From Pseudomonas nitroreducens TX1 (GTDB lineage Bacteria; Pseudomonadota; Gammaproteobacteria; Pseudomonadales; Pseudomonadaceae): a stretch of 64,000 bases of DNA. Position 1 is the first letter of the stretch. Each line of letters begins with the position of its first letter. This document shows positions 1-64,000 of this stretch, one piece after another. The stretch spans positions 1-64,000 of the forward strand of contig NZ_AMZB01000088.1 of NCBI RefSeq assembly GCF_000313755.1. The letters run 5' to 3'. The position numbers and the translations under genes were made by a program. Under the pieces are notes generated by a model that was not told where the DNA came from, did not search any database, and worked only from the letters and a program-made list of their open reading frames with translations.

Positions 1-27
1 CGAGTTCGAGTCTCGTTTCCCGCTCCA
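1..27 (+). tRNA. tRNA-Gly, 3' end only (cut by window edge)
   Basis: The first 27 bases equal the T-arm, acceptor 3' strand and encoded CCA of the complete tRNA-Gly downstream. The T-loop core TTCGAGT and TTCCCGCTCCA are both visible. The two copies lie 151 bp apart, so this is the upstream member of a tandem pair; its 5' part is outside the window. Confidence 0.9.
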
Positions 28-36
28 AAATCGAAG

Positions 37-64
37 CGCCGTCCACCAGGACGGCGTTTTCGTT
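37..64 (+). terminator. Hairpin plus T-run after the first tRNA-Gly
   Basis: An 8-bp GC stem (CGCCGTCC / GGACGGCG) with loop ACCA is followed by TTTTCGTT. The same arrangement with slightly changed stem bases follows the second tRNA, so the tRNA plus hairpin was duplicated as a unit. Confidence 0.65.
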
Positions 65-102
65 AAACCTCCAGCGAATGCGGACGGTTACAGCAAGTTG
101 AT

Positions 103-178
<76 letters not shown>

Positions 179-187
179 GAATCGAAA

Positions 188-216
188 CGCCGCCCATCAG
201 GGCGGCGTTTTCGTTT
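188..216 (+). terminator. Terminator after tRNA-Gly
   Basis: A GC stem CGCCGCCC/GGGCGGCG around loop ATCA is followed by TTTTCGTTT, about 10 nt after the tRNA 3' end. It is a near-copy of the hairpin that follows the upstream tRNA. Confidence 0.75.
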
Positions 217-506
217 GTGCGGCGAAAAGTTTGCCCCTCGTTGTTCCTCGCCTTCCCCGTCACTGCGCTACCTGCCGTTCTCTCCCGACTGCCAGGCTTG
301 TCGCGGCCTCCCTGCGAAAGCCGTCGTGTGCCTGCATTGAAGAAAATGCTGACGCAGCCCTGAGGAGAATCCCGTTTGTCGCCCCGGACAGGCACCCGAG
401 AATGCCAGCGCTCATCGCCGTGCGATGGAGTGGGGCCCATTCATGAAGCGCTCCAGCGAAGTGGACGGGCATTCGTGGAGCTTGTCGTGATGGGGTTGAT
501 GCACAG
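217..506. other. Non-coding flank, no gene recognised
   Basis: Short overlapping reading frames occur on both strands, but none has a recognisable product or a good ribosome-binding site. It separates the tRNA genes from the decayed remnant downstream. Confidence 0.5.
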
Positions 507-1005
507 ATGCCGAAGTTGCGCAGTCACCTGAACGCGGCCCAATTGCCGCCAAGCGCAGAGGATCAGGATGACGCGGTCAATGTCCTGTCGGTGTTCGATT
601 TCGACGGCACCCTGACCCGGCATGACAGCTTTCTGCCGATCCTCTGGTTCGCCTTTTGCACTTTGGCTTTCTTCGGCGCCTGGGAGCCATGGTACTTCCT
701 GGCCTGGAATTTTCGTCTTCATCGCCATCTTCGCCTGGTTCACGGTGCCGGACGGCCTGCGCCACCGGGTGTTGTTCCCCGTCTGGCCGAAGCTGGTCGG
801 CAGTCGTTTCTTCATCGCTCGCACGCACCTCGAGACGGAGCTGCGCAAGCCGGAAAACAAGGGCGTCAGCCTGGCCAAGGGCGCGCGGTTCGCTACTCCT
901 TTGTTCCTCTGCCTGGTGGTGGTCGAGGTGTCTGACATGTTGTTCGTTGCCAGTCAGTTATTCCCCGGCAAGGAGGACGACGCCGGCGACGTTTCCGAGC
1001 GCTAG
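507..1005 (+). pseudogene. Decayed remnant: HAD-phosphatase-like N-terminus running into a TerC/Alx-like fragment
   Basis: One frame from 507 contains FDFDGTLTRHDSFLPIL, a classic HAD subfamily IB motif I, and then loses sense. In another frame, from about 690, the translation reads VFIAIFAWFTVPDGLRHRVLF and later KGARFATPLFLCLVVVEVSD. These resemble two conserved segments of TerC/Alx membrane proteins but lie much closer together than in the family, so most of the membrane core is missing. The two halves come from unrelated families and are out of frame. A small expressed chimera cannot be excluded, but decay is the simpler reading. Its place beside an integration-hotspot tRNA fits repeated gain and loss of DNA. 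Confidence 0.5.
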
Positions 1006-1028
1006 CGCGATTTCGCTTGATTCAAGAA

Positions 1029-1056
1029 AAGCCCGCCTCGCCGCGGGCTCTTTTTC
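1029..1056 (+). terminator. Rho-independent terminator
   Basis: The stem AGCCCGC/GCGGGCT is followed by a run of five T. It lies about 25 nt past the TerC-like remnant and may be the surviving terminator of that gene. Confidence 0.7.
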
Positions 1057-1317
1057 GTGGCCGGCGGTTGCGCGGGGGCGAACCGGTGATCGGAATTTTC
1101 AAAGGACACGCCGGGCGCTCGATCACGCCGCGAAAGCCCTGTCCCAGAGCCCTCCGGGGAAGGTGGCACGGGCGCGAAAACGCGTTGGACGACAGGGATT
1201 TTCACAAGTTTTTCACGGACTGCAACCGCCGTCGACAGTGGCATGGCCATTGGCCGCACATCGGCAATTTCCTTGATCTAAGCTCCACTCAGGTCGGTCT
1301 CGCGATCAGAGGTTTGC
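1057..1317. other. Intergenic region upstream of the type I secretion operon
   Basis: No gene is seen. The interval should carry the promoter of the secretion operon, but I could not pick a convincing -35/-10 pair. AT content rises only near 1196-1216 and 1260-1285. Confidence 0.4.
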
Positions 1318-3093
1318 ATGCGAAATATTCCCGTGGAGAACCTCCGAAGCGCACTGCGGGCCTGTCGCGATAGTTTCCTGTTCGTAGGTTTTTTCAGCCT
1401 GTTCATCAACGCACTGATGCTGGTGCCGACCTTCTACATGCTGCAGGTCTACGGCCGGGTGATCACCAGCGGCAGCCTGACCACGCTGACCATGCTCACG
1501 CTGATCATGACGCTGCTGGTGATCACGCTCGGGTCCCTGGAATGGGTCCGCTCGCGCATCCTGGTGCGGGTCAGCACGCGGCTCGATGTGCTGCTCAGCC
1601 GCCAGGTCTACAAGGCCAGTTTCAAAAGGGCGCTGCACAGTGGCGGGATGGACGCTTCGGCCCAGCCTCTCAACGACCTGACCGGCCTGCGCCAGTTCCT
1701 TGCCGGCAGCGGCCTGTTCGCCTTCTTCGATGCGCCGTGGCTGCCTATCTATATCGCGGTGATGTTCCTCTTCCACCCCTGGCTGGGCTGGGTGGCGGTG
1801 GGTAGCGCCGTGCTGTTGCTGGTGCTTGCCGTGGTCAACGAGAAGGTGACCGCGCCGGCCCTGGCGCAGGCCAACAAGGAACACATCGCGGCAACGCTCC
1901 AAACCACCAAGAACCTGCGCAACGCCGAAGTCATCGAGTCCATGGGCATGCTGGAAACGCTGATGGACCGTTGGGGGAGCCGGCAGCGCAGCGTGCTGTT
2001 GCTGCAATCGGTGGCCAGTGACAAGGGGGCGGTGATCAGCACGCTTTCCCGCACCTTCCGCCTGCTGGTGCAGTCGCTGGTACTCGGGCTGGGCGCTTAT
2101 CTCGCGGTGGATCATCAGGTCGGGCCGGGGATGGTCTTCGCCGGTGCCGTCCTGCTCGGCCGGGCGCTGGCGCCGCTGGACCTGATCATTGGCAGTTGGA
2201 AGGGCTTCATCGCGGCCCGCTCGCAGTACAACCGCTTGAACGACATCCTCGAAAAGCTGCAGGCACAACCCCAGCGCATGCCGCTGCCGGCACCCCAGGG
2301 GCATATCCAGGTGGAGAACCTGGTAGTGACGGCGCCGGGCTGCACGACACCGATCATCAAGAACATCAGTTTCAGCGTGCCCGCCGGTTGCGTAGTGGGC
2401 ATCATCGGGCCGAGCGCGGCGGGGAAGTCCACCCTGGTGCGGGCGCTGATGGGTATATGGCCGCCATTGCACGGGGTCGTTCGCCTGGACGGTGCGGACA
2501 TCAGTACCTGGAACAAGCACGACCTCGGCCCGCACATCGGCTACCTGCCCCAGGACATCGAACTGTTCGAGGGCACCGTCGGCGAGAACATCGCCCGCTT
2601 CGCCGAGGTGGAATCGGAGAGGGTCATCCAGGCGGCGAAAATCGCCGGGGTTCACGAGATGATCCTGTTGCTGCCGGACGGCTACGACACCGTCATCGGC
2701 AGCGAAGGGCTGATGCTCTCGGGTGGGCAGCGCCAGCGTATCGGCCTGGCTCGCGCACTGTATGGCAGCCCGAGGCTGATCGTGCTCGACGAACCCAATT
2801 CCAACCTCGACGATGTCGGTGATCGCGCGCTGGCCGCTGCCATCCACCAGCTCAAGCAGAGCGGCGCGACTGTCTTCGTCATCACCCACCGCACCAACCT
2901 CGTTTCCCAGCTCGACCGGCTGATGCTGATGAACGACGGCACCGTGACGCTCTACGGACCGCGTGACCAGGTGCTCGCCGAGCTCACCGCCAGGCAGCCG
3001 CCACAGGTGCCGCAGCGCCCGAAGCCGGCGGGCGCCAGCATCGCTCCGGTGGATACCCACAAGGATGACGCCGATGCCCAGTCACCCCATTGA
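1318..3093 (+). CDS. Type I secretion system permease/ATPase (AprD/HasD/PrtD family)
   Basis: This 591-aa inner-membrane ABC half-transporter energises one-step export of proteins with a C-terminal secretion signal. The N-terminal half holds the transmembrane domain, with hydrophobic segments at about residues 20-75 and 125-165, and there is no C39 peptidase domain. The nucleotide-binding domain follows: Walker A GPSAAGKST near residue 364, signature LSGGQRQRIGLA near 467, Walker B LIVLDEP directly after. It is first in a three-gene operon with an adaptor and an outer-membrane channel, and its stop codon lies inside the adaptor gene. The likely substrate is the large repeat protein encoded convergently downstream. 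The family assignment is firm; the substrate is inferred from position. Confidence 0.93.
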   Translation: MRNIPVENLRSALRACRDSFLFVGFFSLFINALMLVPTFYMLQVYGRVITSGSLTTLTMLTLIMTLLVITLGSLEWVRSRILVRVSTRLDVLLSRQVYKASFKRALHSGGMDASAQPLNDLTGLRQFLAGSGLFAFFDAPWLPIYIAVMFLFHPWLGWVAVGSAVLLLVLAVVNEKVTAPALAQANKEHIAATLQTTKNLRNAEVIESMGMLETLMDRWGSRQRSVLLLQSVASDKGAVISTLSRTFRLLVQSLVLGLGAYLAVDHQVGPGMVFAGAVLLGRALAPLDLIIGSWKGFIAARSQYNRLNDILEKLQAQPQRMPLPAPQGHIQVENLVVTAPGCTTPIIKNISFSVPAGCVVGIIGPSAAGKSTLVRALMGIWPPLHGVVRLDGADISTWNKHDLGPHIGYLPQDIELFEGTVGENIARFAEVESERVIQAAKIAGVHEMILLLPDGYDTVIGSEGLMLSGGQRQRIGLARALYGSPRLIVLDEPNSNLDDVGDRALAAAIHQLKQSGATVFVITHRTNLVSQLDRLMLMNDGTVTLYGPRDQVLAELTARQPPQVPQRPKPAGASIAPVDTHKDDADAQSPH

Positions 3094-4387
3094 GAGCTTC
3101 GCCGACCTGCCTTTGTCGGACCTCAAGGTCCGCCGTCTGGGGGTGGCCATCGTTGCGGTGACCTTCGGCCTGTTCGGCACCTGGGCGGCGTTCGCCCCGC
3201 TGGACGGCGCCGTCTATGCGCCCGGCGTGGTGACCGTGCAGGCCTACCGCAAGACGGTGCAGCATCCGGAGGGCGGCATCGTCAAGGAAGTGCTGGCGCA
3301 TGATGGCGACATCGTCAAACGCGACGCCCCATTGATCGTGCTTGACGATGCCCAGCTGCGATTCGAATACGAGATGACCCGCAGCCAGCTGATCGCCGCC
3401 GAGGCGATGGAGGCGCGGCTCAAAGCCGAGCGCGACTCGCGTGGGGCCATCGACTTCGAAGGGGTTGGCGACCTCGCCAGTTCGCGCGGTGAGGAGGCGC
3501 GGCAGAGCGAAACCCAGGTCTTCAATGCCCGCCAGGGATCGCGGCAGGGGCAGATATCCGTGCTGCGCGAGCGCATCGGCCAGTTGAACCAGCAGATCGA
3601 CGGGCTGCAATCGATGATCGGTGCCAAGGGCCAGTTGGCGAACTCCTACGGCGGCGAAATCGATGAGTTGTCCGACCTGCTCAAGCAAGGCTACGTCGAC
3701 AAGCAGCGCCTGCTGGAACAGCAGCGCAAGCTGCAGATGATTCGCGCGGAAATCGCCGATCACCGTTCCACGATCAACCGCACGCGCTTGCAGATCAACG
3801 AAACGCAGCTGCAGATCCTGCAGATCGACAAGGATTTCAGTGCCGAAGTCGCCAAACAGCTGGCCGAGGTGCAGACACGCATCTATGACCTGCAGGAGAA
3901 GCGTTCGTCGCTCGAGGACCGGCTGGGGCGCATCGTCATCCGGGCGCCGGACGCGGGCATGGTGATCGGCATGACGGTGCATACCGTCGGCGGTGTGGTG
4001 CGTCCGGCGACGCCGTTGCTGGACATAGTGCCCTCGGTGTCAGAACTGGTGATCGAGGCCCAGGTTCCGCCGGTGGACATCGACCGCGTGGCCATCGGCA
4101 AGCGCGCGGACATTCGCTTCAGCGCCTTCAACAGCGCGACCACGCCGGTGATCGAGGGCGAGGTCATCAACGTCTCGGCGGATCGCCTGGTCAACGAGAA
4201 GACCAACGCTGCCTATTACCTCACGCGGGTCCGCGTCACCGAAAAAGGGGCTCGCACGCTGGGCGAGCGAAAGTTGCTGCCGGGCATGCCGGCGGACGTG
4301 CTGATCATCACCGGGCAGCGCACCCTGTTGCAGTACCTGATGCAACCGGCGCGCAACGCCCTTTCCCAATCGATGATCGAGGAATGA
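3074..4387 (+). CDS. Type I secretion periplasmic adaptor (HlyD/AprE family)
   Basis: This 437-aa membrane-fusion protein links the ABC protein to the outer-membrane channel. A single transmembrane segment lies at about residues 18-40. It is followed by a biotinyl-lipoyl-like half-motif (VQHPEGGIVKEVLAHDGDIV), a long coiled-coil hairpin at about 100-290, and the second lipoyl half plus beta-barrel (RIVIRAPDAGMVIGM). The start overlaps the end of the ABC gene. I chose the ATG at 3074 because AAGGA lies 8 nt upstream; an in-frame ATG at 3065 is the alternative. The gene ends where the channel gene begins, so translation is probably coupled. Confidence 0.92.
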   Translation: MPSHPIESFADLPLSDLKVRRLGVAIVAVTFGLFGTWAAFAPLDGAVYAPGVVTVQAYRKTVQHPEGGIVKEVLAHDGDIVKRDAPLIVLDDAQLRFEYEMTRSQLIAAEAMEARLKAERDSRGAIDFEGVGDLASSRGEEARQSETQVFNARQGSRQGQISVLRERIGQLNQQIDGLQSMIGAKGQLANSYGGEIDELSDLLKQGYVDKQRLLEQQRKLQMIRAEIADHRSTINRTRLQINETQLQILQIDKDFSAEVAKQLAEVQTRIYDLQEKRSSLEDRLGRIVIRAPDAGMVIGMTVHTVGGVVRPATPLLDIVPSVSELVIEAQVPPVDIDRVAIGKRADIRFSAFNSATTPVIEGEVINVSADRLVNEKTNAAYYLTRVRVTEKGARTLGERKLLPGMPADVLIITGQRTLLQYLMQPARNALSQSMIEE

Positions 4388-4389
4388 CC

Positions 4390-5769
4390 ATGGACGCATC
4401 GACCTTCTGGCTGGCGGGGGTGCTGACGCTGGCGTCGAGTTGCGCGCTGGCGCAGACCTACACGGCGGCGCCCACGGGTGTTGGCGTGGCGCAGGACGCC
4501 ACCGACCTGCTGCGCCTGTACCATGAGGCGCGGCTGGAGGACCCGCAGATTCTGGCGTCCTACGCCCACGCGCAGGCGGGCAAGGAATACCAGCGCGAAG
4601 CCATGGGCGTGCTGCTGCCACAACTGTCGCTCAATGCCGGGACCAACCAGATCCACCAGCGCAACGACCTGATCGACGAGAGCTACGACAGCGAGAACTA
4701 CAGCCTTGTGCTGCGCCAGTACCTCTACAACAAGGCGGCCTGGGAGAACTACCAGAAGTTCAAGAGCATGGCGGTGCAGTCGGAAAACGAGGCGCTGGAC
4801 GCCCAGGCGGAGGCCACCGTGGAACTGGCGCGGCGCTATTTCACCGCACTGGCGGCCGAGGATGAGCTGGAGCTGGTGATTGCCGAGCGCCGCACCACCC
4901 AGGAAAGCCTGGACCGGGTCAATGCGCTGTACGCCCGGCAATTGGCCCTGGTGACCGACCAGCTCGATCTGCAGGCCCGCGTGGACCTGCTTGCGGCCCA
5001 GGAACTGGAAGCGCGCAACCAGGCGACCATCAGTCGCGAGGCATTGACGGAAATAGTGGGGCGGCCGGTGAAGGAGCGGCTCAGTCGGGTCCGCGATGAC
5101 GTACGCCTGCAGATGTCGGAGCAGAGCCTTGACGCTTGGGTGCGTGATGGCGTCGCGCTGAACCCGGCGCTCAAGGCCAGGCAGAGCGGCGTCGATGCAG
5201 CGGAAGCGGCGCTGCGCAGCGGCAAGGGAGGGCATTATCCGACCCTGAGCCTGAACCTCAGCGCACAACAGACCAACGAGGGCTACAACAACTCCCTGGC
5301 GCCGCGCACCGACAGTTATGTTGCCGGCGTCGGACTGCAGGTGCCGATCTACAGCGGCGGCTCGACCTCGGCGCGGGTGCGCGGGCTGTACCAGGACCAA
5401 CTGGTGGCGGAGGAGCAACTGGAGGAAATCCGCCGCCGGGTGGTCAAGGAGATCACCAGCGCCTACCTGACGGCCAACTCCAATGGCGAGAAGATCCAGG
5501 CCAACCGACTGGCTCTGGTCTCGGCGCACAAGTCGCGCGAGTCGGCGGAAAAGGCGCTGGGCTATGGCATGGTCAACGCGGTGGACGTACTTGCCGCTGT
5601 GCGCAACGAATTCCGCGCCCGCCGGGATCTGCTCAAGACTCAGTACGAGTTTCTCAGCAACGTCTTCACCCTGAATCGCTGGGCGGGCAGGCCGCCGATC
5701 GAGAGCGTACAGAGCGTGAATGGCTGGCTCAGCGCCGGCGCTTCCAGCGAGGCTCTTCCGCGTCCTTGA
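4390..5769 (+). CDS. Type I secretion outer-membrane channel (TolC/AprF family)
   Basis: This 459-aa protein starts with a typical Sec signal peptide (cleavage near CALA-QT at residue 20). Two internally similar helical repeats with outer-membrane-efflux-protein features follow, for example RLYHEARLEDPQILA in the first half and VPIYSGGSTSARVRG in the second. It forms the trimeric exit duct of the secretion system. The ATG at 4390 is preferred because GAGGA is correctly spaced from it; an in-frame ATG at 4384 overlaps the adaptor stop codon but sits too close to the Shine-Dalgarno site. It is the last gene of the operon. Confidence 0.9.
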   Translation: MDASTFWLAGVLTLASSCALAQTYTAAPTGVGVAQDATDLLRLYHEARLEDPQILASYAHAQAGKEYQREAMGVLLPQLSLNAGTNQIHQRNDLIDESYDSENYSLVLRQYLYNKAAWENYQKFKSMAVQSENEALDAQAEATVELARRYFTALAAEDELELVIAERRTTQESLDRVNALYARQLALVTDQLDLQARVDLLAAQELEARNQATISREALTEIVGRPVKERLSRVRDDVRLQMSEQSLDAWVRDGVALNPALKARQSGVDAAEAALRSGKGGHYPTLSLNLSAQQTNEGYNNSLAPRTDSYVAGVGLQVPIYSGGSTSARVRGLYQDQLVAEEQLEEIRRRVVKEITSAYLTANSNGEKIQANRLALVSAHKSRESAEKALGYGMVNAVDVLAAVRNEFRARRDLLKTQYEFLSNVFTLNRWAGRPPIESVQSVNGWLSAGASSEALPRP

Positions 5770-6418
5770 CCCTCCCGCAGGGCGCTCTCGCGCCCTCGCG
5801 TTCCCTGCCTTCATCGTTCGAGAGTGAGCTCTTTCGGCAAGCCAGCGCGCGCCGGTGCCGGCCGTCGTCGTCCTGCTGTCACCCTGGGCCGGAACGGCGA
5901 TCTTGACGATATTTTGACGAGATCGTCCTTGTTGTAATTTTCCCCAGCCATTCGTCGTTTAATTGACGAATCCCGCTGCGATGGAAAGGCTCATTCCGAG
6001 TGCCGCTGATGGTTGCAAGCGTTTGATTTCCGGGAAGTGGCGAGTGTCGGGAGGTGCGGCGCGGAGCGTCGCCTGCCCCGAAATCGAACCGCTGGTCGAC
6101 GGGTGGCCAAGCGGGTAGAGGACCGGCCTGACCTAGACTCAGATGACCGGTCGAGGGAGCACGGAATCATGTGCAACGTGTTGATGGGCACTCGTGTTGA
6201 TGCCGCCTCGATGGGTTGTTCGGCTCTTGCGCAACCCCACCGGCCCCTGCGGGTAAAAGGCATGTTCTCGCCAAAGACGTCTCCACCCGCCGGCTACGGT
6301 CCTGGCGCCGCAAGCATCCGTTACCGCTTCCGGCGCACTTCCAACTGCTCTTGCCCGGTATGCAGAGCTCCACTGGAAGGGCGCACGCGAAGCCCTTTGA
6401 AGAGGGGGTCAGAAAGCC
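5770..6418. other. Long intergenic region before the LuxR-type regulator
   Basis: These 649 bases hold no convincing gene. An open frame at 6013-6426 lacks recognisable sequence and overlaps the regulator start. The AT-richest part (5900-5975) carries nested inverted repeats, listed separately, and is the best candidate for a promoter/operator region. The rest could be a long leader of the regulator gene or hold a small RNA; neither is shown by the sequence alone. Confidence 0.45.
5905..5971. promoter_or_regulatory. Cluster of GACGA-type inverted repeats
   Basis: Two inverted repeats lie close together. GACGAT at 5905-5910 faces ATCGTC at 5922-5927, with another GACGA between them. ATTCGTC at 5950-5956 faces GACGAAT at 5965-5971. 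All use the same GACGA/TCGTC half-site, which suggests several binding sites for one protein in front of the regulator gene. The binding protein is unknown. Confidence 0.4.
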
Positions 6419-7177
6419 ATGTCTGACCACAGAAAAACGATACGGGTGATGCTGGTCGATTGCCGTCCGCTCGTACTGATCGGCCTTCACGATCTGATCA
6501 ATGCCAGGCGGCCGCGAATGGAGGTCAGCGGCCAGGCCACGACCTACACCTATGCGCTGGACCTCGCCGACCAGCAGCGCCCCGATGTGATCTTCTTCAG
6601 CTTCTTCCCGGACGCCCTGAACCCGCTCGAAGTGGTCACCGAACTGACACGCAGCGCGCAAATGAAAGTGCTGCTGCTCAAGGGGCTGTACGAGGCGGTT
6701 CCGGCCGCCCAGGCGATAGAGGCGGGCGCGCGGGGCATCGTGCTGGCGGAAGATCCGACCGAATCGATCATCCAGGCCATCGTCAACGTCCATCATCGCG
6801 ATATCGCACGGGATCGCGCCTGGGCGGGCGGGCTTTCCGGCTACGCGGCCAGTGGGCACGTGCCGCTCAGGTGCAACCACGAGCAGGCCAAGCACGCCCG
6901 GCTGACGGTGCGCGAAAGGGAGCTGATCAGCGCCATAGTCGAAGACCCGTCGGCCAAGTACATGAGCATCGCCGAGCGCCTGGGCATCAGCGAACACACG
7001 GTGCACAACCACCTGAGCAACATCTACCAGAAGCTCAACCTGATCAACCGCATGGACCTGCTGATGTATGCGTTGAAGCATGGACTGGCTGGCAGCGAAG
7101 AGCCGCCGGAGTCTGCGTGGGTTGAGATGGACCGCTCCCCGCACCAGGGCAATGGTTCGTCGTTGCGCAACAATTGA
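6419..7177 (+). CDS. LuxR/NarL-type transcription factor with degenerate receiver domain
   Basis: This 252-aa protein has an N-terminal receiver-like domain (about 8-125) and a C-terminal LuxR helix-turn-helix (about 164-225; LTVRERELISAI ... ISEHTVHNHLSNIYQKL). The receiver departs from the phosphorylation consensus. The position of the phospho-accepting Asp is Ser61 (VIFFSFFPD), and the conserved Lys near the end of the fold is replaced (GIVLAEDP). It is therefore unlikely to work by standard phosphorylation. It sits between a type I secretion operon and that system's probable substrate, so control of this adhesion/secretion locus is the natural guess. The DNA-binding domain is intact. Confidence 0.85.
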   Translation: MSDHRKTIRVMLVDCRPLVLIGLHDLINARRPRMEVSGQATTYTYALDLADQQRPDVIFFSFFPDALNPLEVVTELTRSAQMKVLLLKGLYEAVPAAQAIEAGARGIVLAEDPTESIIQAIVNVHHRDIARDRAWAGGLSGYAASGHVPLRCNHEQAKHARLTVRERELISAIVEDPSAKYMSIAERLGISEHTVHNHLSNIYQKLNLINRMDLLMYALKHGLAGSEEPPESAWVEMDRSPHQGNGSSLRNN

Positions 7178-7212
7178 GCGCCGTTGCCGCGCCCGATTGA
7201 CGGTAAAAATGA

Positions 7213-7246
7213 AGGGGGGTGGCATCCAGGCCACCCCCGCTTCTTT
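7213..7246. terminator. Terminator between convergent regulator and repeat-protein genes
   Basis: A strong stem GGGGGTGGC/GCCACCCCC around ATCCAG is followed on the + strand by a T/C-rich tail. On the - strand CTTCATTTTT follows. It can serve both convergent genes. Confidence 0.7.
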
Positions 7247-7258
7247 CCCGCGTGCGAA

Positions 7259-10200
7259 CTAGGTTGCGCTGCCATGCACGATGTCGGTGTTGAGGATGTC
7301 GACCCCCACCACTGTGATGGTGGTGATCTGCCCGCCGGACTCCTGGATGCTCACGATGCTGTCGGCGCCGTTGTTGTCGATGTTCTGCACGGTCGACGTG
7401 GCATCACCATTGAGGACCAGCTTGTCACGCTGGCCCGCAGTGTCGAAACCGGTGACCTGGTACTTGTTCTCGGTGCGTGCCAGGTCGACGTTGAAGGCCT
7501 CGCGGGTGCCGGTCACGCCTGCCAGTACGTAGTCAAAGGTCCCGCCGGCGGCCTTGTTGGCGAACAGGTTGGCGGTGAAGGCGCTGGTCGCGGTGTCGCC
7601 ATCGCCGTCGGTCACCGTGGCGTTGAACGACAGCTTGACGTCGCTGGCCAGATTCTCGACCTGCCGGATGAACTGGATGGTCGGGATCTTGATCATGCCC
7701 TCGGCCATGGTCAGCTGGATGGCATCGATCATCTTGCCGGCGACGGTCTGCACGGTGAAGGATTTCTGTCCGCCAGCCTCGTTCTGCAGGTTGCCCGCCA
7801 CCACCTTGATCGGCGCACCGGACGTCGTGCCGTCGTCGTAGTAGGCGACGTAGTACAGCGATTCCGAGGCTGGGTCGTAGCCGCCCACCGAGTTGTCGAT
7901 GAACACCTTCACCGAGGTCAGCAGCGTCTGCGGGTTGGCCACGAAGCTGTCGTCACCGGCGGTGATGCCGGCGCCGCTGCCCTGCAGCACGTTGTTCTTC
8001 ACGCCGATGCCGGATGTACTGACGTTGAGGGCCTTCTGGTCGTCGATGTACGACGGTAGCGGGTTGGTCTGCAACTGCGCCTCGGTCGGATCGGTTGCGC
8101 CCTGTCCTATCCCGGTCAGGATGCTGTTCGCGCCCGTCTGCGGGGCCAGAGCCTTGGCGGCGAAGAAGACGACGGCGTCAGTGCCTATGGTCAACGTCTG
8201 TACCGGGTCCGGGCCGCCGGCTCCGAGGGACCCGTTGGCGGTGCTCAGCACCAGCGTCGAACTGAAGCCCTGCACCAGGTCCAGGGTGTAGGTGCCATCG
8301 GCCAGCGCCGTCAGCGTGTAGTCGACACTGGTGTTGGCAGTGCTGGCGTTGTTGTCGAAATCACCGGTGAGAGTGCCCGCGAAGTGGTACGCACCATTGA
8401 TATCCGGCGACGGCGACGTTTCGGTGAGCGTGCCGGTCCCGGTGGTGGTCGTGCCGTTGGGTCGTACCAGGGTGAACTGTCCGTTCGCCAGGGCAATATC
8501 CAGGCCCGCTGTGCTGCTGCCGTCGGCGCCGAAGGAATGGTCCCAGTAGCCGGTCTGCGCCAGGGTACTGCCGGTGCCGACGATGTTGCCGAAGGCCAGC
8601 GACGGGCCGTCGTCGTAGAACATCAGGTTCTGTCCGATGTTCAGGGTCGCCTGGGCTGTGTCGCCATCCTTGTCGGTCGCGGTTGCAACGAGTTTCACCA
8701 GGTTGTCCGCGCTGAGGGTCCTGCTGTCGTTGGGGTCGGTGACATTCCCGTGGACCACGGCGCGCAGCTGGTCGAGCGTGACGTCACCGTTACTGGCCGC
8801 GCTGACGGTGAAGACCAGTGCGTTGCTGATCGCCGTGCGACCTTCCACCACGCCGTTGTTGAGCGACAGGTTGACCACCTGGCCGGTGGCAGTGTCGACC
8901 AGCCCGGAGGCGCCGGCAATGACGCTCAGGGCATAGCTCACCGGGGTCGCGCCGGCCCCGTCGGCGCCATAGCTGGGACTGAAGTTGGCGGCGAAGTTCT
9001 GCGTGGCGTTGGTGCTGAAGTCGCTTTCGTCCACCGTGAGGGTCGGCTCGGTGCCGGTGGTGCCGATAGTCGGCCCGTCATCCTTGAAGATCAGGTTCTG
9101 GCCGATGTTCAGCGTGGCCTGGGTGCTGTCGCCTTCCTTGTCGGTGACGGTGGCGGTCAGGGTGACCAGGCTGTCCGAACTCAGGGTGCGTGAGTCATCG
9201 GGATCGTTGGCGTTGGCGTGGACAATGGCGCGCAACTGGTCGAGGGTGACGTCGCCATTGGCGGCCACGCTGACGGTGAATACCAGGTCGTTGCTCACGG
9301 CGCAGCGGCCTTCCACCACGTTGCCGTTGAGCGAGAGGACCACCGATTGGCCGGTGGTGGTGTCGGTCAGCCCGGAGGCCCCGGAGACGCAGCCCAGGGT
9401 GTAGGTGACAGTGCCACCGCCGTCGGCGCCGAACGAGGCGGTGAAATTGGCGGCAAAGCCCTGCAGCGAGTTGGTCGTGAGATCCGACTCGTCCACCGTC
9501 ATCACCGGCTCCGTGCCAGCGGGGCTGACGGTCGGCCCGTCATCCTTGAACAGCAGGTTCTGGCCGATGTTCAGGGTGGCCCGGGCACTGTCGCCGTCGC
9601 CGTCGGTCTTGGTGGCGGTGAGCTTCACCAGGTCGTCGGAGGTGAGAGTCTTCGAGTCATCCGGATCGTTGGTATCGGGGTGGACCACGGCGCGGATCTG
9701 GTCCAGCGTGACGGTGCCGTTGGCAGCTACGCTGACGGTGAATACCAGGTCGTTGCTGACCGCTGTGCGGCCTTCCACCACGGCGCCGTTCATGGACAGG
9801 TTCACCGCTTCGCCGGTGGCTGTGTCCACCAGTCCCGAGGCGCCGGCGATCACGCTCAGCGCGTAGGTCAGGGTGCCCGCGCCGTCGGCGCCGAAGGCCG
9901 AGGTGAAGTTGGCGGCGAAGCTCTGCGAGGCGTCGGTACCGAGGACGGTTTCGTCCACCGTCAGCGTGGGTTCGGTACCGGTGGTGCTGATGCTCGGGCC
10001 GTCATCCTCGAAGATCATCTTCGAGCCGATTTCGACGGTGGCGGTGGACACCTGCAGCAACTTGAAGCCGCCGATGTCGAAGTCGGCGTGGTCATTGCCT
10101 TTGGCATCGACCGCCGCGCCGTTCTCGACGAGCACGCGGTTGTGATCCGCCGTGGTGGTGTACTCGATCTTGTATCCGGCCAGCACGCCGGTGATGGTTG

Positions 10201-11776
10201 CCACGCCGCCAGTGATGGTGATGACGATGCCCGGGTCGTTCACCGAGCCGTTGGAGTTTTCCAGCACCGCGCCGGTAGTACTGTTCAGGACGCGGACGTT
10301 GGTGATAGCGACCGTGGTGTCACCGGCATAGCCGTCGATGAAGGCGTTGCCCGCCTCGGCGGCGGTGCTGAACGCGCTGATCTTGACGATGGCGCTCTTG
10401 CCGCTCTGCAACTGCACGACGTCGAAGCTGGCGGTCTTGGCGTTGAACATCTGGGTGAAGTCGATGTTGGCTTCGACATCGGCCTCGTTCTGGTCCAGGT
10501 TGGGGATGGTCATGTCCTGTCGGGCACCGGTAACGAAGGTGAAGCGGATGCCTTCCTGCTCGACGATCATCTGGTTGTTGGTGCCGAAGGTGGTCGGGCC
10601 GCCGGCCTGGCTGGTGTTGATGGTGTCGCCGGTGGTGATGTTGGCGCCGGTGGACTGGTTGGCCGGGTCCTTGCCGGTGGCGATGATGGTCGGGTCGGTG
10701 ATGCGTATGACCCCGTTGTCATTCACCGTGGTCGGGGTCGCCGTGGTGAACATCAGGAACAGATTCTGCCCGGACGGGGCGTCGGCCAGGCTGAAGGTCA
10801 GGTCCTGGCTGGTGCCGATGTAGACCTTGTTCAGGAGGTTGAGGGCATCATCGGCATTGGTGCCGTCCGGGTGCTTGAGTGGCTGGTATTCCACGGTCCA
10901 GATCTTGCCGCCGCTGACCGGCGAGCCGGTTTCCTCGATATAAGCGGCGAACACGATGGTGCCGTTGGCGCCGCCGGCGCGCCCGAGCAGGACGTTGTTG
11001 TTGGTGGCGTCGGTGTAGAGAAGGATGTCCACCCCGGCGAGGGTGTCCAGGCCGCTGTCCAGGCCATTGAGCGGCGCGCCGCCGCTGCCGGTGAAGAGGA
11101 TGTCGGTGATTGCGCCACCTGGAGCGGCGCTGATGGTGAACGCGTTGCTGCCGGTATTTCCGGCTGCACCGGTATAGCCGCTCAGGGCGGCGCCCGACGC
11201 AGTGCCGGCACCCAGCGCTGTCAGGCGGGCGGTGAAGGCGGCGGGCAGGGAGGCGAGGAGGATGTCGTTGTCATTGGCGTCGCCCGCCGGGCTTGGGGTT
11301 GCCGTGGCGTTCTGCAGGCCGGCGGTTTCGTCCAGCGAGACGGTCACGCCGGTGGCCGATACGATGGGGCCGGCGTCAGTAAAGGTGGCGGTCGCCGTGG
11401 CGCCGTCACTGGAAGCGGAGAGCAGGAATCGCGCCCCGGCCGAGTCGTCCGGGTCGACGTACCAGGAAGTGGTCACGCTGCCGTTGACCAGGCCGTCCAG
11501 GTCGCCGGCGCCGCCGTCGGTCACGTACCAGGGGGCGTGGCCGGCACCGGCGCTGGTGTTGAGCACGTCGTCCGGCGTGCCCCAGACGCCGTCGGCGCCC
11601 GGGCCGGTGGCGTGGTCCACCTCGATCTTCACGGTGCTGCCGGCGGTGAAGCCGCTGGCGGTAATGATGGCGGTACTGCCGGGCGCGTAATCGTTCTGGT
11701 CGGTGGCCACGGAAGGAGCGGTGCTGTCATCTGCGGTGGGGCGCGTTGGCGACGCAATCTTCTTATGGATGGTCAT
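7259..11776 (-). CDS. Large secreted repeat protein (DUF5801/VCBS-like), probable type I secretion substrate or adhesin
   Basis: This 1505-aa acidic Asp/Thr/Gly-rich protein has no Sec signal peptide. The N-terminal ~130 residues resemble the DYxPGSTAxIxASGF module of large surface proteins. A middle region (about 130-585) is followed by tandem modules of about 154 aa opening with F(E/K)DDGP near residues 589, 742 and 896, with a divergent copy (FYDDGPS) near 1052. The C-terminal ~100 residues are small-residue-rich and end in GVDILNTDIVHGSAT, as expected for an uncleaved C-terminal export signal. No RTX nonapeptide GGxGxD array and no LapG-type cleavage motif are visible. A Shine-Dalgarno GGGAGA precedes the ATG. 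It lies next to a complete exporter whose substrate it probably is. Confidence 0.8.
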   Translation of the reverse strand: MTIHKKIASPTRPTADDSTAPSVATDQNDYAPGSTAIITASGFTAGSTVKIEVDHATGPGADGVWGTPDDVLNTSAGAGHAPWYVTDGGAGDLDGLVNGSVTTSWYVDPDDSAGARFLLSASSDGATATATFTDAGPIVSATGVTVSLDETAGLQNATATPSPAGDANDNDILLASLPAAFTARLTALGAGTASGAALSGYTGAAGNTGSNAFTISAAPGGAITDILFTGSGGAPLNGLDSGLDTLAGVDILLYTDATNNNVLLGRAGGANGTIVFAAYIEETGSPVSGGKIWTVEYQPLKHPDGTNADDALNLLNKVYIGTSQDLTFSLADAPSGQNLFLMFTTATPTTVNDNGVIRITDPTIIATGKDPANQSTGANITTGDTINTSQAGGPTTFGTNNQMIVEQEGIRFTFVTGARQDMTIPNLDQNEADVEANIDFTQMFNAKTASFDVVQLQSGKSAIVKISAFSTAAEAGNAFIDGYAGDTTVAITNVRVLNSTTGAVLENSNGSVNDPGIVITITGGVATITGVLAGYKIEYTTTADHNRVLVENGAAVDAKGNDHADFDIGGFKLLQVSTATVEIGSKMIFEDDGPSISTTGTEPTLTVDETVLGTDASQSFAANFTSAFGADGAGTLTYALSVIAGASGLVDTATGEAVNLSMNGAVVEGRTAVSNDLVFTVSVAANGTVTLDQIRAVVHPDTNDPDDSKTLTSDDLVKLTATKTDGDGDSARATLNIGQNLLFKDDGPTVSPAGTEPVMTVDESDLTTNSLQGFAANFTASFGADGGGTVTYTLGCVSGASGLTDTTTGQSVVLSLNGNVVEGRCAVSNDLVFTVSVAANGDVTLDQLRAIVHANANDPDDSRTLSSDSLVTLTATVTDKEGDSTQATLNIGQNLIFKDDGPTIGTTGTEPTLTVDESDFSTNATQNFAANFSPSYGADGAGATPVSYALSVIAGASGLVDTATGQVVNLSLNNGVVEGRTAISNALVFTVSAASNGDVTLDQLRAVVHGNVTDPNDSRTLSADNLVKLVATATDKDGDTAQATLNIGQNLMFYDDGPSLAFGNIVGTGSTLAQTGYWDHSFGADGSSTAGLDIALANGQFTLVRPNGTTTTGTGTLTETSPSPDINGAYHFAGTLTGDFDNNASTANTSVDYTLTALADGTYTLDLVQGFSSTLVLSTANGSLGAGGPDPVQTLTIGTDAVVFFAAKALAPQTGANSILTGIGQGATDPTEAQLQTNPLPSYIDDQKALNVSTSGIGVKNNVLQGSGAGITAGDDSFVANPQTLLTSVKVFIDNSVGGYDPASESLYYVAYYDDGTTSGAPIKVVAGNLQNEAGGQKSFTVQTVAGKMIDAIQLTMAEGMIKIPTIQFIRQVENLASDVKLSFNATVTDGDGDTATSAFTANLFANKAAGGTFDYVLAGVTGTREAFNVDLARTENKYQVTGFDTAGQRDKLVLNGDATSTVQNIDNNGADSIVSIQESGGQITTITVVGVDILNTDIVHGSAT
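8600..10015 (-). repeat. About 462-bp tandem coding repeats inside the large secreted protein
   Basis: Three consecutive modules of about 462 bp (154 codons) and the start of a fourth, each beginning with a DDGP motif. The coding strand reads FEDDGPSIS near 10010, FKDDGPTVS near 9550, FKDDGPTIG near 9088 and FYDDGPS near 8620. Within each module TVDE, GASGL(V/T)DT and NIGQNL recur in the same order. Near-identical modules make copy-number change by recombination likely. Confidence 0.85.
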
Positions 11777-12025
11777 GATGTTCTCCCGAGCATTTCCATG
11801 CGTGGTGGCCAGACCTCGACTGCTGGCCTTTTACTGCTACATGCCACGACTATGGGGACGCACCGGGGAATTCGCATCGGCCGATACTCCCAGGCAAGGT
11901 GGGAGTTTCGGACTAGGCAGGCCAGGCAGCGCAGGCGCCGGGTGGTTGCAGCGCTGCGCTTGCGGACGAGAGGCAGAAGCGTCGTTTTTCGACGAATCGT
12001 GGGTAAAAGCTGGCGATTGTCCACG

Positions 12026-12053
12026 AAAAAGCCCGCATCATGCGGGCTTCTTT
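12026..12053 (-). terminator. Terminator downstream of the 136-aa conserved gene
   Basis: The palindrome GCCCGCA-TCA-TGCGGGC is followed on the - strand by five T. It lies 16-40 nt past the stop codon of the neighbouring - strand gene. It also separates that gene from the promoter region of the large repeat protein. Confidence 0.75.
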
Positions 12054-12068
12054 GGTTCTGCTCGAGGC

Positions 12069-12479
12069 TCAGTGCTTCGCTGTGTCTTCCGGCAGGGCAA
12101 GCAGTTGCTTTTCACGGTTCCAGTCGAAGGGCTCGCCGTTTTCTTCGGCCTCGAAGCGACGCTCGTCGAGCTGCTGGTACATCTGCAGTTCTTCGTCGGG
12201 CATGTAGTGCAGGCAGTCGCCGCCGAAGAACCACAGCAGGTCGCGCGGGATCAGGTGGGCGATCTGCGGATAGCGGTGGAAAATCTGACTGATCAGGTCC
12301 TGGCCCAGATATTGGGCGCCTTCCGGGTCGCGCGGCAGTTCCACCAGCAACTCGTCGAAGCGCTCGAGGAACAGGCCGTGGTTGTCCTCGGGAACCTGCT
12401 CGGCTTCGCCCAGGGCGCCAAGGATCATGCGCAGGTGGTTGAGCAGGGCGATGTGGTGGTCGAGATAGGCGCTGGCCAT
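12069..12479 (-). CDS. Conserved Pseudomonas protein of unknown function (PA2817-like)
   Basis: This 136-aa soluble, acidic protein has no signal peptide or membrane segment. The translation is rich in aromatic and acidic residues (RDLLWFFGGDCLHYMPDEE), and I know of no assigned catalytic motif. Position beside tRNA-Gly and upstream of the FadE gene matches the place of PAO1 PA2817 as I remember it, which supports a real conserved gene. Function unknown. Confidence 0.8.
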   Translation of the reverse strand: MASAYLDHHIALLNHLRMILGALGEAEQVPEDNHGLFLERFDELLVELPRDPEGAQYLGQDLISQIFHRYPQIAHLIPRDLLWFFGGDCLHYMPDEELQMYQQLDERRFEAEENGEPFDWNREKQLLALPEDTAKH

Positions 12480-12551
12480 GGGATTCCTCTGGAGCTGTGT
12501 ACAAACGGCCGGGGAGTATATCGGGTTTCGCCGCCGCTGCCGTCGGGACGA

Positions 12552-12965
12552 TCAACGGAGCGGGCGCATCTGGATCTGCCGGCGCTGGTTGTCGATCTGC
12601 TGGCGCTGCTGGTCGAGGATGCGCTGCTGCTGTTGCAACTGTTGTTGCTGCAGGTCGTTCTTCTGCCGCTGGATCATCTGGTCGCTCTGCCGGCGCTGTT
12701 CGTTCCAGCGCTGCTGGTTATCCTGCTGGCGCTGCAGGTCCTGCTGCTGCCGCTGCAGGCGCTGGTCTTCGTAATTCAGGCGCTGGCTGTCCAGCTGGTT
12801 CTGTCGCAACTGTTGCTGGCGGCGCAGACTGTCCTGCTGTTGCTGGACAGGGTCGATGACCGGGCTCGGCGCTGGCGCCGGGCGTGGCCGGCTGGGGTAG
12901 AGCCAGGGGTCGGCCTGGGCGCTGCCGGCCAGCAGCACGAGCAGCAAGAGGAGGGATCGACGCAT
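12552..12965 (-). CDS. Exported glutamine/arginine-rich coiled-coil protein
   Basis: This 137-aa protein has an N-terminal signal peptide (MRRSLLLLLVLLAGSAQA, cleavage near residue 18) and a short Pro-rich linker. About 95 residues of almost pure Gln/Arg/Leu/Asn/Asp heptad-like sequence follow (such as RQQQDLQRQQDNQQR), and the protein ends in PLR. The composition predicts a long, highly polar coiled coil in the periplasm. I set the start at the ATG giving the signal peptide; the open frame extends further upstream without one. No enzymatic domain is seen. A coding role is supported by the clean signal peptide, but low complexity makes homology assignment unreliable. Confidence 0.75.
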   Translation of the reverse strand: MRRSLLLLLVLLAGSAQADPWLYPSRPRPAPAPSPVIDPVQQQQDSLRRQQQLRQNQLDSQRLNYEDQRLQRQQQDLQRQQDNQQRWNEQRRQSDQMIQRQKNDLQQQQLQQQQRILDQQRQQIDNQRRQIQMRPLR

Positions 12966-13037
12966 CGGCGGTTCTCCATGAAGGGTATGCCTTGAGTGTG
13001 CACCCGATAGTCCGGATCGGCATTGCTGTGCGTCGGA

Positions 13038-13065
13038 GAAAAAAGAGGCGCCCGAAGGCGCCCCG
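13038..13065 (-). terminator. Terminator of the FadE gene
   Basis: Stem GGCGCC/GGCGCC closes on CGAA/TTCG. Read on the - strand it ends in a run of six T, 17-45 nt beyond the acyl-CoA dehydrogenase stop codon. Confidence 0.8.
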
Positions 13066-13081
13066 TGCGTGAAAATCGCAG

Positions 13082-15517
13082 TCACTCGGCCTTGCCGGCC
13101 AGTTCTTCCTTGGAGAAATCATCCACGTCGATCACCGCGCGGCGGGCGCTTTCGGCGGCGTGCAGGGTTTCCGCTTCCGCGTCCTCCAGCACGCCTGCGT
13201 CACGCGCAGCGTCGATAGGCGACTGCCCCGGTTTGGGAGTGACGCCATGCTCCTTGAGCGCCTTGTGCAGTTTCTTCTGCAGAGGCGCGGCGGCAGCGAG
13301 TTGGTCGTAGGCGAAGGTGAGCTTGGCGACGGGATCGTCTGCGCCGGTGGGCAGGTGCGCGCCGGCGAGGATCGCCTGCAACGCCGGGTCGCTGAGCGGG
13401 CGGCCGAGGATGTCGGCGATCTGCGCATCCAGCGCATCGCTCGGGCCACGATGGCGACGACCCAGCGGCAGCACCAGCACACGCAGCAGGCAGCCGAAGG
13501 CTCGGTTGGGGAAGTTGTCGATCAGGTCGGCCAGCGCGGCTTCGGCTTTCTCGAGGTTTTCCTCCATGGCCCAGTGCAGCAGCGGATGCAGGTAGTCCGG
13601 GTTGTCCAGGTCGTGGTAGCGCTTGAGTGCGGCGGAGCCCAGGTAGAGGTGGCTCAGCGCATCGCCCAGGCGCGCGGAGAGGCGCTCGCGGCGCTTCAGC
13701 TCGCCGCCGAGCATCATCATGCTGAAATCGGCGAGCAGCGCGAAAGATGCGGCGAGGCGGTTCAGCGCACGGTAGTACGGGCGGCTGACGCGGTCGCCCG
13801 GCACCTGGTCGAAGCTGCCGAAGCCCAGGCCCAGCAGCAGGCTGCTGGCGGCGTTGCTGACGGCGAAGCCGATGTGGCTCAGCAGCAGTTCGTCGAACTC
13901 GCGCTCGGCCTGGTCCTGGTCCTCGCGGCGGGCCAGTTCCATCTCCTTGAGCACATACGGATGGCAGCGGATGGCGCCCTGGCCGAAGATCATCAGGTTG
14001 CGCGAGAGGATGTTGGCGCCCTCGACAGTGATGAAGATCGGCGCGGCCTGCCAGGAACGGCCCAGGTAGTTGTTGGGCCCGAGGATGATGCCCTTGCCGC
14101 CGTGGATATCCATGGCGTGGGCGATGCACTCGCGGCCGCGTTCGGTGAGGTGGTACTTGAGGATGGCCGACAGCACCGAGGGCTTTTCGCCCAGGTCCAC
14201 CGCGTTGGCGGTGAGGATGCGCGCGCTGTCCATCATCCAGGCGTTGCCGCCGATGCGGGCGAGGGCTTCCTGGATACCTTCGAAGGCCGACAGCGGCACG
14301 TTGAACTGCTCGCGCACCTGGGCGTAGCGGCCGCTGACGTAGCTGCCGGCCTTGGCGGCGCTGGTGCCCACCGCCGGCAGCGAGATCGAGCGGCCCACCG
14401 ACAGGCAGTTCATCAGCATCATCCAGCCTTTGCCGATCATTTGCTGGCCACCGATGATGTAGTCCAGCGGCACGAACACGTCCTTGCCGGAGTTGGGGCC
14501 GTTCATGAAGGCGGCGCCCAGCGGCACGTGGCGACGGCCGATCTGCACGCCGGGGGTGGCGGTGGGGATCAGCGCCAGGGTGATGCCCAGGTCTTCTTCC
14601 TCGCCCAGCAGATGGTCCGGGTCATGGCACTTGAAGGCCAGGCCGAGGAGGGTGGCCACCGGGCCGAGGGTGATGTAGCGCTTCTCCCAGGTCAGGCGCA
14701 GGCCGATGACTTCCTCGCCTTCCCACTGGCCCCTGCAGACCACGCCGACGTCGGTCATGCCGCCGGCATCGGAGCCGGCCTGCGGGCTGGTCAGGGCGAA
14801 GCAGGGGATCTCGTCGCCGCTGGCCAGGCGCGGCAGGTAGCGCTGGCGCTGGGCATCGGTGCCGTAGTGCAGCAGGAGTTCGGCGGGGCCGAGGGAGTTG
14901 GGCACCATCACGGTGGAGGCGAGGTCGCCGCTGCGGGTGGCGAGCTTCATCACCACCTGCGAGTGGGCGAAGGCGGAGAAGCCCTTGCCGCCGTATTCCT
15001 TCGGGATGATCAGGCCGAAGAAGCCCTGGTTCTTGATGAACGCCCAGGCCTGGGGCGGCAGGTCCATGTCCTTGCCGACCTGGTAGTCGTCGATCATTGC
15101 GCAGAGCTGCTCGGTGGGGCCGTCGACGAAGGCCTGCTCCTCTTCCGTCAGTTGCGCGCGGGGATAGGCCAGCAGGGTGTGCCAGTCCGGGCGGCCGCTG
15201 AACAGCTGGCCGTCCCACCAGACGGTGCCGGCCTCGATCGCTTCGCGTTCGGTCTCGGACATTGGCGGCAAAGTCTTCTTGAACCAGGCGAACAACCGCG
15301 AGGTGAACAGGCTGCGGCGCAGGTCGGTGGCAAGGATGGTTACTGCGACCATGGCCCAGAGCAGCCACAGCAGCACCATCCAGCCATGAGCGTGGCTGAA
15401 CAGGCTCATCAGTGCGAGGTACACGGCGACGATGCCGAGTGCCTTCAGGGGCGCGGCGCGGCGGTGCGCGAGCCAGGCGACGCCAAGGATCAGGACGAGT
15501 AACCAGACGAGCAACAT
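13082..15517 (-). CDS. fadE: Acyl-CoA dehydrogenase, FadE/YafH family
   Basis: This 811-aa protein has the long FadE architecture. Two hydrophobic segments occupy the first ~60 residues (MLLVWLLVLILGVAWLA), followed by the acyl-CoA dehydrogenase core (IIPKEYGGKGFSAFAHS, FALTSPQAGSDAGG, AYAQVREQFNVPLSAFEGIQ-type helices) and a C-terminal DUF1974-type extension. It catalyses the first, FAD-dependent step of fatty-acid beta-oxidation at the inner membrane. I start at the ATG preceded by GGAGGAAT with 4-nt spacing, not the longer open frame. It is probably a single-gene transcript, with its own terminator downstream and a divergent neighbour. Homologue of PAO1 PA2815 by length and neighbours. Confidence 0.93.
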   Translation of the reverse strand: MLLVWLLVLILGVAWLAHRRAAPLKALGIVAVYLALMSLFSHAHGWMVLLWLLWAMVAVTILATDLRRSLFTSRLFAWFKKTLPPMSETEREAIEAGTVWWDGQLFSGRPDWHTLLAYPRAQLTEEEQAFVDGPTEQLCAMIDDYQVGKDMDLPPQAWAFIKNQGFFGLIIPKEYGGKGFSAFAHSQVVMKLATRSGDLASTVMVPNSLGPAELLLHYGTDAQRQRYLPRLASGDEIPCFALTSPQAGSDAGGMTDVGVVCRGQWEGEEVIGLRLTWEKRYITLGPVATLLGLAFKCHDPDHLLGEEEDLGITLALIPTATPGVQIGRRHVPLGAAFMNGPNSGKDVFVPLDYIIGGQQMIGKGWMMLMNCLSVGRSISLPAVGTSAAKAGSYVSGRYAQVREQFNVPLSAFEGIQEALARIGGNAWMMDSARILTANAVDLGEKPSVLSAILKYHLTERGRECIAHAMDIHGGKGIILGPNNYLGRSWQAAPIFITVEGANILSRNLMIFGQGAIRCHPYVLKEMELARREDQDQAEREFDELLLSHIGFAVSNAASSLLLGLGFGSFDQVPGDRVSRPYYRALNRLAASFALLADFSMMMLGGELKRRERLSARLGDALSHLYLGSAALKRYHDLDNPDYLHPLLHWAMEENLEKAEAALADLIDNFPNRAFGCLLRVLVLPLGRRHRGPSDALDAQIADILGRPLSDPALQAILAGAHLPTGADDPVAKLTFAYDQLAAAAPLQKKLHKALKEHGVTPKPGQSPIDAARDAGVLEDAEAETLHAAESARRAVIDVDDFSKEELAGKAE

Positions 15518-15765
15518 GCGGATTCCTCCATGACAGTCCACCCCGGCGACAGCAGGCCGCGGCGGGCTTGGTGACGAAAGTGCGCGGGCACAGCGGTGGG
15601 CATCGCCGATCAGGCTCCCACTCCATCATGCATCGCAAGCTTAGCTGGCCGGACAGGACCGATGGCCGCATGGCCGGACAGCTTGGCCGGATCGCCTTGT
15701 CGGGCAGGCGACGCCGCTGGTTAGACTGTTGACGCCATCAAGGACGAAACCCCGGAGACAGCGCC

Positions 15766-16425
15766 ATGCAGCAATACCTCAAGCCCAGCCGGTTCGTTGA
15801 TAGTGACCACCCGGGGGTAATCGAGTTCGCTCTAAATCACCGCGGTGACGGCAGTACACCGCTGGAGCAGGCGGTAGCCCTGTATTACGCCGTGCGCGAT
15901 CGGATTCGCTACAACCCCTACGTGTTCAGCCCCGACCCGCAGACGCTCAAGGCGAGCCATGCGCTAGAGGCCGGGCAGTCCTACTGCGTGCCCAAGGCCA
16001 CGCTGCTGGCGGCCTGCGCCCGGCATTGCGGCATCCCCGCGCGCATCGGCCTGGCCGACGTGAAGAACCACCTGGCCACGCCGCGCCTGCTGGAACTGCT
16101 GCGCAGCGAGGTGTTCGCCATGCATGGTTACACCGAGTTGTTCCTCGAAGGCCGCTGGGTCAAGGCTACGCCAGCCTTCGACATCGGTCTGTGCGAAGCC
16201 TTCGGCGTGCTGCCGCTGGAGTTCGACGGGCGCAACGACAGCGTCTTCCACGCTTTCAACCGCGACGGTGAACGGCACATGGAGTACCTGCGCGACCACG
16301 GCCAGTTTCCCGATGTGCCCGAGGAGTTCTTCTTCGGTTACCTCAAACAGTGCTATCCGCACCTGTTCAACGGTGGCGCCGCTGCGCTCGCCGGCGATAT
16401 GCGTGCAGAAGCGCGCGGCGCATGA
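15766..16425 (+). CDS. Transglutaminase-like cysteine-peptidase-fold protein
   Basis: This 219-aa cytoplasmic protein has a transglutaminase-like core. The probable triad is Cys in GQSYCVPKATLLAA (about 71), His in MHGYTELFLEG (about 123) and Asp in TPAFDIGLCEAF (about 142). The family includes peptidases and amidases acting on peptide or isopeptide bonds; the substrate is unknown. It stands alone between divergent FadE and a GST gene on the same strand 172 bp downstream. No signal peptide. All three catalytic positions are present, so an active enzyme is expected. Confidence 0.8.
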   Translation: MQQYLKPSRFVDSDHPGVIEFALNHRGDGSTPLEQAVALYYAVRDRIRYNPYVFSPDPQTLKASHALEAGQSYCVPKATLLAACARHCGIPARIGLADVKNHLATPRLLELLRSEVFAMHGYTELFLEGRWVKATPAFDIGLCEAFGVLPLEFDGRNDSVFHAFNRDGERHMEYLRDHGQFPDVPEEFFFGYLKQCYPHLFNGGAAALAGDMRAEARGA

Positions 16426-16597
16426 ACGCTGTCGCTCCCATCAAAGCAATCGCCCATGAACGTAATCGCCCATGAACGTAATCGATAGTAACCATCAGTA
16501 CGCGAGTCTTTTTTCCTCGCGCCTTTGCCGGTAGGGTGCCGTCATCCGAAGTCGCGTCCGCCGGGCGCGATACCAACGACGACAAGAGAGGCGCAGC

Positions 16598-17215
16598 ATG
16601 CTCAAGATCTGGGGCCGGAAGAATTCCTCCAACGTGCGCAAGGCGCTCTGGTGTGCGGAAGAGGCGGGCCTGGCCTACGAGCGGATCGATGCCGGCGGCG
16701 CATTCGGCGTGGTCAACGACGCGCCTTATCGTGCGCTGAACCCCAACGGCGTGGTGCCGACGCTGGACGATGAAGGCTTCATTCTCTGGGAGTCCAACAG
16801 CATCGTCCGCTACCTCGCCGCGCGCTACGCTCCGGACCTTTACCCGCAGGACCTGCAGCAACGCGCCAGCGCCGAGAAATGGATGGACTGGACCACCTCG
16901 TCCCTGGCAACGCCGTTCCGTACCGTGTTCTGGGGGACGGTGCGCACGGCGCCGGAGCAGCGCGACGTTGCCGCCATCCAGGCCGCCATCGATACCTGCG
17001 CGGGCCTGCTGGCGGTTCCTGAGGCGGCGCTGGCGAAGCAGCCGTACCTCACCGGCGAACAATTCGGCATCGGCGACATTCCGCTGGGCTGCTTCATCTA
17101 TGCTTGGTTCGAAATGCCTATCGAGCGCCCGGCACAGCCGCATCTCAAGGCCTGGTACGAACGCTTGAAGGCGCGTCCGGCCTACCGTGCCGCGGTGATG
17201 ACCGACCTGACCTGA
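16598..17215 (+). CDS. Glutathione S-transferase family protein
   Basis: This 205-aa protein is the usual GST size. The N-terminal thioredoxin-like domain (1-80) includes RKNSSNVRKALWCAEEAGL with the Ser that normally activates glutathione, and the glutathione-binding element NGVVPTLDDEGFILWESNSI. The all-helical C-terminal domain follows (FGIGDIPLGCFIYAW). It likely conjugates glutathione to electrophiles or acts as a glutathione-dependent reductase; the substrate cannot be read from sequence. Start ATG with upstream AGAGAGGCG. Confidence 0.9.
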   Translation: MLKIWGRKNSSNVRKALWCAEEAGLAYERIDAGGAFGVVNDAPYRALNPNGVVPTLDDEGFILWESNSIVRYLAARYAPDLYPQDLQQRASAEKWMDWTTSSLATPFRTVFWGTVRTAPEQRDVAAIQAAIDTCAGLLAVPEAALAKQPYLTGEQFGIGDIPLGCFIYAWFEMPIERPAQPHLKAWYERLKARPAYRAAVMTDLT

Positions 17216-17322
17216 ATGCCTGCGCGCGCCGCGGAGGTTGCAATCCTCGCGGCGTACCCTTATCAAGCAGGCCTTTTTTCCATAGACATGCGTCTTTCCA
17301 CCGACTTGCAACGGGAAAACCC

Positions 17323-18255
17323 ATGAGTTCCGCGCTGTCCATCCGTCAACTGACGAAGACCTACGGCAACGGCTTCCAGGCCCTCAAGGGCATCGATCTG
17401 GACGTCGCCGAGGGCGATTTCTTTGCCTTGCTGGGCCCCAACGGCGCCGGCAAGTCCACCACCATCGGCATCCTCTCCACCCTGGTGAACAAGACCAGCG
17501 GTACGGTCAACGTGTTCGGCCATGACCTGGACAAGGACCCGTACGGCCTCAAGCGCTGCCTGGGCGTGGTGCCCCAGGAATTCAACTTCAACCAGTTCGA
17601 AAAGGTGTTCGACATCGTCGTCACCCAGGCCGGCTACTACGGCATCCCGATGAGCGTGGCCAAGGGCCGCGCCGAGAAATACCTGACCCAGCTGGGCCTG
17701 TGGGACAAGCGCAATTCCGCCTCGCGCGAGCTCTCCGGTGGCATGAAGCGCCGCCTGATGATTGCCCGCGCGCTGGTGCACGAGCCGCGCCTGTTGATCC
17801 TCGACGAACCCACCGCCGGTGTGGACATCGAACTGCGCCGTTCGATGTGGAACTTCCTCACCGAGCTCAACGACGAAGGCATCAGCATCATCCTCACCAC
17901 GCACTACCTGGAGGAGGCCGAGCAACTGTGCCGCAACATCGCGATCATCGACCACGGCACCATCGTGGAGAACACCAGCATGCGCAAGCTGCTGAGCAAG
18001 CTGCACGTGGAGACCTTCTACCTGGACCTGCAGGGCACCCTGAGCGAGGCGCCGAAGCTGGATGGCTACCCGGTGCGCCTGGTTGATGATCACACCCTGG
18101 AGGTGCAGGTGGACAAGTCGCTGGGCATCAACGGCCTGTTCGTCCAGCTCAACGCCATGGGCCATCAGGTGCTGAGCCTGCGCAACAAGAGCAACCGCCT
18201 GGAGGAGCTGTTCGTGTCGCTGGTGGAGAAGAATCTGTCGAAGGTGGCGGTATGA
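17323..18255 (+). CDS. ABC-2 type transporter, ATP-binding protein
   Basis: This 310-aa ATPase has Walker A GPNGAGKST near residue 42, signature LSGGMKRRLMIARAL near 140 and Walker B LLILDEPTAGVD just after, with the switch His in LTTHYLEEAEQ. The C-terminal ~80 residues are the accessory tail typical of DrrA/YadG-like ABC-2 ATPases. It pairs with the permease whose start codon overlaps its stop (ATGA). The exported compound is unknown; YadGH-like systems are the closest picture. I start at MSSALSIRQLTKTYG, since the longer open frame overlaps the GST gene. Confidence 0.92.
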   Translation: MSSALSIRQLTKTYGNGFQALKGIDLDVAEGDFFALLGPNGAGKSTTIGILSTLVNKTSGTVNVFGHDLDKDPYGLKRCLGVVPQEFNFNQFEKVFDIVVTQAGYYGIPMSVAKGRAEKYLTQLGLWDKRNSASRELSGGMKRRLMIARALVHEPRLLILDEPTAGVDIELRRSMWNFLTELNDEGISIILTTHYLEEAEQLCRNIAIIDHGTIVENTSMRKLLSKLHVETFYLDLQGTLSEAPKLDGYPVRLVDDHTLEVQVDKSLGINGLFVQLNAMGHQVLSLRNKSNRLEELFVSLVEKNLSKVAV

Positions 18256-19031
18256 GTCACGAACTGCGCGCCAACTGGGTCGCCCTCAACACCATCGTCT
18301 ACCGGGAAGTCCGCCGCTTCCTGCGCATCTGGCCGCAGACCCTGCTGCCGCCGGCGATCACCATGGTTCTGTACTTCGTCATCTTCGGCAACCTGATCGG
18401 CCGGCAGATCGGCGACATGGGCGGCTTCACCTACATGCAGTACATCGTGCCGGGGCTGATCATGATGTCGGTGATCACCAACTCCTACGGCAACGTGGTG
18501 TCGAGCTTCTTCGGCAGCAAGTTCCAGCGCAACATCGAGGAGCTGCTGGTCTCGCCGGTCTCGCCGCACACCATCCTCCTGGGCTTCGTCTGCGGCGGCG
18601 TGCTGCGCGGGCTGGCGGTGGGTGTGATCGTCACCCTGCTGTCGCTGTTCTTCACCGACCTGCAGATCCACCACCTGGGCATCACCGTGCTGGTGGTGGT
18701 GCTGACGGCCGGGATCTTCTCCATGGGCGGTTTCGTCAATGCCGTGTTCGCGCGCAACTTCGACGATATCTCCATCGTCCCGACCTTCGTGCTGACGCCG
18801 CTGACCTACCTGGGCGGGGTGTTCTACTCCATCACGCTGCTGCCGCCGTTCTGGCAGACCGTGTCGCTGGCCAACCCGATCCTGCACATGGTCAACGCCT
18901 TCCGCTATGGCATTCTCGGTGTCTCCGACATCCGCATCGGCACGGCGGTGATCTTCATGCTGGTGGCGACGGTGGTGTTGTATTTCTTCTGTGTGCGCCT
19001 GCTGGTGAGCGGCCGCGGCATGCGCCAGTGA
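18252..19031 (+). CDS. ABC-2 type transporter permease
   Basis: This 259-aa inner-membrane protein has six predicted transmembrane segments (for example LLPPAITMVLYFVIFGNLIG and a C-terminal VIFMLVATVVLYFFCVRLL) and the ABC-2 signature stretch near LTYLGGVFYSI. It forms the channel of the exporter with the ATPase encoded immediately upstream, with overlapping stop and start codons. YadH-like by length and neighbour. Followed by a strong terminator, so the pair is a two-gene operon. Confidence 0.92.
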   Translation: MSHELRANWVALNTIVYREVRRFLRIWPQTLLPPAITMVLYFVIFGNLIGRQIGDMGGFTYMQYIVPGLIMMSVITNSYGNVVSSFFGSKFQRNIEELLVSPVSPHTILLGFVCGGVLRGLAVGVIVTLLSLFFTDLQIHHLGITVLVVVLTAGIFSMGGFVNAVFARNFDDISIVPTFVLTPLTYLGGVFYSITLLPPFWQTVSLANPILHMVNAFRYGILGVSDIRIGTAVIFMLVATVVLYFFCVRLLVSGRGMRQ

Positions 19032-19049
19032 GCGGCGCGTTGCGCTGAT

Positions 19050-19083
19050 GAAAAAGGCCCCGGTTGGGGCCTTTTTCTTTTTT
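19050..19083 (+). terminator. Terminator of the ABC-2 operon (probably bidirectional)
   Basis: Stem AAGGCCCC/GGGGCCTT around GGTT is followed by TTTTTCTTTTTTT on the + strand and preceded by five A, so it also works for the convergent copS gene. Confidence 0.85.
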
Positions 19084-19117
19084 GATATCTCGCGGTGGGT
19101 AAGTCCCCCTGTAGGCG

Positions 19118-20434
19118 CTACTGCGTGAACTCGATGACGAACCGCGTCCACCCATCGGCCGACTCACAGCGAATCTCCCCGCCATGGGCGCGGACGATTG
19201 AGCGGCAGATCGCCAACCCCAGTCCGGCATGTTCTCCCTGGCCTTCGCGGCGGGCCGGATCGGCGCGGTAGAAGCGGTCGAACAGGCGTGGCAGGCGTTC
19301 GGCGGGAATCTCCCGCCCTGGATTCTCCACGCTCAGGCGGCCCGGCTCCAGGCGAATGCGAATCTGCCCTCCGTCCGGGGTGAAGCGCAGGGCGTTGTCC
19401 AGCAGGTTGGCCAGTACCCGACGCAGCAACGCGCGGTCGCCCTCTACCGACAGCTCGCCGTCGCGCTCCAGGGCAATGGATTTTTCCTCGGCCAAAGGCC
19501 CGTAGAACTCCAGCAACTCGTCCACCTCGCCGGCCAGCGCAAGGGGCTGGCTGCTGGGCATGAGCAGGCCATGGTCGGCCTTGGCCAGGAACAGCATGTC
19601 GTTGACCATCGCGGTGAGCCGCTCCAGCTCCTCCAGGTTGCCGTGCAGCGCCTCGCGGTACTCCTCCAGTCCGCGCGGGCGCGACAGCACCACCTGGGTC
19701 TGGGTCAGCAGTCCGGTGAGTGGCGTGCGCAGCTCGTGGGCGATGTCGGCGGAGAAGGCCGACAGGCGCTGGAAGGCCTCTTCCAGGCGCGCCAGCATGG
19801 CGTTCAGCTCCCCGGCCAGGCCGCGCAGCTCCTGCGGCATCTGCCCGGCGTCGAGGCGGGTGGTCAGGGAGTGCGCGCTGACCTGCGCCGCCATCTCGCT
19901 CATTTGCCGCAACGGGCGCAGGCTGGCGCGTGCGGCCCAGGCACCGAGCAGGGCGGTGGCCAGGGCGGAGAAGCCCATGGTCATCCAGATCAGCCGCTGC
20001 ATGCGCTGCAGGAAATGCTGGTGGTGGGTGATGTCGAGGATCAGCGTCAGTTGCGGGCCGTCGGATCGCTCGGCATTCAATGGCGCTTGCAGTTCGCGGT
20101 AGGCAGGGGGTTCGTCGCTGGCCATGCTCATCGTCGGCAATTGCCAGAACCAGCGTTGCCCATCGTGGCCTTGCAGTCGCAGGCCGAGGTCGGGATGGCG
20201 CTCCAGTTCGCGGCGCAGCTCGGCAAGGTGCGGTGCGAGTTGGTCGGCGCTGCCAACACCGTTCAACACGTCGCGGAAGATCGCCAGTTTGCCGTTCAGC
20301 AACTGCTGGTCCAGCTCGATGAAATGCGCCTCGCTGGCGCGGCTGAACACGATGCCTGCCAGCAACGACACGGCAGCGGTGCAGGCGGCGAACAGCAGGC
20401 TCAGGCGCAGGCCGAGGGACAGGCGCGCAGTCAT
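19118..20434 (-). CDS. copS: Heavy-metal (copper) sensor histidine kinase CopS
   Basis: This 438-aa membrane kinase has a transmembrane segment at 11-31, a periplasmic sensor of about 110 residues, a second transmembrane segment at 148-170, HAMP, HisKA with phospho-accepting His233 in [12 protein letters not shown], and an HATPase domain with N-box LLDNALRF and G-box GLGLAI. The family senses periplasmic copper and phosphorylates CopR. The start at MTARLSLGL overlaps the copR stop (ATGA), which gives translational coupling. It lies beside copper-defence genes in the same arrangement as PAO1 PA2809-PA2810. Confidence 0.9.
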
Positions 20435-21111
20435 GCTTCGCGCTCTTCCAGCACGTAGCCCATGCCGCGCACGGTGTGTATCAGACGCTGCGGGAAGTCG
20501 TCGTCGACCTTGGCGCGCAGACGGCGGATGGCGACTTCGATGACGTTGGTGTCGCTGTCGAAGTTCATGTCCCATACCTGGGAGGCGATCAGCGACTTGG
20601 GCAGCACCTCGCCGCTGCGGCGCAGCAGCAGTTCCAGCAGGGCGAACTCCTTGGCGGTCAGGTCGATGCGCTTGCCGGCGCGGTGCACGCGGCGGCGCAG
20701 CAGGTCCAGTTCAAGGTCAGCCAGCTGCAGGGTGGTTTCCTGCAGCTGCTGGCCACCACGGCGCAACAACGTGCGCACCCGGGCCAGCAGCTCGACGAAG
20801 GCGAAGGGTTTCACCAGGTAGTCGTCGGCGCCCAGTTCCAGGCCGCGTACGCGGTCTTCCACGGCATCGCGGGCGGTGAGGAACAGCACGGGCACCGCGC
20901 TGCCGGTCTGGCGCAGCGCCTGGAGGATCTGCCAGCCGTCGCGGCCGGGCAGCATCACATCGAGAATCAACAGGTCATGTTCGCCGGCCAGGGCCAGTTG
21001 CAGGCCTTCGTCGCCGTCGGCGGTCAGGTCGACGGCGAAGCCGGCCTCGCTCAGGCCCTGTTGCAGGTACTGGCCGATGCGCGGTTCGTCTTCGACGATG
21101 AGGAGTTTCAT
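20431..21111 (-). CDS. copR: Copper-responsive response regulator CopR (OmpR family)
   Basis: This 226-aa OmpR/PhoB-type regulator has receiver residues 1-115 with phosphorylation site Asp51 ([13 protein letters not shown]) and Lys in YLVKPF. The winged helix follows ([20 protein letters not shown] ... [14 protein letters not shown]). It is partner of the overlapping sensor gene. Matches to the CopR box CTGACA-n5-GTAAT lie in front of the PtrA-like and cupredoxin genes, which are probably its targets. A start four codons earlier (ATG at 21123) is equally possible; I chose the one giving the standard MKLLIVEDE opening. Confidence 0.92.
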
Positions 21112-21142
21112 CCGGGTATCCATTGGCGCGCTCGATGCGCGG

Positions 21143-21158
21143 CTGTCATCAGGGTAAT
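21143..21158 (+). promoter_or_regulatory. Near-consensus CopR box in the copR-ptrA intergenic region
   Basis: CTGTCA-TCAGG-GTAAT matches the P. aeruginosa CopR consensus CTGACA-n5-GTAAT, as I recall it, with one mismatch. It lies between divergent copR and the PtrA-like gene. A half-match CTGACA follows at 21174. Confidence 0.6.
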
Positions 21159-21237
21159 GGGGCGGTCAGCGAACTGACAGTGTCGGCGTTGCAGACTGGC
21201 GGCGTATTCATTTTCCAGCGCCATCGAGGAGCCTGCC

Positions 21238-21369
21238 ATGCACCTGATCATCTCCACGCTGTTTGCCGTGCTGTTCTTCCCCGTCACGCCGGCCCTGGCT
21301 GACGGAGGAGGGGATATCACTTTCCAGCGCATGCAGGAACAGGCCGCCACGGTGCGCCAGGCCTGCTGA
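21238..21369 (+). CDS. Small exported PtrA-like protein
   Basis: This 43-aa ORF has a clean signal peptide (MHLIISTLFAVLFF..., cleavage near ALA-DG) and a 23-residue mature part beginning DGGGDITFQRMQEQ. The GGGD-x-x-F-x-RM motif right after the signal is the hallmark of the PtrA N-terminal family found beside copRS in pseudomonads. In PAO1 PtrA is longer (about 63 aa) and copper-induced; it was first described as a repressor of type III secretion. This copy appears to lack the usual C-terminal half. Shine-Dalgarno GAGGAG is 7 nt upstream of the ATG, and CopR boxes and a downstream terminator frame it as its own transcription unit. Confidence 0.75.
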   Translation: MHLIISTLFAVLFFPVTPALADGGGDITFQRMQEQAATVRQAC

Positions 21370-21392
21370 ATCCGCTTCATCGTGCTGTCCTT

Positions 21393-21417
21393 GCCCGCCC
21401 TCTGGCGGGCTTTTTTT
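21393..21417 (+). terminator. Terminator after the PtrA-like gene
   Basis: The stem GCCCGCC/GGCGGGC around CTCT is followed by seven T. Confidence 0.85.
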
Positions 21418-21457
21418 CGCCCTCTTTATACCCCGCCGCGGGCGCGCCGGCGCCAAG

Positions 21458-21473
21458 CTGACAGAGTTGTAAT
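21458..21473 (+). promoter_or_regulatory. CopR box upstream of the cupredoxin gene
   Basis: CTGACA-GAGTT-GTAAT is an exact match to the CopR consensus CTGACA-n5-GTAAT recalled from P. aeruginosa work. It lies 68-83 bp before the cupredoxin start, where an OmpR-family activator would sit near -35. A further CTGACAG occurs at 21478. Confidence 0.75.
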
Positions 21474-21540
21474 CTTCCTGACAGCCAAGCCTCAGGCGCC
21501 GCCAGCGACCATGGTCATCGTCTTGGAGAGGAGATTCGCC

Positions 21541-22092
21541 ATGTCCCTGCGTCATCTGCTGCACGCTTCCGTCCTCGGCCTCGCCGCCGCCATCAGCCTG
21601 CCGGCCCTGGCCGATGCCGGTCACGCCTACGACTTCGGCAAGCCGGCCAAGGCTGCCCAAGCCACCCGCACCGTTCAGATCAAGCTGGGCGAGATGTTCT
21701 TCGAGCCCGAAAGCATCGACGTGAGGCCGGGCGAGACCGTGCGTTTCGTCATCCACAACACGGGCAGCCTGCTGCACGAGTTCAACCTGGGCAGCGCCGC
21801 CATGCACGCCGGTCACCAGAAGGAAATGCAGCAGATGATGGACTCCGGGATGCTCACCCCCACCGGCATGCAGCACGACATGAGCCAGATGGACCACAGC
21901 AAGATGGGCCATGGTGACCAGCCGATGGGCCAGATGATGAAGCACGACGACCCCAACAGCGTGCTGGTGGAGCCGGGCAAGACCGCCGAGCTGACCTGGA
22001 CCTTCAGCAAGGCCACCAGCCTGGAATTCGCCTGCAATATTCCGGGGCACTACCAGGCCGGCATGGTCGGCAAACTGACCGTCAAGCCCTGA
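21541..22092 (+). CDS. Periplasmic cupredoxin with Met/His-rich insertion
   Basis: This 183-aa exported protein has a signal peptide over the first ~25 residues (cleavage near ALADA-GH) and one cupredoxin fold. Likely copper ligands are the His in LLHEFNLGS, the Cys and His in FACNIPGHYQAGM, and its Met. Between the two halves lies a Met/His-rich stretch (MQHDMSQMDHSKMGHGD) able to bind extra Cu(I). It probably buffers or carries periplasmic copper. A strong GGAGAGGAG ribosome site and an upstream CopR box fit copper induction. Homologue of PAO1 PA2807 by context, and first of a copper operon with copA and copB here. Confidence 0.9.
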   Translation: MSLRHLLHASVLGLAAAISLPALADAGHAYDFGKPAKAAQATRTVQIKLGEMFFEPESIDVRPGETVRFVIHNTGSLLHEFNLGSAAMHAGHQKEMQQMMDSGMLTPTGMQHDMSQMDHSKMGHGDQPMGQMMKHDDPNSVLVEPGKTAELTWTFSKATSLEFACNIPGHYQAGMVGKLTVKP

Positions 22093-22106
22093 GCGGGAGC
22101 GCCGTG

Positions 22107-23786
22107 ATGATTCGCGTAAGGGAATGGGCCCTGGGAGCGCTGCTGCTGGCACCCTTGGCGGTGCAGGCGGGCGTGTACGACCTGACGATTGGCGAGGGCG
22201 AGCTGAAGCTGTCCGATGGCGCCCGCAAGGCGCTCACGGTGAATGGCCGCACGCCCGCGCCGGAGCTGCGCTTCAAGGAGGGCGAGGACGTCGAGTTGCG
22301 CGTCACCAACACCCTCGACCGCGATACCTCGTTGCACTGGCACGGGCTGATCCTGCCCTACACCCAGGATGGCGTGCCGGGCATCAGCTTCCCCGGTATC
22401 AAGCCTGGCGAAACCTTCACCTACCGCTTCACCGTGAAACAGTCCGGCACCTACTGGTACCACGCCCACAGCGACTTCCAGGAGATCGAGGGACTCTACG
22501 GCCCGCTGGTGATCGAGCCCAAGGCGCGCGAGCCGTACCGCTACGACCGCGAGTACACCCTGCTGCTGGCCGACTGGCACGACACCCGACCGGAAACCGT
22601 GTTCGCCAACCTGAAAAAGCAGAGCGACTACTACAACCGCAACCAACGCACGCTGGGCGATTTCATCGCCGACTCCGGTGCCAATGGCTTCATGGCGACC
22701 CTTCGCGACCGACTGGACTGGGGCAGCATGCGCATGACGCCGACGGACATCGCCGACATTGCCGGCTTCCGTTTCCTGGTCAACGGTCAGGACGGCGAGC
22801 AGAACTGGACCGGGCTGTTCAAGCCCGGCGAGCGCGTGCGCCTGCGCATCATCAACGGCTCGGGCATGAGCTACTTCGACCTGCGCATTCCCGGCCTGAA
22901 GATGACTGTGGTGCAGGCCGACGGCAACGACGTGCAGCCTGTGACGGTGGACGAGTTGCGCATCGCCGTGGCCGAAACCTACGACGTGATCGTCCAGCCG
23001 CAGGAAGACCGCGCCTACACCTTCTTCGCCGAAGCCATGGACCGCAGCGGCTACGCCCGCGCCACCCTGGCTCCGCGCGCCGGGATGCAGGCCGAGGTGC
23101 CGGCGCTGCGCGGGCGGCCGCTGCTGAGCATGGCCGACATGGGCACGAGTCATGACGGAATGGACCATGGCGACATGGCCATGGGCGAGTCGGAGGATTC
23201 GGCCATGAGCGGGATGGATCACTCCAGCATGGCGGGCATGGATCACTCGCAGATGCCCGGCATGGATCACTCGGCCATGGGCGCTGCCGCGCCGAAGTCC
23301 GATTACGCGCCGGGCAGCGGGCTGACACCGCAACCGGCCGAGCCGGGCAATCGCCTGCTGGTCTACGCGGACCTCAAGGCCATGCGCCCCTACGCCGACT
23401 ACCGCGCGCCGGATCGCACCATCGAGTTCCGCCTGACTGGCAACATGGAGCGCTACTTCTGGTCCATCGATGGCAAGAAGTATTCCGAGGCCGAGCCTGT
23501 CCGCCTGACCTACGGCGAGCGGGTGCGCATCCGCTTCGTCAACGACACCATGATGACCCACCCCATGCACCTGCACGGCATGTGGATGCAGCTGGACAAG
23601 GGCAACGGCCGCTTCAACCCGCTCAAGCATGTGGTCAGCGTGGCTCCGGGCAGCACCCTGGACGTCGACGTGCCCGCCGATGCGCTGGGCGAATGGGCCT
23701 TCCACTGCCACCTGATCTACCACATGGCCGCCGGCATGATGCGCAAGGTCATAGTCGAGCCGGCACCCGCCAGCGCCAGCCTCTGA
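22107..23786 (+). CDS. copA: Copper resistance multicopper oxidase CopA/PcoA
   Basis: This 559-aa periplasmic oxidase of Cu(I) has a short signal peptide and three cupredoxin domains carrying the four copper-binding motifs: SLHWHGLILP (about 75), YWYHAHSDFQ (about 115), THPMHLHGM (about 490) and FHCHLIYHMAAGM (about 530). A Met/His-rich loop before domain 3 repeats MDHS-x-M units four times and should bind several Cu(I). The ATG at 22107 is used with GGGAG upstream; a GTG one codon earlier is possible. Fourteen bases separate it from the cupredoxin gene, and copB follows. Unlike most PcoA proteins I see no obvious twin-arginine signal at the start (MIRVREWALGALLL). Confidence 0.92.
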   Translation: MIRVREWALGALLLAPLAVQAGVYDLTIGEGELKLSDGARKALTVNGRTPAPELRFKEGEDVELRVTNTLDRDTSLHWHGLILPYTQDGVPGISFPGIKPGETFTYRFTVKQSGTYWYHAHSDFQEIEGLYGPLVIEPKAREPYRYDREYTLLLADWHDTRPETVFANLKKQSDYYNRNQRTLGDFIADSGANGFMATLRDRLDWGSMRMTPTDIADIAGFRFLVNGQDGEQNWTGLFKPGERVRLRIINGSGMSYFDLRIPGLKMTVVQADGNDVQPVTVDELRIAVAETYDVIVQPQEDRAYTFFAEAMDRSGYARATLAPRAGMQAEVPALRGRPLLSMADMGTSHDGMDHGDMAMGESEDSAMSGMDHSSMAGMDHSQMPGMDHSAMGAAAPKSDYAPGSGLTPQPAEPGNRLLVYADLKAMRPYADYRAPDRTIEFRLTGNMERYFWSIDGKKYSEAEPVRLTYGERVRIRFVNDTMMTHPMHLHGMWMQLDKGNGRFNPLKHVVSVAPGSTLDVDVPADALGEWAFHCHLIYHMAAGMMRKVIVEPAPASASL

Positions 23787-23795
23787 GGAACCGCC

Positions 23796-24503
23796 ATGAA
23801 ACGCATAGCAACGGTGGCCTGCGCGGCGACCCTGGGCCTGGCCTTGCCCGCCGAAAGTGCCGAGATGGACGACATGCCCATGGGCTCGCTGCTGATCCAG
23901 CGCCTGGAAAGCCGCTTCCAGGGCAACGACCAGGCGCTGGGTTGGGAAGCCCAGGGCTGGTACGGCACCGACTACCAGAAACTGCGCCTGAAGCTGGAAG
24001 GCGAGCGTGACGCTGGCGGCCCGACCACTGACAACGAGGTGCAACTGCTCTATCAGCACATGGTCGCCGATTTCTGGGACTGGCAAGTGGGGGTACGCCA
24101 CGATGACCAGCCGGGGCCGTCGCGCAGCTACGCGGTGCTGGGAATCCAGGGCCTGGCGCCGCAGTGGTTCGAGGTGGACGCCAACCTGTTCCTCAGCGAA
24201 CGCGGCGACCCGTCCCTGCGCCTGGAGACCGAGTACGAGCTATTACTGACCCAGCGGCTGATTCTCGAACCCTCGCTGGAATACAACCTGGCCCTGGCCG
24301 ATGACCGCGACATTGGCGTGGGCGCCGGCGGTAGCGAACTGGAGGCCGGGTTGCGCCTGCGCTACGAGGTGCGCCGGGAATTCGCCCCGTACTTCGGCTA
24401 TGTCTGGAGCAGGACCTACGGCCGCAGCGGCGACATCGCCCGCGCCGAGGGCGAGCATGACGAGGAGGGCTACTGGGTCGCGGGGGTGAGGATGTGGTTC
24501 TGA
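23796..24503 (+). CDS. copB: Copper resistance outer-membrane protein CopB/PcoB
   Basis: This 235-aa protein has a signal peptide (MKRIATVACAATLGLALPAESA) and a beta-barrel of the CopB family. The sequence alternates hydrophobic and polar residues in strands (DWQVGVRHDDQPGPSRSYA, WFEVDANLFLSERGD) and ends in Phe, as outer-membrane proteins do. It lacks the long Met-rich N-terminal extension of plasmid PcoB; only DDMPMGS remains, so it is at the short end for the family. It starts 9 bp after copA with GAGGA upstream. Confidence 0.88.
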   Translation: MKRIATVACAATLGLALPAESAEMDDMPMGSLLIQRLESRFQGNDQALGWEAQGWYGTDYQKLRLKLEGERDAGGPTTDNEVQLLYQHMVADFWDWQVGVRHDDQPGPSRSYAVLGIQGLAPQWFEVDANLFLSERGDPSLRLETEYELLLTQRLILEPSLEYNLALADDRDIGVGAGGSELEAGLRLRYEVRREFAPYFGYVWSRTYGRSGDIARAEGEHDEEGYWVAGVRMWF

Positions 24504-24550
24504 CCGGCCTGCTCTACGCTCCTACGTGAATTCCTGCGTGAGAGCATGCC

Positions 24551-24737
24551 CTCTCCCTAACCCTCTCCCTGAAGGGAGGGGGACTGGTTTGGTGCAGGTT
24601 GAAACTAACGCGTCAGCCGGCACGGATGGTTCCCTCTCCCTTCAGGGAGAGGGCACTGGTTCGGTGCAGGCTGAAACCCATGCGTCAGCCGGCACGGATG
24701 GCTCCCTCTCCCTTCAGGGAGAGGGCGGGGGAGAGGG
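24551..24737. repeat. 72-bp tandem repeats with palindromic CCCTCTCCCT/AGGGAGAGGG cores
   Basis: Two 72-bp units (offsets 24583 and 24655 at ACTGGTT; 24631 and 24703 at CCCTCTCCC) share GGTGCAGG, GCGTCAGCCGGCACGGATGG and a 20-bp palindrome of the CCCTCTCCCTTCAGGGAGAG type. A degenerate third palindrome precedes them. They occupy the space between copB and queF and form strong hairpins, so they may act as transcript ends. No coding function is seen in the 391-bp gap. Confidence 0.8.
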
Positions 24738-24894
24738 ATGCCCAGGGAGCGATCTTACAGAACAAGACTGTTGCTCTTACCGCGGGATGCCGGCTGTAGC
24801 CGGCTCGTCCGCCGCCTGCTGAAAGGGCCGGCGGATTTGTATACACTCGCCGCCTCGCGCCACCACCGCATCGCCGATCCAGCAGGTCCTCCCT

Positions 24895-25725
24895 ATGCAG
24901 CATCCCGCCGAACACTCGCCCCTGGGCAAATCCAGCGAATACGTCTCAACCTACGCGCCGGAGCTGCTGTTCCCGATCTCCCGCACCACCAAATGGGCGG
25001 AGCTGGGCCTGAGCGCTGAGACCCTCCCTTACCAGGGCGTGGACCTGTGGAACTGCTACGAACTGTCCTGGCTGACCGCGTCGGGCAAACCGGTGGTGGC
25101 CATCGGCGAATTCGCGATTCCGGCCCAGTCGCCGAACATCATCGAGTCCAAGTCTTTCAAGCTCTATCTCAACTCGCTGAACCAGACCGCCTTCGACAGC
25201 GCCGACGCCGTGCGCGCGGTGATGGAACGTGACCTGTCCGCCGCCGCTGGCGCGCCGGTCGGTGTGCGCGTGCGTGGTCTGGACGAGGTGGCGGGCGAGG
25301 GGGTTGCAGTCATCGAAGGTACCTGCGTCGACGACCTGGACATCGCAGTGGAGAGTTACGACCATCCGCGCCCGGAGCTGCTGCGCTGCGACGGCACCCG
25401 CCGCGTCGAGGAAGTGCTCTACAGCCATCTGCTCAAATCCAACTGCCCGGTCACCGGCCAACCGGACTGGGGCACCCTGGTCGTGGACTACAGTGGCCCG
25501 GCGCTGGATGCCGCGAGCCTGCTGGCCTATGTCGTTTCCTTCCGCCAGCACCAGGACTTCCACGAGCAGTGCGTCGAGCGCATCTACCTCGACCTGCAAC
25601 GCCTGCTGCAGCCTGCCCGCCTGACCGTCTATGCGCGCTACGTGCGCCGTGGCGGCCTGGATATCAACCCCTACCGCAGCAGCGAAGCGGTGCAGCCGGA
25701 CAACCGCCGGCTGGTGCGCCAGTAA
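24895..25725 (+). CDS. queF: NADPH-dependent 7-cyano-7-deazaguanine reductase QueF (long type)
   Basis: This 276-aa enzyme reduces the nitrile preQ0 to preQ1 in queuosine biosynthesis. It has the long bimodular form, with the catalytic Cys184 in [14 protein letters not shown] and the general acid Asp191. Other conserved elements are [11 protein letters not shown] and [12 protein letters not shown]. It ends near INPYRSS, another QueF landmark. No preQ1-type riboswitch was recognised upstream. A TATAC-containing segment at 24837-24846 could serve as its -10 region. Confidence 0.96.
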
Positions 25726-25747
25726 GCTCGCGGTATAACGCGGACAT

Positions 25748-25775
25748 GAAAAACCCGGCCAATGCCGGGTTTTTC
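25748..25775. terminator. Bidirectional terminator between queF and the DUF4404 gene
   Basis: Stem AAAAACCCGGC/GCCGGGTTTTT around CAAT, with T-runs on both strands, sits between convergent genes. Confidence 0.88.
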
Positions 25776-25799
25776 ATGTCCGGAAAAGCGATTCCGGGC

Positions 25800-26063
25800 T
25801 CAGATCCCCATGTTCGCCAGGCTCTGCACGATCGAGCGTAGCGTGCCGGCCAGCGTCGGATGGCTCGCCTCGAAGCGCTCCACGGCGAGGTTCACGTTGT
25901 CCATCAGGGTCTCGTCGGCCAGCGCCTCTTCATTGGCCAGCTGCAACTCGATGTCTTTGATCAGGGCTTGCAGCGATTCTCGCTCTTGCGCGTCCAGCGG
26001 CGGCTGGCGCTCCAGCTGGTCGCGCAGGGCCTGGAGTTCTTCCTGGAGGCGTTGTGTCGGCAT
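25800..26063 (-). CDS. DUF4404 family protein
   Basis: This 87-aa helical cytoplasmic protein has heptad-like LQEELQALRDQLERQ at the N-terminus and FEASHPTLAGTLRSIVQSLANMGI at the C-terminus, the conserved end of the DUF4404 family. It is full length for the family. Function unknown. It is convergent with queF, as in PAO1 (PA2805 beside PA2806). Confidence 0.85.
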   Translation of the reverse strand: MPTQRLQEELQALRDQLERQPPLDAQERESLQALIKDIELQLANEEALADETLMDNVNLAVERFEASHPTLAGTLRSIVQSLANMGI

Positions 26064-26141
26064 GGTGGTGTCCTTCTGCGGTACTGACGCAAAGATGGAC
26101 CTCGCCCGGCGGGTAAAAGGTCCATCGCCATGCCTTTGAGC

Positions 26142-26723
26142 TTAACTCGCCGCGCGCACCCTTGCCTGATGCCGATCAACCCGCAGGAGGCGTTCGAGCA
26201 GCGGGAAGAAGTGTTCCAGCTCCGGTGTGCGCATGGCTGGGTCCTTGCCCAGGTCGTCCAGGCGGCGCAGGGTCAGTGCGTCCTGGGAGAAGGGCGCGCT
26301 GAGGAAGGCGCTGGCGCTGCGCTCGTCGAACGGCCCGCCCTGCAGCGCCAGGCTCTGCCGCGAGGCCCAGGACAGGCCGGCGTGGTAGGCCGGGTCGACG
26401 GCGCAGAGGTAGCGCTTGGCGGCCACGTGCAGGCGTATCGGCTGCCAGACGGCTTCGGGTAGCAGCTCGCGCAGCAGGTTGGCGCCGAACTCCTCGTGGC
26501 GCTGGTCCTGTTCATCGATCAGCTGCGGGTCTTCATAGAGATGGCCGATGTCGTGGAGCAGGGCCGCGATCACCAGGCTGTCGGAACACCCGGCCCGCTC
26601 GGCCAGGGTGGCGCACTGCAGCGCGTGTTCGGCCTGGCTGACGGCTTCGCCGTAAGGCTCGGAGCCGTGGCTGGCGAAGCGCTCGGCCAGTTCGTGGAGG
26701 AAGCGATGGCGCTCGTGCTTCAT
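26142..26723 (-). CDS. HD-domain protein of the phosphonate-associated (PhnZ-like) type
   Basis: This 193-aa protein has an HD metal-binding core: His in SQAEHALQCA (about 29), the doublet in ALLHDIGHLYEDP (about 56-57), further His in DQRHEEFGANLL (about 77) and HVAAKRYLCAVDP (about 96-106). The sequence resembles the family called phosphonate-degradation-associated HDIG proteins, which includes the di-iron oxygenase PhnZ. The start overlaps the end of the HAD gene (ATGA), so the two are translated together. No other C-P bond enzymes are nearby, so the substrate is inferred only from family and partner. Confidence 0.8.
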   Translation of the reverse strand: MKHERHRFLHELAERFASHGSEPYGEAVSQAEHALQCATLAERAGCSDSLVIAALLHDIGHLYEDPQLIDEQDQRHEEFGANLLRELLPEAVWQPIRLHVAAKRYLCAVDPAYHAGLSWASRQSLALQGGPFDERSASAFLSAPFSQDALTLRRLDDLGKDPAMRTPELEHFFPLLERLLRVDRHQARVRAAS

Positions 26724-27463
26724 GGTTTTTCTCCTTTCAGGCGGCGGCCGGCAATGTCCTGCAGGCAGGAATCCAACTCGCCCAGATGATCGATGACCGA
26801 GTGCACGCCGAGGCGGTACAGGCCCAGCGTCGCCTGTGCGCGCAGGCGGTCGCGGTCCAGGTTGCCAAGGGCATCCCAGTCTCCCGGTGCATGGCCGCAC
26901 AGTGGGCCGCTGGCGGCCAGGCCGATGGTCCACAGGCCGGCATTCAGTCCCGCCTGGAGCAGGCGCGGTTGGCCGCTGACCAGTACGCAGCCGTCGAGAT
27001 GCGGGCTGTCGAGCTGCATCAGCGCCTGCCAGCAGGAGTCCGGCGCGGGCCAGGGGCGGCCGGTGATGCCCAGGCCGGTGGCGAGGTGGTCTTCCAGAGC
27101 GGTGGCCAGGTGCAACGCAGTGGCGTTGGGCAGTTCATCGAGCCAGGCGCAGGGGACGCTGCGCTGGTGCAGCGTCCGCAGGGCGTCCAGAGCGCCGGGA
27201 GTGGCCTCGGCGTGGGCCTGGGCGGCGTCGTCCAGTGCGGACTGAAAACGGTTGCGCTCCTGGGGCTCGGCGTAGCGGCCCAGGGCAAGCTCCAGGGCAT
27301 GATGTGGGGGTAGAGCGGCAGCTTCGAGCAGGCGCGCCGGCGGACAGTCGGGGCAGGTGCGTTGCAGGGCTACCGGCAGCGTCCTTGCGCCGAAGTCCAC
27401 CAGGTCGCCCGACAGTCCGAACAGCAGGGTAGTGAAGCGCGGAAGCTGGGCGGTCGCAGGCAT
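26720..27463 (-). CDS. Phosphonatase-like HAD protein lacking the nucleophile Asp (PA2803-like)
   Basis: This 247-aa protein aligns with phosphonoacetaldehyde hydrolase (PhnX) at its start. Where PhnX has FDWAGTTVDFGSR, this protein reads FGLSGDLVDFGAR, so the Asp that attacks phosphorus is Gly. The cap-domain region and the motif near GCVLVSGQPRLLQAGLNAG are recognisable, but the Schiff-base Lys region of PhnX is not obvious. Hydrolysis by the normal mechanism should be impossible, so a binding or regulatory role is more likely. Overlaps the HD gene and is divergent from a GntR regulator. Confidence 0.8.
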   Translation of the reverse strand: MPATAQLPRFTTLLFGLSGDLVDFGARTLPVALQRTCPDCPPARLLEAAALPPHHALELALGRYAEPQERNRFQSALDDAAQAHAEATPGALDALRTLHQRSVPCAWLDELPNATALHLATALEDHLATGLGITGRPWPAPDSCWQALMQLDSPHLDGCVLVSGQPRLLQAGLNAGLWTIGLAASGPLCGHAPGDWDALGNLDRDRLRAQATLGLYRLGVHSVIDHLGELDSCLQDIAGRRLKGEKP

Positions 27464-27482
27464 GGTGGGCTTTTCTGATAGT

Positions 27483-27494
27483 TGGTCTAGGCCA
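27483..27494. promoter_or_regulatory. Candidate operator for the UTRA-type GntR regulator
   Basis: TGGTCTAGGCCA differs by one base from the perfect palindrome TGGTCTAGACCA, a form typical of HutC/PhnF-type GntR operators. It lies 20 bp before the HAD start and 82 bp before the divergent gntR start. Confidence 0.5.
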
Positions 27495-27575
27495 GACTAG
27501 CGGGCCAATGTGACGGTCCGATGAAGTCGCCCGCCGGGCCGTTATAATCGACGCGCCTTTTTGCGGAAGACGTTC

Positions 27576-28292
27576 ATGCCGGTCGAACCCATGCCTCACT
27601 ACCTGCGCATCCGCGAGCAGCTGGCGCAGGACGTTGCCAACTCCACCCTCAGCCAGCGCCTGCCCGCCGAACGCGAACTGGCCGAGCGCTTTGGCTGTAC
27701 CCGCGTGACACTGCGCGAGGCGCTGCAGCAACTGGAAACCGAAGGCGTGTTGTACCGGGAGAACCGCCGCGGCTGGTTCGTCTCGCCGCCGCGCATCCGC
27801 TACAACCCGACCCGCACCACCGGTTTCATGGACTATGTGGCGGCCCAGGGACGCGTGCCGCGTACCGAGCTGTTGGCGGCCGAACGCCGCGCCGCCGGGC
27901 CGGCCCTGGCACGGCGCATGGGGTTGGGTGGAGAGGCCGAGGTATTCCACATCCTGCGCCGCCGCTGGGTCGACGAGCGGCCGGTGATGCTGGAGGAAAT
28001 CACCCTGGACGCCAGCTGGTGTGCGGGGCTGCTCGATTTCCCGCTGGATACCTCGCTCACCCGCGTGCTGCGCGAGGAACTGGGCTTGAGCCTGGGCCGC
28101 TCGGAGCTGGCCATGCACTCCACCGCGCTGATGGAGGCGCGCGCGACGCCGCTGCAGCTGACCCCAGGCTCGCCGGGCCTGTACGTGGAGCGCGCCAGCT
28201 ACGTGGAAGACGGTCGATTGGTGGAGTGGGATCAGGAGTTCTGGCGCTCCGATGCACTGGAAATTGTCATCGACGCACGGTATCCCGACTGA
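27576..28292 (+). CDS. GntR-family regulator with UTRA domain (PhnF/HutC type)
   Basis: This 238-aa protein has an N-terminal winged helix (PMPHYLRIREQLAQDV ... LAERFGCTRVTLREALQQLE) and a C-terminal UTRA effector domain (EVFHILRRRWVDERPVMLEE ... RASYVEDGRLVEWDQEFWR). UTRA regulators sense small ligands; this one is divergent from the phosphonatase-like/HD pair and probably controls it. I chose the ATG at 27576 with GGAAGA upstream; an in-frame TTG at 27561 and an ATG at 27591 also exist. TATAAT at 27543-27548 is a plausible -10. Confidence 0.88.
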   Translation: MPVEPMPHYLRIREQLAQDVANSTLSQRLPAERELAERFGCTRVTLREALQQLETEGVLYRENRRGWFVSPPRIRYNPTRTTGFMDYVAAQGRVPRTELLAAERRAAGPALARRMGLGGEAEVFHILRRRWVDERPVMLEEITLDASWCAGLLDFPLDTSLTRVLREELGLSLGRSELAMHSTALMEARATPLQLTPGSPGLYVERASYVEDGRLVEWDQEFWRSDALEIVIDARYPD

Positions 28293-28370
28293 AGTGGCAC
28301 TATGCTTTCAATTGCAAGCAAGCGAAACGGTCCGTGACGCCGAATCGAAATCCTGTTAGATCGAGCCGGG

Positions 28371-28399
28371 TCTGCAAAACCGTTGCGCCTCTATATAAT
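28371..28399 (+). promoter_or_regulatory. Probable sigma-70 promoter of mlaA
   Basis: A consensus -10 TATAAT (28394-28399) lies 60 bp before the start codon. The matching -35 position, with 17-bp spacing, reads TCTGCA, a weak match. The call rests mainly on the -10 element. Confidence 0.45.
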
Positions 28400-28458
28400 C
28401 TGCCCGCATAGCGGGGCCGCCAAGGCTGGCCCGATTGTCATTCACTGGAGAACTCCCG

Positions 28459-29160
28459 ATGCGCCCACTAGGCGTCCAATGGACCAAACGCTGCTGCAGC
28501 CTGCTCGTCGCCGGCCTTGCCACGATCCCGTTCCTGGCGCAGGCCGCCAGCGAAGACGATCCGTGGGAAAGCGTCAATCGTCCGATCTTTACCTTCAACG
28601 ACACCCTGGACACCTATGCCCTCAAGCCGCTGGCGCAGGGTTACCAGTACGTCACCCCGAATGTCGTGCAGGACGGCGTGCACAACTTCTTCGGCAACAT
28701 CGGTGACGTGAAGAACCTGGTCAACGACCTGCTGCAGCTGAAGTTCCGCGATGCCGGCGTCGACACCAGCCGCCTGCTGTTCAACACCACTTTCGGCCTG
28801 GCCGGCTTCATCGACGTGGCCACCCATATGGGCCTGCGCCGCAACGACGAAGACTTCGGCCAGACCCTTGGCCATTATGGCGTGGGCAGCGGTCCCTACG
28901 TGATGCTGCCGCTGCTGGGCCCGAGCACCCTGCGCGATGCCCCGTCGCTGATTCCGGACGCCTACACCGGCCCCTATCCCTATATCGACAACGTCTCGGT
29001 GCGTAACAGCCTGCGCGGTGTCAACGTGGTCGATACCCGTGCCGACCTGCTCAAGTCCGAGAAGCTGATCAGCGGCGACAAGTACACCTTCATCCGCAAC
29101 GCCTACCTGCAGAACCGCGAGTTCAAGGTCAAGGACGGCGAGGTCGAAGACGACTTCTGA
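28459..29160 (+). CDS. mlaA: MlaA/VacJ family outer-membrane lipid asymmetry protein
   Basis: This 233-aa protein contains the MlaA core (EDDPWESVNRPIFTFNDTLD, NFFGNIGDVKNLVND, NTTFGLAGFIDVA, GPSTLRDAP). MlaA removes surface phospholipid from the outer membrane and passes it to the Mla pathway. Most relatives are lipoproteins. Here the N-terminus has a signal ending in LAQA-AS and no Cys after the hydrophobic stretch, so signal peptidase I cleavage is predicted. Start ATG has GGAG 8 nt upstream and a good -10 TATAAT upstream. Confidence 0.92.
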   Translation: MRPLGVQWTKRCCSLLVAGLATIPFLAQAASEDDPWESVNRPIFTFNDTLDTYALKPLAQGYQYVTPNVVQDGVHNFFGNIGDVKNLVNDLLQLKFRDAGVDTSRLLFNTTFGLAGFIDVATHMGLRRNDEDFGQTLGHYGVGSGPYVMLPLLGPSTLRDAPSLIPDAYTGPYPYIDNVSVRNSLRGVNVVDTRADLLKSEKLISGDKYTFIRNAYLQNREFKVKDGEVEDDF

Positions 29161-29193
29161 TCCGTCTTGCGTGCAGCCCTTTCCTGTCCTCCA

Positions 29194-29217
29194 GCCCGCG
29201 CCGATCGTGGCGCGGGC
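29194..29217 (+). terminator. GC hairpin after mlaA, weak terminator
   Basis: A perfect 9-bp stem GCCCGCGCC/GGCGCGGGC closes on GATCGT about 35 nt past mlaA. No T-run follows, so it may stabilise the 3' end rather than terminate. Confidence 0.45.
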
Positions 29218-29341
29218 GGTGCCTGCTTGAACCCTTGAGCGGATGGGAGTAGTGTCTGCGCCTTGTCGCGACCGACCCGCGCCGCTGTTCCCTAGAATGA
29301 GCGCCAAACCACAACCCCGGCGCCGTTTGCCTGGATGACCC

Positions 29342-30526
29342 ATGCACAAAGCCAGTGCCTCGCTGCTGATTATCGATGACGACGACGTCGTCCGCGAAAG
29401 CCTCGCCGCCTACCTGGAAGACAGCGGATTCAAGGTCACACAGGCCACCAACGGCCTGGAAGGCCTGAAAGTCTTCGAGCACCAACTCCCCGACCTGGTG
29501 ATCTGCGATCTGCGCATGCCGCAGATGGACGGTCTCGAGCTGATCCGTCGTGTCAGCGAGATGGCGGTGGAAACCCCGGTGATCGTGCTGTCCGGTGCCG
29601 GCGTCATGAGCGATGCCGTCGAGGCCCTGCGCCTGGGCGCCGCCGACTATCTGATCAAGCCGCTGGAAGACCTCGCCGTCCTCGAGCACTCGGTACGCCG
29701 TGCCCTGGACCGCGCCTTCCTGCGTTCGGAGAATCGCCGCTACCGCGAGAAGCTGGAAACCGCCAACCGCGAGCTGCAGGCCAGCCTGAATTTGCTCCAG
29801 GAAGACCAGAACGCCGGTCGCCAGGTGCAGATGAACATGCTGCCGGAGACGCCCTGGGAATCCGAAGGCCTGGCCTTCTCCCACCAGATCATCCCGTCGC
29901 TGTACCTGTCGGGTGACTTCGTCGACTACTTCCGCGTGGATGCCCGCCGCATCGGCTTCTATCTGGCCGACGTTTCCGGTCACGGCGCTTCGTCCGCCTT
30001 CGTCACTGTGCTGCTGAAGTTCATGACCACGCGGCTGCTGTACGAATCCAAGCGCAACGACATGTTGCCGGAGTTCAAGCCGTCGGACGTCCTTGGCCAC
30101 ATCAATCGCGGTCTGATCAACTGCAACCTGGGTAAGCACGTGACCATGCTCGGTGGTGTGATCGATCTGGAAACTGATCGCCTGACCTACAGCGTCGGCG
30201 GTCACCTGCCCTTGCCTGTGCTTTATGTCGACGGCGAAGCCCGCTACCTGGAAGGCCGTGGCCTGCCGGTGGGGCTGTTCGGGGAAGCGACTTACGAGGA
30301 TCATGTCCTCGATCTACCCAAGTCCTTCAGCCTTTCCTTGTTCTCGGACGGAATTCTCGACGTCCTTCCGGGGGCTACGCTGAAGGAAAAGGAGACGGCC
30401 TTGCCCGAGCAGGTCGTCGCCGCCGGCGGAACTCTGGATGGCCTGCGTCAAGTCTTCGGACTGGCCAAGTTGTCCGAGATGCCGGATGATATTGCCTTGC
30501 TGGTGTTGAGCAGGAACCTTGCATGA
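29342..30526 (+). CDS. rssB: Response regulator with PP2C-type phosphatase output (RssB-like)
   Basis: This 394-aa protein has a receiver at 7-125 with phosphorylation site Asp56 (LVICDLRMPQMDG) and Lys in YLIKPLED. A coiled linker (about 130-165) and a SpoIIE/PPM phosphatase domain follow (SGDFVDYFRVDARRIGFYLADVSGHG by parts, SDGILDV, MPDDIALLVL), with its metal-binding Asp residues. Phosphorylation should switch dephosphorylation of the anti-sigma antagonist encoded next, whose start overlaps the stop codon. In P. aeruginosa the pair PA2798/PA2797 is known as RssB/RssC and affects RpoS activity. Confidence 0.9.
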   Translation: MHKASASLLIIDDDDVVRESLAAYLEDSGFKVTQATNGLEGLKVFEHQLPDLVICDLRMPQMDGLELIRRVSEMAVETPVIVLSGAGVMSDAVEALRLGAADYLIKPLEDLAVLEHSVRRALDRAFLRSENRRYREKLETANRELQASLNLLQEDQNAGRQVQMNMLPETPWESEGLAFSHQIIPSLYLSGDFVDYFRVDARRIGFYLADVSGHGASSAFVTVLLKFMTTRLLYESKRNDMLPEFKPSDVLGHINRGLINCNLGKHVTMLGGVIDLETDRLTYSVGGHLPLPVLYVDGEARYLEGRGLPVGLFGEATYEDHVLDLPKSFSLSLFSDGILDVLPGATLKEKETALPEQVVAAGGTLDGLRQVFGLAKLSEMPDDIALLVLSRNLA

Positions 30527-31005
30527 GTACCGGTAAAATCCAGTTCGCCGAGCAGGATGGCTCATTTGTCCTGAAGTTCGTGGGCGAAGTCCGACTGACC
30601 CTGTGTTCGGCGCTGGATGCCACCATTGAAAAAATCTTCGCCGCGTTGAATTTCTCGGCGATCATCATCGATCTCACGGAAACCCAGAGCATCGACAGCA
30701 CCACGCTGGGCCTCCTGGCGAAGCTGTCCATTCTCTCGCGGCAGAAGGTCGGCCTGTTGCCCACGCTGGTGACCACCAACGCGGACATCACCCGGCTGCT
30801 GCAGTCGATGGGCTTCGATCAGGTGTTCAACATCGTCGATCGTCCGATTCCGTGTTCGGATTGCCTGACCGATCTGCCTCCCCAGGACCAGTCCGAGGAG
30901 GTGGTGCGCGGTAAGGTGCTCGAAGCCCACCGTATCCTGATGGGCCTGAACGAGACCAACCGCGAGGCCTTCCACGATCTGGTAAGCGCGCTGGAGCGCC
31001 ACTGA
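30523..31005 (+). CDS. rssC: STAS-domain anti-sigma factor antagonist (RssC-like)
   Basis: This 160-aa protein has a STAS domain at about 5-105. The phosphorylatable segment IDSTTLGLLAKLS places Ser59 where SpoIIAA-type proteins are phosphorylated. A C-terminal tail of about 50 residues (VVRGKVLEAHRILMGLNETN) is longer than in minimal STAS proteins and may contact its partner. Its phosphorylation state is expected to be reset by the PP2C-type protein encoded upstream with overlapping codons. Followed by a strong hairpin. Confidence 0.9.
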   Translation: MSTGKIQFAEQDGSFVLKFVGEVRLTLCSALDATIEKIFAALNFSAIIIDLTETQSIDSTTLGLLAKLSILSRQKVGLLPTLVTTNADITRLLQSMGFDQVFNIVDRPIPCSDCLTDLPPQDQSEEVVRGKVLEAHRILMGLNETNREAFHDLVSALERH

Positions 31006-31020
31006 TTCGATGAACCCAAT

Positions 31021-31050
31021 GCAAACCGGCGCCCTGCGGCGCCGGTTTGC
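31021..31050. terminator. Strong palindromic hairpin between rssC and tal
   Basis: A perfect 13-bp stem (GCAAACCGGCGCC and its complement) around CTGC lies between two convergent genes. T-runs are short on both sides, so it may end transcription imperfectly or with Rho. Confidence 0.65.
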
Positions 31051-31070
31051 ATTGGTGCGTCCGCAGGTTT

Positions 31071-31991
31071 TCAGCGGCCGGAGAGCAGCGCCTCGAGCTT
31101 CTCCTGGTCGCGGGCGAACAGGCGGATGCCTTCGGCCAGCTTCTCGGTGCCCATGGCGTCTTCATTCATCTGCCAGCGGAAGGCGCTCTCGTCCAGCACC
31201 TGGCGGGCTTCGCCGCCGCCCGGCTGCAACGCACGCGGCAGTTCGCCCTGGGCCTCGGCCAGTTGTTGCAGGAGGTCCGGGCTGATGGTCAGGCGGTCGC
31301 AGCCGGCCAACTGCTCGATCTGTCCGAGATTGCGGAAGCTGGCGCCCATCACCACGGTTTCGTAGCCGTTGGCCTTGTAGTAGCGATAGATGCGCGACAC
31401 GGACTGCACACCCGGATCTTCCGCACCCACGTAGTCGCGATTGGCGGCCTTCTTGTACCAGTCGTAGATGCGCCCGACGAAGGGCGAGATCAGGAATACC
31501 CCTGCGTCGGCGCAGGCCGCGGCCTGGGCGAAAGAGAACAGCAGCGTCAGGTTGGTCTGGATGCCTTCGCGCTCCAGTTGTTCGGCGGCGCGGATGCCTT
31601 CCCAGGTGGAGGCGATCTTGATCAGCACGCGGTCGCGTCCGATGCCCTGCTGGTCGTACAGCTCGATCAGGCGATGGGCGCGCTGCAGCGTGGCCTGGGT
31701 ATCGAAGGACAGGCGGGCGTCCACTTCGGTGGAGATGCGCCCCGGAATCACGCCCAGGATGTCCTTGCCCACGGCGACGGCGAAGCGGTCGCAGGCAAGG
31801 CCTGCGTCACCCTGTGCGCCTTCGGTGGCGCGGGCCAGGTGCCCGGCGTAGCGGGGCAAGGCGGCGGCCTTCAGCAGCAGCGACGGGTTGGTGGTGGCAT
31901 CTACCGGCTTCAGGCGGGCAATGGCGTCGAAGTCGCCGGTATCGGCGACAACCGTGGTGTACTGCTTGAGTTGTTCCAGCTTGGAGGTCAT
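31071..31991 (-). CDS. tal: Transaldolase
   Basis: This 306-aa enzyme moves dihydroxyacetone units between sugar phosphates in the non-oxidative pentose phosphate pathway. The Schiff-base Lys is in [13 protein letters not shown] (about 125), [12 protein letters not shown] follows it, and the opening [24 protein letters not shown] (by parts) is diagnostic. Full length for the TalB subfamily. GGAAGAT precedes the ATG. Confidence 0.96.
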
Positions 31992-32053
31992 GGCGCATCT
32001 TCCATAGAGAGTGCACCGACCTTACCCGAGGGCGATGCAACGCTCAACGGGAC

Positions 32054-33058
<1,005 letters not shown>

Positions 33059-33249
33059 GGGTACGGAGTATCTGGCTTCGCAAGGGGCGCGAAATCGCTC
33101 GCGCCGGCGGAAAGGGCGAGGATTTTACCGGGGTTGCCGGCGTAGCGCACGGAAACCGGCAGGCGGTCTGCCGCCGGCTTGACCTGGGCGGGCGGTCCGC
33201 TTTGGCGCAACTGCTACCCTCTGGGTACCTGACAGAAGGATCTCACTCG

Positions 33250-33591
33250 ATGAAACCCCTATTGTTGATGCTACCGCTGATCCTGCTGGCCGCCTGTTCC
33301 TCGCCGGGCAAGCTGAAGGAGGAGGCCCTGGCCTTGCAGTTGGAGAGCGGCAAGTCGCCTTCGGTCTACATGGCCTGCCTGCTGCCGAAATGGCAGGCCA
33401 TACGCCCTTTGGCGGCGGTGAAGGAGATCCGTTTCGGCTACCGGTTGCAGATGCCGGCTGCCTCGGGCGATACCACCGCGGTGTTGCTGGAGACGACGGC
33501 GACGGACAAGGGCAGCGATGTCGTGCTCTATCGCCGTGATGCGCCCAGCCCGGACGACGCCATCGCCCTGGCGGCGCGCAGCTGCCTGTAG
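33250..33591 (+). CDS. Small lipoprotein of unknown function
   Basis: This 113-aa protein has a lipoprotein signal (LLLMLPLILLAACSS; lipidation at Cys17). The residue after Cys is Ser, so outer-membrane sorting is likely. The mature part is about 95 residues with one further Cys pair candidate (MACLLPKW and the C-terminal SCL), which might form a disulfide. A GAAGGA ribosome site lies upstream. No family recognised. Confidence 0.75.
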   Translation: MKPLLLMLPLILLAACSSPGKLKEEALALQLESGKSPSVYMACLLPKWQAIRPLAAVKEIRFGYRLQMPAASGDTTAVLLETTATDKGSDVVLYRRDAPSPDDAIALAARSCL

Positions 33592-33739
33592 CGACTCAAG
33601 CAGCGCCTCGTCTACCACTAAGGAACGATAGCCGCCGGGTGCAGCAGGCGGCCTAATGGCTCCGACAAGAATAATCGGGCTCACCGGCAGCGTTCCTGCG
33701 CTGCGCAGCGGCAGGGCCCGCCAGAAGAGAGCTGCCGCC

Positions 33740-35299
33740 ATGGGTATCGCGCATCCGCGTATCGTCCTCATCCTTACCCTGCAGACTTGCGGCCTGGTGC
33801 TGCTGTTCATTGCCCAGGCGCTGGGCGGCTGGCCACTGTCGTTGTGCCTGCTGCTCATGGCAGGGCTGCTCTGGGGGCCTTGGTTCATCCGCGAGAAGAC
33901 AGCGCCAGCAGGGGCGCTGGCGGTGCTGCCGGACGTTGCCGAACTGACCCGCGAGCTGTCCCAGGGCACCAGCCGCAATGCGCTGTCCGCCGCCGGAGTG
34001 TCCTTCTCGGTGCAGCGCCTGGTGGAGAAGCTGGAGTCCCAGGTGGTGGCCGCCGAGCAGATCGTCGGCAGTGCCGAGGTGATGATCCATACCGAGCGGG
34101 CCACATCGAACCTCGCTCGCCAGGCGAAGGAGGCGGCGACCCTCGCCCGCGCTGGCAGTGATACCGGGCGCAGCGAGTTGCAGGCCGCCATCGATTGCAT
34201 GCGCCAGCTGAGCCAGCGCGCCAGCGCCAGCCGTGCGCTGATCGAGACGCTGAATGCGCGCAGCGAGGATATCCAGCGCGTCACCCAGGTGATCCAGTCC
34301 ATCGCCAGCCAGACCAACCTGCTGGCCCTCAACGCGGCTATCGAGGCGGCGCGGGCAGGGGAGCACGGACGCGGCTTCGCCGTGGTTGCCGAGGAAGTGC
34401 GCGGGCTCGCCGGACGTACCGCCGAGGCTACCGACGAGGTGGGGCAGATGATCGAGGATATCCAGCGCCAGACCGGCGAGGTGGTGGAGCAGATCCGCCA
34501 GCTCACCGATGACCTCGGCCTGGGCGTCAGCCAAGTGGAGAGCACCGGCCGGCAGCTGCAGGATATTGCCGGGTTGGCCGCCACCGTGGAAACCCAGATC
34601 ACCGAGATCGCCGAGGGGGCGGAGATCAACCGCAACCAGCTGGACAGCCTGTTCTCCGCCGTCGAACAGGTGCGCGGCGACCTGCGGGCCAGCGACGAGC
34701 AGACTCACCGCCTGGCCGACGCCGCGATGCAGCTGGAGAGCCAGGCGGAAACCATCAGCGAGCGCCTGGCGGAGGTCGCGCTGGATGATTATCACCAGCG
34801 CATCTATGACCTCGCCCGCGCCGGCGCCCAGGCGATAGGCGCAAAGTTCGAGGCGGACGTGGACAGCGGCCGGATCGGCTTCGACGACCTGTTCGACCGC
34901 GACTACCAGCCGATGCCTGGAACCCGCCCGCAGAAGTTCCGTACGCGCTTCGACCGCTACACGGACGAGGTGTTGCCGCGCATTCAGGAGGACCTGCTGC
35001 AACGCCACGAGGGGTTGGTATTCGCCATCGCCTGTACTGCCGAAGGTTACGTGCCCACGCACAACCGGGCGTTCAGCCACCCCCCGAGCGGCGACCTGCA
35101 GGTGGACATGCTCAAGAGCCGCAGCAAGCGTCTGTTCAATGACCGCACCGGTGTGCGCTGTGGCAGCCACAACCAGCCGATGCTGCTACAGACCTATTGC
35201 CGCGATACCGGCGAGCTGATGCACGACCTTTCGGTGCCGATCTACGTGCGCGGTCGCCAGTGGGGTGGGTTGCGCCTGGGCTACCGTCCGGAGGCCTGA
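33740..35299 (+). CDS. Methyl-accepting chemotaxis protein with a C-terminal cytoplasmic sensor domain
   Basis: This 519-aa chemoreceptor has two transmembrane segments near the start ([18 protein letters not shown] and [15 protein letters not shown]) with almost no periplasmic loop, and no clear HAMP. The signalling hairpin contains the canonical tip [22 protein letters not shown]. After the MCP domain, about 135 residues ([20 protein letters not shown] ... [14 protein letters not shown]) form a Cache/PAS-like sensor, so ligand sensing is placed behind the signalling unit. The ATG at 33740 is preferred over an in-frame ATG at 33656. Position resembles PAO1 PA2788. Confidence 0.85.
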
Positions 35300-35411
35300 C
35301 GGCCCCTGCAGGTCGATTGCGGCGCTGCAGGCGGCGTGGGGGCGGGTTTCTCTTGCGATGGCTTGTCGTTGGCACCGCGGCGCCAGGGGCGATTCGCTAC
35401 CAAGCGCTGCG

Positions 35412-35447
35412 AAAATAAAAAAAGCCGCGAAGGAGTGTACGCGGCTG
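35412..35447 (-). terminator. Terminator of uacT
   Basis: Stem AGCCGCG/CGCGGCT with a TTTTTTTATTTTC tail on the - strand. A second perfect hairpin (GCGGGCGTC/GACGCCCGC at 35451-35473) lies between it and the uacT stop codon. Confidence 0.85.
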
Positions 35448-35482
35448 GGGGCGGGCGTCCGGGAGACGCCCGCGAAAGGGTT

Positions 35483-36829
35483 TCAGTGATGCCCGCAGAG
35501 GGCGTCGCGGCCGTGCTCGCCGAGGATGTTGAACAGAATGTTCAGCACCACGGCCCAGATCGCGGTCATCGCGATGCCGCTGTGGGTGATCGGCTCCATC
35601 CATTGGGGCAGGGCGGCGAAGAAGTCCGGACGCACCACCGGCACCATCCCCATACCGATGCTCACCGCCACCAGCAGTTGGTTGCGGCGGTCGACGATGT
35701 CCGCTTCGTGGAGGATGCGGATGCCGCTGGCGGCGACCATGCCGAACATGGCGATACCGGCGCCGCCCAGCACTGCCGGCGGAATCGAGGCCACCAGGAA
35801 GGCGGCCTTGGGCAGCAGCGAGAGGGCGATCAAGAACAGCGCGGCGGCGGCGGTGACATAGCGGCTGCGCACGCCGGTCATCTGCACCAGGCCGATGTTC
35901 TGGGCGAACGAGGAATGGGTGAAGGTGTTCATGAAACCGGCGACGAACGAGGCGCTGGCGTCGCACAGCAGGCCGCGGCGCAGGCGGTTCGGGCAGATCT
36001 CGGTGTCGGTGATCTTGCCCAGGGCGAGGAACATGCCGGTGGACTCGACGAAGATGATCACTACCACCAGGCACATGGACAGCACCGGTGCGAGGTGGAA
36101 TTCCGGCGTGCCGAAGTGCAGCGGGGTGACCACGTCGAACCAGGGGCGCTGCTCGATGCCGTCGAGGCTGACCATGCCCATGCTGGCGCCGATGATGTAG
36201 CCCAGCAGCATGCCGATCAGCACCGAGACGTTGACCCAGAAACCTTTCAGGAAGCGGTTGATCAGCAGGATCACCGCCAGCACGAAGGATGACAGGGCAA
36301 GGTATTCGATGGCGCCGAAGTTGGCTGCCGCCTTGCCGCCGCCGGCCCAGTTGATCGCCACCGGGAACAGGCACATGCCGATGGAGGTGATCACGGTACC
36401 GGTCACCAGTGGCGGGAAGAAGCGCACGATGCGGCTCATGAACGGCGCGATGACCATGCCGAAGAAGCCGGCGGCGATGGTGGCGCCGAAGATGCCGGTC
36501 ATGCCCACGCCGGGCATCCCGGCCATGGCGACCATGCTGCCGACGGCGGCGAAACTGGCGCCCATCATCACCGGCATGCGGATGCCCACAGGGCCGATGC
36601 CGAGCGATTGCACGAGCGTGGCGATGCCGGCGACCAGCAGGTCGGCATTGATCAGGAAAGCGATTTCTTCGCGGGAGAGACCGGCGGCCTGGCCGACGAT
36701 CAGCGGGACGGCGACGGCGCCGCCATACATCAGGAGAACGTGCTGGAAGCCGACCAGCAGCAGCTGCAGCAAGGGCAAACGCTGGTCGACGGGCGAGCCG
36801 GTATGGGAGCGCTCAGTTACCACGGACAT
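35483..36829 (-). CDS. uacT: Urate/xanthine permease, NCS2 family (UacT-like)
   Basis: This 448-aa inner-membrane transporter has about 14 membrane segments and the NCS2 signatures: GGAVAVPLIVGQAAG in TM1, RMPVMMGASFAA in TM3, VALMGMCL-like stretches in the middle and ESTGMFLALGKI with the substrate-binding Glu. The closest functional picture is the proton-coupled urate transporters UacT/YgfU. It sits beside the urate-hydroxylase gene, which supports urate as substrate, though xanthine or uracil cannot be ruled out. A TTGTATACAA operator lies 149 bp upstream. Confidence 0.9.
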   Translation of the reverse strand: MSVVTERSHTGSPVDQRLPLLQLLLVGFQHVLLMYGGAVAVPLIVGQAAGLSREEIAFLINADLLVAGIATLVQSLGIGPVGIRMPVMMGASFAAVGSMVAMAGMPGVGMTGIFGATIAAGFFGMVIAPFMSRIVRFFPPLVTGTVITSIGMCLFPVAINWAGGGKAAANFGAIEYLALSSFVLAVILLINRFLKGFWVNVSVLIGMLLGYIIGASMGMVSLDGIEQRPWFDVVTPLHFGTPEFHLAPVLSMCLVVVIIFVESTGMFLALGKITDTEICPNRLRRGLLCDASASFVAGFMNTFTHSSFAQNIGLVQMTGVRSRYVTAAAALFLIALSLLPKAAFLVASIPPAVLGGAGIAMFGMVAASGIRILHEADIVDRRNQLLVAVSIGMGMVPVVRPDFFAALPQWMEPITHSGIAMTAIWAVVLNILFNILGEHGRDALCGHH

Positions 36830-36977
36830 GCAACACCTCGGTTTTTATTGTTGTCAGTCGCTGGTTGCCGGACGGGCACGACAACCGGGAAGTACTGGCC
36901 GATCTCACCCCCGGGGCCGAGCGGGTGAAGCGGTGCGGGACTTTATAAACGCGATGTGTATTACGTTCAATCGATTT

Positions 36978-36987
36978 TTGTATACAA
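36978..36987. promoter_or_regulatory. GntR-type operator TTGTATACAA upstream of uacT
   Basis: A perfect 10-bp palindrome, identical to those before puuE and hiuH and one base from those before the purine permease and gntR. It fits the FadR/VanR-class half-site TTGT...ACAA. Confidence 0.65.
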
Positions 36988-37109
36988 CTCGTCGGTCACG
37001 TTTTGCCTTGGCGGTGCTGTGGGGCTCTAGGCCGCATGTTTGCTGGTTTCGGTGATTCTGTAGCCATTGGTCGAGTGGACTACATTTTTTGTCTCAGTAC
37101 GCGCTTTTC

Positions 37110-37193
37110 GTAGGAGCGAGCTTGCTCGCGAACCGGGCGATACCCGAACGATCCGGCGTGCGCTGATGGTTTCGCGAGCAAGCTCGCTCCTAC
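37110..37193. repeat. REP doublet (REPIN)
   Basis: GTAGGAGCGAGCTTGCTCGC at 37110 and its inverted copy ending at 37193 flank about 38 bp of unique sequence. This is the standard Pseudomonas REP palindrome in head-to-tail inverted arrangement. Another doublet of the same class lies at 58483-58596. Confidence 0.9.
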
Positions 37194-37213
37194 AGATCCG
37201 GTATCGCGCGGGC

Positions 37214-37246
37214 ATAAAAAAACCGCACCCGAAGGTGCGGTTTTCC
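37214..37246 (-). terminator. Terminator of puuD
   Basis: Stem CCGCACC/GGTGCGG on a CGAA/TTCG loop with AAAACC before and a run of seven T after it on the - strand, 17 nt beyond the puuD stop. Confidence 0.88.
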
Positions 37247-37262
37247 TGGCCGTGCCGCAGGC

Positions 37263-38603
37263 TCAATTAACCTGGGCGCCCCTGGAGATCCAGTCTCCGA
37301 CGAGCTTGCGCTCTTCCGGGGTCATCTGGGTGATGTTGCCCAGCGGCATCACTTGCGAAGCCACGGCCTGCGCCTGGATGCGCGGGGCGAGCTGCTGGAT
37401 CTGCTGCGGGGTATCGAACATCACGCCAGCCGGCGCGGTGCTGAACAGGTTGCTGGTCGGCTTGGCCGAGTGGCACACGGCGCAGCGTTCCTGGATGACG
37501 TGGTGGACCTTGTCGAAGCCTTCGGAAGACCCGGCGGCGGTGGACGCCTGGGCCGGAGCAGCCTGAGCCTGCTGGGCGGCGGCAGCCTTGGCGGCTTCCT
37601 CGTCCTTGGCGCGCTCGGCCGGGGTCTTGCCGCCGATGGCGGTTTCCGGCAGCGGCTGGTACTCGACCTTCGGTGCCTGGGCGGTGCTGGAGGAGGCATC
37701 GCTGCTCGGCCAGTTCGGGCCGGTGACGAAGGCCAGGGCGATCATGCCGACGGCCCCGGCGGGCAGGGCCCAGGCCATGCCGTTGCCTTCGTGGCGGGTG
37801 TTGAAGTAGTGGCGGACGATCACTGCCAGCGCCGCGATGCAGGTCAGGATCAGCCAGTTGTAGTGGCTGCCGTAAGTGCTCGGGAAGTGGTTGCTGATCA
37901 TGATGAACAGCACCGGCAGGGTGAAGTAGTTGTTGTGGCGCGAACGCAGCAGGCCTTTGGCCGGCAGTACCGGGTCGGGCTCGCGGCCTTCCTCGATGGC
38001 CTTAACCAGCGCACGTTGGGCCGGCATGATCACACGGAAGACGTTGCCCACCATGATGGTGCCGATGATGGCGCCCACGTGCAGGTATGCACCGCGGCCG
38101 CTGAATACCTGGCTGAGCAGGTAGGCGGCGAGCACCAGCAGGGCGAACAGGATGGCGCCGAGCAGGGCGGGTTTCTTGCCCAGCGGGGAGTCGCACAGGG
38201 TGCTGTAGACGAACCAGCCGGCGATCAGCGAGCCGATGCCGATGGCCACGGCGGCGGCCGGAGCCAGGTCGCTGCCCGGGGCGATCAGGTACAGGGTCGG
38301 GTTCAGGTAGAACACGATGGTCAGCAGGCAGACACCCGACAGCCAGGTCGAGTAGGCCTCCCATTTGAACCAGTGCAGGTTGTCCGGCATTTTCGGCGGG
38401 GCGAGCTTGTATTTCTCCAGGTGGTAGATGCCGCCACCGTGGATCGCCCAGAGGTCACCGGAAAGCCCCTCGCGCGGGTTGGCGCGATTGAGGTTGTTTT
38501 CCAGCCAGACGAAGTAGAACGAGGCGCCGATCCACGCGATACCCACGATCATGTGGACCCAGCGGACCAGCAGGTTCAGCCATTCGATGAGATGTGCTTC
38601 CAC
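37263..38603 (-). CDS. puuD: Membrane urate hydroxylase PuuD with C-terminal cytochrome c domain
   Basis: This 446-aa protein has eight or so membrane helices in the first ~330 residues (WLNLLVRWVHMIVGIAWIGA, with conserved His residues) and an Ala/Gln/Pro-rich linker. A small cytochrome c domain follows, with heme motif CAVCH at about residue 374 and axial Met candidates in ASQVMPLGN. PuuD oxidises urate to 5-hydroxyisourate and passes electrons to the respiratory chain instead of O2. I use the GTG at 38603, preceded by AAGAGGT, which gives MEAHLIEWLNLL; the longer open frame has no signal. Next in the pathway to hiuH and uraD nearby. Confidence 0.93.
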   Translation of the reverse strand: MEAHLIEWLNLLVRWVHMIVGIAWIGASFYFVWLENNLNRANPREGLSGDLWAIHGGGIYHLEKYKLAPPKMPDNLHWFKWEAYSTWLSGVCLLTIVFYLNPTLYLIAPGSDLAPAAAVAIGIGSLIAGWFVYSTLCDSPLGKKPALLGAILFALLVLAAYLLSQVFSGRGAYLHVGAIIGTIMVGNVFRVIMPAQRALVKAIEEGREPDPVLPAKGLLRSRHNNYFTLPVLFIMISNHFPSTYGSHYNWLILTCIAALAVIVRHYFNTRHEGNGMAWALPAGAVGMIALAFVTGPNWPSSDASSSTAQAPKVEYQPLPETAIGGKTPAERAKDEEAAKAAAAQQAQAAPAQASTAAGSSEGFDKVHHVIQERCAVCHSAKPTSNLFSTAPAGVMFDTPQQIQQLAPRIQAQAVASQVMPLGNITQMTPEERKLVGDWISRGAQVN

Positions 38604-38655
38604 AGTTTTTACCTCTTGCCCGGAAACCGTCGTCGCGGAGTGCGGGCCTCTCTTA

Positions 38656-39162
38656 TTAGTTTGCTTGGGGGTCGAGGAGGAGCTGTTCGTCCTCGGTGAA
38701 GAAATGCTCGTCGCAGTTGTTGCCAGAACCGCTGCGATCGACCACCAGGAAGTCATCCCGCTTTTCGATCGTCAGCACCGGGTGGTGCCAGACGCCGCGG
38801 TGGTAATTGACGCCCTGCTTGCCGTTGGACAGGAAAGCGCGGACGAGGCCCGATACAGGTACATCGCCAACTGGCGCGACCACGATCAGAAATGGATTGC
38901 CGAGCAGCGGGATGAAAGCCTGGCTGCCCTGCGGGTGACGTTCCAGCATGCGGATGCGCAAGGGCATCTCCAGGGACTCGGCGCTGAAGATGCTGATGAT
39001 CGCCTTGTCATCGGGCTGAGCCGTCTCGACGGTGGCGAGCTTGTGATAACGGCGGGTGGAACCGTTGTTGATCATGAAGAAATCACTGCCTTCGGTTTCG
39101 ATGACATCACCGAACGGTGCGAAGGCTTCCTTGGTCAACGGCTCGATCTTCAGGGTACGCAT
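38656..39162 (-). CDS. allA: Ureidoglycolate lyase AllA
   Basis: This 168-aa cupin-fold enzyme splits ureidoglycolate into glyoxylate and urea, the last step of this pathway. Diagnostic segments are EAFAPFGDVIETEG, FIPLLGNPFLIVVAP, NYHRGVWHHPVL and DRSGSGNNCDEHFF. Full family length. It precedes puuD by 52 bp on the same strand and follows uraD by 79 bp, so the four genes puuE-uraD-allA-puuD probably form one operon. In PAO1 as I recall, allantoicase lies here too; it is absent. Confidence 0.94.
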   Translation of the reverse strand: MRTLKIEPLTKEAFAPFGDVIETEGSDFFMINNGSTRRYHKLATVETAQPDDKAIISIFSAESLEMPLRIRMLERHPQGSQAFIPLLGNPFLIVVAPVGDVPVSGLVRAFLSNGKQGVNYHRGVWHHPVLTIEKRDDFLVVDRSGSGNNCDEHFFTEDEQLLLDPQAN

Positions 39163-39241
39163 GGCTGGTCTTCTTTTTCGTTGTTCGCATGGTCCCTTCC
39201 CTTGAATGCATCCCAGGGAAGGGGAGTGAAGGTCCGCTCGC

Positions 39242-39757
39242 TCAGAGTTGCTGCAGGCGGAACATCGCGATCTTGTTGATCTCCGCCAGGGCGGTCTGGA
39301 ACTCCTGCTCCGGCGTGTTGTGGATGCGTTCTTCGAACGCGGCCAGGATCTGGTGGCGGTTGCTGCCCTTCACCGCCTTGATGAAGGGGAAGCCGAACTT
39401 GGCCTTGTAGGCGTCGTTGAGTTCGGTGAAGCGGGCGAACTCCTCGGCGGTGCAATCCTGGATGCCGGCGCCGGCCTGTTCGGCGGTACTGGAGGCGGTC
39501 AGCTCGCCACGAACCGCGGCCTTGCCGGCGAGGTCCGGGTGCGCGTTGATCAGCGCCAGCTGCGCTTCATGGCTGGCGGACAGGAGGATGTCGGCCATGC
39601 GCTGCTGCAGCAGTTCGATGTCGTTCAGGCTGTCGTCGACGCCCAGGTCGTAGGCTCTCTCCGCAACCCACGGCGAGTGTTCGTAGATGTCGGCGAAGGC
39701 GGCAACGAAGGCGGCGCGCTCGAGGCTGGCCGGGGTCAGGGTCTGGAAGCGGCTCAT
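39242..39757 (-). CDS. uraD: OHCU decarboxylase UraD
   Basis: This 171-aa helical enzyme converts 2-oxo-4-hydroxy-4-carboxy-5-ureidoimidazoline to S-allantoin. The conserved active-site features are visible: the His-Pro in LALINAHPDLAGKA and the C-terminal FPFIKAVKGSNRHQIL. The start overlaps the puuE stop codon (ATGA). It acts directly after HiuH, whose gene is divergent just beyond puuE. Confidence 0.94.
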   Translation of the reverse strand: MSRFQTLTPASLERAAFVAAFADIYEHSPWVAERAYDLGVDDSLNDIELLQQRMADILLSASHEAQLALINAHPDLAGKAAVRGELTASSTAEQAGAGIQDCTAEEFARFTELNDAYKAKFGFPFIKAVKGSNRHQILAAFEERIHNTPEQEFQTALAEINKIAMFRLQQL

Positions 39758-40689
39758 GCCTTGTTCTCCTGGGCTTTGAACGGGTGTTTCTCGTGCCAGT
39801 GCTTGGCGATATCGACGCGGCGGGTGATCCACACCTTCTCGTGACCTTTAACGTACTGGATGAAACGCTCCAGCGAGGCCATACGCGCCGGACGGCCCAG
39901 CAGGCGACAGTGCATGCCGATGGAGAGCATCTTCGGCGCGCCCTCGGCACCCTCGGCGTAGAGCACGTCGAAGGCATCCTTCAGGTACTCGAAGAAGTCG
40001 TCGCCCTTGTTGAAGCCCTGCACCTGGGTGAAGCGCATGTCGTTGGTGTCCAGGGTGTAGGGGATCACCAGGTGCGGCTTCTCGGCTGTGCTGGCCGGGT
40101 CCCAGTAGGGCAGGTCGTCGTCGTAGGTGTCGGAGTCGTAGAGGAAGTTGCCGTCCTCGCGGACGATGCGGCGGGTATTCGGGCCGAGGCGGCCGGTGTA
40201 CCAGCCCTGCGGGCGCTGACCGGTCAGTTCGGTGAGGATGCGCACGGCCTCGAACATGTGCTCGCGTTCCTGCGCCTCGTCCATGTACTGATAGTCGATC
40301 CAGCGGTAGCCGTGGCTGCAGATCTCGTGACCGTCGGCAACCATCTGACGGATCGCCTCGGGATGACGCTGGGCGGCCATGGCCACGGCGAACACGGTCA
40401 GCGGCAGGTCGTACTTCTTGAAGAGCTTGAGCAGGCGCCACACGCCGGCACGGCTGCCGTATTCGTACAGCGATTCCATGCACATGTTGCGCTCGCCCTT
40501 GAGCGGCTGGGCGGCGACCATTTCGGAGAGGAAGGCTTCGGATTCGGCGTCACCGTGCAGGATGTTGCGCTCGCCGCCTTCCTCGTAGTTGAGGACGAAG
40601 GACAGGGCGATGCGCGCATCGTTCGGCCAGTGCGGGTGGGGGATGTTGTTGCCGTAACCGATCAGGTCGCGTGGGTAGTCAGCGCTCAC
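39754..40689 (-). CDS. puuE: Allantoinase PuuE (polysaccharide-deacetylase fold)
   Basis: This 311-aa cofactor-independent allantoinase opens allantoin to allantoate. The opening YPRDLIGYGNNIPHPHWPN, the segment SLYEYGSRAGVWRLLKLF and HEICSHGYRWIDYQ are typical of PuuE. I start at GTG 40689, preceded by GAAGGA at 8 nt and giving MSADYPRDL, because the longer open frame is low-complexity and lacks a ribosome site. It is the promoter-proximal gene of the puuE-uraD-allA-puuD unit. A TTGTATACAA operator lies 72 bp upstream. Confidence 0.94.
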   Translation of the reverse strand: MSADYPRDLIGYGNNIPHPHWPNDARIALSFVLNYEEGGERNILHGDAESEAFLSEMVAAQPLKGERNMCMESLYEYGSRAGVWRLLKLFKKYDLPLTVFAVAMAAQRHPEAIRQMVADGHEICSHGYRWIDYQYMDEAQEREHMFEAVRILTELTGQRPQGWYTGRLGPNTRRIVREDGNFLYDSDTYDDDLPYWDPASTAEKPHLVIPYTLDTNDMRFTQVQGFNKGDDFFEYLKDAFDVLYAEGAEGAPKMLSIGMHCRLLGRPARMASLERFIQYVKGHEKVWITRRVDIAKHWHEKHPFKAQENKA

Positions 40690-40760
40690 TGCAGTGTTCC
40701 TTCTTGTGGTTGGCGGTCGGCGCCGGGTCGGTGGACTGTGCGCTGCCGTTGATGGCTGCA

Positions 40761-40770
40761 TTGTATACAA
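40761..40770. promoter_or_regulatory. GntR-type operator TTGTATACAA upstream of puuE
   Basis: Perfect palindrome 72 bp before the puuE start. Identical to the copies before uacT and hiuH. Confidence 0.7.
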
Positions 40771-40954
40771 AATGTTAGGCGGTCTGTAAATACAATCTGC
40801 GCAACGGTCGTTTCATTCCGTCCCTCCGTGTTCGATAGGGCGTGGATGCCTTGCGGGCTCTGCTCTGGCGCGGCCCTGGCTGGCTGTGTGCGGGCTCTTG
40901 CCATTCCTGGCCAGAGGGTGCTACAGGGGCTTTTTGGCAGGTTGAATCAGTTTT

Positions 40955-40964
40955 TTGTATACAA
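40955..40964. promoter_or_regulatory. GntR-type operator TTGTATACAA upstream of hiuH
   Basis: Perfect palindrome 136 bp before the hiuH ATG, in AT-rich sequence that could hold the promoter. Confidence 0.7.
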
Positions 40965-41062
40965 TCAATTGTGCCGCTGGGTATATTCGCTTCTACCAAA
41001 CGTACCCGCGGGCTGCTTCGATGGCGGCCCGCTCATTCGCATCAACAAGACAGAGGAGGAAG

Positions 41063-41095
41063 GTGTCGGCCGGCTCCGCCGCAGGACACCGATAA
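41063..41095 (+). other. Possible 10-codon leader ORF coupled to hiuH
   Basis: GTG at 41063 follows a strong Shine-Dalgarno GAGGAGGAA and opens a 10-codon frame (MSAGSAAGHR) stopping 4 nt before the hiuH ATG. The hiuH ATG itself has no Shine-Dalgarno site. GGTGTC (41062-41067) can pair with GACACC (41085-41090). Whether it is translated is unknown. Confidence 0.35.
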
Positions 41096-41099
41096 GCCC

Positions 41100-41453
41100 A
41101 TGGGACGCCTGACCACTCACGTACTGGATTCCGCCCACGGCTGCCCTGGCCACGGCATCAAGATCGAGCTGTACCGCGTCGAAGGCCAGCAGCTGGAGCT
41201 GATCACCACCCGCGTGACCAATGACGATGGCCGTTGCGACGAGCCGCTGCTGCAGGGCGAGGACTTCCGTGCCGGCGTCTACCAGCTGCTGTTCAATGCT
41301 GGCGACTACTACCGCGCCCGTGGCGTCGAGCTGCCGAAGCCGGCGTTCCTCGACCAGGTCGTGCTGCGCTTCGGCATTGCCTCGGAAAGCGATCACTACC
41401 ACGTGCCGCTGCTGATCTCCCCCTACAGCTATTCGACTTACCGGGGCAGCTAG
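41100..41453 (+). CDS. hiuH: 5-hydroxyisourate hydrolase (transthyretin-related)
   Basis: This 117-aa enzyme hydrolyses 5-hydroxyisourate to OHCU. The N-terminal LTTHVLDSAHGCPG with catalytic His, the Arg in TNDDGRCDEPL and the C-terminal signature SPYSYSTYRGS are all intact. No signal peptide, so it is cytosolic. It links PuuD and UraD in the pathway. The start codon lacks its own ribosome site; see the upstream leader ORF. Ends before a strong terminator. Confidence 0.95.
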   Translation: MGRLTTHVLDSAHGCPGHGIKIELYRVEGQQLELITTRVTNDDGRCDEPLLQGEDFRAGVYQLLFNAGDYYRARGVELPKPAFLDQVVLRFGIASESDHYHVPLLISPYSYSTYRGS

Positions 41454-41497
41454 TCCCCGCCCCGGTCTTCCCCCGGACTCTTCGTGGAGTCTTCCTC

Positions 41498-41525
41498 AGC
41501 CCGCCCACACTGCGGGCTTTTTTTT
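41498..41525 (+). terminator. Terminator after hiuH
   Basis: Stem AGCCCGC/GCGGGCT around CCACACT is followed by eight T. Confidence 0.9.
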
Positions 41526-41612
41526 GCGCGCAACTTTACCTTCCAGCGCAGAGGCAGGCGCGATTCGAGGATTTGAGCTAGAAATCAGGCAGTTATTATT
41601 TCGAGGGATGTC

Positions 41613-43406
41613 ATGAGCAAGATTCTGATCGTCGACGAGCAGCCGGTAACACGCCATGCCTTGCGGCTGATGATGGAGGCTGATCGGCACGAGGTCGTGG
41701 GTGAGGCCGACAATGGGCCTGAAGCATTGCAGCAGGTGCGCGCCTGTCGTCCCGACCTGATGATTCTGGAGCTGTCGATTCCTCGGCTCGGGGGGCTGGA
41801 GGTCATCCAGCGCCTGGTCGCACAAGGTGCGACAGTGAAAGTCCTGGTGCTGACCTCGCGAGACTCGGAGTATTTCGCCGGTCGTTGCCTGGCGGCGGGT
41901 GCGGCTGGCTTTGTCAGCAAGCAGGAGAACCCCCAGGCAGTGCGTGAGGCGGTGCGGGCGATCGCCCAGGGGCACAGCTATTTCCCCAGCCATGCGCTTG
42001 GAAGCGTCGCTATGGCGGAGGAGGTAGGCCATGGTGATTTGCTCAAGGAGCTATCTGTCCGCGAGTTGACCGTGCTGCAGTTGCTGGCGGGTGGGCTGAG
42101 CAACGTGGCCATTGCCGATCAGTTGTCGATCAGCGACAAGACAGTGAGCACCTACAAAGTACGCCTGATGCAGAAGCTGCACGCCAAGTCGCTGGTCGAG
42201 TTGGTGGATATCGGGCGCCGCCACGGGTTGGTGGAGGGCGACACGTCCGACGCAATGGCGGAGCCGGCTCCCATGTCGGCGGCGCAGACGAAGGAGCTGG
42301 TGCTGCTGCGCAATATGCTCGATGCACAGCCCCATCCCATGACTGTCCGGGGGCTCGATGGCCGCATCCTGTTCTGCAATCGCCATACGTTGGAGTTGCT
42401 TGGGCTTCAGTTGGAGGATGTGGTAGGCAAGATGGTGGCCGACCTGGGGTTGTTCGCCAGCCCTCACGAGGCAGAACTACTGGGCCGGCAACTGAGAGAC
42501 GCGATCAGTCGTGGTGAACCCTTTGACGCGGATGTGGAGTTTCGCTCGCAGAACGGGCGCGAGGTCTACCAGCATTGGGTCCGGCCTTACCGCGACAGCG
42601 AGGGAAATCTGATGGGCGCGTTGTGTGGCTCGATCAATGTCACCGGGCGCGACGAATTGGTACGCGAACTGCGTAGCGCGAACGCGCGGGTCGATGCAAT
42701 CAGCCGTGGCAAGAGCCAGTTCCTGGCCGGTATGGGCAGCGAATTGCAGGGGCCCTTGCAGAATGTCCTGGCGATGCTGGAACTGGCGCGAAACCAGAGT
42801 GATTCGGCGCGCCGTGACGAACCCCTGGCGGTAGCGCTGAAGCTGACCGGCAACCTGCTGGCGCTTCTGGATGACCTGCAGTTGCTCAGCCGTGCCAAGT
42901 CCCGGCGCTTGCCGTTGGCGCCCGAGGACATCGATGTACGGGCATTGCTCGAACGACAACTGGAGCTCGTCGGCGATTCTGCCCGGGCCAAAGGGATCCG
43001 CCTGGAGACCGATTTCGGCCTGGCCTTGCAGACACGCGTCTGGGGCGACCCGCAGCGACTGCGCCGGGTGATATTCAACCTGCTGGATAACGCCGTGAAG
43101 CACACCGAGGTCGGGACGGTGCTGGTGCGATTGCGCGCGCGGGGGCAGGGAGCGGCGATGGTCAACGTCGAGATCGATGTCGTCGACACCGGTTCGGGAA
43201 TCTCGGTTGAGGATCAGCAGCACCTGTTCGAGCCGTTTTCCTTCCCGTTGGAGGACGCGCGTGTACGTAGCGGAGGTACCGGCCTCGGCCTGGCCTTGTG
43301 CCGCAGCCTGGTGGAATTGATGGGCGGGCAGATTGATGTGAAGAGCCAGCCTGGCGTCGGCTCGGAATTCAATGTGCAGCTCTCGTTGCCTGCTGCCGCG
43401 CACTAG
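41613..43406 (+). CDS. Fused LuxR-type response regulator and PAS/histidine-kinase-like protein with both phosphosites replaced
   Basis: This 597-aa soluble protein has, in order, a receiver (3-120), a LuxR/NarL helix-turn-helix (147-205; LSVRELTVLQLLAGGLSN, SDKTVSTYKVRLMQKL), a PAS domain (about 228-345), a HisKA-like dimerisation helix pair (365-430) and an HATPase domain (445-592). The receiver keeps Asp8, Thr81 and Lys103 but has Glu53 where the phospho-accepting Asp belongs (LMILELSIP). The HisKA segment reads FLAGMGSELQGPL, so Ser376 replaces the phospho-accepting His of MSHELRTPL. ATP-binding boxes are intact (NLLDNAVKHT, DTGSGIS, GGTGLGLAL). A single-chain DNA-binding protein controlled by ATP or PAS ligand rather than phosphorelay is a reasonable inference. 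It stands alone inside the purine cluster. Confidence 0.88.
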   Translation: MSKILIVDEQPVTRHALRLMMEADRHEVVGEADNGPEALQQVRACRPDLMILELSIPRLGGLEVIQRLVAQGATVKVLVLTSRDSEYFAGRCLAAGAAGFVSKQENPQAVREAVRAIAQGHSYFPSHALGSVAMAEEVGHGDLLKELSVRELTVLQLLAGGLSNVAIADQLSISDKTVSTYKVRLMQKLHAKSLVELVDIGRRHGLVEGDTSDAMAEPAPMSAAQTKELVLLRNMLDAQPHPMTVRGLDGRILFCNRHTLELLGLQLEDVVGKMVADLGLFASPHEAELLGRQLRDAISRGEPFDADVEFRSQNGREVYQHWVRPYRDSEGNLMGALCGSINVTGRDELVRELRSANARVDAISRGKSQFLAGMGSELQGPLQNVLAMLELARNQSDSARRDEPLAVALKLTGNLLALLDDLQLLSRAKSRRLPLAPEDIDVRALLERQLELVGDSARAKGIRLETDFGLALQTRVWGDPQRLRRVIFNLLDNAVKHTEVGTVLVRLRARGQGAAMVNVEIDVVDTGSGISVEDQQHLFEPFSFPLEDARVRSGGTGLGLALCRSLVELMGGQIDVKSQPGVGSEFNVQLSLPAAAH

Positions 43407-43444
43407 CGACGATCGCTGCCCCATGAAAATCCAGGCTCCATGAA

Positions 43445-43472
43445 GAAGGCCCCTTGATCGGGGCCTTTTTCA
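43445..43472. terminator. Bidirectional terminator
   Basis: Stem AAGGCCCC/GGGGCCTT around TTGATC with TTTTT on the + strand. On the - strand the tail after the stem is TCTTC. It lies between the fused regulator and the convergent purine permease. Confidence 0.82.
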
Positions 43473-43489
43473 TGGGGCAGGGTCAGGTC

Positions 43490-44836
43490 TTACAGGAAGA
43501 TGAACTTCGCCACAAAGATCGCGCACAGCGCATAGAGGCTGATGGTCACGTCCTTGTGGCGGCCGGTGAAGACCTTCATCGCCACGTAGGTCACGAAGCC
43601 CAGGGCAATGCCGTCCGCGACCGAGAAGGTCAGCGGCATCATGATCACGGTGACGATGGCCGGGATGGTTTCGGTGTGCTCGTTCCAGTCGATATGGGCC
43701 ATGCCGCCCATCATCAGCATGGCGACGTAGATCAGCGCGCCGGCGGTGGCGTAGGCGGGGATCATGCCGGCCAGCGGGGCGAAGAACATCGCCGCGACGA
43801 ACAGCACGCCCACCACCACGGCGGTCAGGCCGGTGCGGCCACCCGCGGCAACACCCGCGGCACTTTCCACGTAGCTGGTCACCGGCGGCACGCCCAGCAC
43901 CGCGCCGAAGGCGCTGGAGGTGCTGTCGGCCTTCATCGCCTTCGACAGGTTTTCGATGCGGCCGTCCTCACGCACCAGGTGAGCACGCTGGGCGACGCCC
44001 ATCAGGGTGCCGGCGGTGTCGAACATGTGCACGAAAAGGAAGGCCAGGATCACGCTGATCATGGTCACGTTGAACGCGCCGGAAATGTCCATCGCCATGA
44101 AGGTCGGCGCCAGGCTCGGCGGCATCGAGAACACGCCGCCGAACTGGACGATACCCAGGGCGATGCCGGCCACGGTGACGGTAAGGATGCTGATCAGGAT
44201 GCCGCCGAACACGCGGCGGTATTCCAGTACGGCGATCATCAGGAAGCAGATGGCGGCGAGCAGCGGGCCGGGGCTGGTCAGGTCACCCAGGTGGACCAGG
44301 GTGGCGGGGCTGGCGACCACGATGCCGGCGGTCTTCAGGCCGATCAGCCCGAGGAACAGGCCGACGCCGGCGCCCATGGCGAAGCGCAGGCTGACTGGGA
44401 TGCTGTTGAGCAGCCATTCGCGAATGCGCGAGAAGGTCAGGATCATGAAGGCGATACCGGAGATGAACACCGCGCCCAGCGCGATCTCCCAGCTGTAGTT
44501 CATGGTCTTGACCACGGTGTAGGTGAAGAAGGCGTTGAGGCCCATGCCCGGCGCCAGGCCCACCGGCCAGTTGGCGTAAAGGCCCATCAGGAAGCAGCCG
44601 AGCGCCGCGGCAAGGCAGGTTGCGACGAACGCGGCGCCGTGGTCGATGCCGGCATCGGCCATGATGTTGGGGTTGACGAAGATGATGTACGCCATGGTGA
44701 TGAAGGTCGTGAGACCTGCGGCGAGTTCGGTCTTCACGGTGGTGCCGTGCTGGCTGAGCTTGAACAGGCGTTCGAGCAGGCCGGTGGCGGGGGGACTGGA
44801 TGCAAAGGCTCGTTGTTCTTGTTTGGTGCTTTCCAC
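43490..44836 (-). CDS. Purine (adenine/guanine/hypoxanthine) permease, AzgA/GhxP-like NCS2
   Basis: This 448-aa inner-membrane transporter has 12-14 helices. Diagnostic segments are AGLTTFITMAYIIFVNPNIM, GLAPGMGLNAFFTY and the ADSTSSAFGAVLGVPPVTSY/ESAAGVAAGGRTGL region that binds the base. It imports oxopurines with protons. I use the GTG at 44836, preceded by GAGGAG, giving MESTKQEQRAF. An operator-like TTGTGTACAA lies 137 bp upstream and a divergent gntR follows, consistent with purine-responsive control. Confidence 0.92.
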   Translation of the reverse strand: MESTKQEQRAFASSPPATGLLERLFKLSQHGTTVKTELAAGLTTFITMAYIIFVNPNIMADAGIDHGAAFVATCLAAALGCFLMGLYANWPVGLAPGMGLNAFFTYTVVKTMNYSWEIALGAVFISGIAFMILTFSRIREWLLNSIPVSLRFAMGAGVGLFLGLIGLKTAGIVVASPATLVHLGDLTSPGPLLAAICFLMIAVLEYRRVFGGILISILTVTVAGIALGIVQFGGVFSMPPSLAPTFMAMDISGAFNVTMISVILAFLFVHMFDTAGTLMGVAQRAHLVREDGRIENLSKAMKADSTSSAFGAVLGVPPVTSYVESAAGVAAGGRTGLTAVVVGVLFVAAMFFAPLAGMIPAYATAGALIYVAMLMMGGMAHIDWNEHTETIPAIVTVIMMPLTFSVADGIALGFVTYVAMKVFTGRHKDVTISLYALCAIFVAKFIFL

Positions 44837-44972
44837 AGCGGTACTCCTCAACGCTCTTGTTGTTGGTCCCTTGCCGTCGGCTGGTTCACCTGCGTCCCTT
44901 GCGCTAACGGAAAGAGTTGTGAGGGTGTGAATGTTGACCTTTGGGTCAGGAAGTCACGCCGCGATTATGCAG

Positions 44973-44982
44973 TTGTGTACAA
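44973..44982. promoter_or_regulatory. GntR-type operator TTGTGTACAA upstream of the purine permease
   Basis: One base from the perfect palindrome TTGTATACAA found at three other sites in this cluster. Confidence 0.6.
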
Positions 44983-45132
44983 AAAGTTCAAATAATGTTT
45001 AGTGTCTGTCTGAAAGATTTTTACAAGAAAAGCATCGGAATGGTCGCACGCTGAACTTCGCCAAGCTCCTGCACCGTGCGGCCTTGGGATGGATGCCGAG
45101 TCGCTCGCGACGGCTGCACGATAGTGGCCACT

Positions 45133-45142
45133 TTGTGTACAC
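45133..45142. promoter_or_regulatory. GntR-type operator TTGTGTACAC upstream of gntR
   Basis: Two bases from TTGTATACAA, 91 bp before the regulator start; probable autoregulatory site. Confidence 0.45.
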
Positions 45143-45232
45143 TGTGCCCCATGCCTGGCCCGCGGCCAGCTCCACGTAAAGCCCCCACGGATTTCGCGCC
45201 GGTTCAACCCGGCTGAACAGGGTTCGACTCCG

Positions 45233-46009
45233 ATGACCGACCAGTTGCAACAGATCAGGAAGCAGCCGCGCAATGGCAAGGCGCGCAGCGGCACTCAGGA
45301 CGAGATCGTCTACGCGCACATCTTCGACGCCATCCTCGAGCAGCGCCTGGCGCCAGGCACCAAGCTGAGCGAAGAGGCCCTCGGCGAAATCTTCGGCGTC
45401 AGCCGCACCATCATCCGTCGTGCCCTGTCGCGCCTGGCCCACGAACAGGTCGTGCTGCTGCGCCCGAACCGTGGCGCCGTGGTGGCCAGCCCGAGCATCG
45501 ACGAAGCCCGGCAGATTCTCTTCGCCCGCCGCACCGTCGAGCGCGCGATCACTGAACTGGCGGTGGACAACGCCAGCAGCGACACCCTCGCCGAACTGCG
45601 CGACATGGTGAAGCAGGAGCAATCCAGCTTCGCTCGTGGCGACCGCGGCGCGGGCATCCGCCTCTCCGGCGAATTCCACCTGAAGCTTGCCGAGATGGCG
45701 AAGAATGCACCGCTGGTGGTATTTCAGCGCAGCCTGGTCTCGCAAACCTCGCTGATCATCGCCCAGTACGAAAGCGGCGGCCGCTCGCATTGCTCGTTCG
45801 ACGAGCACAACGAGATCCTCGACGCCATCGAGAAGGGCGACAAGGAAAAGGCCGTGACCTTGATGATGCACCACATGGCGCACATCGACGACAAGCTGAA
45901 CCTGGACGTGGATGGCGCCTCCGGCGACCTGCACGCGGTGTTCTCGCATCTGCTGGCGGGCAAGAAGAAGCCGCGCCGCAGCAAGGCGGACGCCGACTCG
46001 GCGGCCTGA
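45233..46009 (+). CDS. GntR-family regulator with FCD domain, probable purine-catabolism regulator
   Basis: This 258-aa protein has a basic, flexible start, a winged helix (IVYAHIFDAILEQRLAPGTKLSEE ... FGVSRTIIRRALSRLAHE) and an all-helical FCD effector domain with metal/ligand residues (GEFHLKLAEMA, SFDEHNEILDAI, MMHHMAHID). FCD regulators usually repress and release DNA on ligand binding. It lies in the middle of the purine genes, divergent from the purine permease, and five matching palindromes surround it. Ligand unknown; urate, xanthine or allantoin are candidates. A lysine-rich tail (KKKPRRSK) follows the FCD domain. Confidence 0.9.
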   Translation: MTDQLQQIRKQPRNGKARSGTQDEIVYAHIFDAILEQRLAPGTKLSEEALGEIFGVSRTIIRRALSRLAHEQVVLLRPNRGAVVASPSIDEARQILFARRTVERAITELAVDNASSDTLAELRDMVKQEQSSFARGDRGAGIRLSGEFHLKLAEMAKNAPLVVFQRSLVSQTSLIIAQYESGGRSHCSFDEHNEILDAIEKGDKEKAVTLMMHHMAHIDDKLNLDVDGASGDLHAVFSHLLAGKKKPRRSKADADSAA

Positions 46010-46021
46010 TCGCCGAGCTGG

Positions 46022-46050
46022 AAAAAAGCCCCGCAGTGCGGGGCTTTTTC
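46022..46050. terminator. Bidirectional terminator between gntR and the efflux operon
   Basis: Stem AAAAGCCCCGCA/TGCGGGGCTTTT with T-runs in both directions; the last bases overlap the stop codon of the convergent efflux gene. Confidence 0.9.
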
Positions 46051-47539
46051 ATTTTTGCACGGGGCGCTTTTCGTGAACGCCTTGGGGCGAAACGCTTTTT
46101 GGTGATTGGGTGCTTTCTTCGGCCTGCTGCCAACCACCGCCAAGGGATTTGTAGAGCAGCACCAGCGTGGTCGCCACGGCCTCGCGGCCGCGCACCTGTT
46201 GCTCCTCGGTAGCCAGTAGTTCGCGCTGGGCACTGAGTACGTTGAGGAAGTCCACGGCGCCGGCCTTGTACTGCTCGCGGGCGTTGGCCAGGGCGGTGCG
46301 GCCATGCTCGGCGGCGGTGTCGAGGCTGGCCAGGCGGCGCTGCTCGGCGGCGTAGTCAGTGAGGGCGTCGTCCACCTCGCGCCAGGCGTTGAGCACCGTG
46401 CGGCGGTAGGCGATGGCGGATTCCTGCTGCTGCGCTTCGCGCAGGGCGAGCATGCCCTTCAGGCGCCCGCCTTCGAAAATCGGCAGCGACAGGCTCGGGC
46501 CGATACCGAAGGTGCGGCTGTTCCAGTCGCCGAAGTTCGACAGTTGCAGCGCCTGGAAGCCGAAGCTGCCGTTGAGGCTGATGCGCGGGTAGAAGTCCGC
46601 CTTGGCCACGCCGATGCTGGCGGTGGCAGCGTGCAGCGCGGCTTCGGCGCGGCGGATATCCGGTCGGCGCTGCGCCAGCTCCGACGGCAGCCCGACCGGC
46701 ACGCCGCGCGGCGGCTGCGGCACCGGTTTGGCCTGGGCGAGTTCCGCCTGTAGCGCACCGGGCGCTTCTCCCAGCAGGTAGCCCAGGGCATTGATCAGCC
46801 GTGCCTGGCGCTTCTGGCTGTCGGGTAGGCGCGCTTCGATGCTGGCGACCTGGGTCAGGGCTTCGGCGACATCCAGCTCGGTGGCGACACCATCGGTGCG
46901 GCGCAGGCGGGTCAGCTCCAGGCTACGCCGGGCGATCTCCAGGTTGCTGCGGATGATCGCTTCCAGGTCCTGTTCGGCGCGCAGCTGCAGGTAGTTGCGC
47001 GCGGTCTCGGCGAGCACCGAGACCAGCACGTCGCGGCGGCTTTCCTCGGTGGCCTGGACGTTCGCATCAGCGGCCTCCAGTTCACGGCGCACGCGGCCCC
47101 AGAAGTCCAGCTCCCAGGACAGGTCGAAGCCGCCGTCGAGCTGGTTGAAGCTGTCCTTGCCGGCTTTGCCGGACGGATCGTTCAGGCCGACTTCGCTGTT
47201 GCGCCTGCGCTGGTAGCCCAGCTCCGCGCCGACGTTGGGCATGGCATCGCCGCCCAGCGCCTGGCGGATGGCCCGGCTTTGCTGCAGCCGCGCATCGGCT
47301 TCGCGCAGGTCGAGGTTGGTGGCGGCCACTCGGCGTTGCAGGTCATCCAGCTGTGGGTCGCCGAGCAGCGTCCACCATTGTGCTTCCATGGGCGCGTTGA
47401 GCGCCTGGCTAGGCGCCTGGCCGCGCTGGGTGGACCAGTTCACAGCGTCTGCATCGCCAGGGCGTTGGAATTCCGGGCCGACATTGCAGGCGCCGAGCGC
47501 GAGCAGGGCAAGGAGCAGGGGAGCACGCGGGGCGATCAT
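46049..47539 (-). CDS. Outer-membrane efflux lipoprotein (OprM/NodT family)
   Basis: This 496-aa protein has a lipoprotein signal (LLLALLALGACNVGP, Cys18) and two outer-membrane-efflux repeats (YLQLRAEQDLEAIIRSNLEI, AYRRTVLNAWREVDDAL). The conserved GLPSELAQRRPDIRRAEAAL marks the NodT/OprM group. The C-terminal ~25 residues are polar and probably disordered. It forms the exit channel for the pump encoded upstream; its start overlaps the adaptor stop codon. Confidence 0.92.
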   Translation of the reverse strand: MIAPRAPLLLALLALGACNVGPEFQRPGDADAVNWSTQRGQAPSQALNAPMEAQWWTLLGDPQLDDLQRRVAATNLDLREADARLQQSRAIRQALGGDAMPNVGAELGYQRRRNSEVGLNDPSGKAGKDSFNQLDGGFDLSWELDFWGRVRRELEAADANVQATEESRRDVLVSVLAETARNYLQLRAEQDLEAIIRSNLEIARRSLELTRLRRTDGVATELDVAEALTQVASIEARLPDSQKRQARLINALGYLLGEAPGALQAELAQAKPVPQPPRGVPVGLPSELAQRRPDIRRAEAALHAATASIGVAKADFYPRISLNGSFGFQALQLSNFGDWNSRTFGIGPSLSLPIFEGGRLKGMLALREAQQQESAIAYRRTVLNAWREVDDALTDYAAEQRRLASLDTAAEHGRTALANAREQYKAGAVDFLNVLSAQRELLATEEQQVRGREAVATTLVLLYKSLGGGWQQAEESTQSPKSVSPQGVHEKRPVQK

Positions 47540-48603
47540 TGCGCGGCTACCTTCTGTTCGGTGCTGGGGTGCTTGCCGGTGTCGATCCGTGCGATCACCG
47601 ACATGCCGACGCGCAGCTTCTCGCGCAGCGGCTGGTCGGTGTCGAGGACGATCTTCACCGGGATGCGCTGGACGATCTTGGTGAAATTGCCGGTGGCGTT
47701 GTCCGGGGCGATGGGCGCGAAGCTCAGGCCGGTGGCCGGGGCGATGCTGTCGACGTGGCCGTGCAGGGTTTCGCCGGGGAAGGTGTCGATGCTGATCTCC
47801 ACGGCTTGGCCGGGTTGCACCTCGGTGAGCTGGGTTTCCTGGAAGTTGCCGACCACGTAGGCGTCCTGCAGCGGCACTACCGCCAGCAGCGCATTGCCCG
47901 GCGTGGTGTAGGCGCCGACGCGCACGGCGCGGCGGCCGACCATACCGTCGAAGGGCGCGCGGATTTCGGTGTAGGAGAGGTTCAGTTGCGCCTGTTGCAG
48001 CTGGGCCTGGCCACGCTTCAGTGCGCCGAGAGCTTCGGCCTGCCGGGCCAGCAGCACGTCGAGCTGCTTGCGGGCGGCCAGCGCGGCGGCCTTGTCCTTG
48101 TCCAGCAGGGCTTTTGCCGAATCGACGCGCGAGCGCGCCTGCTGGGCATTCTGCAGGGTGCCGGCACCCTGGGTCGCCAGATGCTGGTAGCGGTTCAGTT
48201 CCTGCGCGGCAAAGGTCAGCGCAGCCTGGTCGGCCTGAACCTGGGCGGCGCTCTGGGCGATCACCGCCTGCTGGCGCTCGAGGTCGGCGGCGACATGATG
48301 GTGGCGCGCCTCGGCGGCCAGCACGTCGGCTTCGGCGGCGTCCAGCGCGGCGTGGTAGTCGCGGGCATCGATGCGTGCCAGGACCTGTCCGGCCTTCACC
48401 GACTGGTTGTCCTCCACCAGCACTTCCTCGATGAAACCGGCGACCTTCGGCGCCACCAGGGTGAAGTCGGCATGGACGTAGGCGTCGTCGGTGCTCTGCT
48501 CGCGGATGGGGCCCAGCAGGCGCAGCAGCAGATAGACGACAAGGGCGAGAAGCAGTACGGCAACCAGGGCCAGACTGCCGCGACGGGAGCTCAGTTTCGG
48601 CAT
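47536..48603 (-). CDS. Efflux periplasmic adaptor (EmrA/HlyD family)
   Basis: This 355-aa adaptor has one N-terminal transmembrane segment (LALVAVLLLALVVYLLLRLL), the EmrA-type lipoyl domain (STDDAYVHADFTLVAPKVAG), a long coiled-coil hairpin (about 95-200) and barrel segments (YTEIRAPFDGMVGRRAVRVG, TGNFTKIVQRIPVKI). It connects the MFS pump to the outer-membrane channel. ATG at 48603 with AAAGG upstream, 11 bp after the MFS gene. TonB-independent, proton-driven drug export is the expected role; substrate unknown. Confidence 0.92.
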   Translation of the reverse strand: MPKLSSRRGSLALVAVLLLALVVYLLLRLLGPIREQSTDDAYVHADFTLVAPKVAGFIEEVLVEDNQSVKAGQVLARIDARDYHAALDAAEADVLAAEARHHHVAADLERQQAVIAQSAAQVQADQAALTFAAQELNRYQHLATQGAGTLQNAQQARSRVDSAKALLDKDKAAALAARKQLDVLLARQAEALGALKRGQAQLQQAQLNLSYTEIRAPFDGMVGRRAVRVGAYTTPGNALLAVVPLQDAYVVGNFQETQLTEVQPGQAVEISIDTFPGETLHGHVDSIAPATGLSFAPIAPDNATGNFTKIVQRIPVKIVLDTDQPLREKLRVGMSVIARIDTGKHPSTEQKVAAQ

Positions 48604-48614
48604 GGGCAGACCTT

Positions 48615-50195
48615 TTAATTTGCGGGGACGACAGGGCGCGGCGGATAGACCCGCAGCGGCATCAGGGGAATCAGGACGAGCAGGGCTGCGGCCAGCCAGG
48701 ACATCGCCAGCAGCGTGTCGGCGGCGGCGAGCACGCCGGCCTGGCCGCGCAACTGGCTGGCCAGTCGGCCGATGTTTTCGGCGCCCCCCAGTTGCTCCAG
48801 ACGCAGGCCCAGGGCTTGGGAGGCATTGCCCAAGTGATCGACCAGGCGGTTGGAGTGGTAGTGCTCGCGCCAAGTCATCAGGATCGACACCACGGCGCTG
48901 CCGAGTACCGCCGAGAAGCCGCGCACGCTGTTGAACCAGGCCGAGGCGAACGGTCCTTCGATGGGCGCGACGACGCTGGTGGCGGACATCAGAAGCGGTA
49001 CCACGGCCATCGGCTGGCCGATGATCTGCAGCGCCAGGAGCCAGTAGAAGTTCTCCCGCGTCCACCCGCTGGTGAGCTGGCTCATGCCAAAGGCCGACAG
49101 GCCGCACAGGCTGATACCGATGGCCAGCACCCAGCGGCAGTCCACCCGCGGGATGTTGCACAGCGCGGCGATCAGCGGCAGGGAGATCAATTGGGGCAGC
49201 GCCACCAGCAGCGCCATGGGGGCCGACTGCAGCGGGCGATAGCCATGGGCCGAGGCCAGGTAGGACGCCGGCACGCCAGCGCAGGCGCCGAGCACCACCA
49301 GCACGCCGGCGAGGGTAATCAGAGCGTGGGTGAAGTTGCGTCGCTTGAGGATGTCCAGGCGGAAGAAGGGCAGCGGATGCGTCCATTCGTTGATGAAGAA
49401 GGCCACCAGCAGTCCGGCGCCGCCGATCACCAGCAGGGTGATCAGTTCGGATTCGAACCAGTCCAGGCGCTCGCCCTGGAGCAGGCCCATCACCAGCATC
49501 AGGATGCCCGGCAGGCCGAGGGCGAGACCCAGGTAATCGAATTGCTTCAGGCGCTCCAGGCGCAGCGGGTCCCGCGGGATACCCCAGGCCACGGCGGCCA
49601 GCGCCACGGCGCAGAGCGGGATGACCTGCCAGAACACCCACTGCCAGCCGACGAACTCGGTCCACAACGCCGCCAGCGGCATCCCCAGGTTGGGCGCGAA
49701 GGTCGCGGTCAGCGCATAGGCCCCCAGACCGTACAGCTTGATTCCCGGCGGCAGGAAGCGCAGCGCCACGGTCATCAGCATTGGCGGCATGCAACCGCCG
49801 GCGAAGCCTTGCAGCAGGCGCAGCAGATACAGCGTCTCGACGTTCGGCGCGAACGGGCAGAGCAACGCAAGCAGCGCGAAGCAGGCGATGGCGCCGAGGG
49901 TGAAGCGGCGCAGCGACACGGTGACCGAGAACCAGGGCGCGAAGGCCATGGCGGCAACCTGCGCCGCCGAGTACAGGGCGATCAGCCAGGTGCCTTCGTC
50001 GTGGCCGATGGACAGCGCGCCGCGCACGTCGGTCATGGCGAGGTCCGTGACCTTCTCGTTGAGGCCGGCGCTGAGGGAGGCGACCAGTACGCCGATCATG
50101 CCGACCACGATGCGCAGGCCGAATGGCTGGGCGACAGGTGCGGACGGTTTCGCGGTTTGCGGGCTGGCGGCGGAAACCGGGGCGAGCGCGGTCAT
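48615..50195 (-). CDS. MFS drug efflux pump, DHA2/EmrB family
   Basis: This 526-aa inner-membrane protein has 14 predicted helices. The conserved segments DEGTWLIALYSAAQVAAM and LLQGFAGGCMPPMLMTVALR match EmrB-type motif C and neighbouring helices. It is the first gene of a tripartite MFS-adaptor-channel operon. Start ATG at 50195 with GGAGG at 7 nt; the longer open frame adds a basic tail without support. Downstream on the same strand of a LysR gene that may regulate it. Confidence 0.92.
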   Translation of the reverse strand: MTALAPVSAASPQTAKPSAPVAQPFGLRIVVGMIGVLVASLSAGLNEKVTDLAMTDVRGALSIGHDEGTWLIALYSAAQVAAMAFAPWFSVTVSLRRFTLGAIACFALLALLCPFAPNVETLYLLRLLQGFAGGCMPPMLMTVALRFLPPGIKLYGLGAYALTATFAPNLGMPLAALWTEFVGWQWVFWQVIPLCAVALAAVAWGIPRDPLRLERLKQFDYLGLALGLPGILMLVMGLLQGERLDWFESELITLLVIGGAGLLVAFFINEWTHPLPFFRLDILKRRNFTHALITLAGVLVVLGACAGVPASYLASAHGYRPLQSAPMALLVALPQLISLPLIAALCNIPRVDCRWVLAIGISLCGLSAFGMSQLTSGWTRENFYWLLALQIIGQPMAVVPLLMSATSVVAPIEGPFASAWFNSVRGFSAVLGSAVVSILMTWREHYHSNRLVDHLGNASQALGLRLEQLGGAENIGRLASQLRGQAGVLAAADTLLAMSWLAAALLVLIPLMPLRVYPPRPVVPAN

Positions 50196-50358
50196 GGCCG
50201 GCCTCCACGGGGATGGCCGATGCCGCCGCCGGTGGGCGGTGATGTGCAAGGCATAGGAATCAACTCGGGTATTTGCGACCGAGTCTAGGGAAGGGCGATA
50301 GCTGTGGAAATTGAAATGATTGCAGCTAATCAGTGTGTCTGGTGCACTGATCGTGCGC

Positions 50359-51282
50359 TCAGCTCAGCAGGCCGGAACTCTCGCGCAGTTCAGTGCATAC
50401 GCGCTTCACCGTCTGTCGCAGCCAACTGTGCGCCGGGTCGTTGTCGAAGCGCGGGTGCCAGGCCTGGATGATCACCACCGACTTGAGCGGCAGCGGAATG
50501 TCGAACTGGCGCAGGGCGAAGCCGAGGCGGTCCAGGCGCCATAGCGAGTGCTCGGGAATCGGCAATACCAGGTCGGACTCCAGCAGGGCGAAGATCGAAG
50601 AGTGAAAGGTCGGTGCGGTCAGGCGGATTTCCCGATGCAACCCGAGATTGGCCAGTTCCTCGTCGATCGGCCCGCGTGATTTGCCGCGCCGCGACACGCT
50701 GATCTGCGGGAAGGCGGCGAAGCGTTCGGCGGTGATTTCGTCGTCGAAGATTGGATGGTCGCGCCGCGCCAGGCCAACGAAGTTGGTGGTGAACAACGTC
50801 TGCGTGCGGATTTCCGGCTCCAGCGTCGAAGCGCCGCCGATATACAGGTCGATGCGATTCTGCCGCAGGGCTTCGTCATCGAAGTCGGCTTCCGGGGCGA
50901 TTCGCAGGCTGCAGCGCGGCGCCTCGGCCTTCATTACCGCCAGCATGCGCGAGGCGAAGCCGCCCACCAGCACGTTGTTGGAGCGCAGTACGAAGCAGCG
51001 CTCGAGCTGGTCCATGCGCAGGTTTTCCTTGGCGTTGAACAGGCGCACGGCATGTTCCACCAGGTCGCTGACTTCCTCGCGCAGTTGCAGGGCACGGGGC
51101 GTAGGGACCAGGTTGCGTCCAGCGCGGACCATGATCGGGTCGCCCACCGCCTCGCGGATGCGCGACAGGGTGCGGCTCATCGCTGGCGGGCTCAGGTGCA
51201 TGCGCCGCGCGGCGCCGACCACGCTGCCTTCTTCGAGCAGGATGTTGAGGGCGACCAGCAGGTTGAGATCGGGCAGGGCCAT
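50359..51282 (-). CDS. LysR-family transcriptional regulator
   Basis: This 307-aa protein has a winged helix (LPDLNLLVALNILLEEGSVVGAARRMHLSPPAMSRTL by parts) and a periplasmic-binding-protein-like effector domain. The NodD/NahR-like start (DLNLLV) places it near regulators of aromatic or drug response. I use the ATG at 51282 with GGAG upstream; an ATG at 51324 lacks a ribosome site. It lies 163 bp upstream of the efflux operon in the same direction, so it may control that operon, but no binding site was recognised. Confidence 0.88.
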   Translation of the reverse strand: MALPDLNLLVALNILLEEGSVVGAARRMHLSPPAMSRTLSRIREAVGDPIMVRAGRNLVPTPRALQLREEVSDLVEHAVRLFNAKENLRMDQLERCFVLRSNNVLVGGFASRMLAVMKAEAPRCSLRIAPEADFDDEALRQNRIDLYIGGASTLEPEIRTQTLFTTNFVGLARRDHPIFDDEITAERFAAFPQISVSRRGKSRGPIDEELANLGLHREIRLTAPTFHSSIFALLESDLVLPIPEHSLWRLDRLGFALRQFDIPLPLKSVVIIQAWHPRFDNDPAHSWLRQTVKRVCTELRESSGLLS

Positions 51283-51447
51283 GGTGACTCCGGAGCGGTT
51301 GACGCGGAACGTGTCATGTTCCATGGCGAAGGGTTGAATGGGCAAGCGTGCGTTTCATGCAATGGTCCATTACGTTTTGCGTGCCTTTACGCTCCGCGCC
51401 CTGGCCCGAAGAATGGCGACGGATTTCATTGTTTGGGGAAGAAAGGC

Positions 51448-51870
51448 ATGTACCAACGGATTCTCCTGGCCATTGACGGCGCAGCGCAGTCGCCGCGCAT
51501 CATTGCGACCGCCGGCGAGCTGGCCCGCTGCAACGGGGCGCAGGTGCACGTGGTGTGCGCCGTGGATCGCGCCTTCGCCATGCCGCGCCAGGACGCGCTG
51601 GAGTACCCGCCGGCCGAACAGGAGCAGAACGAAGCTCAGGCGCTGGTGGATGAGGCGGTGGCGCAACTGCAGCCCTGCAGTGCATCGGGTGCCGTGGTGG
51701 CGGGCGATCCGGCGCGGGCCATCCTGCGCGAGGCGGAGCGTCTGGAGTGCGATCTGATCGTGATCGGTCACCGGCACCTGGGGCGTATCGAGCGGTTGCT
51801 GGACCCGTCGGTGGGGCAGCGGGTGATCGAGCGGGCGCCGTGTCCGGTGCTGGTCGAGGTGCGGGAGTAG
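51448..51870 (+). CDS. Universal stress protein (UspA family)
   Basis: This 140-aa protein has the Usp fold: MYQRILLAIDGAAQSPRII at the start, CDLIVIGHRHLGRIERLL with the nucleotide-binding G-x2-G pattern (here GHRHLG) and a C-terminal GQRVIERAPCPVLVEV strand. The ATP-binding stretch is close to consensus, so it may bind ATP. A GAAAGG ribosome site precedes it. Function beyond stress association is unknown. Confidence 0.9.
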   Translation: MYQRILLAIDGAAQSPRIIATAGELARCNGAQVHVVCAVDRAFAMPRQDALEYPPAEQEQNEAQALVDEAVAQLQPCSASGAVVAGDPARAILREAERLECDLIVIGHRHLGRIERLLDPSVGQRVIERAPCPVLVEVRE

Positions 51871-51886
51871 CCCGGGTACCGCTTTC

Positions 51887-51953
51887 GTGGGAGCGGATCT
51901 TATCCGCGAAATCGGTGCGACGATTGGCCTTCGCGGACAAGGTCCGCTCCTAC
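51887..51953. repeat. REP doublet, GTGGGAGCGGA variant
   Basis: A GGAGCGGATCTTATCCGCGAA unit and its inverted partner TTCGCGGACAAGGTCCGCTC flank 19 bp. It is a different REP class from those at 37.1 and 58.5 kb. It follows the universal stress gene. Confidence 0.85.
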
Positions 51954-51987
51954 GGGAAGGCGCAGTCGCGCGATGTACCGCGCGCCG

Positions 51988-52042
51988 CTGGAAAGAAAAG
52001 CGGCCCCGGCGCCGGGTTGGTCCTGAGCGAGGACCCGGCGCC
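51988..52042 (-). terminator. Probable terminator of guaD
   Basis: A long stem GGCGCCGGGT/ACCCGGCGCC (52008-52042) lies 15 nt beyond guaD. On the - strand it is followed by GGGCCGCTTTTCTTTCC. The T-run is displaced from the stem, so the call is moderate. Confidence 0.55.
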
Positions 52043-52056
52043 GAAGCCGTAAGGGG

Positions 52057-53361
52057 TCAGCCGCGGCGATGCACGTTGCGGCCGTGCGCGAAGGTTTCCT
52101 TCACGGTACGGTCGTCGCCGAGGATGACCAGTGCGAAGAGTTTCTCCTCCAGGGTCTTGGCCTGTTGCAGGCGGTAGTCCAGCAGCGGGGTGGCCTTGTA
52201 GTCGAGGACCACGAAGTCGGCCTCGTTGCCCTGGGCGAAGCTGCCGACCTTGTCTTCCAGCTCCAGCGCGCGGGCGCCGCCGAGGGTGGCCAGGTACAGC
52301 GACTTGAACGGGTCCAGTTTGATGCCTTGCAGTTGCATCACCTTGTAGGCCTCGTTCAGCGATTGCAGCTGGGAGAAGCTGGTGCCGGCGCCGACATCGG
52401 TGCCCAGGCCAACTTTCACCTTGTGCTTCTCAAGCTTGGCCAGGTCGAACAGGCCGCTGCCCAGGAACAGGTTCGACGTCGGGCAGAAGGCCACGGCCGA
52501 GCCGGTTTCCGACAGGCGCTGGCACTCGCCGTCGCACAGGTGCACGCCGTGGGCAAATACCGAGCGCGGGCCGAGCAGGCCGTGGTGGTCGTAGACGTCC
52601 AGGTAGCCCTTGCGCTCCGGGAACAGTTCCTTGACCCACTCGATTTCCTTGAGGTTTTCCGACAGGTGCGTGTGCAGGTACACGCCAGGGTGTTCCTTGA
52701 GCAGGCGGCCGGCGGCGTCGAGCTGTTCCGGCGTGCTGGTCGGGGCGAAGCGCGGGGTCACCGCGTACAGCAAGCGGCCCTTGCCGTGCCAGCGCTCGAT
52801 CAGCGCCTTGCTGTCGACGTAGCTGCTTTCGGCGGTATCGGTCAGGTAGTCCGGCGCATTGCGGTCCATCATCACCTTGCCGGCGATCAGGCGCAGGTCG
52901 AGCTTTTCGGCGGCGCCGAACAGCGCATCCACCGACTGCGGGTGCACGGTGCCGAAGACCAGTGCGGTGGTGGTGCCGGCGCGCAGCAGTTCCTTGAGGA
53001 AGATACCGGCGACGTCAGCGGCGTGGGCCGGATCGGCGAACTGCTTCTCGGTGGGGAAGGTGTAGGTGTTCAGCCAGTCCAGCAATTGCTCGCCGTAGGA
53101 GGCGATCATGCCGGTCTGCGGGTAGTGGATGTGGGTGTCGATGAAGCCGGGGGTGATCAGCGCGTCGCGGTACTCGACCACTTCCACACCGCCCAGTTGC
53201 GGCAGCAGTTCGGCGGCATGGCCGAGGCGGGCGACCTTGCCGTCTTCCACTAGCAGGATGCCGTCTTCGAAGTACTGGTAGGACTTCTCCACGCCGACTT
53301 CGGCGGGGTCGGCGACGCTGTGCAGGATGCTGGCGCGGTAGGCTTTGGCTTGAATGCTCAT
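52057..53361 (-). CDS. guaD: Guanine deaminase
   Basis: This 434-aa zinc amidohydrolase converts guanine to xanthine. Metal and catalytic motifs are present: PGFIDTHIHYPQTGM, the His in LHTHLSENLKEI, VFAHGVHLCDGE and GLGTDVGAGTSFS with the final Asp. Full length for the family. Start ATG at 53361 with AGAGAG upstream. It feeds xanthine to the XDH enzyme encoded upstream on the same strand. Confidence 0.95.
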   Translation of the reverse strand: MSIQAKAYRASILHSVADPAEVGVEKSYQYFEDGILLVEDGKVARLGHAAELLPQLGGVEVVEYRDALITPGFIDTHIHYPQTGMIASYGEQLLDWLNTYTFPTEKQFADPAHAADVAGIFLKELLRAGTTTALVFGTVHPQSVDALFGAAEKLDLRLIAGKVMMDRNAPDYLTDTAESSYVDSKALIERWHGKGRLLYAVTPRFAPTSTPEQLDAAGRLLKEHPGVYLHTHLSENLKEIEWVKELFPERKGYLDVYDHHGLLGPRSVFAHGVHLCDGECQRLSETGSAVAFCPTSNLFLGSGLFDLAKLEKHKVKVGLGTDVGAGTSFSQLQSLNEAYKVMQLQGIKLDPFKSLYLATLGGARALELEDKVGSFAQGNEADFVVLDYKATPLLDYRLQQAKTLEEKLFALVILGDDRTVKETFAHGRNVHRRG

Positions 53362-53444
53362 CGATCTCTCTTCAGTCGTGTTTCGGGGCCGGGGCGCTCG
53401 CAAGTGCCGGGGCGTGATGGGCGTGCGCCCATGCTACGGAAATT

Positions 53445-54296
53445 TCAGGCGCCGCTTTCGGCGGTGCGTGCGCGGCGGCTCGTAGGTAACAGTTTGGCCA
53501 CGGTGTTCTCGCCTTTGCTGGTCTGCTGACCGAAGGTGGCGTTGTAGGTGGCGATGACTTCTCCAGCGATGGACACGGCGATTTCCACCGGCAGCTTGCC
53601 CTTCACTTCGCTGATGCCCATGGGGCAGCGCATGCGCTGCACGGTGTCGGCGGCGAAGCCACGGTCGCGCAGGCGATGCTCGAACTTGGCGCGCTTGGTG
53701 TCCGAGCCGATCAGGCCGAAGTAGGCGAAGTCGTTGCGCTCGAGGATTTTCGCGGTCAGCTCCAGGTCCAGCGCGTGGTTGTGGGTCATGACGATGAAGT
53801 AGCTGCCGGCGGGCATCTCGTCGATCTCGTCGATGACGTCCTCGTTGATCACGCGGGTCACGCCTTCGGGGATGTGGTCGGGGAACTCGGCTTCCCGTGA
53901 GTCGATCCAGCGTACCTTGCACGGCAGGCTGGCGAGCAGCGGCACCAGGGCGCGGCCGACGTGGCCGGCGCCGAACACGGCGATATGCGCCTGGGGCTGG
54001 CCCATGGGTTCGAACAGCAGCACGGTGGCGCCACCGCAGCACTGGCCGAGGCTGGCGCCGAGGCTGAATCGCTCCAGCTTCGGCTCGCGCTCGCGCCTCT
54101 GCAGCATCTCGCGGGCGATGGCCATGGCCTTGAATTCGAGGTGGCCGCCACCGATGGTGTCGTAGGCCTTGTCGGCGCTGACGACCATCTTGGAGCCGGC
54201 GTTGCGCGGGGTCGAGCCGCGCTCTTCGATGATGGTCACCAGCACGCTGGCTTCGGCGCGCTGTTGCAGGTCGGCGAGGGCACTGATCCAGTTCAT
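53445..54296 (-). CDS. xdhC: Xanthine dehydrogenase accessory protein XdhC
   Basis: This 283-aa protein binds and sulfurates molybdopterin before insertion into XDH. It has an N-terminal XdhC domain (TIIEERGSTPRNAGSKMVV, GQCCGGATVLLFEP with the conserved Cys pair) and a Rossmann-like second domain (IAVFGAGHVGRALVPLL, YFGLIGSDTKRAKFEHRLR). Located 84 bp upstream of guaD and 192 bp after xdhB on the same strand. Confidence 0.94.
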   Translation of the reverse strand: MNWISALADLQQRAEASVLVTIIEERGSTPRNAGSKMVVSADKAYDTIGGGHLEFKAMAIAREMLQRREREPKLERFSLGASLGQCCGGATVLLFEPMGQPQAHIAVFGAGHVGRALVPLLASLPCKVRWIDSREAEFPDHIPEGVTRVINEDVIDEIDEMPAGSYFIVMTHNHALDLELTAKILERNDFAYFGLIGSDTKRAKFEHRLRDRGFAADTVQRMRCPMGISEVKGKLPVEIAVSIAGEVIATYNATFGQQTSKGENTVAKLLPTSRRARTAESGA

Positions 54297-54324
54297 CGTT
54301 ACGAACCTCAAAGCTGGGCTGGTC

Positions 54325-54401
54325 GTAGGGCGAATAACGCCTCGGGCGTTATCCGCCGAAATGGCGGTGGCGGATAAAGCGCTCCGCTTTATGCGCCCTA
54401 C
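54325..54401. repeat. Intergenic palindromic repeat (GTAGGGCGAATAACG type)
   Basis: GTAGGGCG at 54325 and CGCCCTAC ending at 54401 enclose internal inverted segments (AACGCC/GGCGTT, AAGCG/CGCTT). This is a mobile-repeat form common between Pseudomonas genes. It lies between xdhB and xdhC and could form a large hairpin in the operon transcript. Confidence 0.75.
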
Positions 54402-54488
54402 GGTTCTTGGTAAGGGTGGGGCGCCGCTGGTCCGGGGGAGGACGGGATTGGGGACGTCTTCCCGTGCCAGCGGCACCCCATGGTCACA

Positions 54489-56871
54489 TCAGGCCGGTTC
54501 GACCTGAGCCGGTGCTTTCTCGGCCTGGGCCAGCTTCAGCTTGCGCATCTGCTCCACGCCCCAGAGCACGCGCTCCGGGGTGGCCGGGGCGTCGATCTGC
54601 GGCTGGGCGCGGTAGTCGGCCAGGCTCGCCACGGCGTCCTTGATCGCGCAGAACACCGAGATGCCCAGCATGAACGGCGGCTCGCCGACGGCCTTGGAAT
54701 GGAACACCGTCTGCTCCGGGTTCTTGCGGTTTTCCACCAGCTTCACCCGCAGGTCGATGGGCATGTCCGCAATGGCCGGGATCTTGTAGCTCGCCGGGCC
54801 GTTGGTCATCAGCTTGCCCTTGGCGTTCCACACCAGCTCTTCCATGGTCAGCCAGCCCATGCCCTGGACGAAGCCGCCTTCCACCTGGCCGATGTCGATG
54901 GCCGGGTTCAGCGAGGCGCCGACGTCATGCAGGATGTCGCTGCGCAGCATCTTGTACTCGCCGGTGAGGGTGTCGACGATCACCTCCGAGCAGGACACGC
55001 CGTAGGCGAAGTAGTAGAACGGCCGGCCGCGCGCCTGGCTGCGGTCGTAGTAGATCTTCGGCGTGCGGTAGAAGCCGGTGGAGGAGAGCGATACCTGGCC
55101 GAAGTAGGCCTGCTGTACCAGCTCCTCGAAGGGCACGATCAGATCGCGCACGCGCACCTGGTTGTTGCGGAACTCGACGTCTTCCTCGGTCACCTTCCAG
55201 TGCTTGGCGGCGAACTCCACCAGGCGCTGCTTGAGGATCTCGGCGGCGTTCTGCGCGGCCTTGCCGTTCAGGTCGGCACCGCTCGAGGCGGCGGTCGGCG
55301 AGGTGTTGGGCACCTTGTCGGTGTTGGTCGCGGTGATCTGCACGCGGTCGATGTCGACCTGGAAGACCTCGGCCACCACCTGGGCGACCTTGGTGTTCAG
55401 GCCCTGGCCCATCTCGGTGCCGCCGTGGTTGAGGTGGATGCTGCCGTCGGTGTAGATGTGGATCAGCGCGCCAGCCTGGTTGAGGAAGGTCGCGGTGAAG
55501 CTGATGCCGAATTTCACCGGGGTCAGCGCCAGGCCTTTCTTCAGCACCGGACTGTTGGCGTTGAACTCGCGAATTTCGGCGCGACGCTTGGCGTACTCGG
55601 CGCTGGCTTCCAGCTCCTCGGTCATCTCCTGCAGCAGGTTGTGTTCCACCTGCTGGTAGTAGTGGGTGACGTTGCGTTCGTCCTTGCCGTAATAGTTGCG
55701 CTTGCGCACTTCCAGCGGGTCCTTGCCGAGGTGGCGCGCGACCGCGTCCATGATCTCCTCGATGGCGACCATGCCCTGTGGGCCGCCAAAGCCGCGGTAG
55801 GCGGTGTTCGACGCGGTGTTGGTCTTGCAGCGGTGACCGTTCACCGTGGCGTTGCCGAGGAAGTAGGCGTTGTCGGAGTGGAACATCGCGCGGTCGACGA
55901 TGGAGCCGGAGAGGTCCGGCGAGTAGCCGCAGTTGCCAGCCAGGTCGATGTTGATGCCGTGCAGCAGGCCGTCATCCTCGAAGCCCACGTCGTACTCGAC
56001 GTAGAACGGGTGGCGCTTGCCGGTCATCTGCATGTCTTCGACACGCGGCAGGCGCATCTTCGCCGGGCGGCCGGTGAGGCGCGCGATCACGGCGCACAGG
56101 CAGGCCGGAGCGGCCGCCTGGGTTTCCTTGCCGCCAAAGCCTCCGCCCATGCGGCGCATGTCGATGACGACCTTGTTGAAGGAGATGCCCAGCACTTCGG
56201 CGACGAGCTTCTGCACTTCGGTGGGGTTCTGCGTGGACGTGTAGACGATCACGCCGCCGTCTTCGGTGGGCATCACCGAGGAAATCTGCGTCTCCAGGTA
56301 GAAGTGCTCCTGGCCGCCGATGTGCAGGGTGCCCTGGATGCGGTTCGGCGCGGTAGCGAGCATGCCTTGCGAGTCGCCGATCTTGTGTTGGTGGCTATCG
56401 AGTACGAAGTGCTTCTTGCGCAGCGCTTCGACCACGTCGAGCACCGGCTCCAGGTCTTCGTACTCGATGATCGCGGCCATGGCCGCCTTGCGCGCGGTTT
56501 CCAGGCTGTCGGCGGCCACGGCGATGACCATCTGGCCGACGTACTCGACCTTGCCGTCCGCCAGCAGCGGATCACCGGCGACCACCGGGCCGATGTCCAG
56601 CTGGCCGGGCACGTCGTCCTTGGTGATGGCGATAGCCACACCGGGGAACTGGTAGCAGGGGCTGACGTCCAGCCGGGTGATGCGCGCGTGGGCGCGGTCG
56701 CTCATGCGGGCATACACGTGCAGCTGGTTGGGGAATTCCAGGCGGTCGTCGATGTAGATCGCCTCGCCGCTGACGTGCTTGGGTGCGCTCTCGTGCTTGA
56801 CGCTGCGGCCGACGCCAGTGGTCAGGTCGGCGCGGAACAGTTCGGCGAGTTCTTCCTGGGTTTTTTGTGGC

Positions 56872-56879
<8 letters not shown>
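54489..56879 (-). CDS. xdhB: Xanthine dehydrogenase molybdenum-binding subunit XdhB
   Basis: This 796-aa large subunit carries the molybdopterin site. Recognisable elements are GEAIYIDDRLEFPNQLHV at the start, MRRMGGGFGGKETQA (substrate/Moco loop), NTAYRGFGGPQGM, HLNHGGTEMGQGLNTK and a C-terminal GEPPFMLGISVFCAIKDA with the catalytic Glu region. It oxidises hypoxanthine and xanthine to urate. Its start overlaps the xdhA stop by 8 nt. No anomaly. Confidence 0.96.
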
Positions 56880-58335
<1,456 letters not shown>

Positions 58336-58397
58336 GGCTTGCCTCCAGGCTGGTTCTTGTTTTTGGTAGGGCACTGGATGGCGAATCTATGGAAAGC

Positions 58398-58439
58398 TGA
58401 CTTTTGAGTCAATAAATTTTCTGTCTCATTGGTCAGAAA
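58398..58439. promoter_or_regulatory. Inverted repeats in the xdhA promoter region
   Basis: TGACT-TTTG-AGTCA (58398-58411) is a perfect palindrome. TTTCTG (58418) and CAGAAA (ending 58439) form a second, 10 bp apart. Both lie 63-104 bp before the xdhA start in AT-rich sequence. The binding proteins are unknown; no TTGTATACAA site is present here. Confidence 0.45.
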
Positions 58440-58482
58440 GTTTTTCCGCAGGTGATAAGCGGTGCGAGCGAGGCTGCTTTTT

Positions 58483-58596
58483 GTAGGAGCGAGCTTACTC
58501 GCGAACCGCTGAAATCAGCGGCCTGCACCGTGCCAGTAGGGTGTGTTGTTGGCTCTTCTGAGGGGCGAAGAGCTTCGCGAGCAAGCTCGCTCCTAC
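58483..58596. repeat. REP doublet (REPIN)
   Basis: GTAGGAGCGAGCTTACTCGC and the inverted TTCGCGAGCAAGCTCGCTCC are 68 bp apart. Same class as the doublet at 37.1 kb, with one base change in the left unit. It fills most of the 330-bp gap between alkB and xdhA. Confidence 0.9.
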
Positions 58597-58609
58597 AGGG
58601 GCGGCAGAA

Positions 58610-58646
58610 AGAAAAAAGGCGGCAAGCCGGGGTAGGGCTTGCCGCC
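58610..58646 (-). terminator. Terminator of alkB
   Basis: An 11-bp stem GGCGGCAAGCC/GGCTTGCCGCC is followed by six T on the - strand, 20 nt past the alkB stop. Confidence 0.88.
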
Positions 58647-58665
58647 AAGGCGTGGATCTGGTCGA

Positions 58666-59802
58666 TCAGGCTTGCTGGGTGGCGCTCAGCTGGTATTCCT
58701 CGCCGGCGTAGTAGGCGCGCACGCGGCGGTCCATCACTGCGCGCCAGAGCGGCGGGAAAAGTGCCAGGACGATCATTCCGGCATAGCCGTTGGGCAGTTG
58801 CGGGCTTTCGTCGAAGTGGCGCAGTACCTGGTAGCGGCGCTTGGCGTTGGCGTGGTGGTCGGAATGGCGCTGCAGGTGAAAGAGGAACAGGTTGGTCAGC
58901 AGGAAGTTGCTGTTCCATGAGTGCTCGTGGGTGGTGCGCTCGTAGCGTCCGGTTTCCAGGCGACGGCGGTGCAGGCCGTAGTGCTCGACGTAGTTGACGA
59001 TCTCCAGCAGGGTGAAGGCCATCACCGACTGGCCGATGAAATAGATCGCGCCGATCCAGCCGAAGGCGACGCTGAAGCCCGCCAGGAACAGCGCGCTGAT
59101 CACGTACCACCAGATCAGCTCGTTACGCCAGTGCAGCGCCGGCAGGCCCTTGCGCTTGAGGCGTTCGCTCTCCAGCCGCCAGGCGTTGAGGAAGTTGTGT
59201 TTGTAGGCGTGGGGCAGGAAGGCGTAGAGGCTCTGTCCGTAGCGCGAGGATGAGGCATCTTCGGGCGTGGAAACATGCACATGGTGCCCGCGCACGTGCT
59301 CGACCTTGAAGCCCGCGTAGCACACCGCCGCCAGCAGCAGGCCGCCGGCGTTCTGTTCCAGCTCCGGATCCTTGTGGATCAGCTCGTGGGAGACGGTGAT
59401 GCCAATGGCGCCCATCACGGTGCCTACGGAGAGAATCCAGCCCAGCTGGCCGACCCAGTTCCAGGCGTCATAGTTGGCCAGCACCCAGCCGCCGTAGACC
59501 AGCATGCCCAGTAGCAGCGGCACGGTCAGCAAACTGAGGAAGCGGTAGTAGCCCTCGCGTTCCATGGGCGGGACTTCCTCCACTTCGTCCGGGTTGGCCG
59601 GGTCGCGGCCGACCACGAAGTCCAGCAGCGGGATGACCCCGAAAACTACGGTGATGACCAGCCATGCCCAGGCGTTGGGGTACTCGCTGCCATAGGACCA
59701 CCAGTAGCTGACGGGTATACCGAAAACCGGCACCAGCCAGATCCAGTAGCCGGCTTTCTTGAGACGCAACATCCAGGCGGGGGAAAGAAGCAAGGCGAAC
59801 AT
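58666..59802 (-). CDS. alkB: Alkane 1-monooxygenase (AlkB family)
   Basis: This 378-aa di-iron membrane enzyme hydroxylates n-alkanes at the terminal carbon. The histidine boxes are intact: HELIHKDPE, HVRGHHVHVSTPED, NYVEHYGLHRR and LQRHSDHHANAKRRYQVL, with about six membrane helices. Rubredoxin and rubredoxin reductase, its electron donors, are not in the window. I start at the ATG giving MFALLLSPAWML, preceded by GGGAG. A longer frame start (59844) would overlap the palindromic operator. Gene order matches PAO1 alkB2 (PA1525). Confidence 0.94.
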   Translation of the reverse strand: MFALLLSPAWMLRLKKAGYWIWLVPVFGIPVSYWWSYGSEYPNAWAWLVITVVFGVIPLLDFVVGRDPANPDEVEEVPPMEREGYYRFLSLLTVPLLLGMLVYGGWVLANYDAWNWVGQLGWILSVGTVMGAIGITVSHELIHKDPELEQNAGGLLLAAVCYAGFKVEHVRGHHVHVSTPEDASSSRYGQSLYAFLPHAYKHNFLNAWRLESERLKRKGLPALHWRNELIWWYVISALFLAGFSVAFGWIGAIYFIGQSVMAFTLLEIVNYVEHYGLHRRRLETGRYERTTHEHSWNSNFLLTNLFLFHLQRHSDHHANAKRRYQVLRHFDESPQLPNGYAGMIVLALFPPLWRAVMDRRVRAYYAGEEYQLSATQQA

Positions 59803-59829
59803 GGACGACTCCCGAGACGTCTCTTGTGT

Positions 59830-59848
59830 AGGATTGTCAGACAATCCT
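59830..59848. promoter_or_regulatory. Perfect 19-bp palindrome, candidate GntR operator of alkB
   Basis: AGGATTGTC-A-GACAATCCT is a perfect inverted repeat between alkB (28 bp upstream of its start) and the divergent gntR gene. The core ATTGTC-n-GACAAT is typical of FCD-type GntR operators. So close to the start codon, bound regulator should block transcription. Confidence 0.7.
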
Positions 59849-59985
59849 GCGCCGGATCCTCACGATGCGCGCACCAACCTTTGTTCTGTCGTCTCACTTG
59901 GGCGGGGGATGGCGCGGTAACACCCTGTGTTACACTTCGCACCCGCAATACCCCCTCGAAAGCGCCCCGATTCTTAAGGACAACC

Positions 59986-60645
59986 ATGACGTTCAAGGCC
60001 CCGGACAGCCTGGCTGAGCAGATCGCGCATCACCTTGCCGAACGCATCATCCGGGGCGAACTCAAGGAGCGCGAGCGCATCCAGGAACAGAAGGTCACCC
60101 AGACTCTCAACGTCAGCCGCGGCTCGGTGCGCGAGGCGTTGCTGATCCTCGAGCGCCGCCATCTGGTGGTGATCCTGCCGCGCCGGGGTGCACAGGTGTC
60201 GGAACTGACTGCGGCGCATGTCGAAAGCCTCTACTCGCTGGTGATGGAGTTGTACATCATGCTCGCCAGCGCCGTGGCGCGGACATGGCGCGAGGAGGCG
60301 GATCTGGCGCCCTTCATGGCGATCCAGCAACGCCTGTTGGATAACCTCGAGCGAGGCGACATCAATGCATTCGTCGAATCCAGCTTCGACATCATGCGCG
60401 CTGCCTTTCCGTTCGCTGCCAACCCCTACCTGCAGGAAACCGTGGAAAATCTCCTGCCGGCCATCAGTCGCACCTATCATCTGGCCCTGGAACGCCGCAA
60501 AGGCGAGATGAGTCAGTTCATCGGCAGCTTCGAAGACCTGCTGCGCGCGGTGGTGGGGCGCGACGAGACGGGCATCCGCGAGGTCCTGCTCGACTACGGT
60601 CGGCACAACAGCCAGCTGGTTCTGGCTGCACTGGCAGAACGATAA
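59986..60645 (+). CDS. GntR-family (FCD) regulator, probable alkB repressor
   Basis: This 219-aa protein has a winged helix (IAHHLAERIIRGELKERERIQEQK ... LNVSRGSVREALLILERRH, by parts) and an FCD effector domain (SLYSLVMELYIMLASAVA, IMRAAFPFAANPYLQE). It is divergent from alkB with a perfect palindrome between. In P. aeruginosa the gene at this place (PA1526) is reported to control alkB2 as I recall. TAAGGA ribosome site at 6 nt. Followed closely by smc. Confidence 0.9.
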   Translation: MTFKAPDSLAEQIAHHLAERIIRGELKERERIQEQKVTQTLNVSRGSVREALLILERRHLVVILPRRGAQVSELTAAHVESLYSLVMELYIMLASAVARTWREEADLAPFMAIQQRLLDNLERGDINAFVESSFDIMRAAFPFAANPYLQETVENLLPAISRTYHLALERRKGEMSQFIGSFEDLLRAVVGRDETGIREVLLDYGRHNSQLVLAALAER

Positions 60646-60681
60646 GCTCTCAATAAGAGACGGACGGGGGGAAGAGGGCTC

Positions 60682-63600
60682 ATGCGGCTCAAGTGCATCA
60701 AGCTGGCAGGCTTCAAGTCCTTCGTTGACCCGACGACGGTCAACTTCCCGAGCAACATGGCGGCCGTGGTTGGCCCCAACGGTTGTGGCAAGTCCAACAT
60801 CATCGACGCCGTTCGCTGGGTAATGGGCGAGAGTTCGGCGAAGAACCTCCGCGGCGAGTCGATGACCGACGTCATCTTCAATGGCTCCAACACGCGCAAG
60901 CCCGTGACCCAGGCGTCCATCGAGTTGGTGTTCGACAACTCCGACCAGACCCTGCTGGGCGAATACGCCAGCTACGCCGAGATTTCCATTCGCCGCCGTG
61001 TGACCCGCGACGGCCAGAACACCTATTTCCTCAATGGCACCAAGTGTCGGCGTCGTGACATCACCGACATCTTCCTCGGCACCGGCCTTGGGCCGCGCAG
61101 CTACTCGATCATCGAGCAGGGCATGATCTCCAAGCTGATCGAGGCCAAGCCGGAGGACCTGCGCAATTTCATCGAGGAAGCCGCCGGCATCTCCAAGTAC
61201 AAGGAGCGCCGCCGCGAGACCGAGAACCGCATCCGTCGCACCCAGGAGAACCTCGCGCGCCTGACCGACCTGCGCGAAGAGCTGGAACGCCAGCTTGAAC
61301 GCCTGCACCGCCAGGCCCAGTCGGCGGAGAAGTACCAGGAATTCAAGGCCGAGGAGCGCACCCTCAAGGCCCAGCTCGGTGCCCTGCGCTGGCGCGACCT
61401 GAACGAGCAGGTCGGGCAGAAGGAAAAAGTGATCGGCGACCAGGAAGTGGCCTTCGAGGCCCTGGTTGCCGAGCAACGCAGCGCCGACGCCAGCATCGAG
61501 CGCCTGCGCGATGGCCATCACGAGCTGTCGGAAACCTTCAACCAGGTGCAGGGCCGCTTCTATTCCGTGGGCGGCGACATCGCCCGCGTCGAGCAGAGCA
61601 TCCAGCACGGCCAGCAGCGCCTGCGCCAGTTGCAGGACGACCTGCGCGAGGCCGAGAAGACCCGCCAGGAAACCGAATCCCACCTGGGCCACGACCGTAC
61701 CCTGCTCGCCACCCTGAGCGAGGAGCTGGAGCGCTTGGCCCCCGAGCAGGAAATCAGCGCCGCCGCCGCCGAGGAGGCCAGTGTCGGGCTGGAGGACGCC
61801 GAGCAGCGCATGCACGACTGGCAGCAGCGCTGGGACGCCTTCAACCAGCAGAGCGCCGAGCCGCGCCGCGAGGCGGAAGTGCAGCAGTCGCGCATCCAGC
61901 ACCTGGAACAGAGCCTGGAGCGCCAGGCCGAACGTCAGCGCCGCCTGAACGACGAGCGCGCGCAGCTGGCCGCCGATCCCGAGGACGCCGCGATCCTCGA
62001 GCTGGGCGAGCAGGTCGCCGCCATCGAGCTGCTGCTGGAAGAGTCGCAGATCGAAGAACAGGAACTGGCCGAGCGCCTCGAGCGCGTGCGCCAATCCCTG
62101 CAGGAAAGCACCGCCGCGCAGCATCAGGCGCAAGGCGAGCTGCAGCGATTGAATGGCCGCATTGCCTCGCTGGAGGCGCTGCAGCAGGCCGCGCTCGATC
62201 CGGGCGACGGCACCGCGCAATGGCTGCGTCAGCAAGGGCTGGAACAGCGGCCGTGCCTCGCCGAAGGCCTGCGCGTTCAGCCGGGCTGGGAACTGGCGGT
62301 GGAAACCGTGCTCGGTGCCGACCTGCACGGCGTGCTGCTGGACGATGTGAAAGGATTGCCGTTCGACGCGCTGGAGAAGGGCGAGCTGCGCCTGCTCGAT
62401 CTGGCCGCCGGCGCCGTTTCCCGTCCCGGCAGCCTGCTGGACAAGGTCGAGACGAATGTCGATCTGAGCTATTGGCTGGGCCGCGTGCGCCCGGTCGAAA
62501 CCCTGGAACAGGCCCTGGCCCAGCGTGCTTCGCTGGATGATGGCGAAAGCCTGATCAGCCGCGATGGCTACTGGGTCGGTCGTAATTTCCTGCGCGTGCG
62601 CCGTGGCGAATCCGCCGATGGCGGTGTGCTGGCGCGTGGCCAGGAGCTGGAGCGCCTTTACGCCGAGCGCGAGACGCTGGAGCAGCGCCTTGCCGAAGTC
62701 GACGAGCTTCTGGCGCGCCTGCGCGACGAGCAGCGCCAGGCCGAGGAAGGCCGCGACCAGGTGCGCCGGCGTCTGCAGGACGAAGGCCGCCGCCAGGGCG
62801 AGCTGAAGGCGCAGTTGTCCGCGCAGCAGGCCAAGGTTGAACAGCTGACCCTGCGCCGTCGCCGTCTGGATGAAGAGCTGAGCGAACTGGCCGAACAGCA
62901 CGCCATCGAGCAGGAGCAGTTGGGCGAGGCGCGCCTGGGCCTGCAGGAAGCGCTGGATGCGATGGCCGTGGACACCGAGCGCCGCGAAGCGCTGCTGGCC
63001 GAGCGTGATGGCATGCGCGAGAAGCTCGATCGTATCCGCCAGGAGTCCCGCCAGCACAAGGACCATGCCCATCAACTGGCCGTGCGCGTGGGCTCCCTGC
63101 GCGCCCAGCACGAATCGACCCGACAGGCGCTGGAACGCCTGGATAGCCAGGCGGTGCGCCTGGTCGAGCGTTGCGAGCAGCTCAACCTCAACCTGGAGGA
63201 GGGCGCAGCGCCGCTGGAAGAGCTGCGCATGCGCCTGGAAGAGCTGCTCGACCGGCGCATGGCGGTTGAGGACGAGCTCAAGCATGCCCGCCTGGCGCTG
63301 GAGGATGCCGACCGCCAGCTGCGCGACGCCGAGAAGCGTCGCACCCAGGCCGAGCAGCAGTCGCAACTGCTACGCGGCCAGTTGGAGCAGCAGCGCATGG
63401 AATGGCAGGCCCTGAGCGTGCGGCGCAAGTCGCTGCAGGAGCAGCTCCACGAGGACGGCTACGACCTGCACGGCGTGCTTGGCACCTTGCCTCACGATGC
63501 CGCCGAGAAGGTCTGGGAAACCCGCCTGGAAGAACTGGCCGCGCGCATCGGGCGCCTGGGGCCGATCAACCTCGCAGCCATCGAGGAATACCAGCAGCAA

Positions 63601-64000
63601 TCCGAGCGCAAACGCTACCTGGATGACCAGAACGACGACCTGGTGGAAGCGCTGGATACCCTGGAAAACGTCATCCGCAAGATCGACAAGGAAACCCGCA
63701 ACCGCTTCAAGGAAACCTTCGACCAGATCAATGCTGGCCTTCAGGCATTGTTCCCCAAGGTTTTCGGCGGCGGTCACGCCTATCTGGAACTTACCGGCGA
63801 GGATCTACTCGATACCGGGGTAGCGATCATGGCGAGGCCGCCGGGCAAGAAGAACAGCACCATCCATCTTCTGTCCGGTGGCGAGAAGGCCCTGACGGCT
63901 CTGGCGCTGGTGTTTGCGATCTTCCAGCTGAACCCGGCACCGTTCTGCATGCTCGACGAAGTCGACGCGCCGCTGGACGATGCCAACGTCGGCCGTTATG
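60682..64000 (+). CDS. smc: Chromosome segregation ATPase SMC (3' end beyond window)
   Basis: 1106 codons are visible. The N-terminal head has Walker A GPNGCGKSNIIDAVRWVMGE and IEQGMISKLIEAKPEDLRNFIEEAAGISKYK by parts. Long coiled-coil arms follow, then a hinge around residues 510-620 (IASLEALQQAALDPGDG onward) and the second arm. The C-terminal head runs up to the signature LLSGGEKALTALALV and Walker B FCMLDEVDAPLDDAN, where the window ends. SMC compacts and separates chromosomes. It opens with MRLKCIKLAGFKSFVDPTT. Only the last few dozen residues are missing. Confidence 0.96.
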   Translation, partial: MRLKCIKLAGFKSFVDPTTVNFPSNMAAVVGPNGCGKSNIIDAVRWVMGESSAKNLRGESMTDVIFNGSNTRKPVTQASIELVFDNSDQTLLGEYASYAEISIRRRVTRDGQNTYFLNGTKCRRRDITDIFLGTGLGPRSYSIIEQGMISKLIEAKPEDLRNFIEEAAGISKYKERRRETENRIRRTQENLARLTDLREELERQLERLHRQAQSAEKYQEFKAEERTLKAQLGALRWRDLNEQVGQKEKVIGDQEVAFEALVAEQRSADASIERLRDGHHELSETFNQVQGRFYSVGGDIARVEQSIQHGQQRLRQLQDDLREAEKTRQETESHLGHDRTLLATLSEELERLAPEQEISAAAAEEASVGLEDAEQRMHDWQQRWDAFNQQSAEPRREAEVQQSRIQHLEQSLERQAERQRRLNDERAQLAADPEDAAILELGEQVAAIELLLEESQIEEQELAERLERVRQSLQESTAAQHQAQGELQRLNGRIASLEALQQAALDPGDGTAQWLRQQGLEQRPCLAEGLRVQPGWELAVETVLGADLHGVLLDDVKGLPFDALEKGELRLLDLAAGAVSRPGSLLDKVETNVDLSYWLGRVRPVETLEQALAQRASLDDGESLISRDGYWVGRNFLRVRRGESADGGVLARGQELERLYAERETLEQRLAEVDELLARLRDEQRQAEEGRDQVRRRLQDEGRRQGELKAQLSAQQAKVEQLTLRRRRLDEELSELAEQHAIEQEQLGEARLGLQEALDAMAVDTERREALLAERDGMREKLDRIRQESRQHKDHAHQLAVRVGSLRAQHESTRQALERLDSQAVRLVERCEQLNLNLEEGAAPLEELRMRLEELLDRRMAVEDELKHARLALEDADRQLRDAEKRRTQAEQQSQLLRGQLEQQRMEWQALSVRRKSLQEQLHEDGYDLHGVLGTLPHDAAEKVWETRLEELAARIGRLGPINLAAIEEYQQQSERKRYLDDQNDDLVEALDTLENVIRKIDKETRNRFKETFDQINAGLQALFPKVFGGGHAYLELTGEDLLDTGVAIMARPPGKKNSTIHLLSGGEKALTALALVFAIFQLNPAPFCMLDEVDAPLDDANVGRY

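Follow-up and report, generated by a model that had tools for sequence, protein, structure and literature searches.

In Pseudomonas nitroreducens TX1, a gene lying between hiuH and a purine permease gene encodes a DNA-binding response regulator fused to a kinase-like half in which both phosphotransfer residues have been replaced. The initial annotation of this DNA proposed that such a protein might act as a one-component switch in which a PAS ligand or the ATP state alters DNA binding, and named as one counter-case that the protein could be a decayed copy. The locus raises the question whether the losses belong to a single protein or to a lineage, and, in the latter case, what such a lineage might respond to and which genes it might control. 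In the following, the window denotes the whole stretch of DNA that was analysed, 64,000 nucleotides from contig NZ_AMZB01000088.1 (positions 1 to 64,000; assembly GCF_000313755.1).

Domain architecture of the window regulator

The gene is a single open reading frame on the forward strand that runs from an ATG at 41613 to a stop at 43406 and encodes 597 amino acids (41613..43406). Pfam places along this one chain, all on the same strand, a receiver domain (REC; Response_reg, residues 4-115, 41622..41957), a GerE/LuxR-type helix-turn-helix (HTH; residues 146-199, 42048..42209), a PAS domain (residues 232-338, 42306..42626), DHp/HisKA-like helices (residues 367-430, 42711..42902) and a HATPase domain (HATPase_c, residues 478-592, 43044..43388), which bears out the domain order that had been read from the translation. 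The Response_reg, GerE, PAS and HATPase_c matches exceed their Pfam cut-offs, and the HisKA match, at 22.9 bits, lies below the cut-off of 26.9. No Pfam match to an SBP or Hpt domain was found in the protein.

Inspection codon by codon agrees with the residues that had been assigned to the receiver, where Glu53 (codon 41769-41771) replaces the phospho-accepting Asp while Asp8, Thr81 and Lys103, together with Glu9, are present. In the DHp helices Ser376 (42738-42740) stands where the His is expected and is followed by a retained Glu377 (42741-42743). The ATP-binding boxes, described as intact, are indeed so in the translation: the N box carries Asn493, the G1 box is DTGSGI (residues 525-530) and the G2 box GGTGLGLAL (residues 554-562), with Asn493 and Asp525 verified at the codon level.

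Compared with established classes, the N-terminal half has the receiver and GerE HTH of a NarL/FixJ (LuxR-HTH) response regulator with no phosphorylatable Asp, as in pseudo-receivers. The C-terminal half has the N, G1, F and G2 boxes of a HisKA kinase on a kinase fold whose phospho-accepting His is missing, as in pseudo-histidine kinases; the position four residues after the lost His (H+4), where the Thr or Asn characteristic of kinase phosphatase activity would stand, is Gly380. Being one chain, the protein also departs from the layout of the Roc, Bvg and Evg systems, in which a separate regulator is paired with a kinase of the unorthodox type that carries a periplasmic SBP domain as well as REC and Hpt domains.

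Distribution and phylogeny of the family

A search of the genus with the window protein gave a match at E <= 1e-100 in 18 of 25 genomes, its own included, and a search with P0002, a paralogue that this genome encodes on contig C104, likewise gave matches in 18 of 25 at 1e-60. Across the taxonomic family, 27 of 398 genomes from 3 of the 19 genera matched at 1e-75, in a search that scored the top three candidates per genome and may have missed more distant members. At the level of the class, P0002 matched 1 of 369 genomes, which is its own. The domain order, which had been called unusual, was found in 9 of 390 genomes, all from the window's own family, and 4 of these 9 match solely through separate large kinases; the HTH and the kinase half share one reading frame only in five Pseudomonas loci (L009-L013), among 80 of the 147 loci found. 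The family members found thus come only from the window's own taxonomic family, that is, from Pseudomonas and close genera.

Removal of duplicates left 72 distinct members, the window protein included, all chosen for covering the greater part of the query. In a midpoint-rooted FastTree tree they separate into clade A, which contains 35 proteins including that of the window (support 0.958), clade B with 18 including P0002, clade C with 14, and 5 others. P0002 itself (G000:C104:47914-49599; 5915-7603 in L240) has Asp53 and the DHp His and no ATP boxes, and is encoded directly upstream of a 1524-aa autotransporter. A divergent further member (L288, 6364-8571, genome G022), with Ala at the phospho-Asp site and, by eye, no ATP boxes, lies beside a large autotransporter-like gene and was left outside the 72 and all counts.

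Conservation of the phosphotransfer and ATP-binding residues

Within clade A the DHp site never holds a His (0/35), being occupied by Ser in 11 members, Arg in 7, Asp in 7, Asn in 3, Ala, Glu and Gly in 2 each and Thr in 1. Site 53 is Glu in 33 of the 35 members and Asp in the other two (L176 and L178), and Thr81 and Lys103 are present in every one. Asn493, Asp525, Gly527, Gly529 and Phe539 are each found in 34 of 35, the sole exception being L188, which has lost the ATP boxes; Glu377, next to the lost His, is also kept in 34 of 35, and Asn489, the first Asn of the N box, is less conserved (21/35). The window protein is consequently not a lone decayed copy, and the loss of both phosphotransfer residues with the ATP site and HTH retained is a lineage-wide feature of these 35 members. 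Whether the two substitutions are fixed among homologues, which the initial annotation proposed to test, has a divided answer: the absence of His is constant in the clade and Glu53 nearly so, whereas Ser376, correctly read in the window protein, is variable even in the window's own group of 14 purine-locus members (10 Ser, 2 Asn, 2 Gly).

The control set consisted of the 20 proteins of this genome that best match the kinase half, with P0002 left out, and was thus picked by similarity to the window protein; 19 of them could be aligned, and all 19 have the His, Asn and Asp. Since the clade A pattern recurs over 35 members while the control kinases are intact, it exceeds what chance would give. 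A survey reports a missing His in 0.9% of HisKA domains and a missing Asp in 2.0% of receivers (PMC12632262), two rates that we did not multiply for the clade because its members are related.

Asn493 is absent from all the remaining members, namely from clade B (0/18; His in 1/18; site 53 Asp in 10 and Glu in 8), clade C (0/14; His in 3/14; Asp53 in 14/14) and the other five (0/5; His in 1/5; Asp53 in 3/5). Over all 72 proteins the His occurs in 5, never together with Asn493, so that no member looks able to autophosphorylate as far as its residues tell. Autokinase ability thus seems to be gone from all the lineages, from clade A through loss of the His and from the rest through loss of the ATP site and mostly of the His as well.

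Phosphotransfer might persist by another route, with Ser376 or another His as the acceptor, or with the ATP site of the window protein phosphorylating the His of the C104 paralogue in the manner of a split kinase. CheA3 and CheA4 provide a parallel for split kinases, and the paralogue, with Asp53 and a His on a chain lacking ATP boxes, would be a conceivable partner; a serine kinase function has moreover been reported for KdpD (PMC11018627). However, Ser occupies the site in just 11 of 35 members, no His is clade-wide in the DHp stretch, and Glu would not be expected to accept phosphate in the way of Asp, so that we give this route very little credence. Ser376 was rejected as a phospho-acceptor for its lack of conservation, and the split kinase with the C104 paralogue because the paralogue's His is found in only 1 of the 18 members of its clade.

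Origin of the fused chain

Outside the family, the best match to the kinase half in this genome lies in an operon on contig C116 (205.6 bits, next 149.8), and the best match to the regulator half lies in the same operon (189.2 bits, next 137.3). This operon encodes a regulator with REC and GerE domains followed by a kinase with SBP_bac_3, PAS, HisKA, HATPase, REC and Hpt domains; the latter order is that given for RocS1 (PMC12051241), and our label Roc for the operon rests on this domain order, not on orthology. Among the NCBIfam matches listed, no model reaches its cut-off for the window protein; the regulator half scores best against EvgA (146.9 bits, cut-off 251), but with the kinase half EvgS (119.1 bits) is outscored by TorS (187.5), ArcB (160.6) and BarA (158). 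In a PDB sequence search EvgA was again the best regulator match, the PAS domain matched the BvgS PAS chain 6zj8, and chains of RetS and DivL were among the matches.

When eight Roc-like operons, each with the Asp, His, Asn and Asp intact (8/8), were added as a joined outgroup, the 72 members fell together (branch support 0.697). Because both halves best match the two partners of one EvgAS/Roc-like operon, we infer that the regulator arose when a Roc-like response regulator became joined to the cytosolic portion (PAS-DHp-CA) of the kinase encoded next to it, and one ancestral fusion would be the simplest account. Although each half is related in sequence to the Roc (RocA1/RocS1), BvgAS and EvgAS systems, the regulator differs from them as one fused chain with no periplasmic sensor, REC-Hpt relay, phospho-His or phospho-Asp.

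Selection on the kinase-like half

Among the 14 purine-locus orthologues of the window's group, mean identity is 91-92% in REC and HTH, 67% in DHp, 58% in CA and 48% in PAS, the lowest of the named domains. Over all pairs, with pS saturated, pN/pS amounts to 0.59 for PAS, 0.40 for DHp and 0.49 for CA, compared with about 0.10 for REC/HTH. The closest pair gives dN/dS values of 0.12 for PAS, 0.10 for DHp, 0.08 for CA, 0.01 for REC and 0.06 for HTH, and six other pairs give 0.04 to 0.46 for PAS, DHp and CA, so that all seven pairs stay below 0.5, rough as these values are with dS being high. Judged by these ratios, purifying selection acts on the kinase-like half in the most closely related pair.

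Conservation in the CA domain is concentrated at the nucleotide pocket. With L188 set aside, clade A conserves 8 of the 12 canonical ATP-site columns to at least 90%, compared with 18 of the 110 remaining CA columns (Fisher p 0.00044, for a set of 12 columns chosen after the first conservation results were known); the same 12 columns reach this level in 0/12 cases in clade B and 2/12 in clade C. Of 66 DHp columns in clade A, three do so, Glu377, Met388 and Asp421. In HisKA kinases the acidic residue at H+1 is described as the general base in autophosphorylation, and the Thr or Asn at H+4 as governing phosphatase activity (PMC8292422). A phosphatase role was rejected for the window protein, as the H+4 motif is gone (Gly380; Thr in 1/35 and Asn in 0/35 of clade A). 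The base Glu377, kept without its His, is in our opinion the most suggestive clue that ATP may still be used.

The same data could be read as a working REC-HTH that drags along a slowly decaying kinase-like tail, with PAS domain and ATP pocket devoid of a role. As divergence in the C-terminal half outpaces that of REC and HTH several times over, relaxed constraint is a genuine partial alternative for this half, and the sister clades B and C did lose the ATP site. Set against this, the 72 members keep the frame open through the C-terminal half (truncated ones would have been missed by our selection), dN/dS remains under 0.5 in the seven pairs, and conservation is focused on the ATP boxes; we thus consider a roleless tail rather improbable.

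Genomic neighbours of the family

An adhesin-type match lies within 6 kb of 47 of the 52 non-purine members (clade A 14/15, B 17/18, C 11/14, others 5/5), with queries that were drawn from the family neighbours themselves and with cases that are not independent, as orthologous loci share neighbours and the counts ignore kinship; several unlike adhesin classes are nevertheless involved. The corresponding figure is 0/20 for the purine-locus members, four of which (L089, L106, L107 and L109) have flanks of about 1.5 kb a side, and 0/20 for control GerE/LuxR-type regions of this genome, which cover 21 of its 23 other GerE loci and of which five, at contig ends, are shorter than 12 kb. Pfam analysis of nine representative neighbours identified three YadA/ESPR-type trimeric autotransporters, a classical autotransporter, a TPS-domain protein, an usher, an Ig-repeat protein with a VWA domain, a ShlB-type transporter and a hybrid kinase. 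An autotransporter beta-domain was found within 8 kb of at least 23 of 73 places, among the 150 matches listed, as opposed to about 1.3% for a random site. Roc regulators have been described to control fimbrial genes and lepBA (PMC12051241, PMC3083521), which fits the adhesin-type neighbours of the family. From these neighbours we infer that the targets of the family are surface-adhesin genes, often the next gene.

A Roc-like regulator is encoded within 6 kb in six clade A loci and a Roc-like kinase in five, where the kinase gene immediately precedes the family gene on the same strand; in clade C, a weak match to a Roc-like kinase lies near one locus (L168). This proximity could mean that the protein is an accessory modulator of an intact Roc/Bvg-type system, forming mixed dimers through its DHp with a real kinase, or through its REC-HTH with the response regulator of that system, and tuning the system in the manner of pseudo-kinases such as DivL. 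RetS acts via mixed dimers with GacS. The homology of both halves to Roc-like partners and the presence of RetS and DivL chains among the PDB sequence matches are consistent with such a role, as is the report that DivL keeps its kinase boxes in spite of having no His (PMC4211667). On the other hand, the flanks of 29 of the 35 clade A members, the window included, contain no Roc-like regulator (within at most 6 kb, and roughly 1.5 kb on either side in four cases), the DHp is poorly conserved with 3 of 66 columns at 90% or more, and the strongly conserved HTH would be needless for a pure modulator. We regard this role as unlikely.

The purine locus

The flanking reading frames confirm that the gene sits between hiuH (41100..41453, forward strand) upstream and the convergent purine permease gene (43490..44851, reverse strand) downstream, both named as in the initial annotation; the permease we take to be of the NCS2 type. 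Other neighbouring genes are referred to by the presumed names puuE, uraD, allA and LysE. A terminator-like hairpin with a T run follows hiuH (41498..41518, forward strand) and is kept among orthologous loci, in a scanned stretch where two such sites were found and 1.2 expected. As the hairpin sits between hiuH and the regulator gene, the latter is probably its own transcription unit. The upstream stretch at 41573..41607 (forward strand), seen in an alignment of 17 upstream regions, contains TTGAGCTAGAA at 41573-41583, which is alike in most but not all of the 17, and GAGGG at 41603-41607 ahead of the regulator ATG; it is a candidate promoter. A scan of 41350-43600 gave no site for a sigma-70-type promoter, and an Rfam scan of 40700-45300 returned one match, far below its gathering score.

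Just ahead of the hairpin lies a GACTC-TTCGTG-GAGTC repeat (41476-41491), at which there is no Rfam match. The repeat is present in the window and in all eight listed loci with the regulator at this site. It was rejected as an operator, being also present in four of six regulator-less loci (L209, L210, L211 and L216; not L212 or L213) and, among the adhesin-type family loci, matched as the pattern GACTC-N6-GAGTC only in L183 and L229, with different inner bases.

The 20 purine-locus members belong to two groups, 14 in that of the window and 6 tandem copies in three genomes; the node that unites them encloses 34 members and is weakly supported (0.31). The tandem copies are clade A pairs (L179, L180 and L181) near the same purine permease, with hiuH in the examined stretch only in L180; a LysE-like gene adjoins the tandem regulators in L179 and L181. 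Two non-purine copies, L175 and L176, are nested in the tree with the purine-locus members, one of them beside an Ig-repeat adhesin. L176 (4849-6615), a clade A protein with Asp53 amid Glu53 proteins, adjoins an Ig-repeat protein with a VWA domain, and its Asp looks like a change from Glu. Eight genomes lacking the regulator at this site were examined: in two the gap between hiuH and the permease gene is 239 and 310 bp, four carry another gene there, and in two the contigs end too early. The replacing gene (L209, L210, L211 and L212) resembles, by eye, a LysE-type transporter gene and is the one that also adjoins the regulators in L179 and L181.

The position invites the idea of a local purine sensor whose PAS domain binds urate or a purine and which controls the surrounding urate-degradation genes. 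In the window's group, eleven of 14 members (ten loci and the window) lie between hiuH and the permease gene by direct match, the other three, with short flanks, show the end of hiuH upstream and a permease match, and the second subclade also adjoins the same permease. Nevertheless, the hairpin separates hiuH from the regulator gene, the urate genes persist where the regulator is absent, and PAS has the lowest conservation of the named domains (48% mean identity) while eight neighbours in ten purine loci (urate-cluster genes, two permeases and a GntR-like gene) are 90.7-100% identical to those of the window; an efflux-like gene further out is 87-95% identical. We hold a purine sensor to be quite doubtful, and the special purine link that the position seemed to imply finds no support, given the preceding hairpin, the urate loci without the gene and the adhesin-type genes that are the family's usual neighbours. 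No adhesin match was obtained for the window copy across the whole 64 kb, and the gene is absent or replaced at this site elsewhere; purine control is therefore not supported, and the window copy is likely an orphan at the purine locus with targets elsewhere.

Proposed mode of action and relation to known systems

Taken with moderate confidence, our preferred reading is that the window protein regulates transcription independently of phosphorylation, is predicted to bind ATP, and belongs to a family whose targets are probably adhesin genes. Glu53 would hold the receiver in a phosphorylated-like state and the DHp helices would form a lasting dimer, while the PAS domain with its ligand and the ATP-bound CA domain would serve as the input; docking of CA on DHp near Glu377 would alter how the two HTHs meet DNA. 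The outputs would be adhesin promoters, with the window copy probably acting on targets elsewhere. Glu is described as the commonest replacement of the phospho-Asp in pseudo-receivers, and the same source states that in some of them the residue at this site has been shown not to play an activating part (PMC12632262). A bolder version, which we deem improbable, is an ATP-driven switch in which ATP may be hydrolysed with water via Glu377 at H+1 and the ATP/ADP state of a dimer joined to a phosphomimic receiver times binding to adhesin promoters; if true, an ATPase of the GHKL type would here be coupled straight to an HTH.

To our knowledge, the pseudo-receivers RitR, ChxR and HP1043 have no kinase-like half, and DivL has no DNA-binding domain. 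The three pseudo-receivers resemble the window regulator in joining a receiver without phospho-Asp to a DNA-binding domain (PMC12632262, PMC4395418), to which the window regulator adds a PAS domain and a predicted ATP-binding fold. DivL shares with it a PAS domain and a kinase fold with the usual boxes and no His (PMC4211667), but acts on a separate response regulator. One-component HTH-PAS regulators such as FG214 (PMC13060918) likewise unite a sensor and a DNA-binding domain in one chain, whereas the window regulator also keeps receiver, DHp and CA domains. We recognised no description of such a regulator in the open-licence PMC literature, as judged by titles and the beginnings of abstracts; pseudo-receivers and pseudo-kinases are known, and within that scope no clade was described in which both are fixed in a single DNA-binding chain that keeps its ATP site.

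A 2025 perspective speaks of a mystery as to how pseudo-receivers are turned on and off (PMC12632262). In the present clade such a receiver is combined throughout with a pseudo-kinase in one DNA-binding chain, whereas the sister clades lost the ATP site instead, so that what ATP does in a phosphotransfer-dead regulator can be tested directly. More broadly, the findings point to a family of regulators linked to adhesins that exists alongside the Roc network already known.
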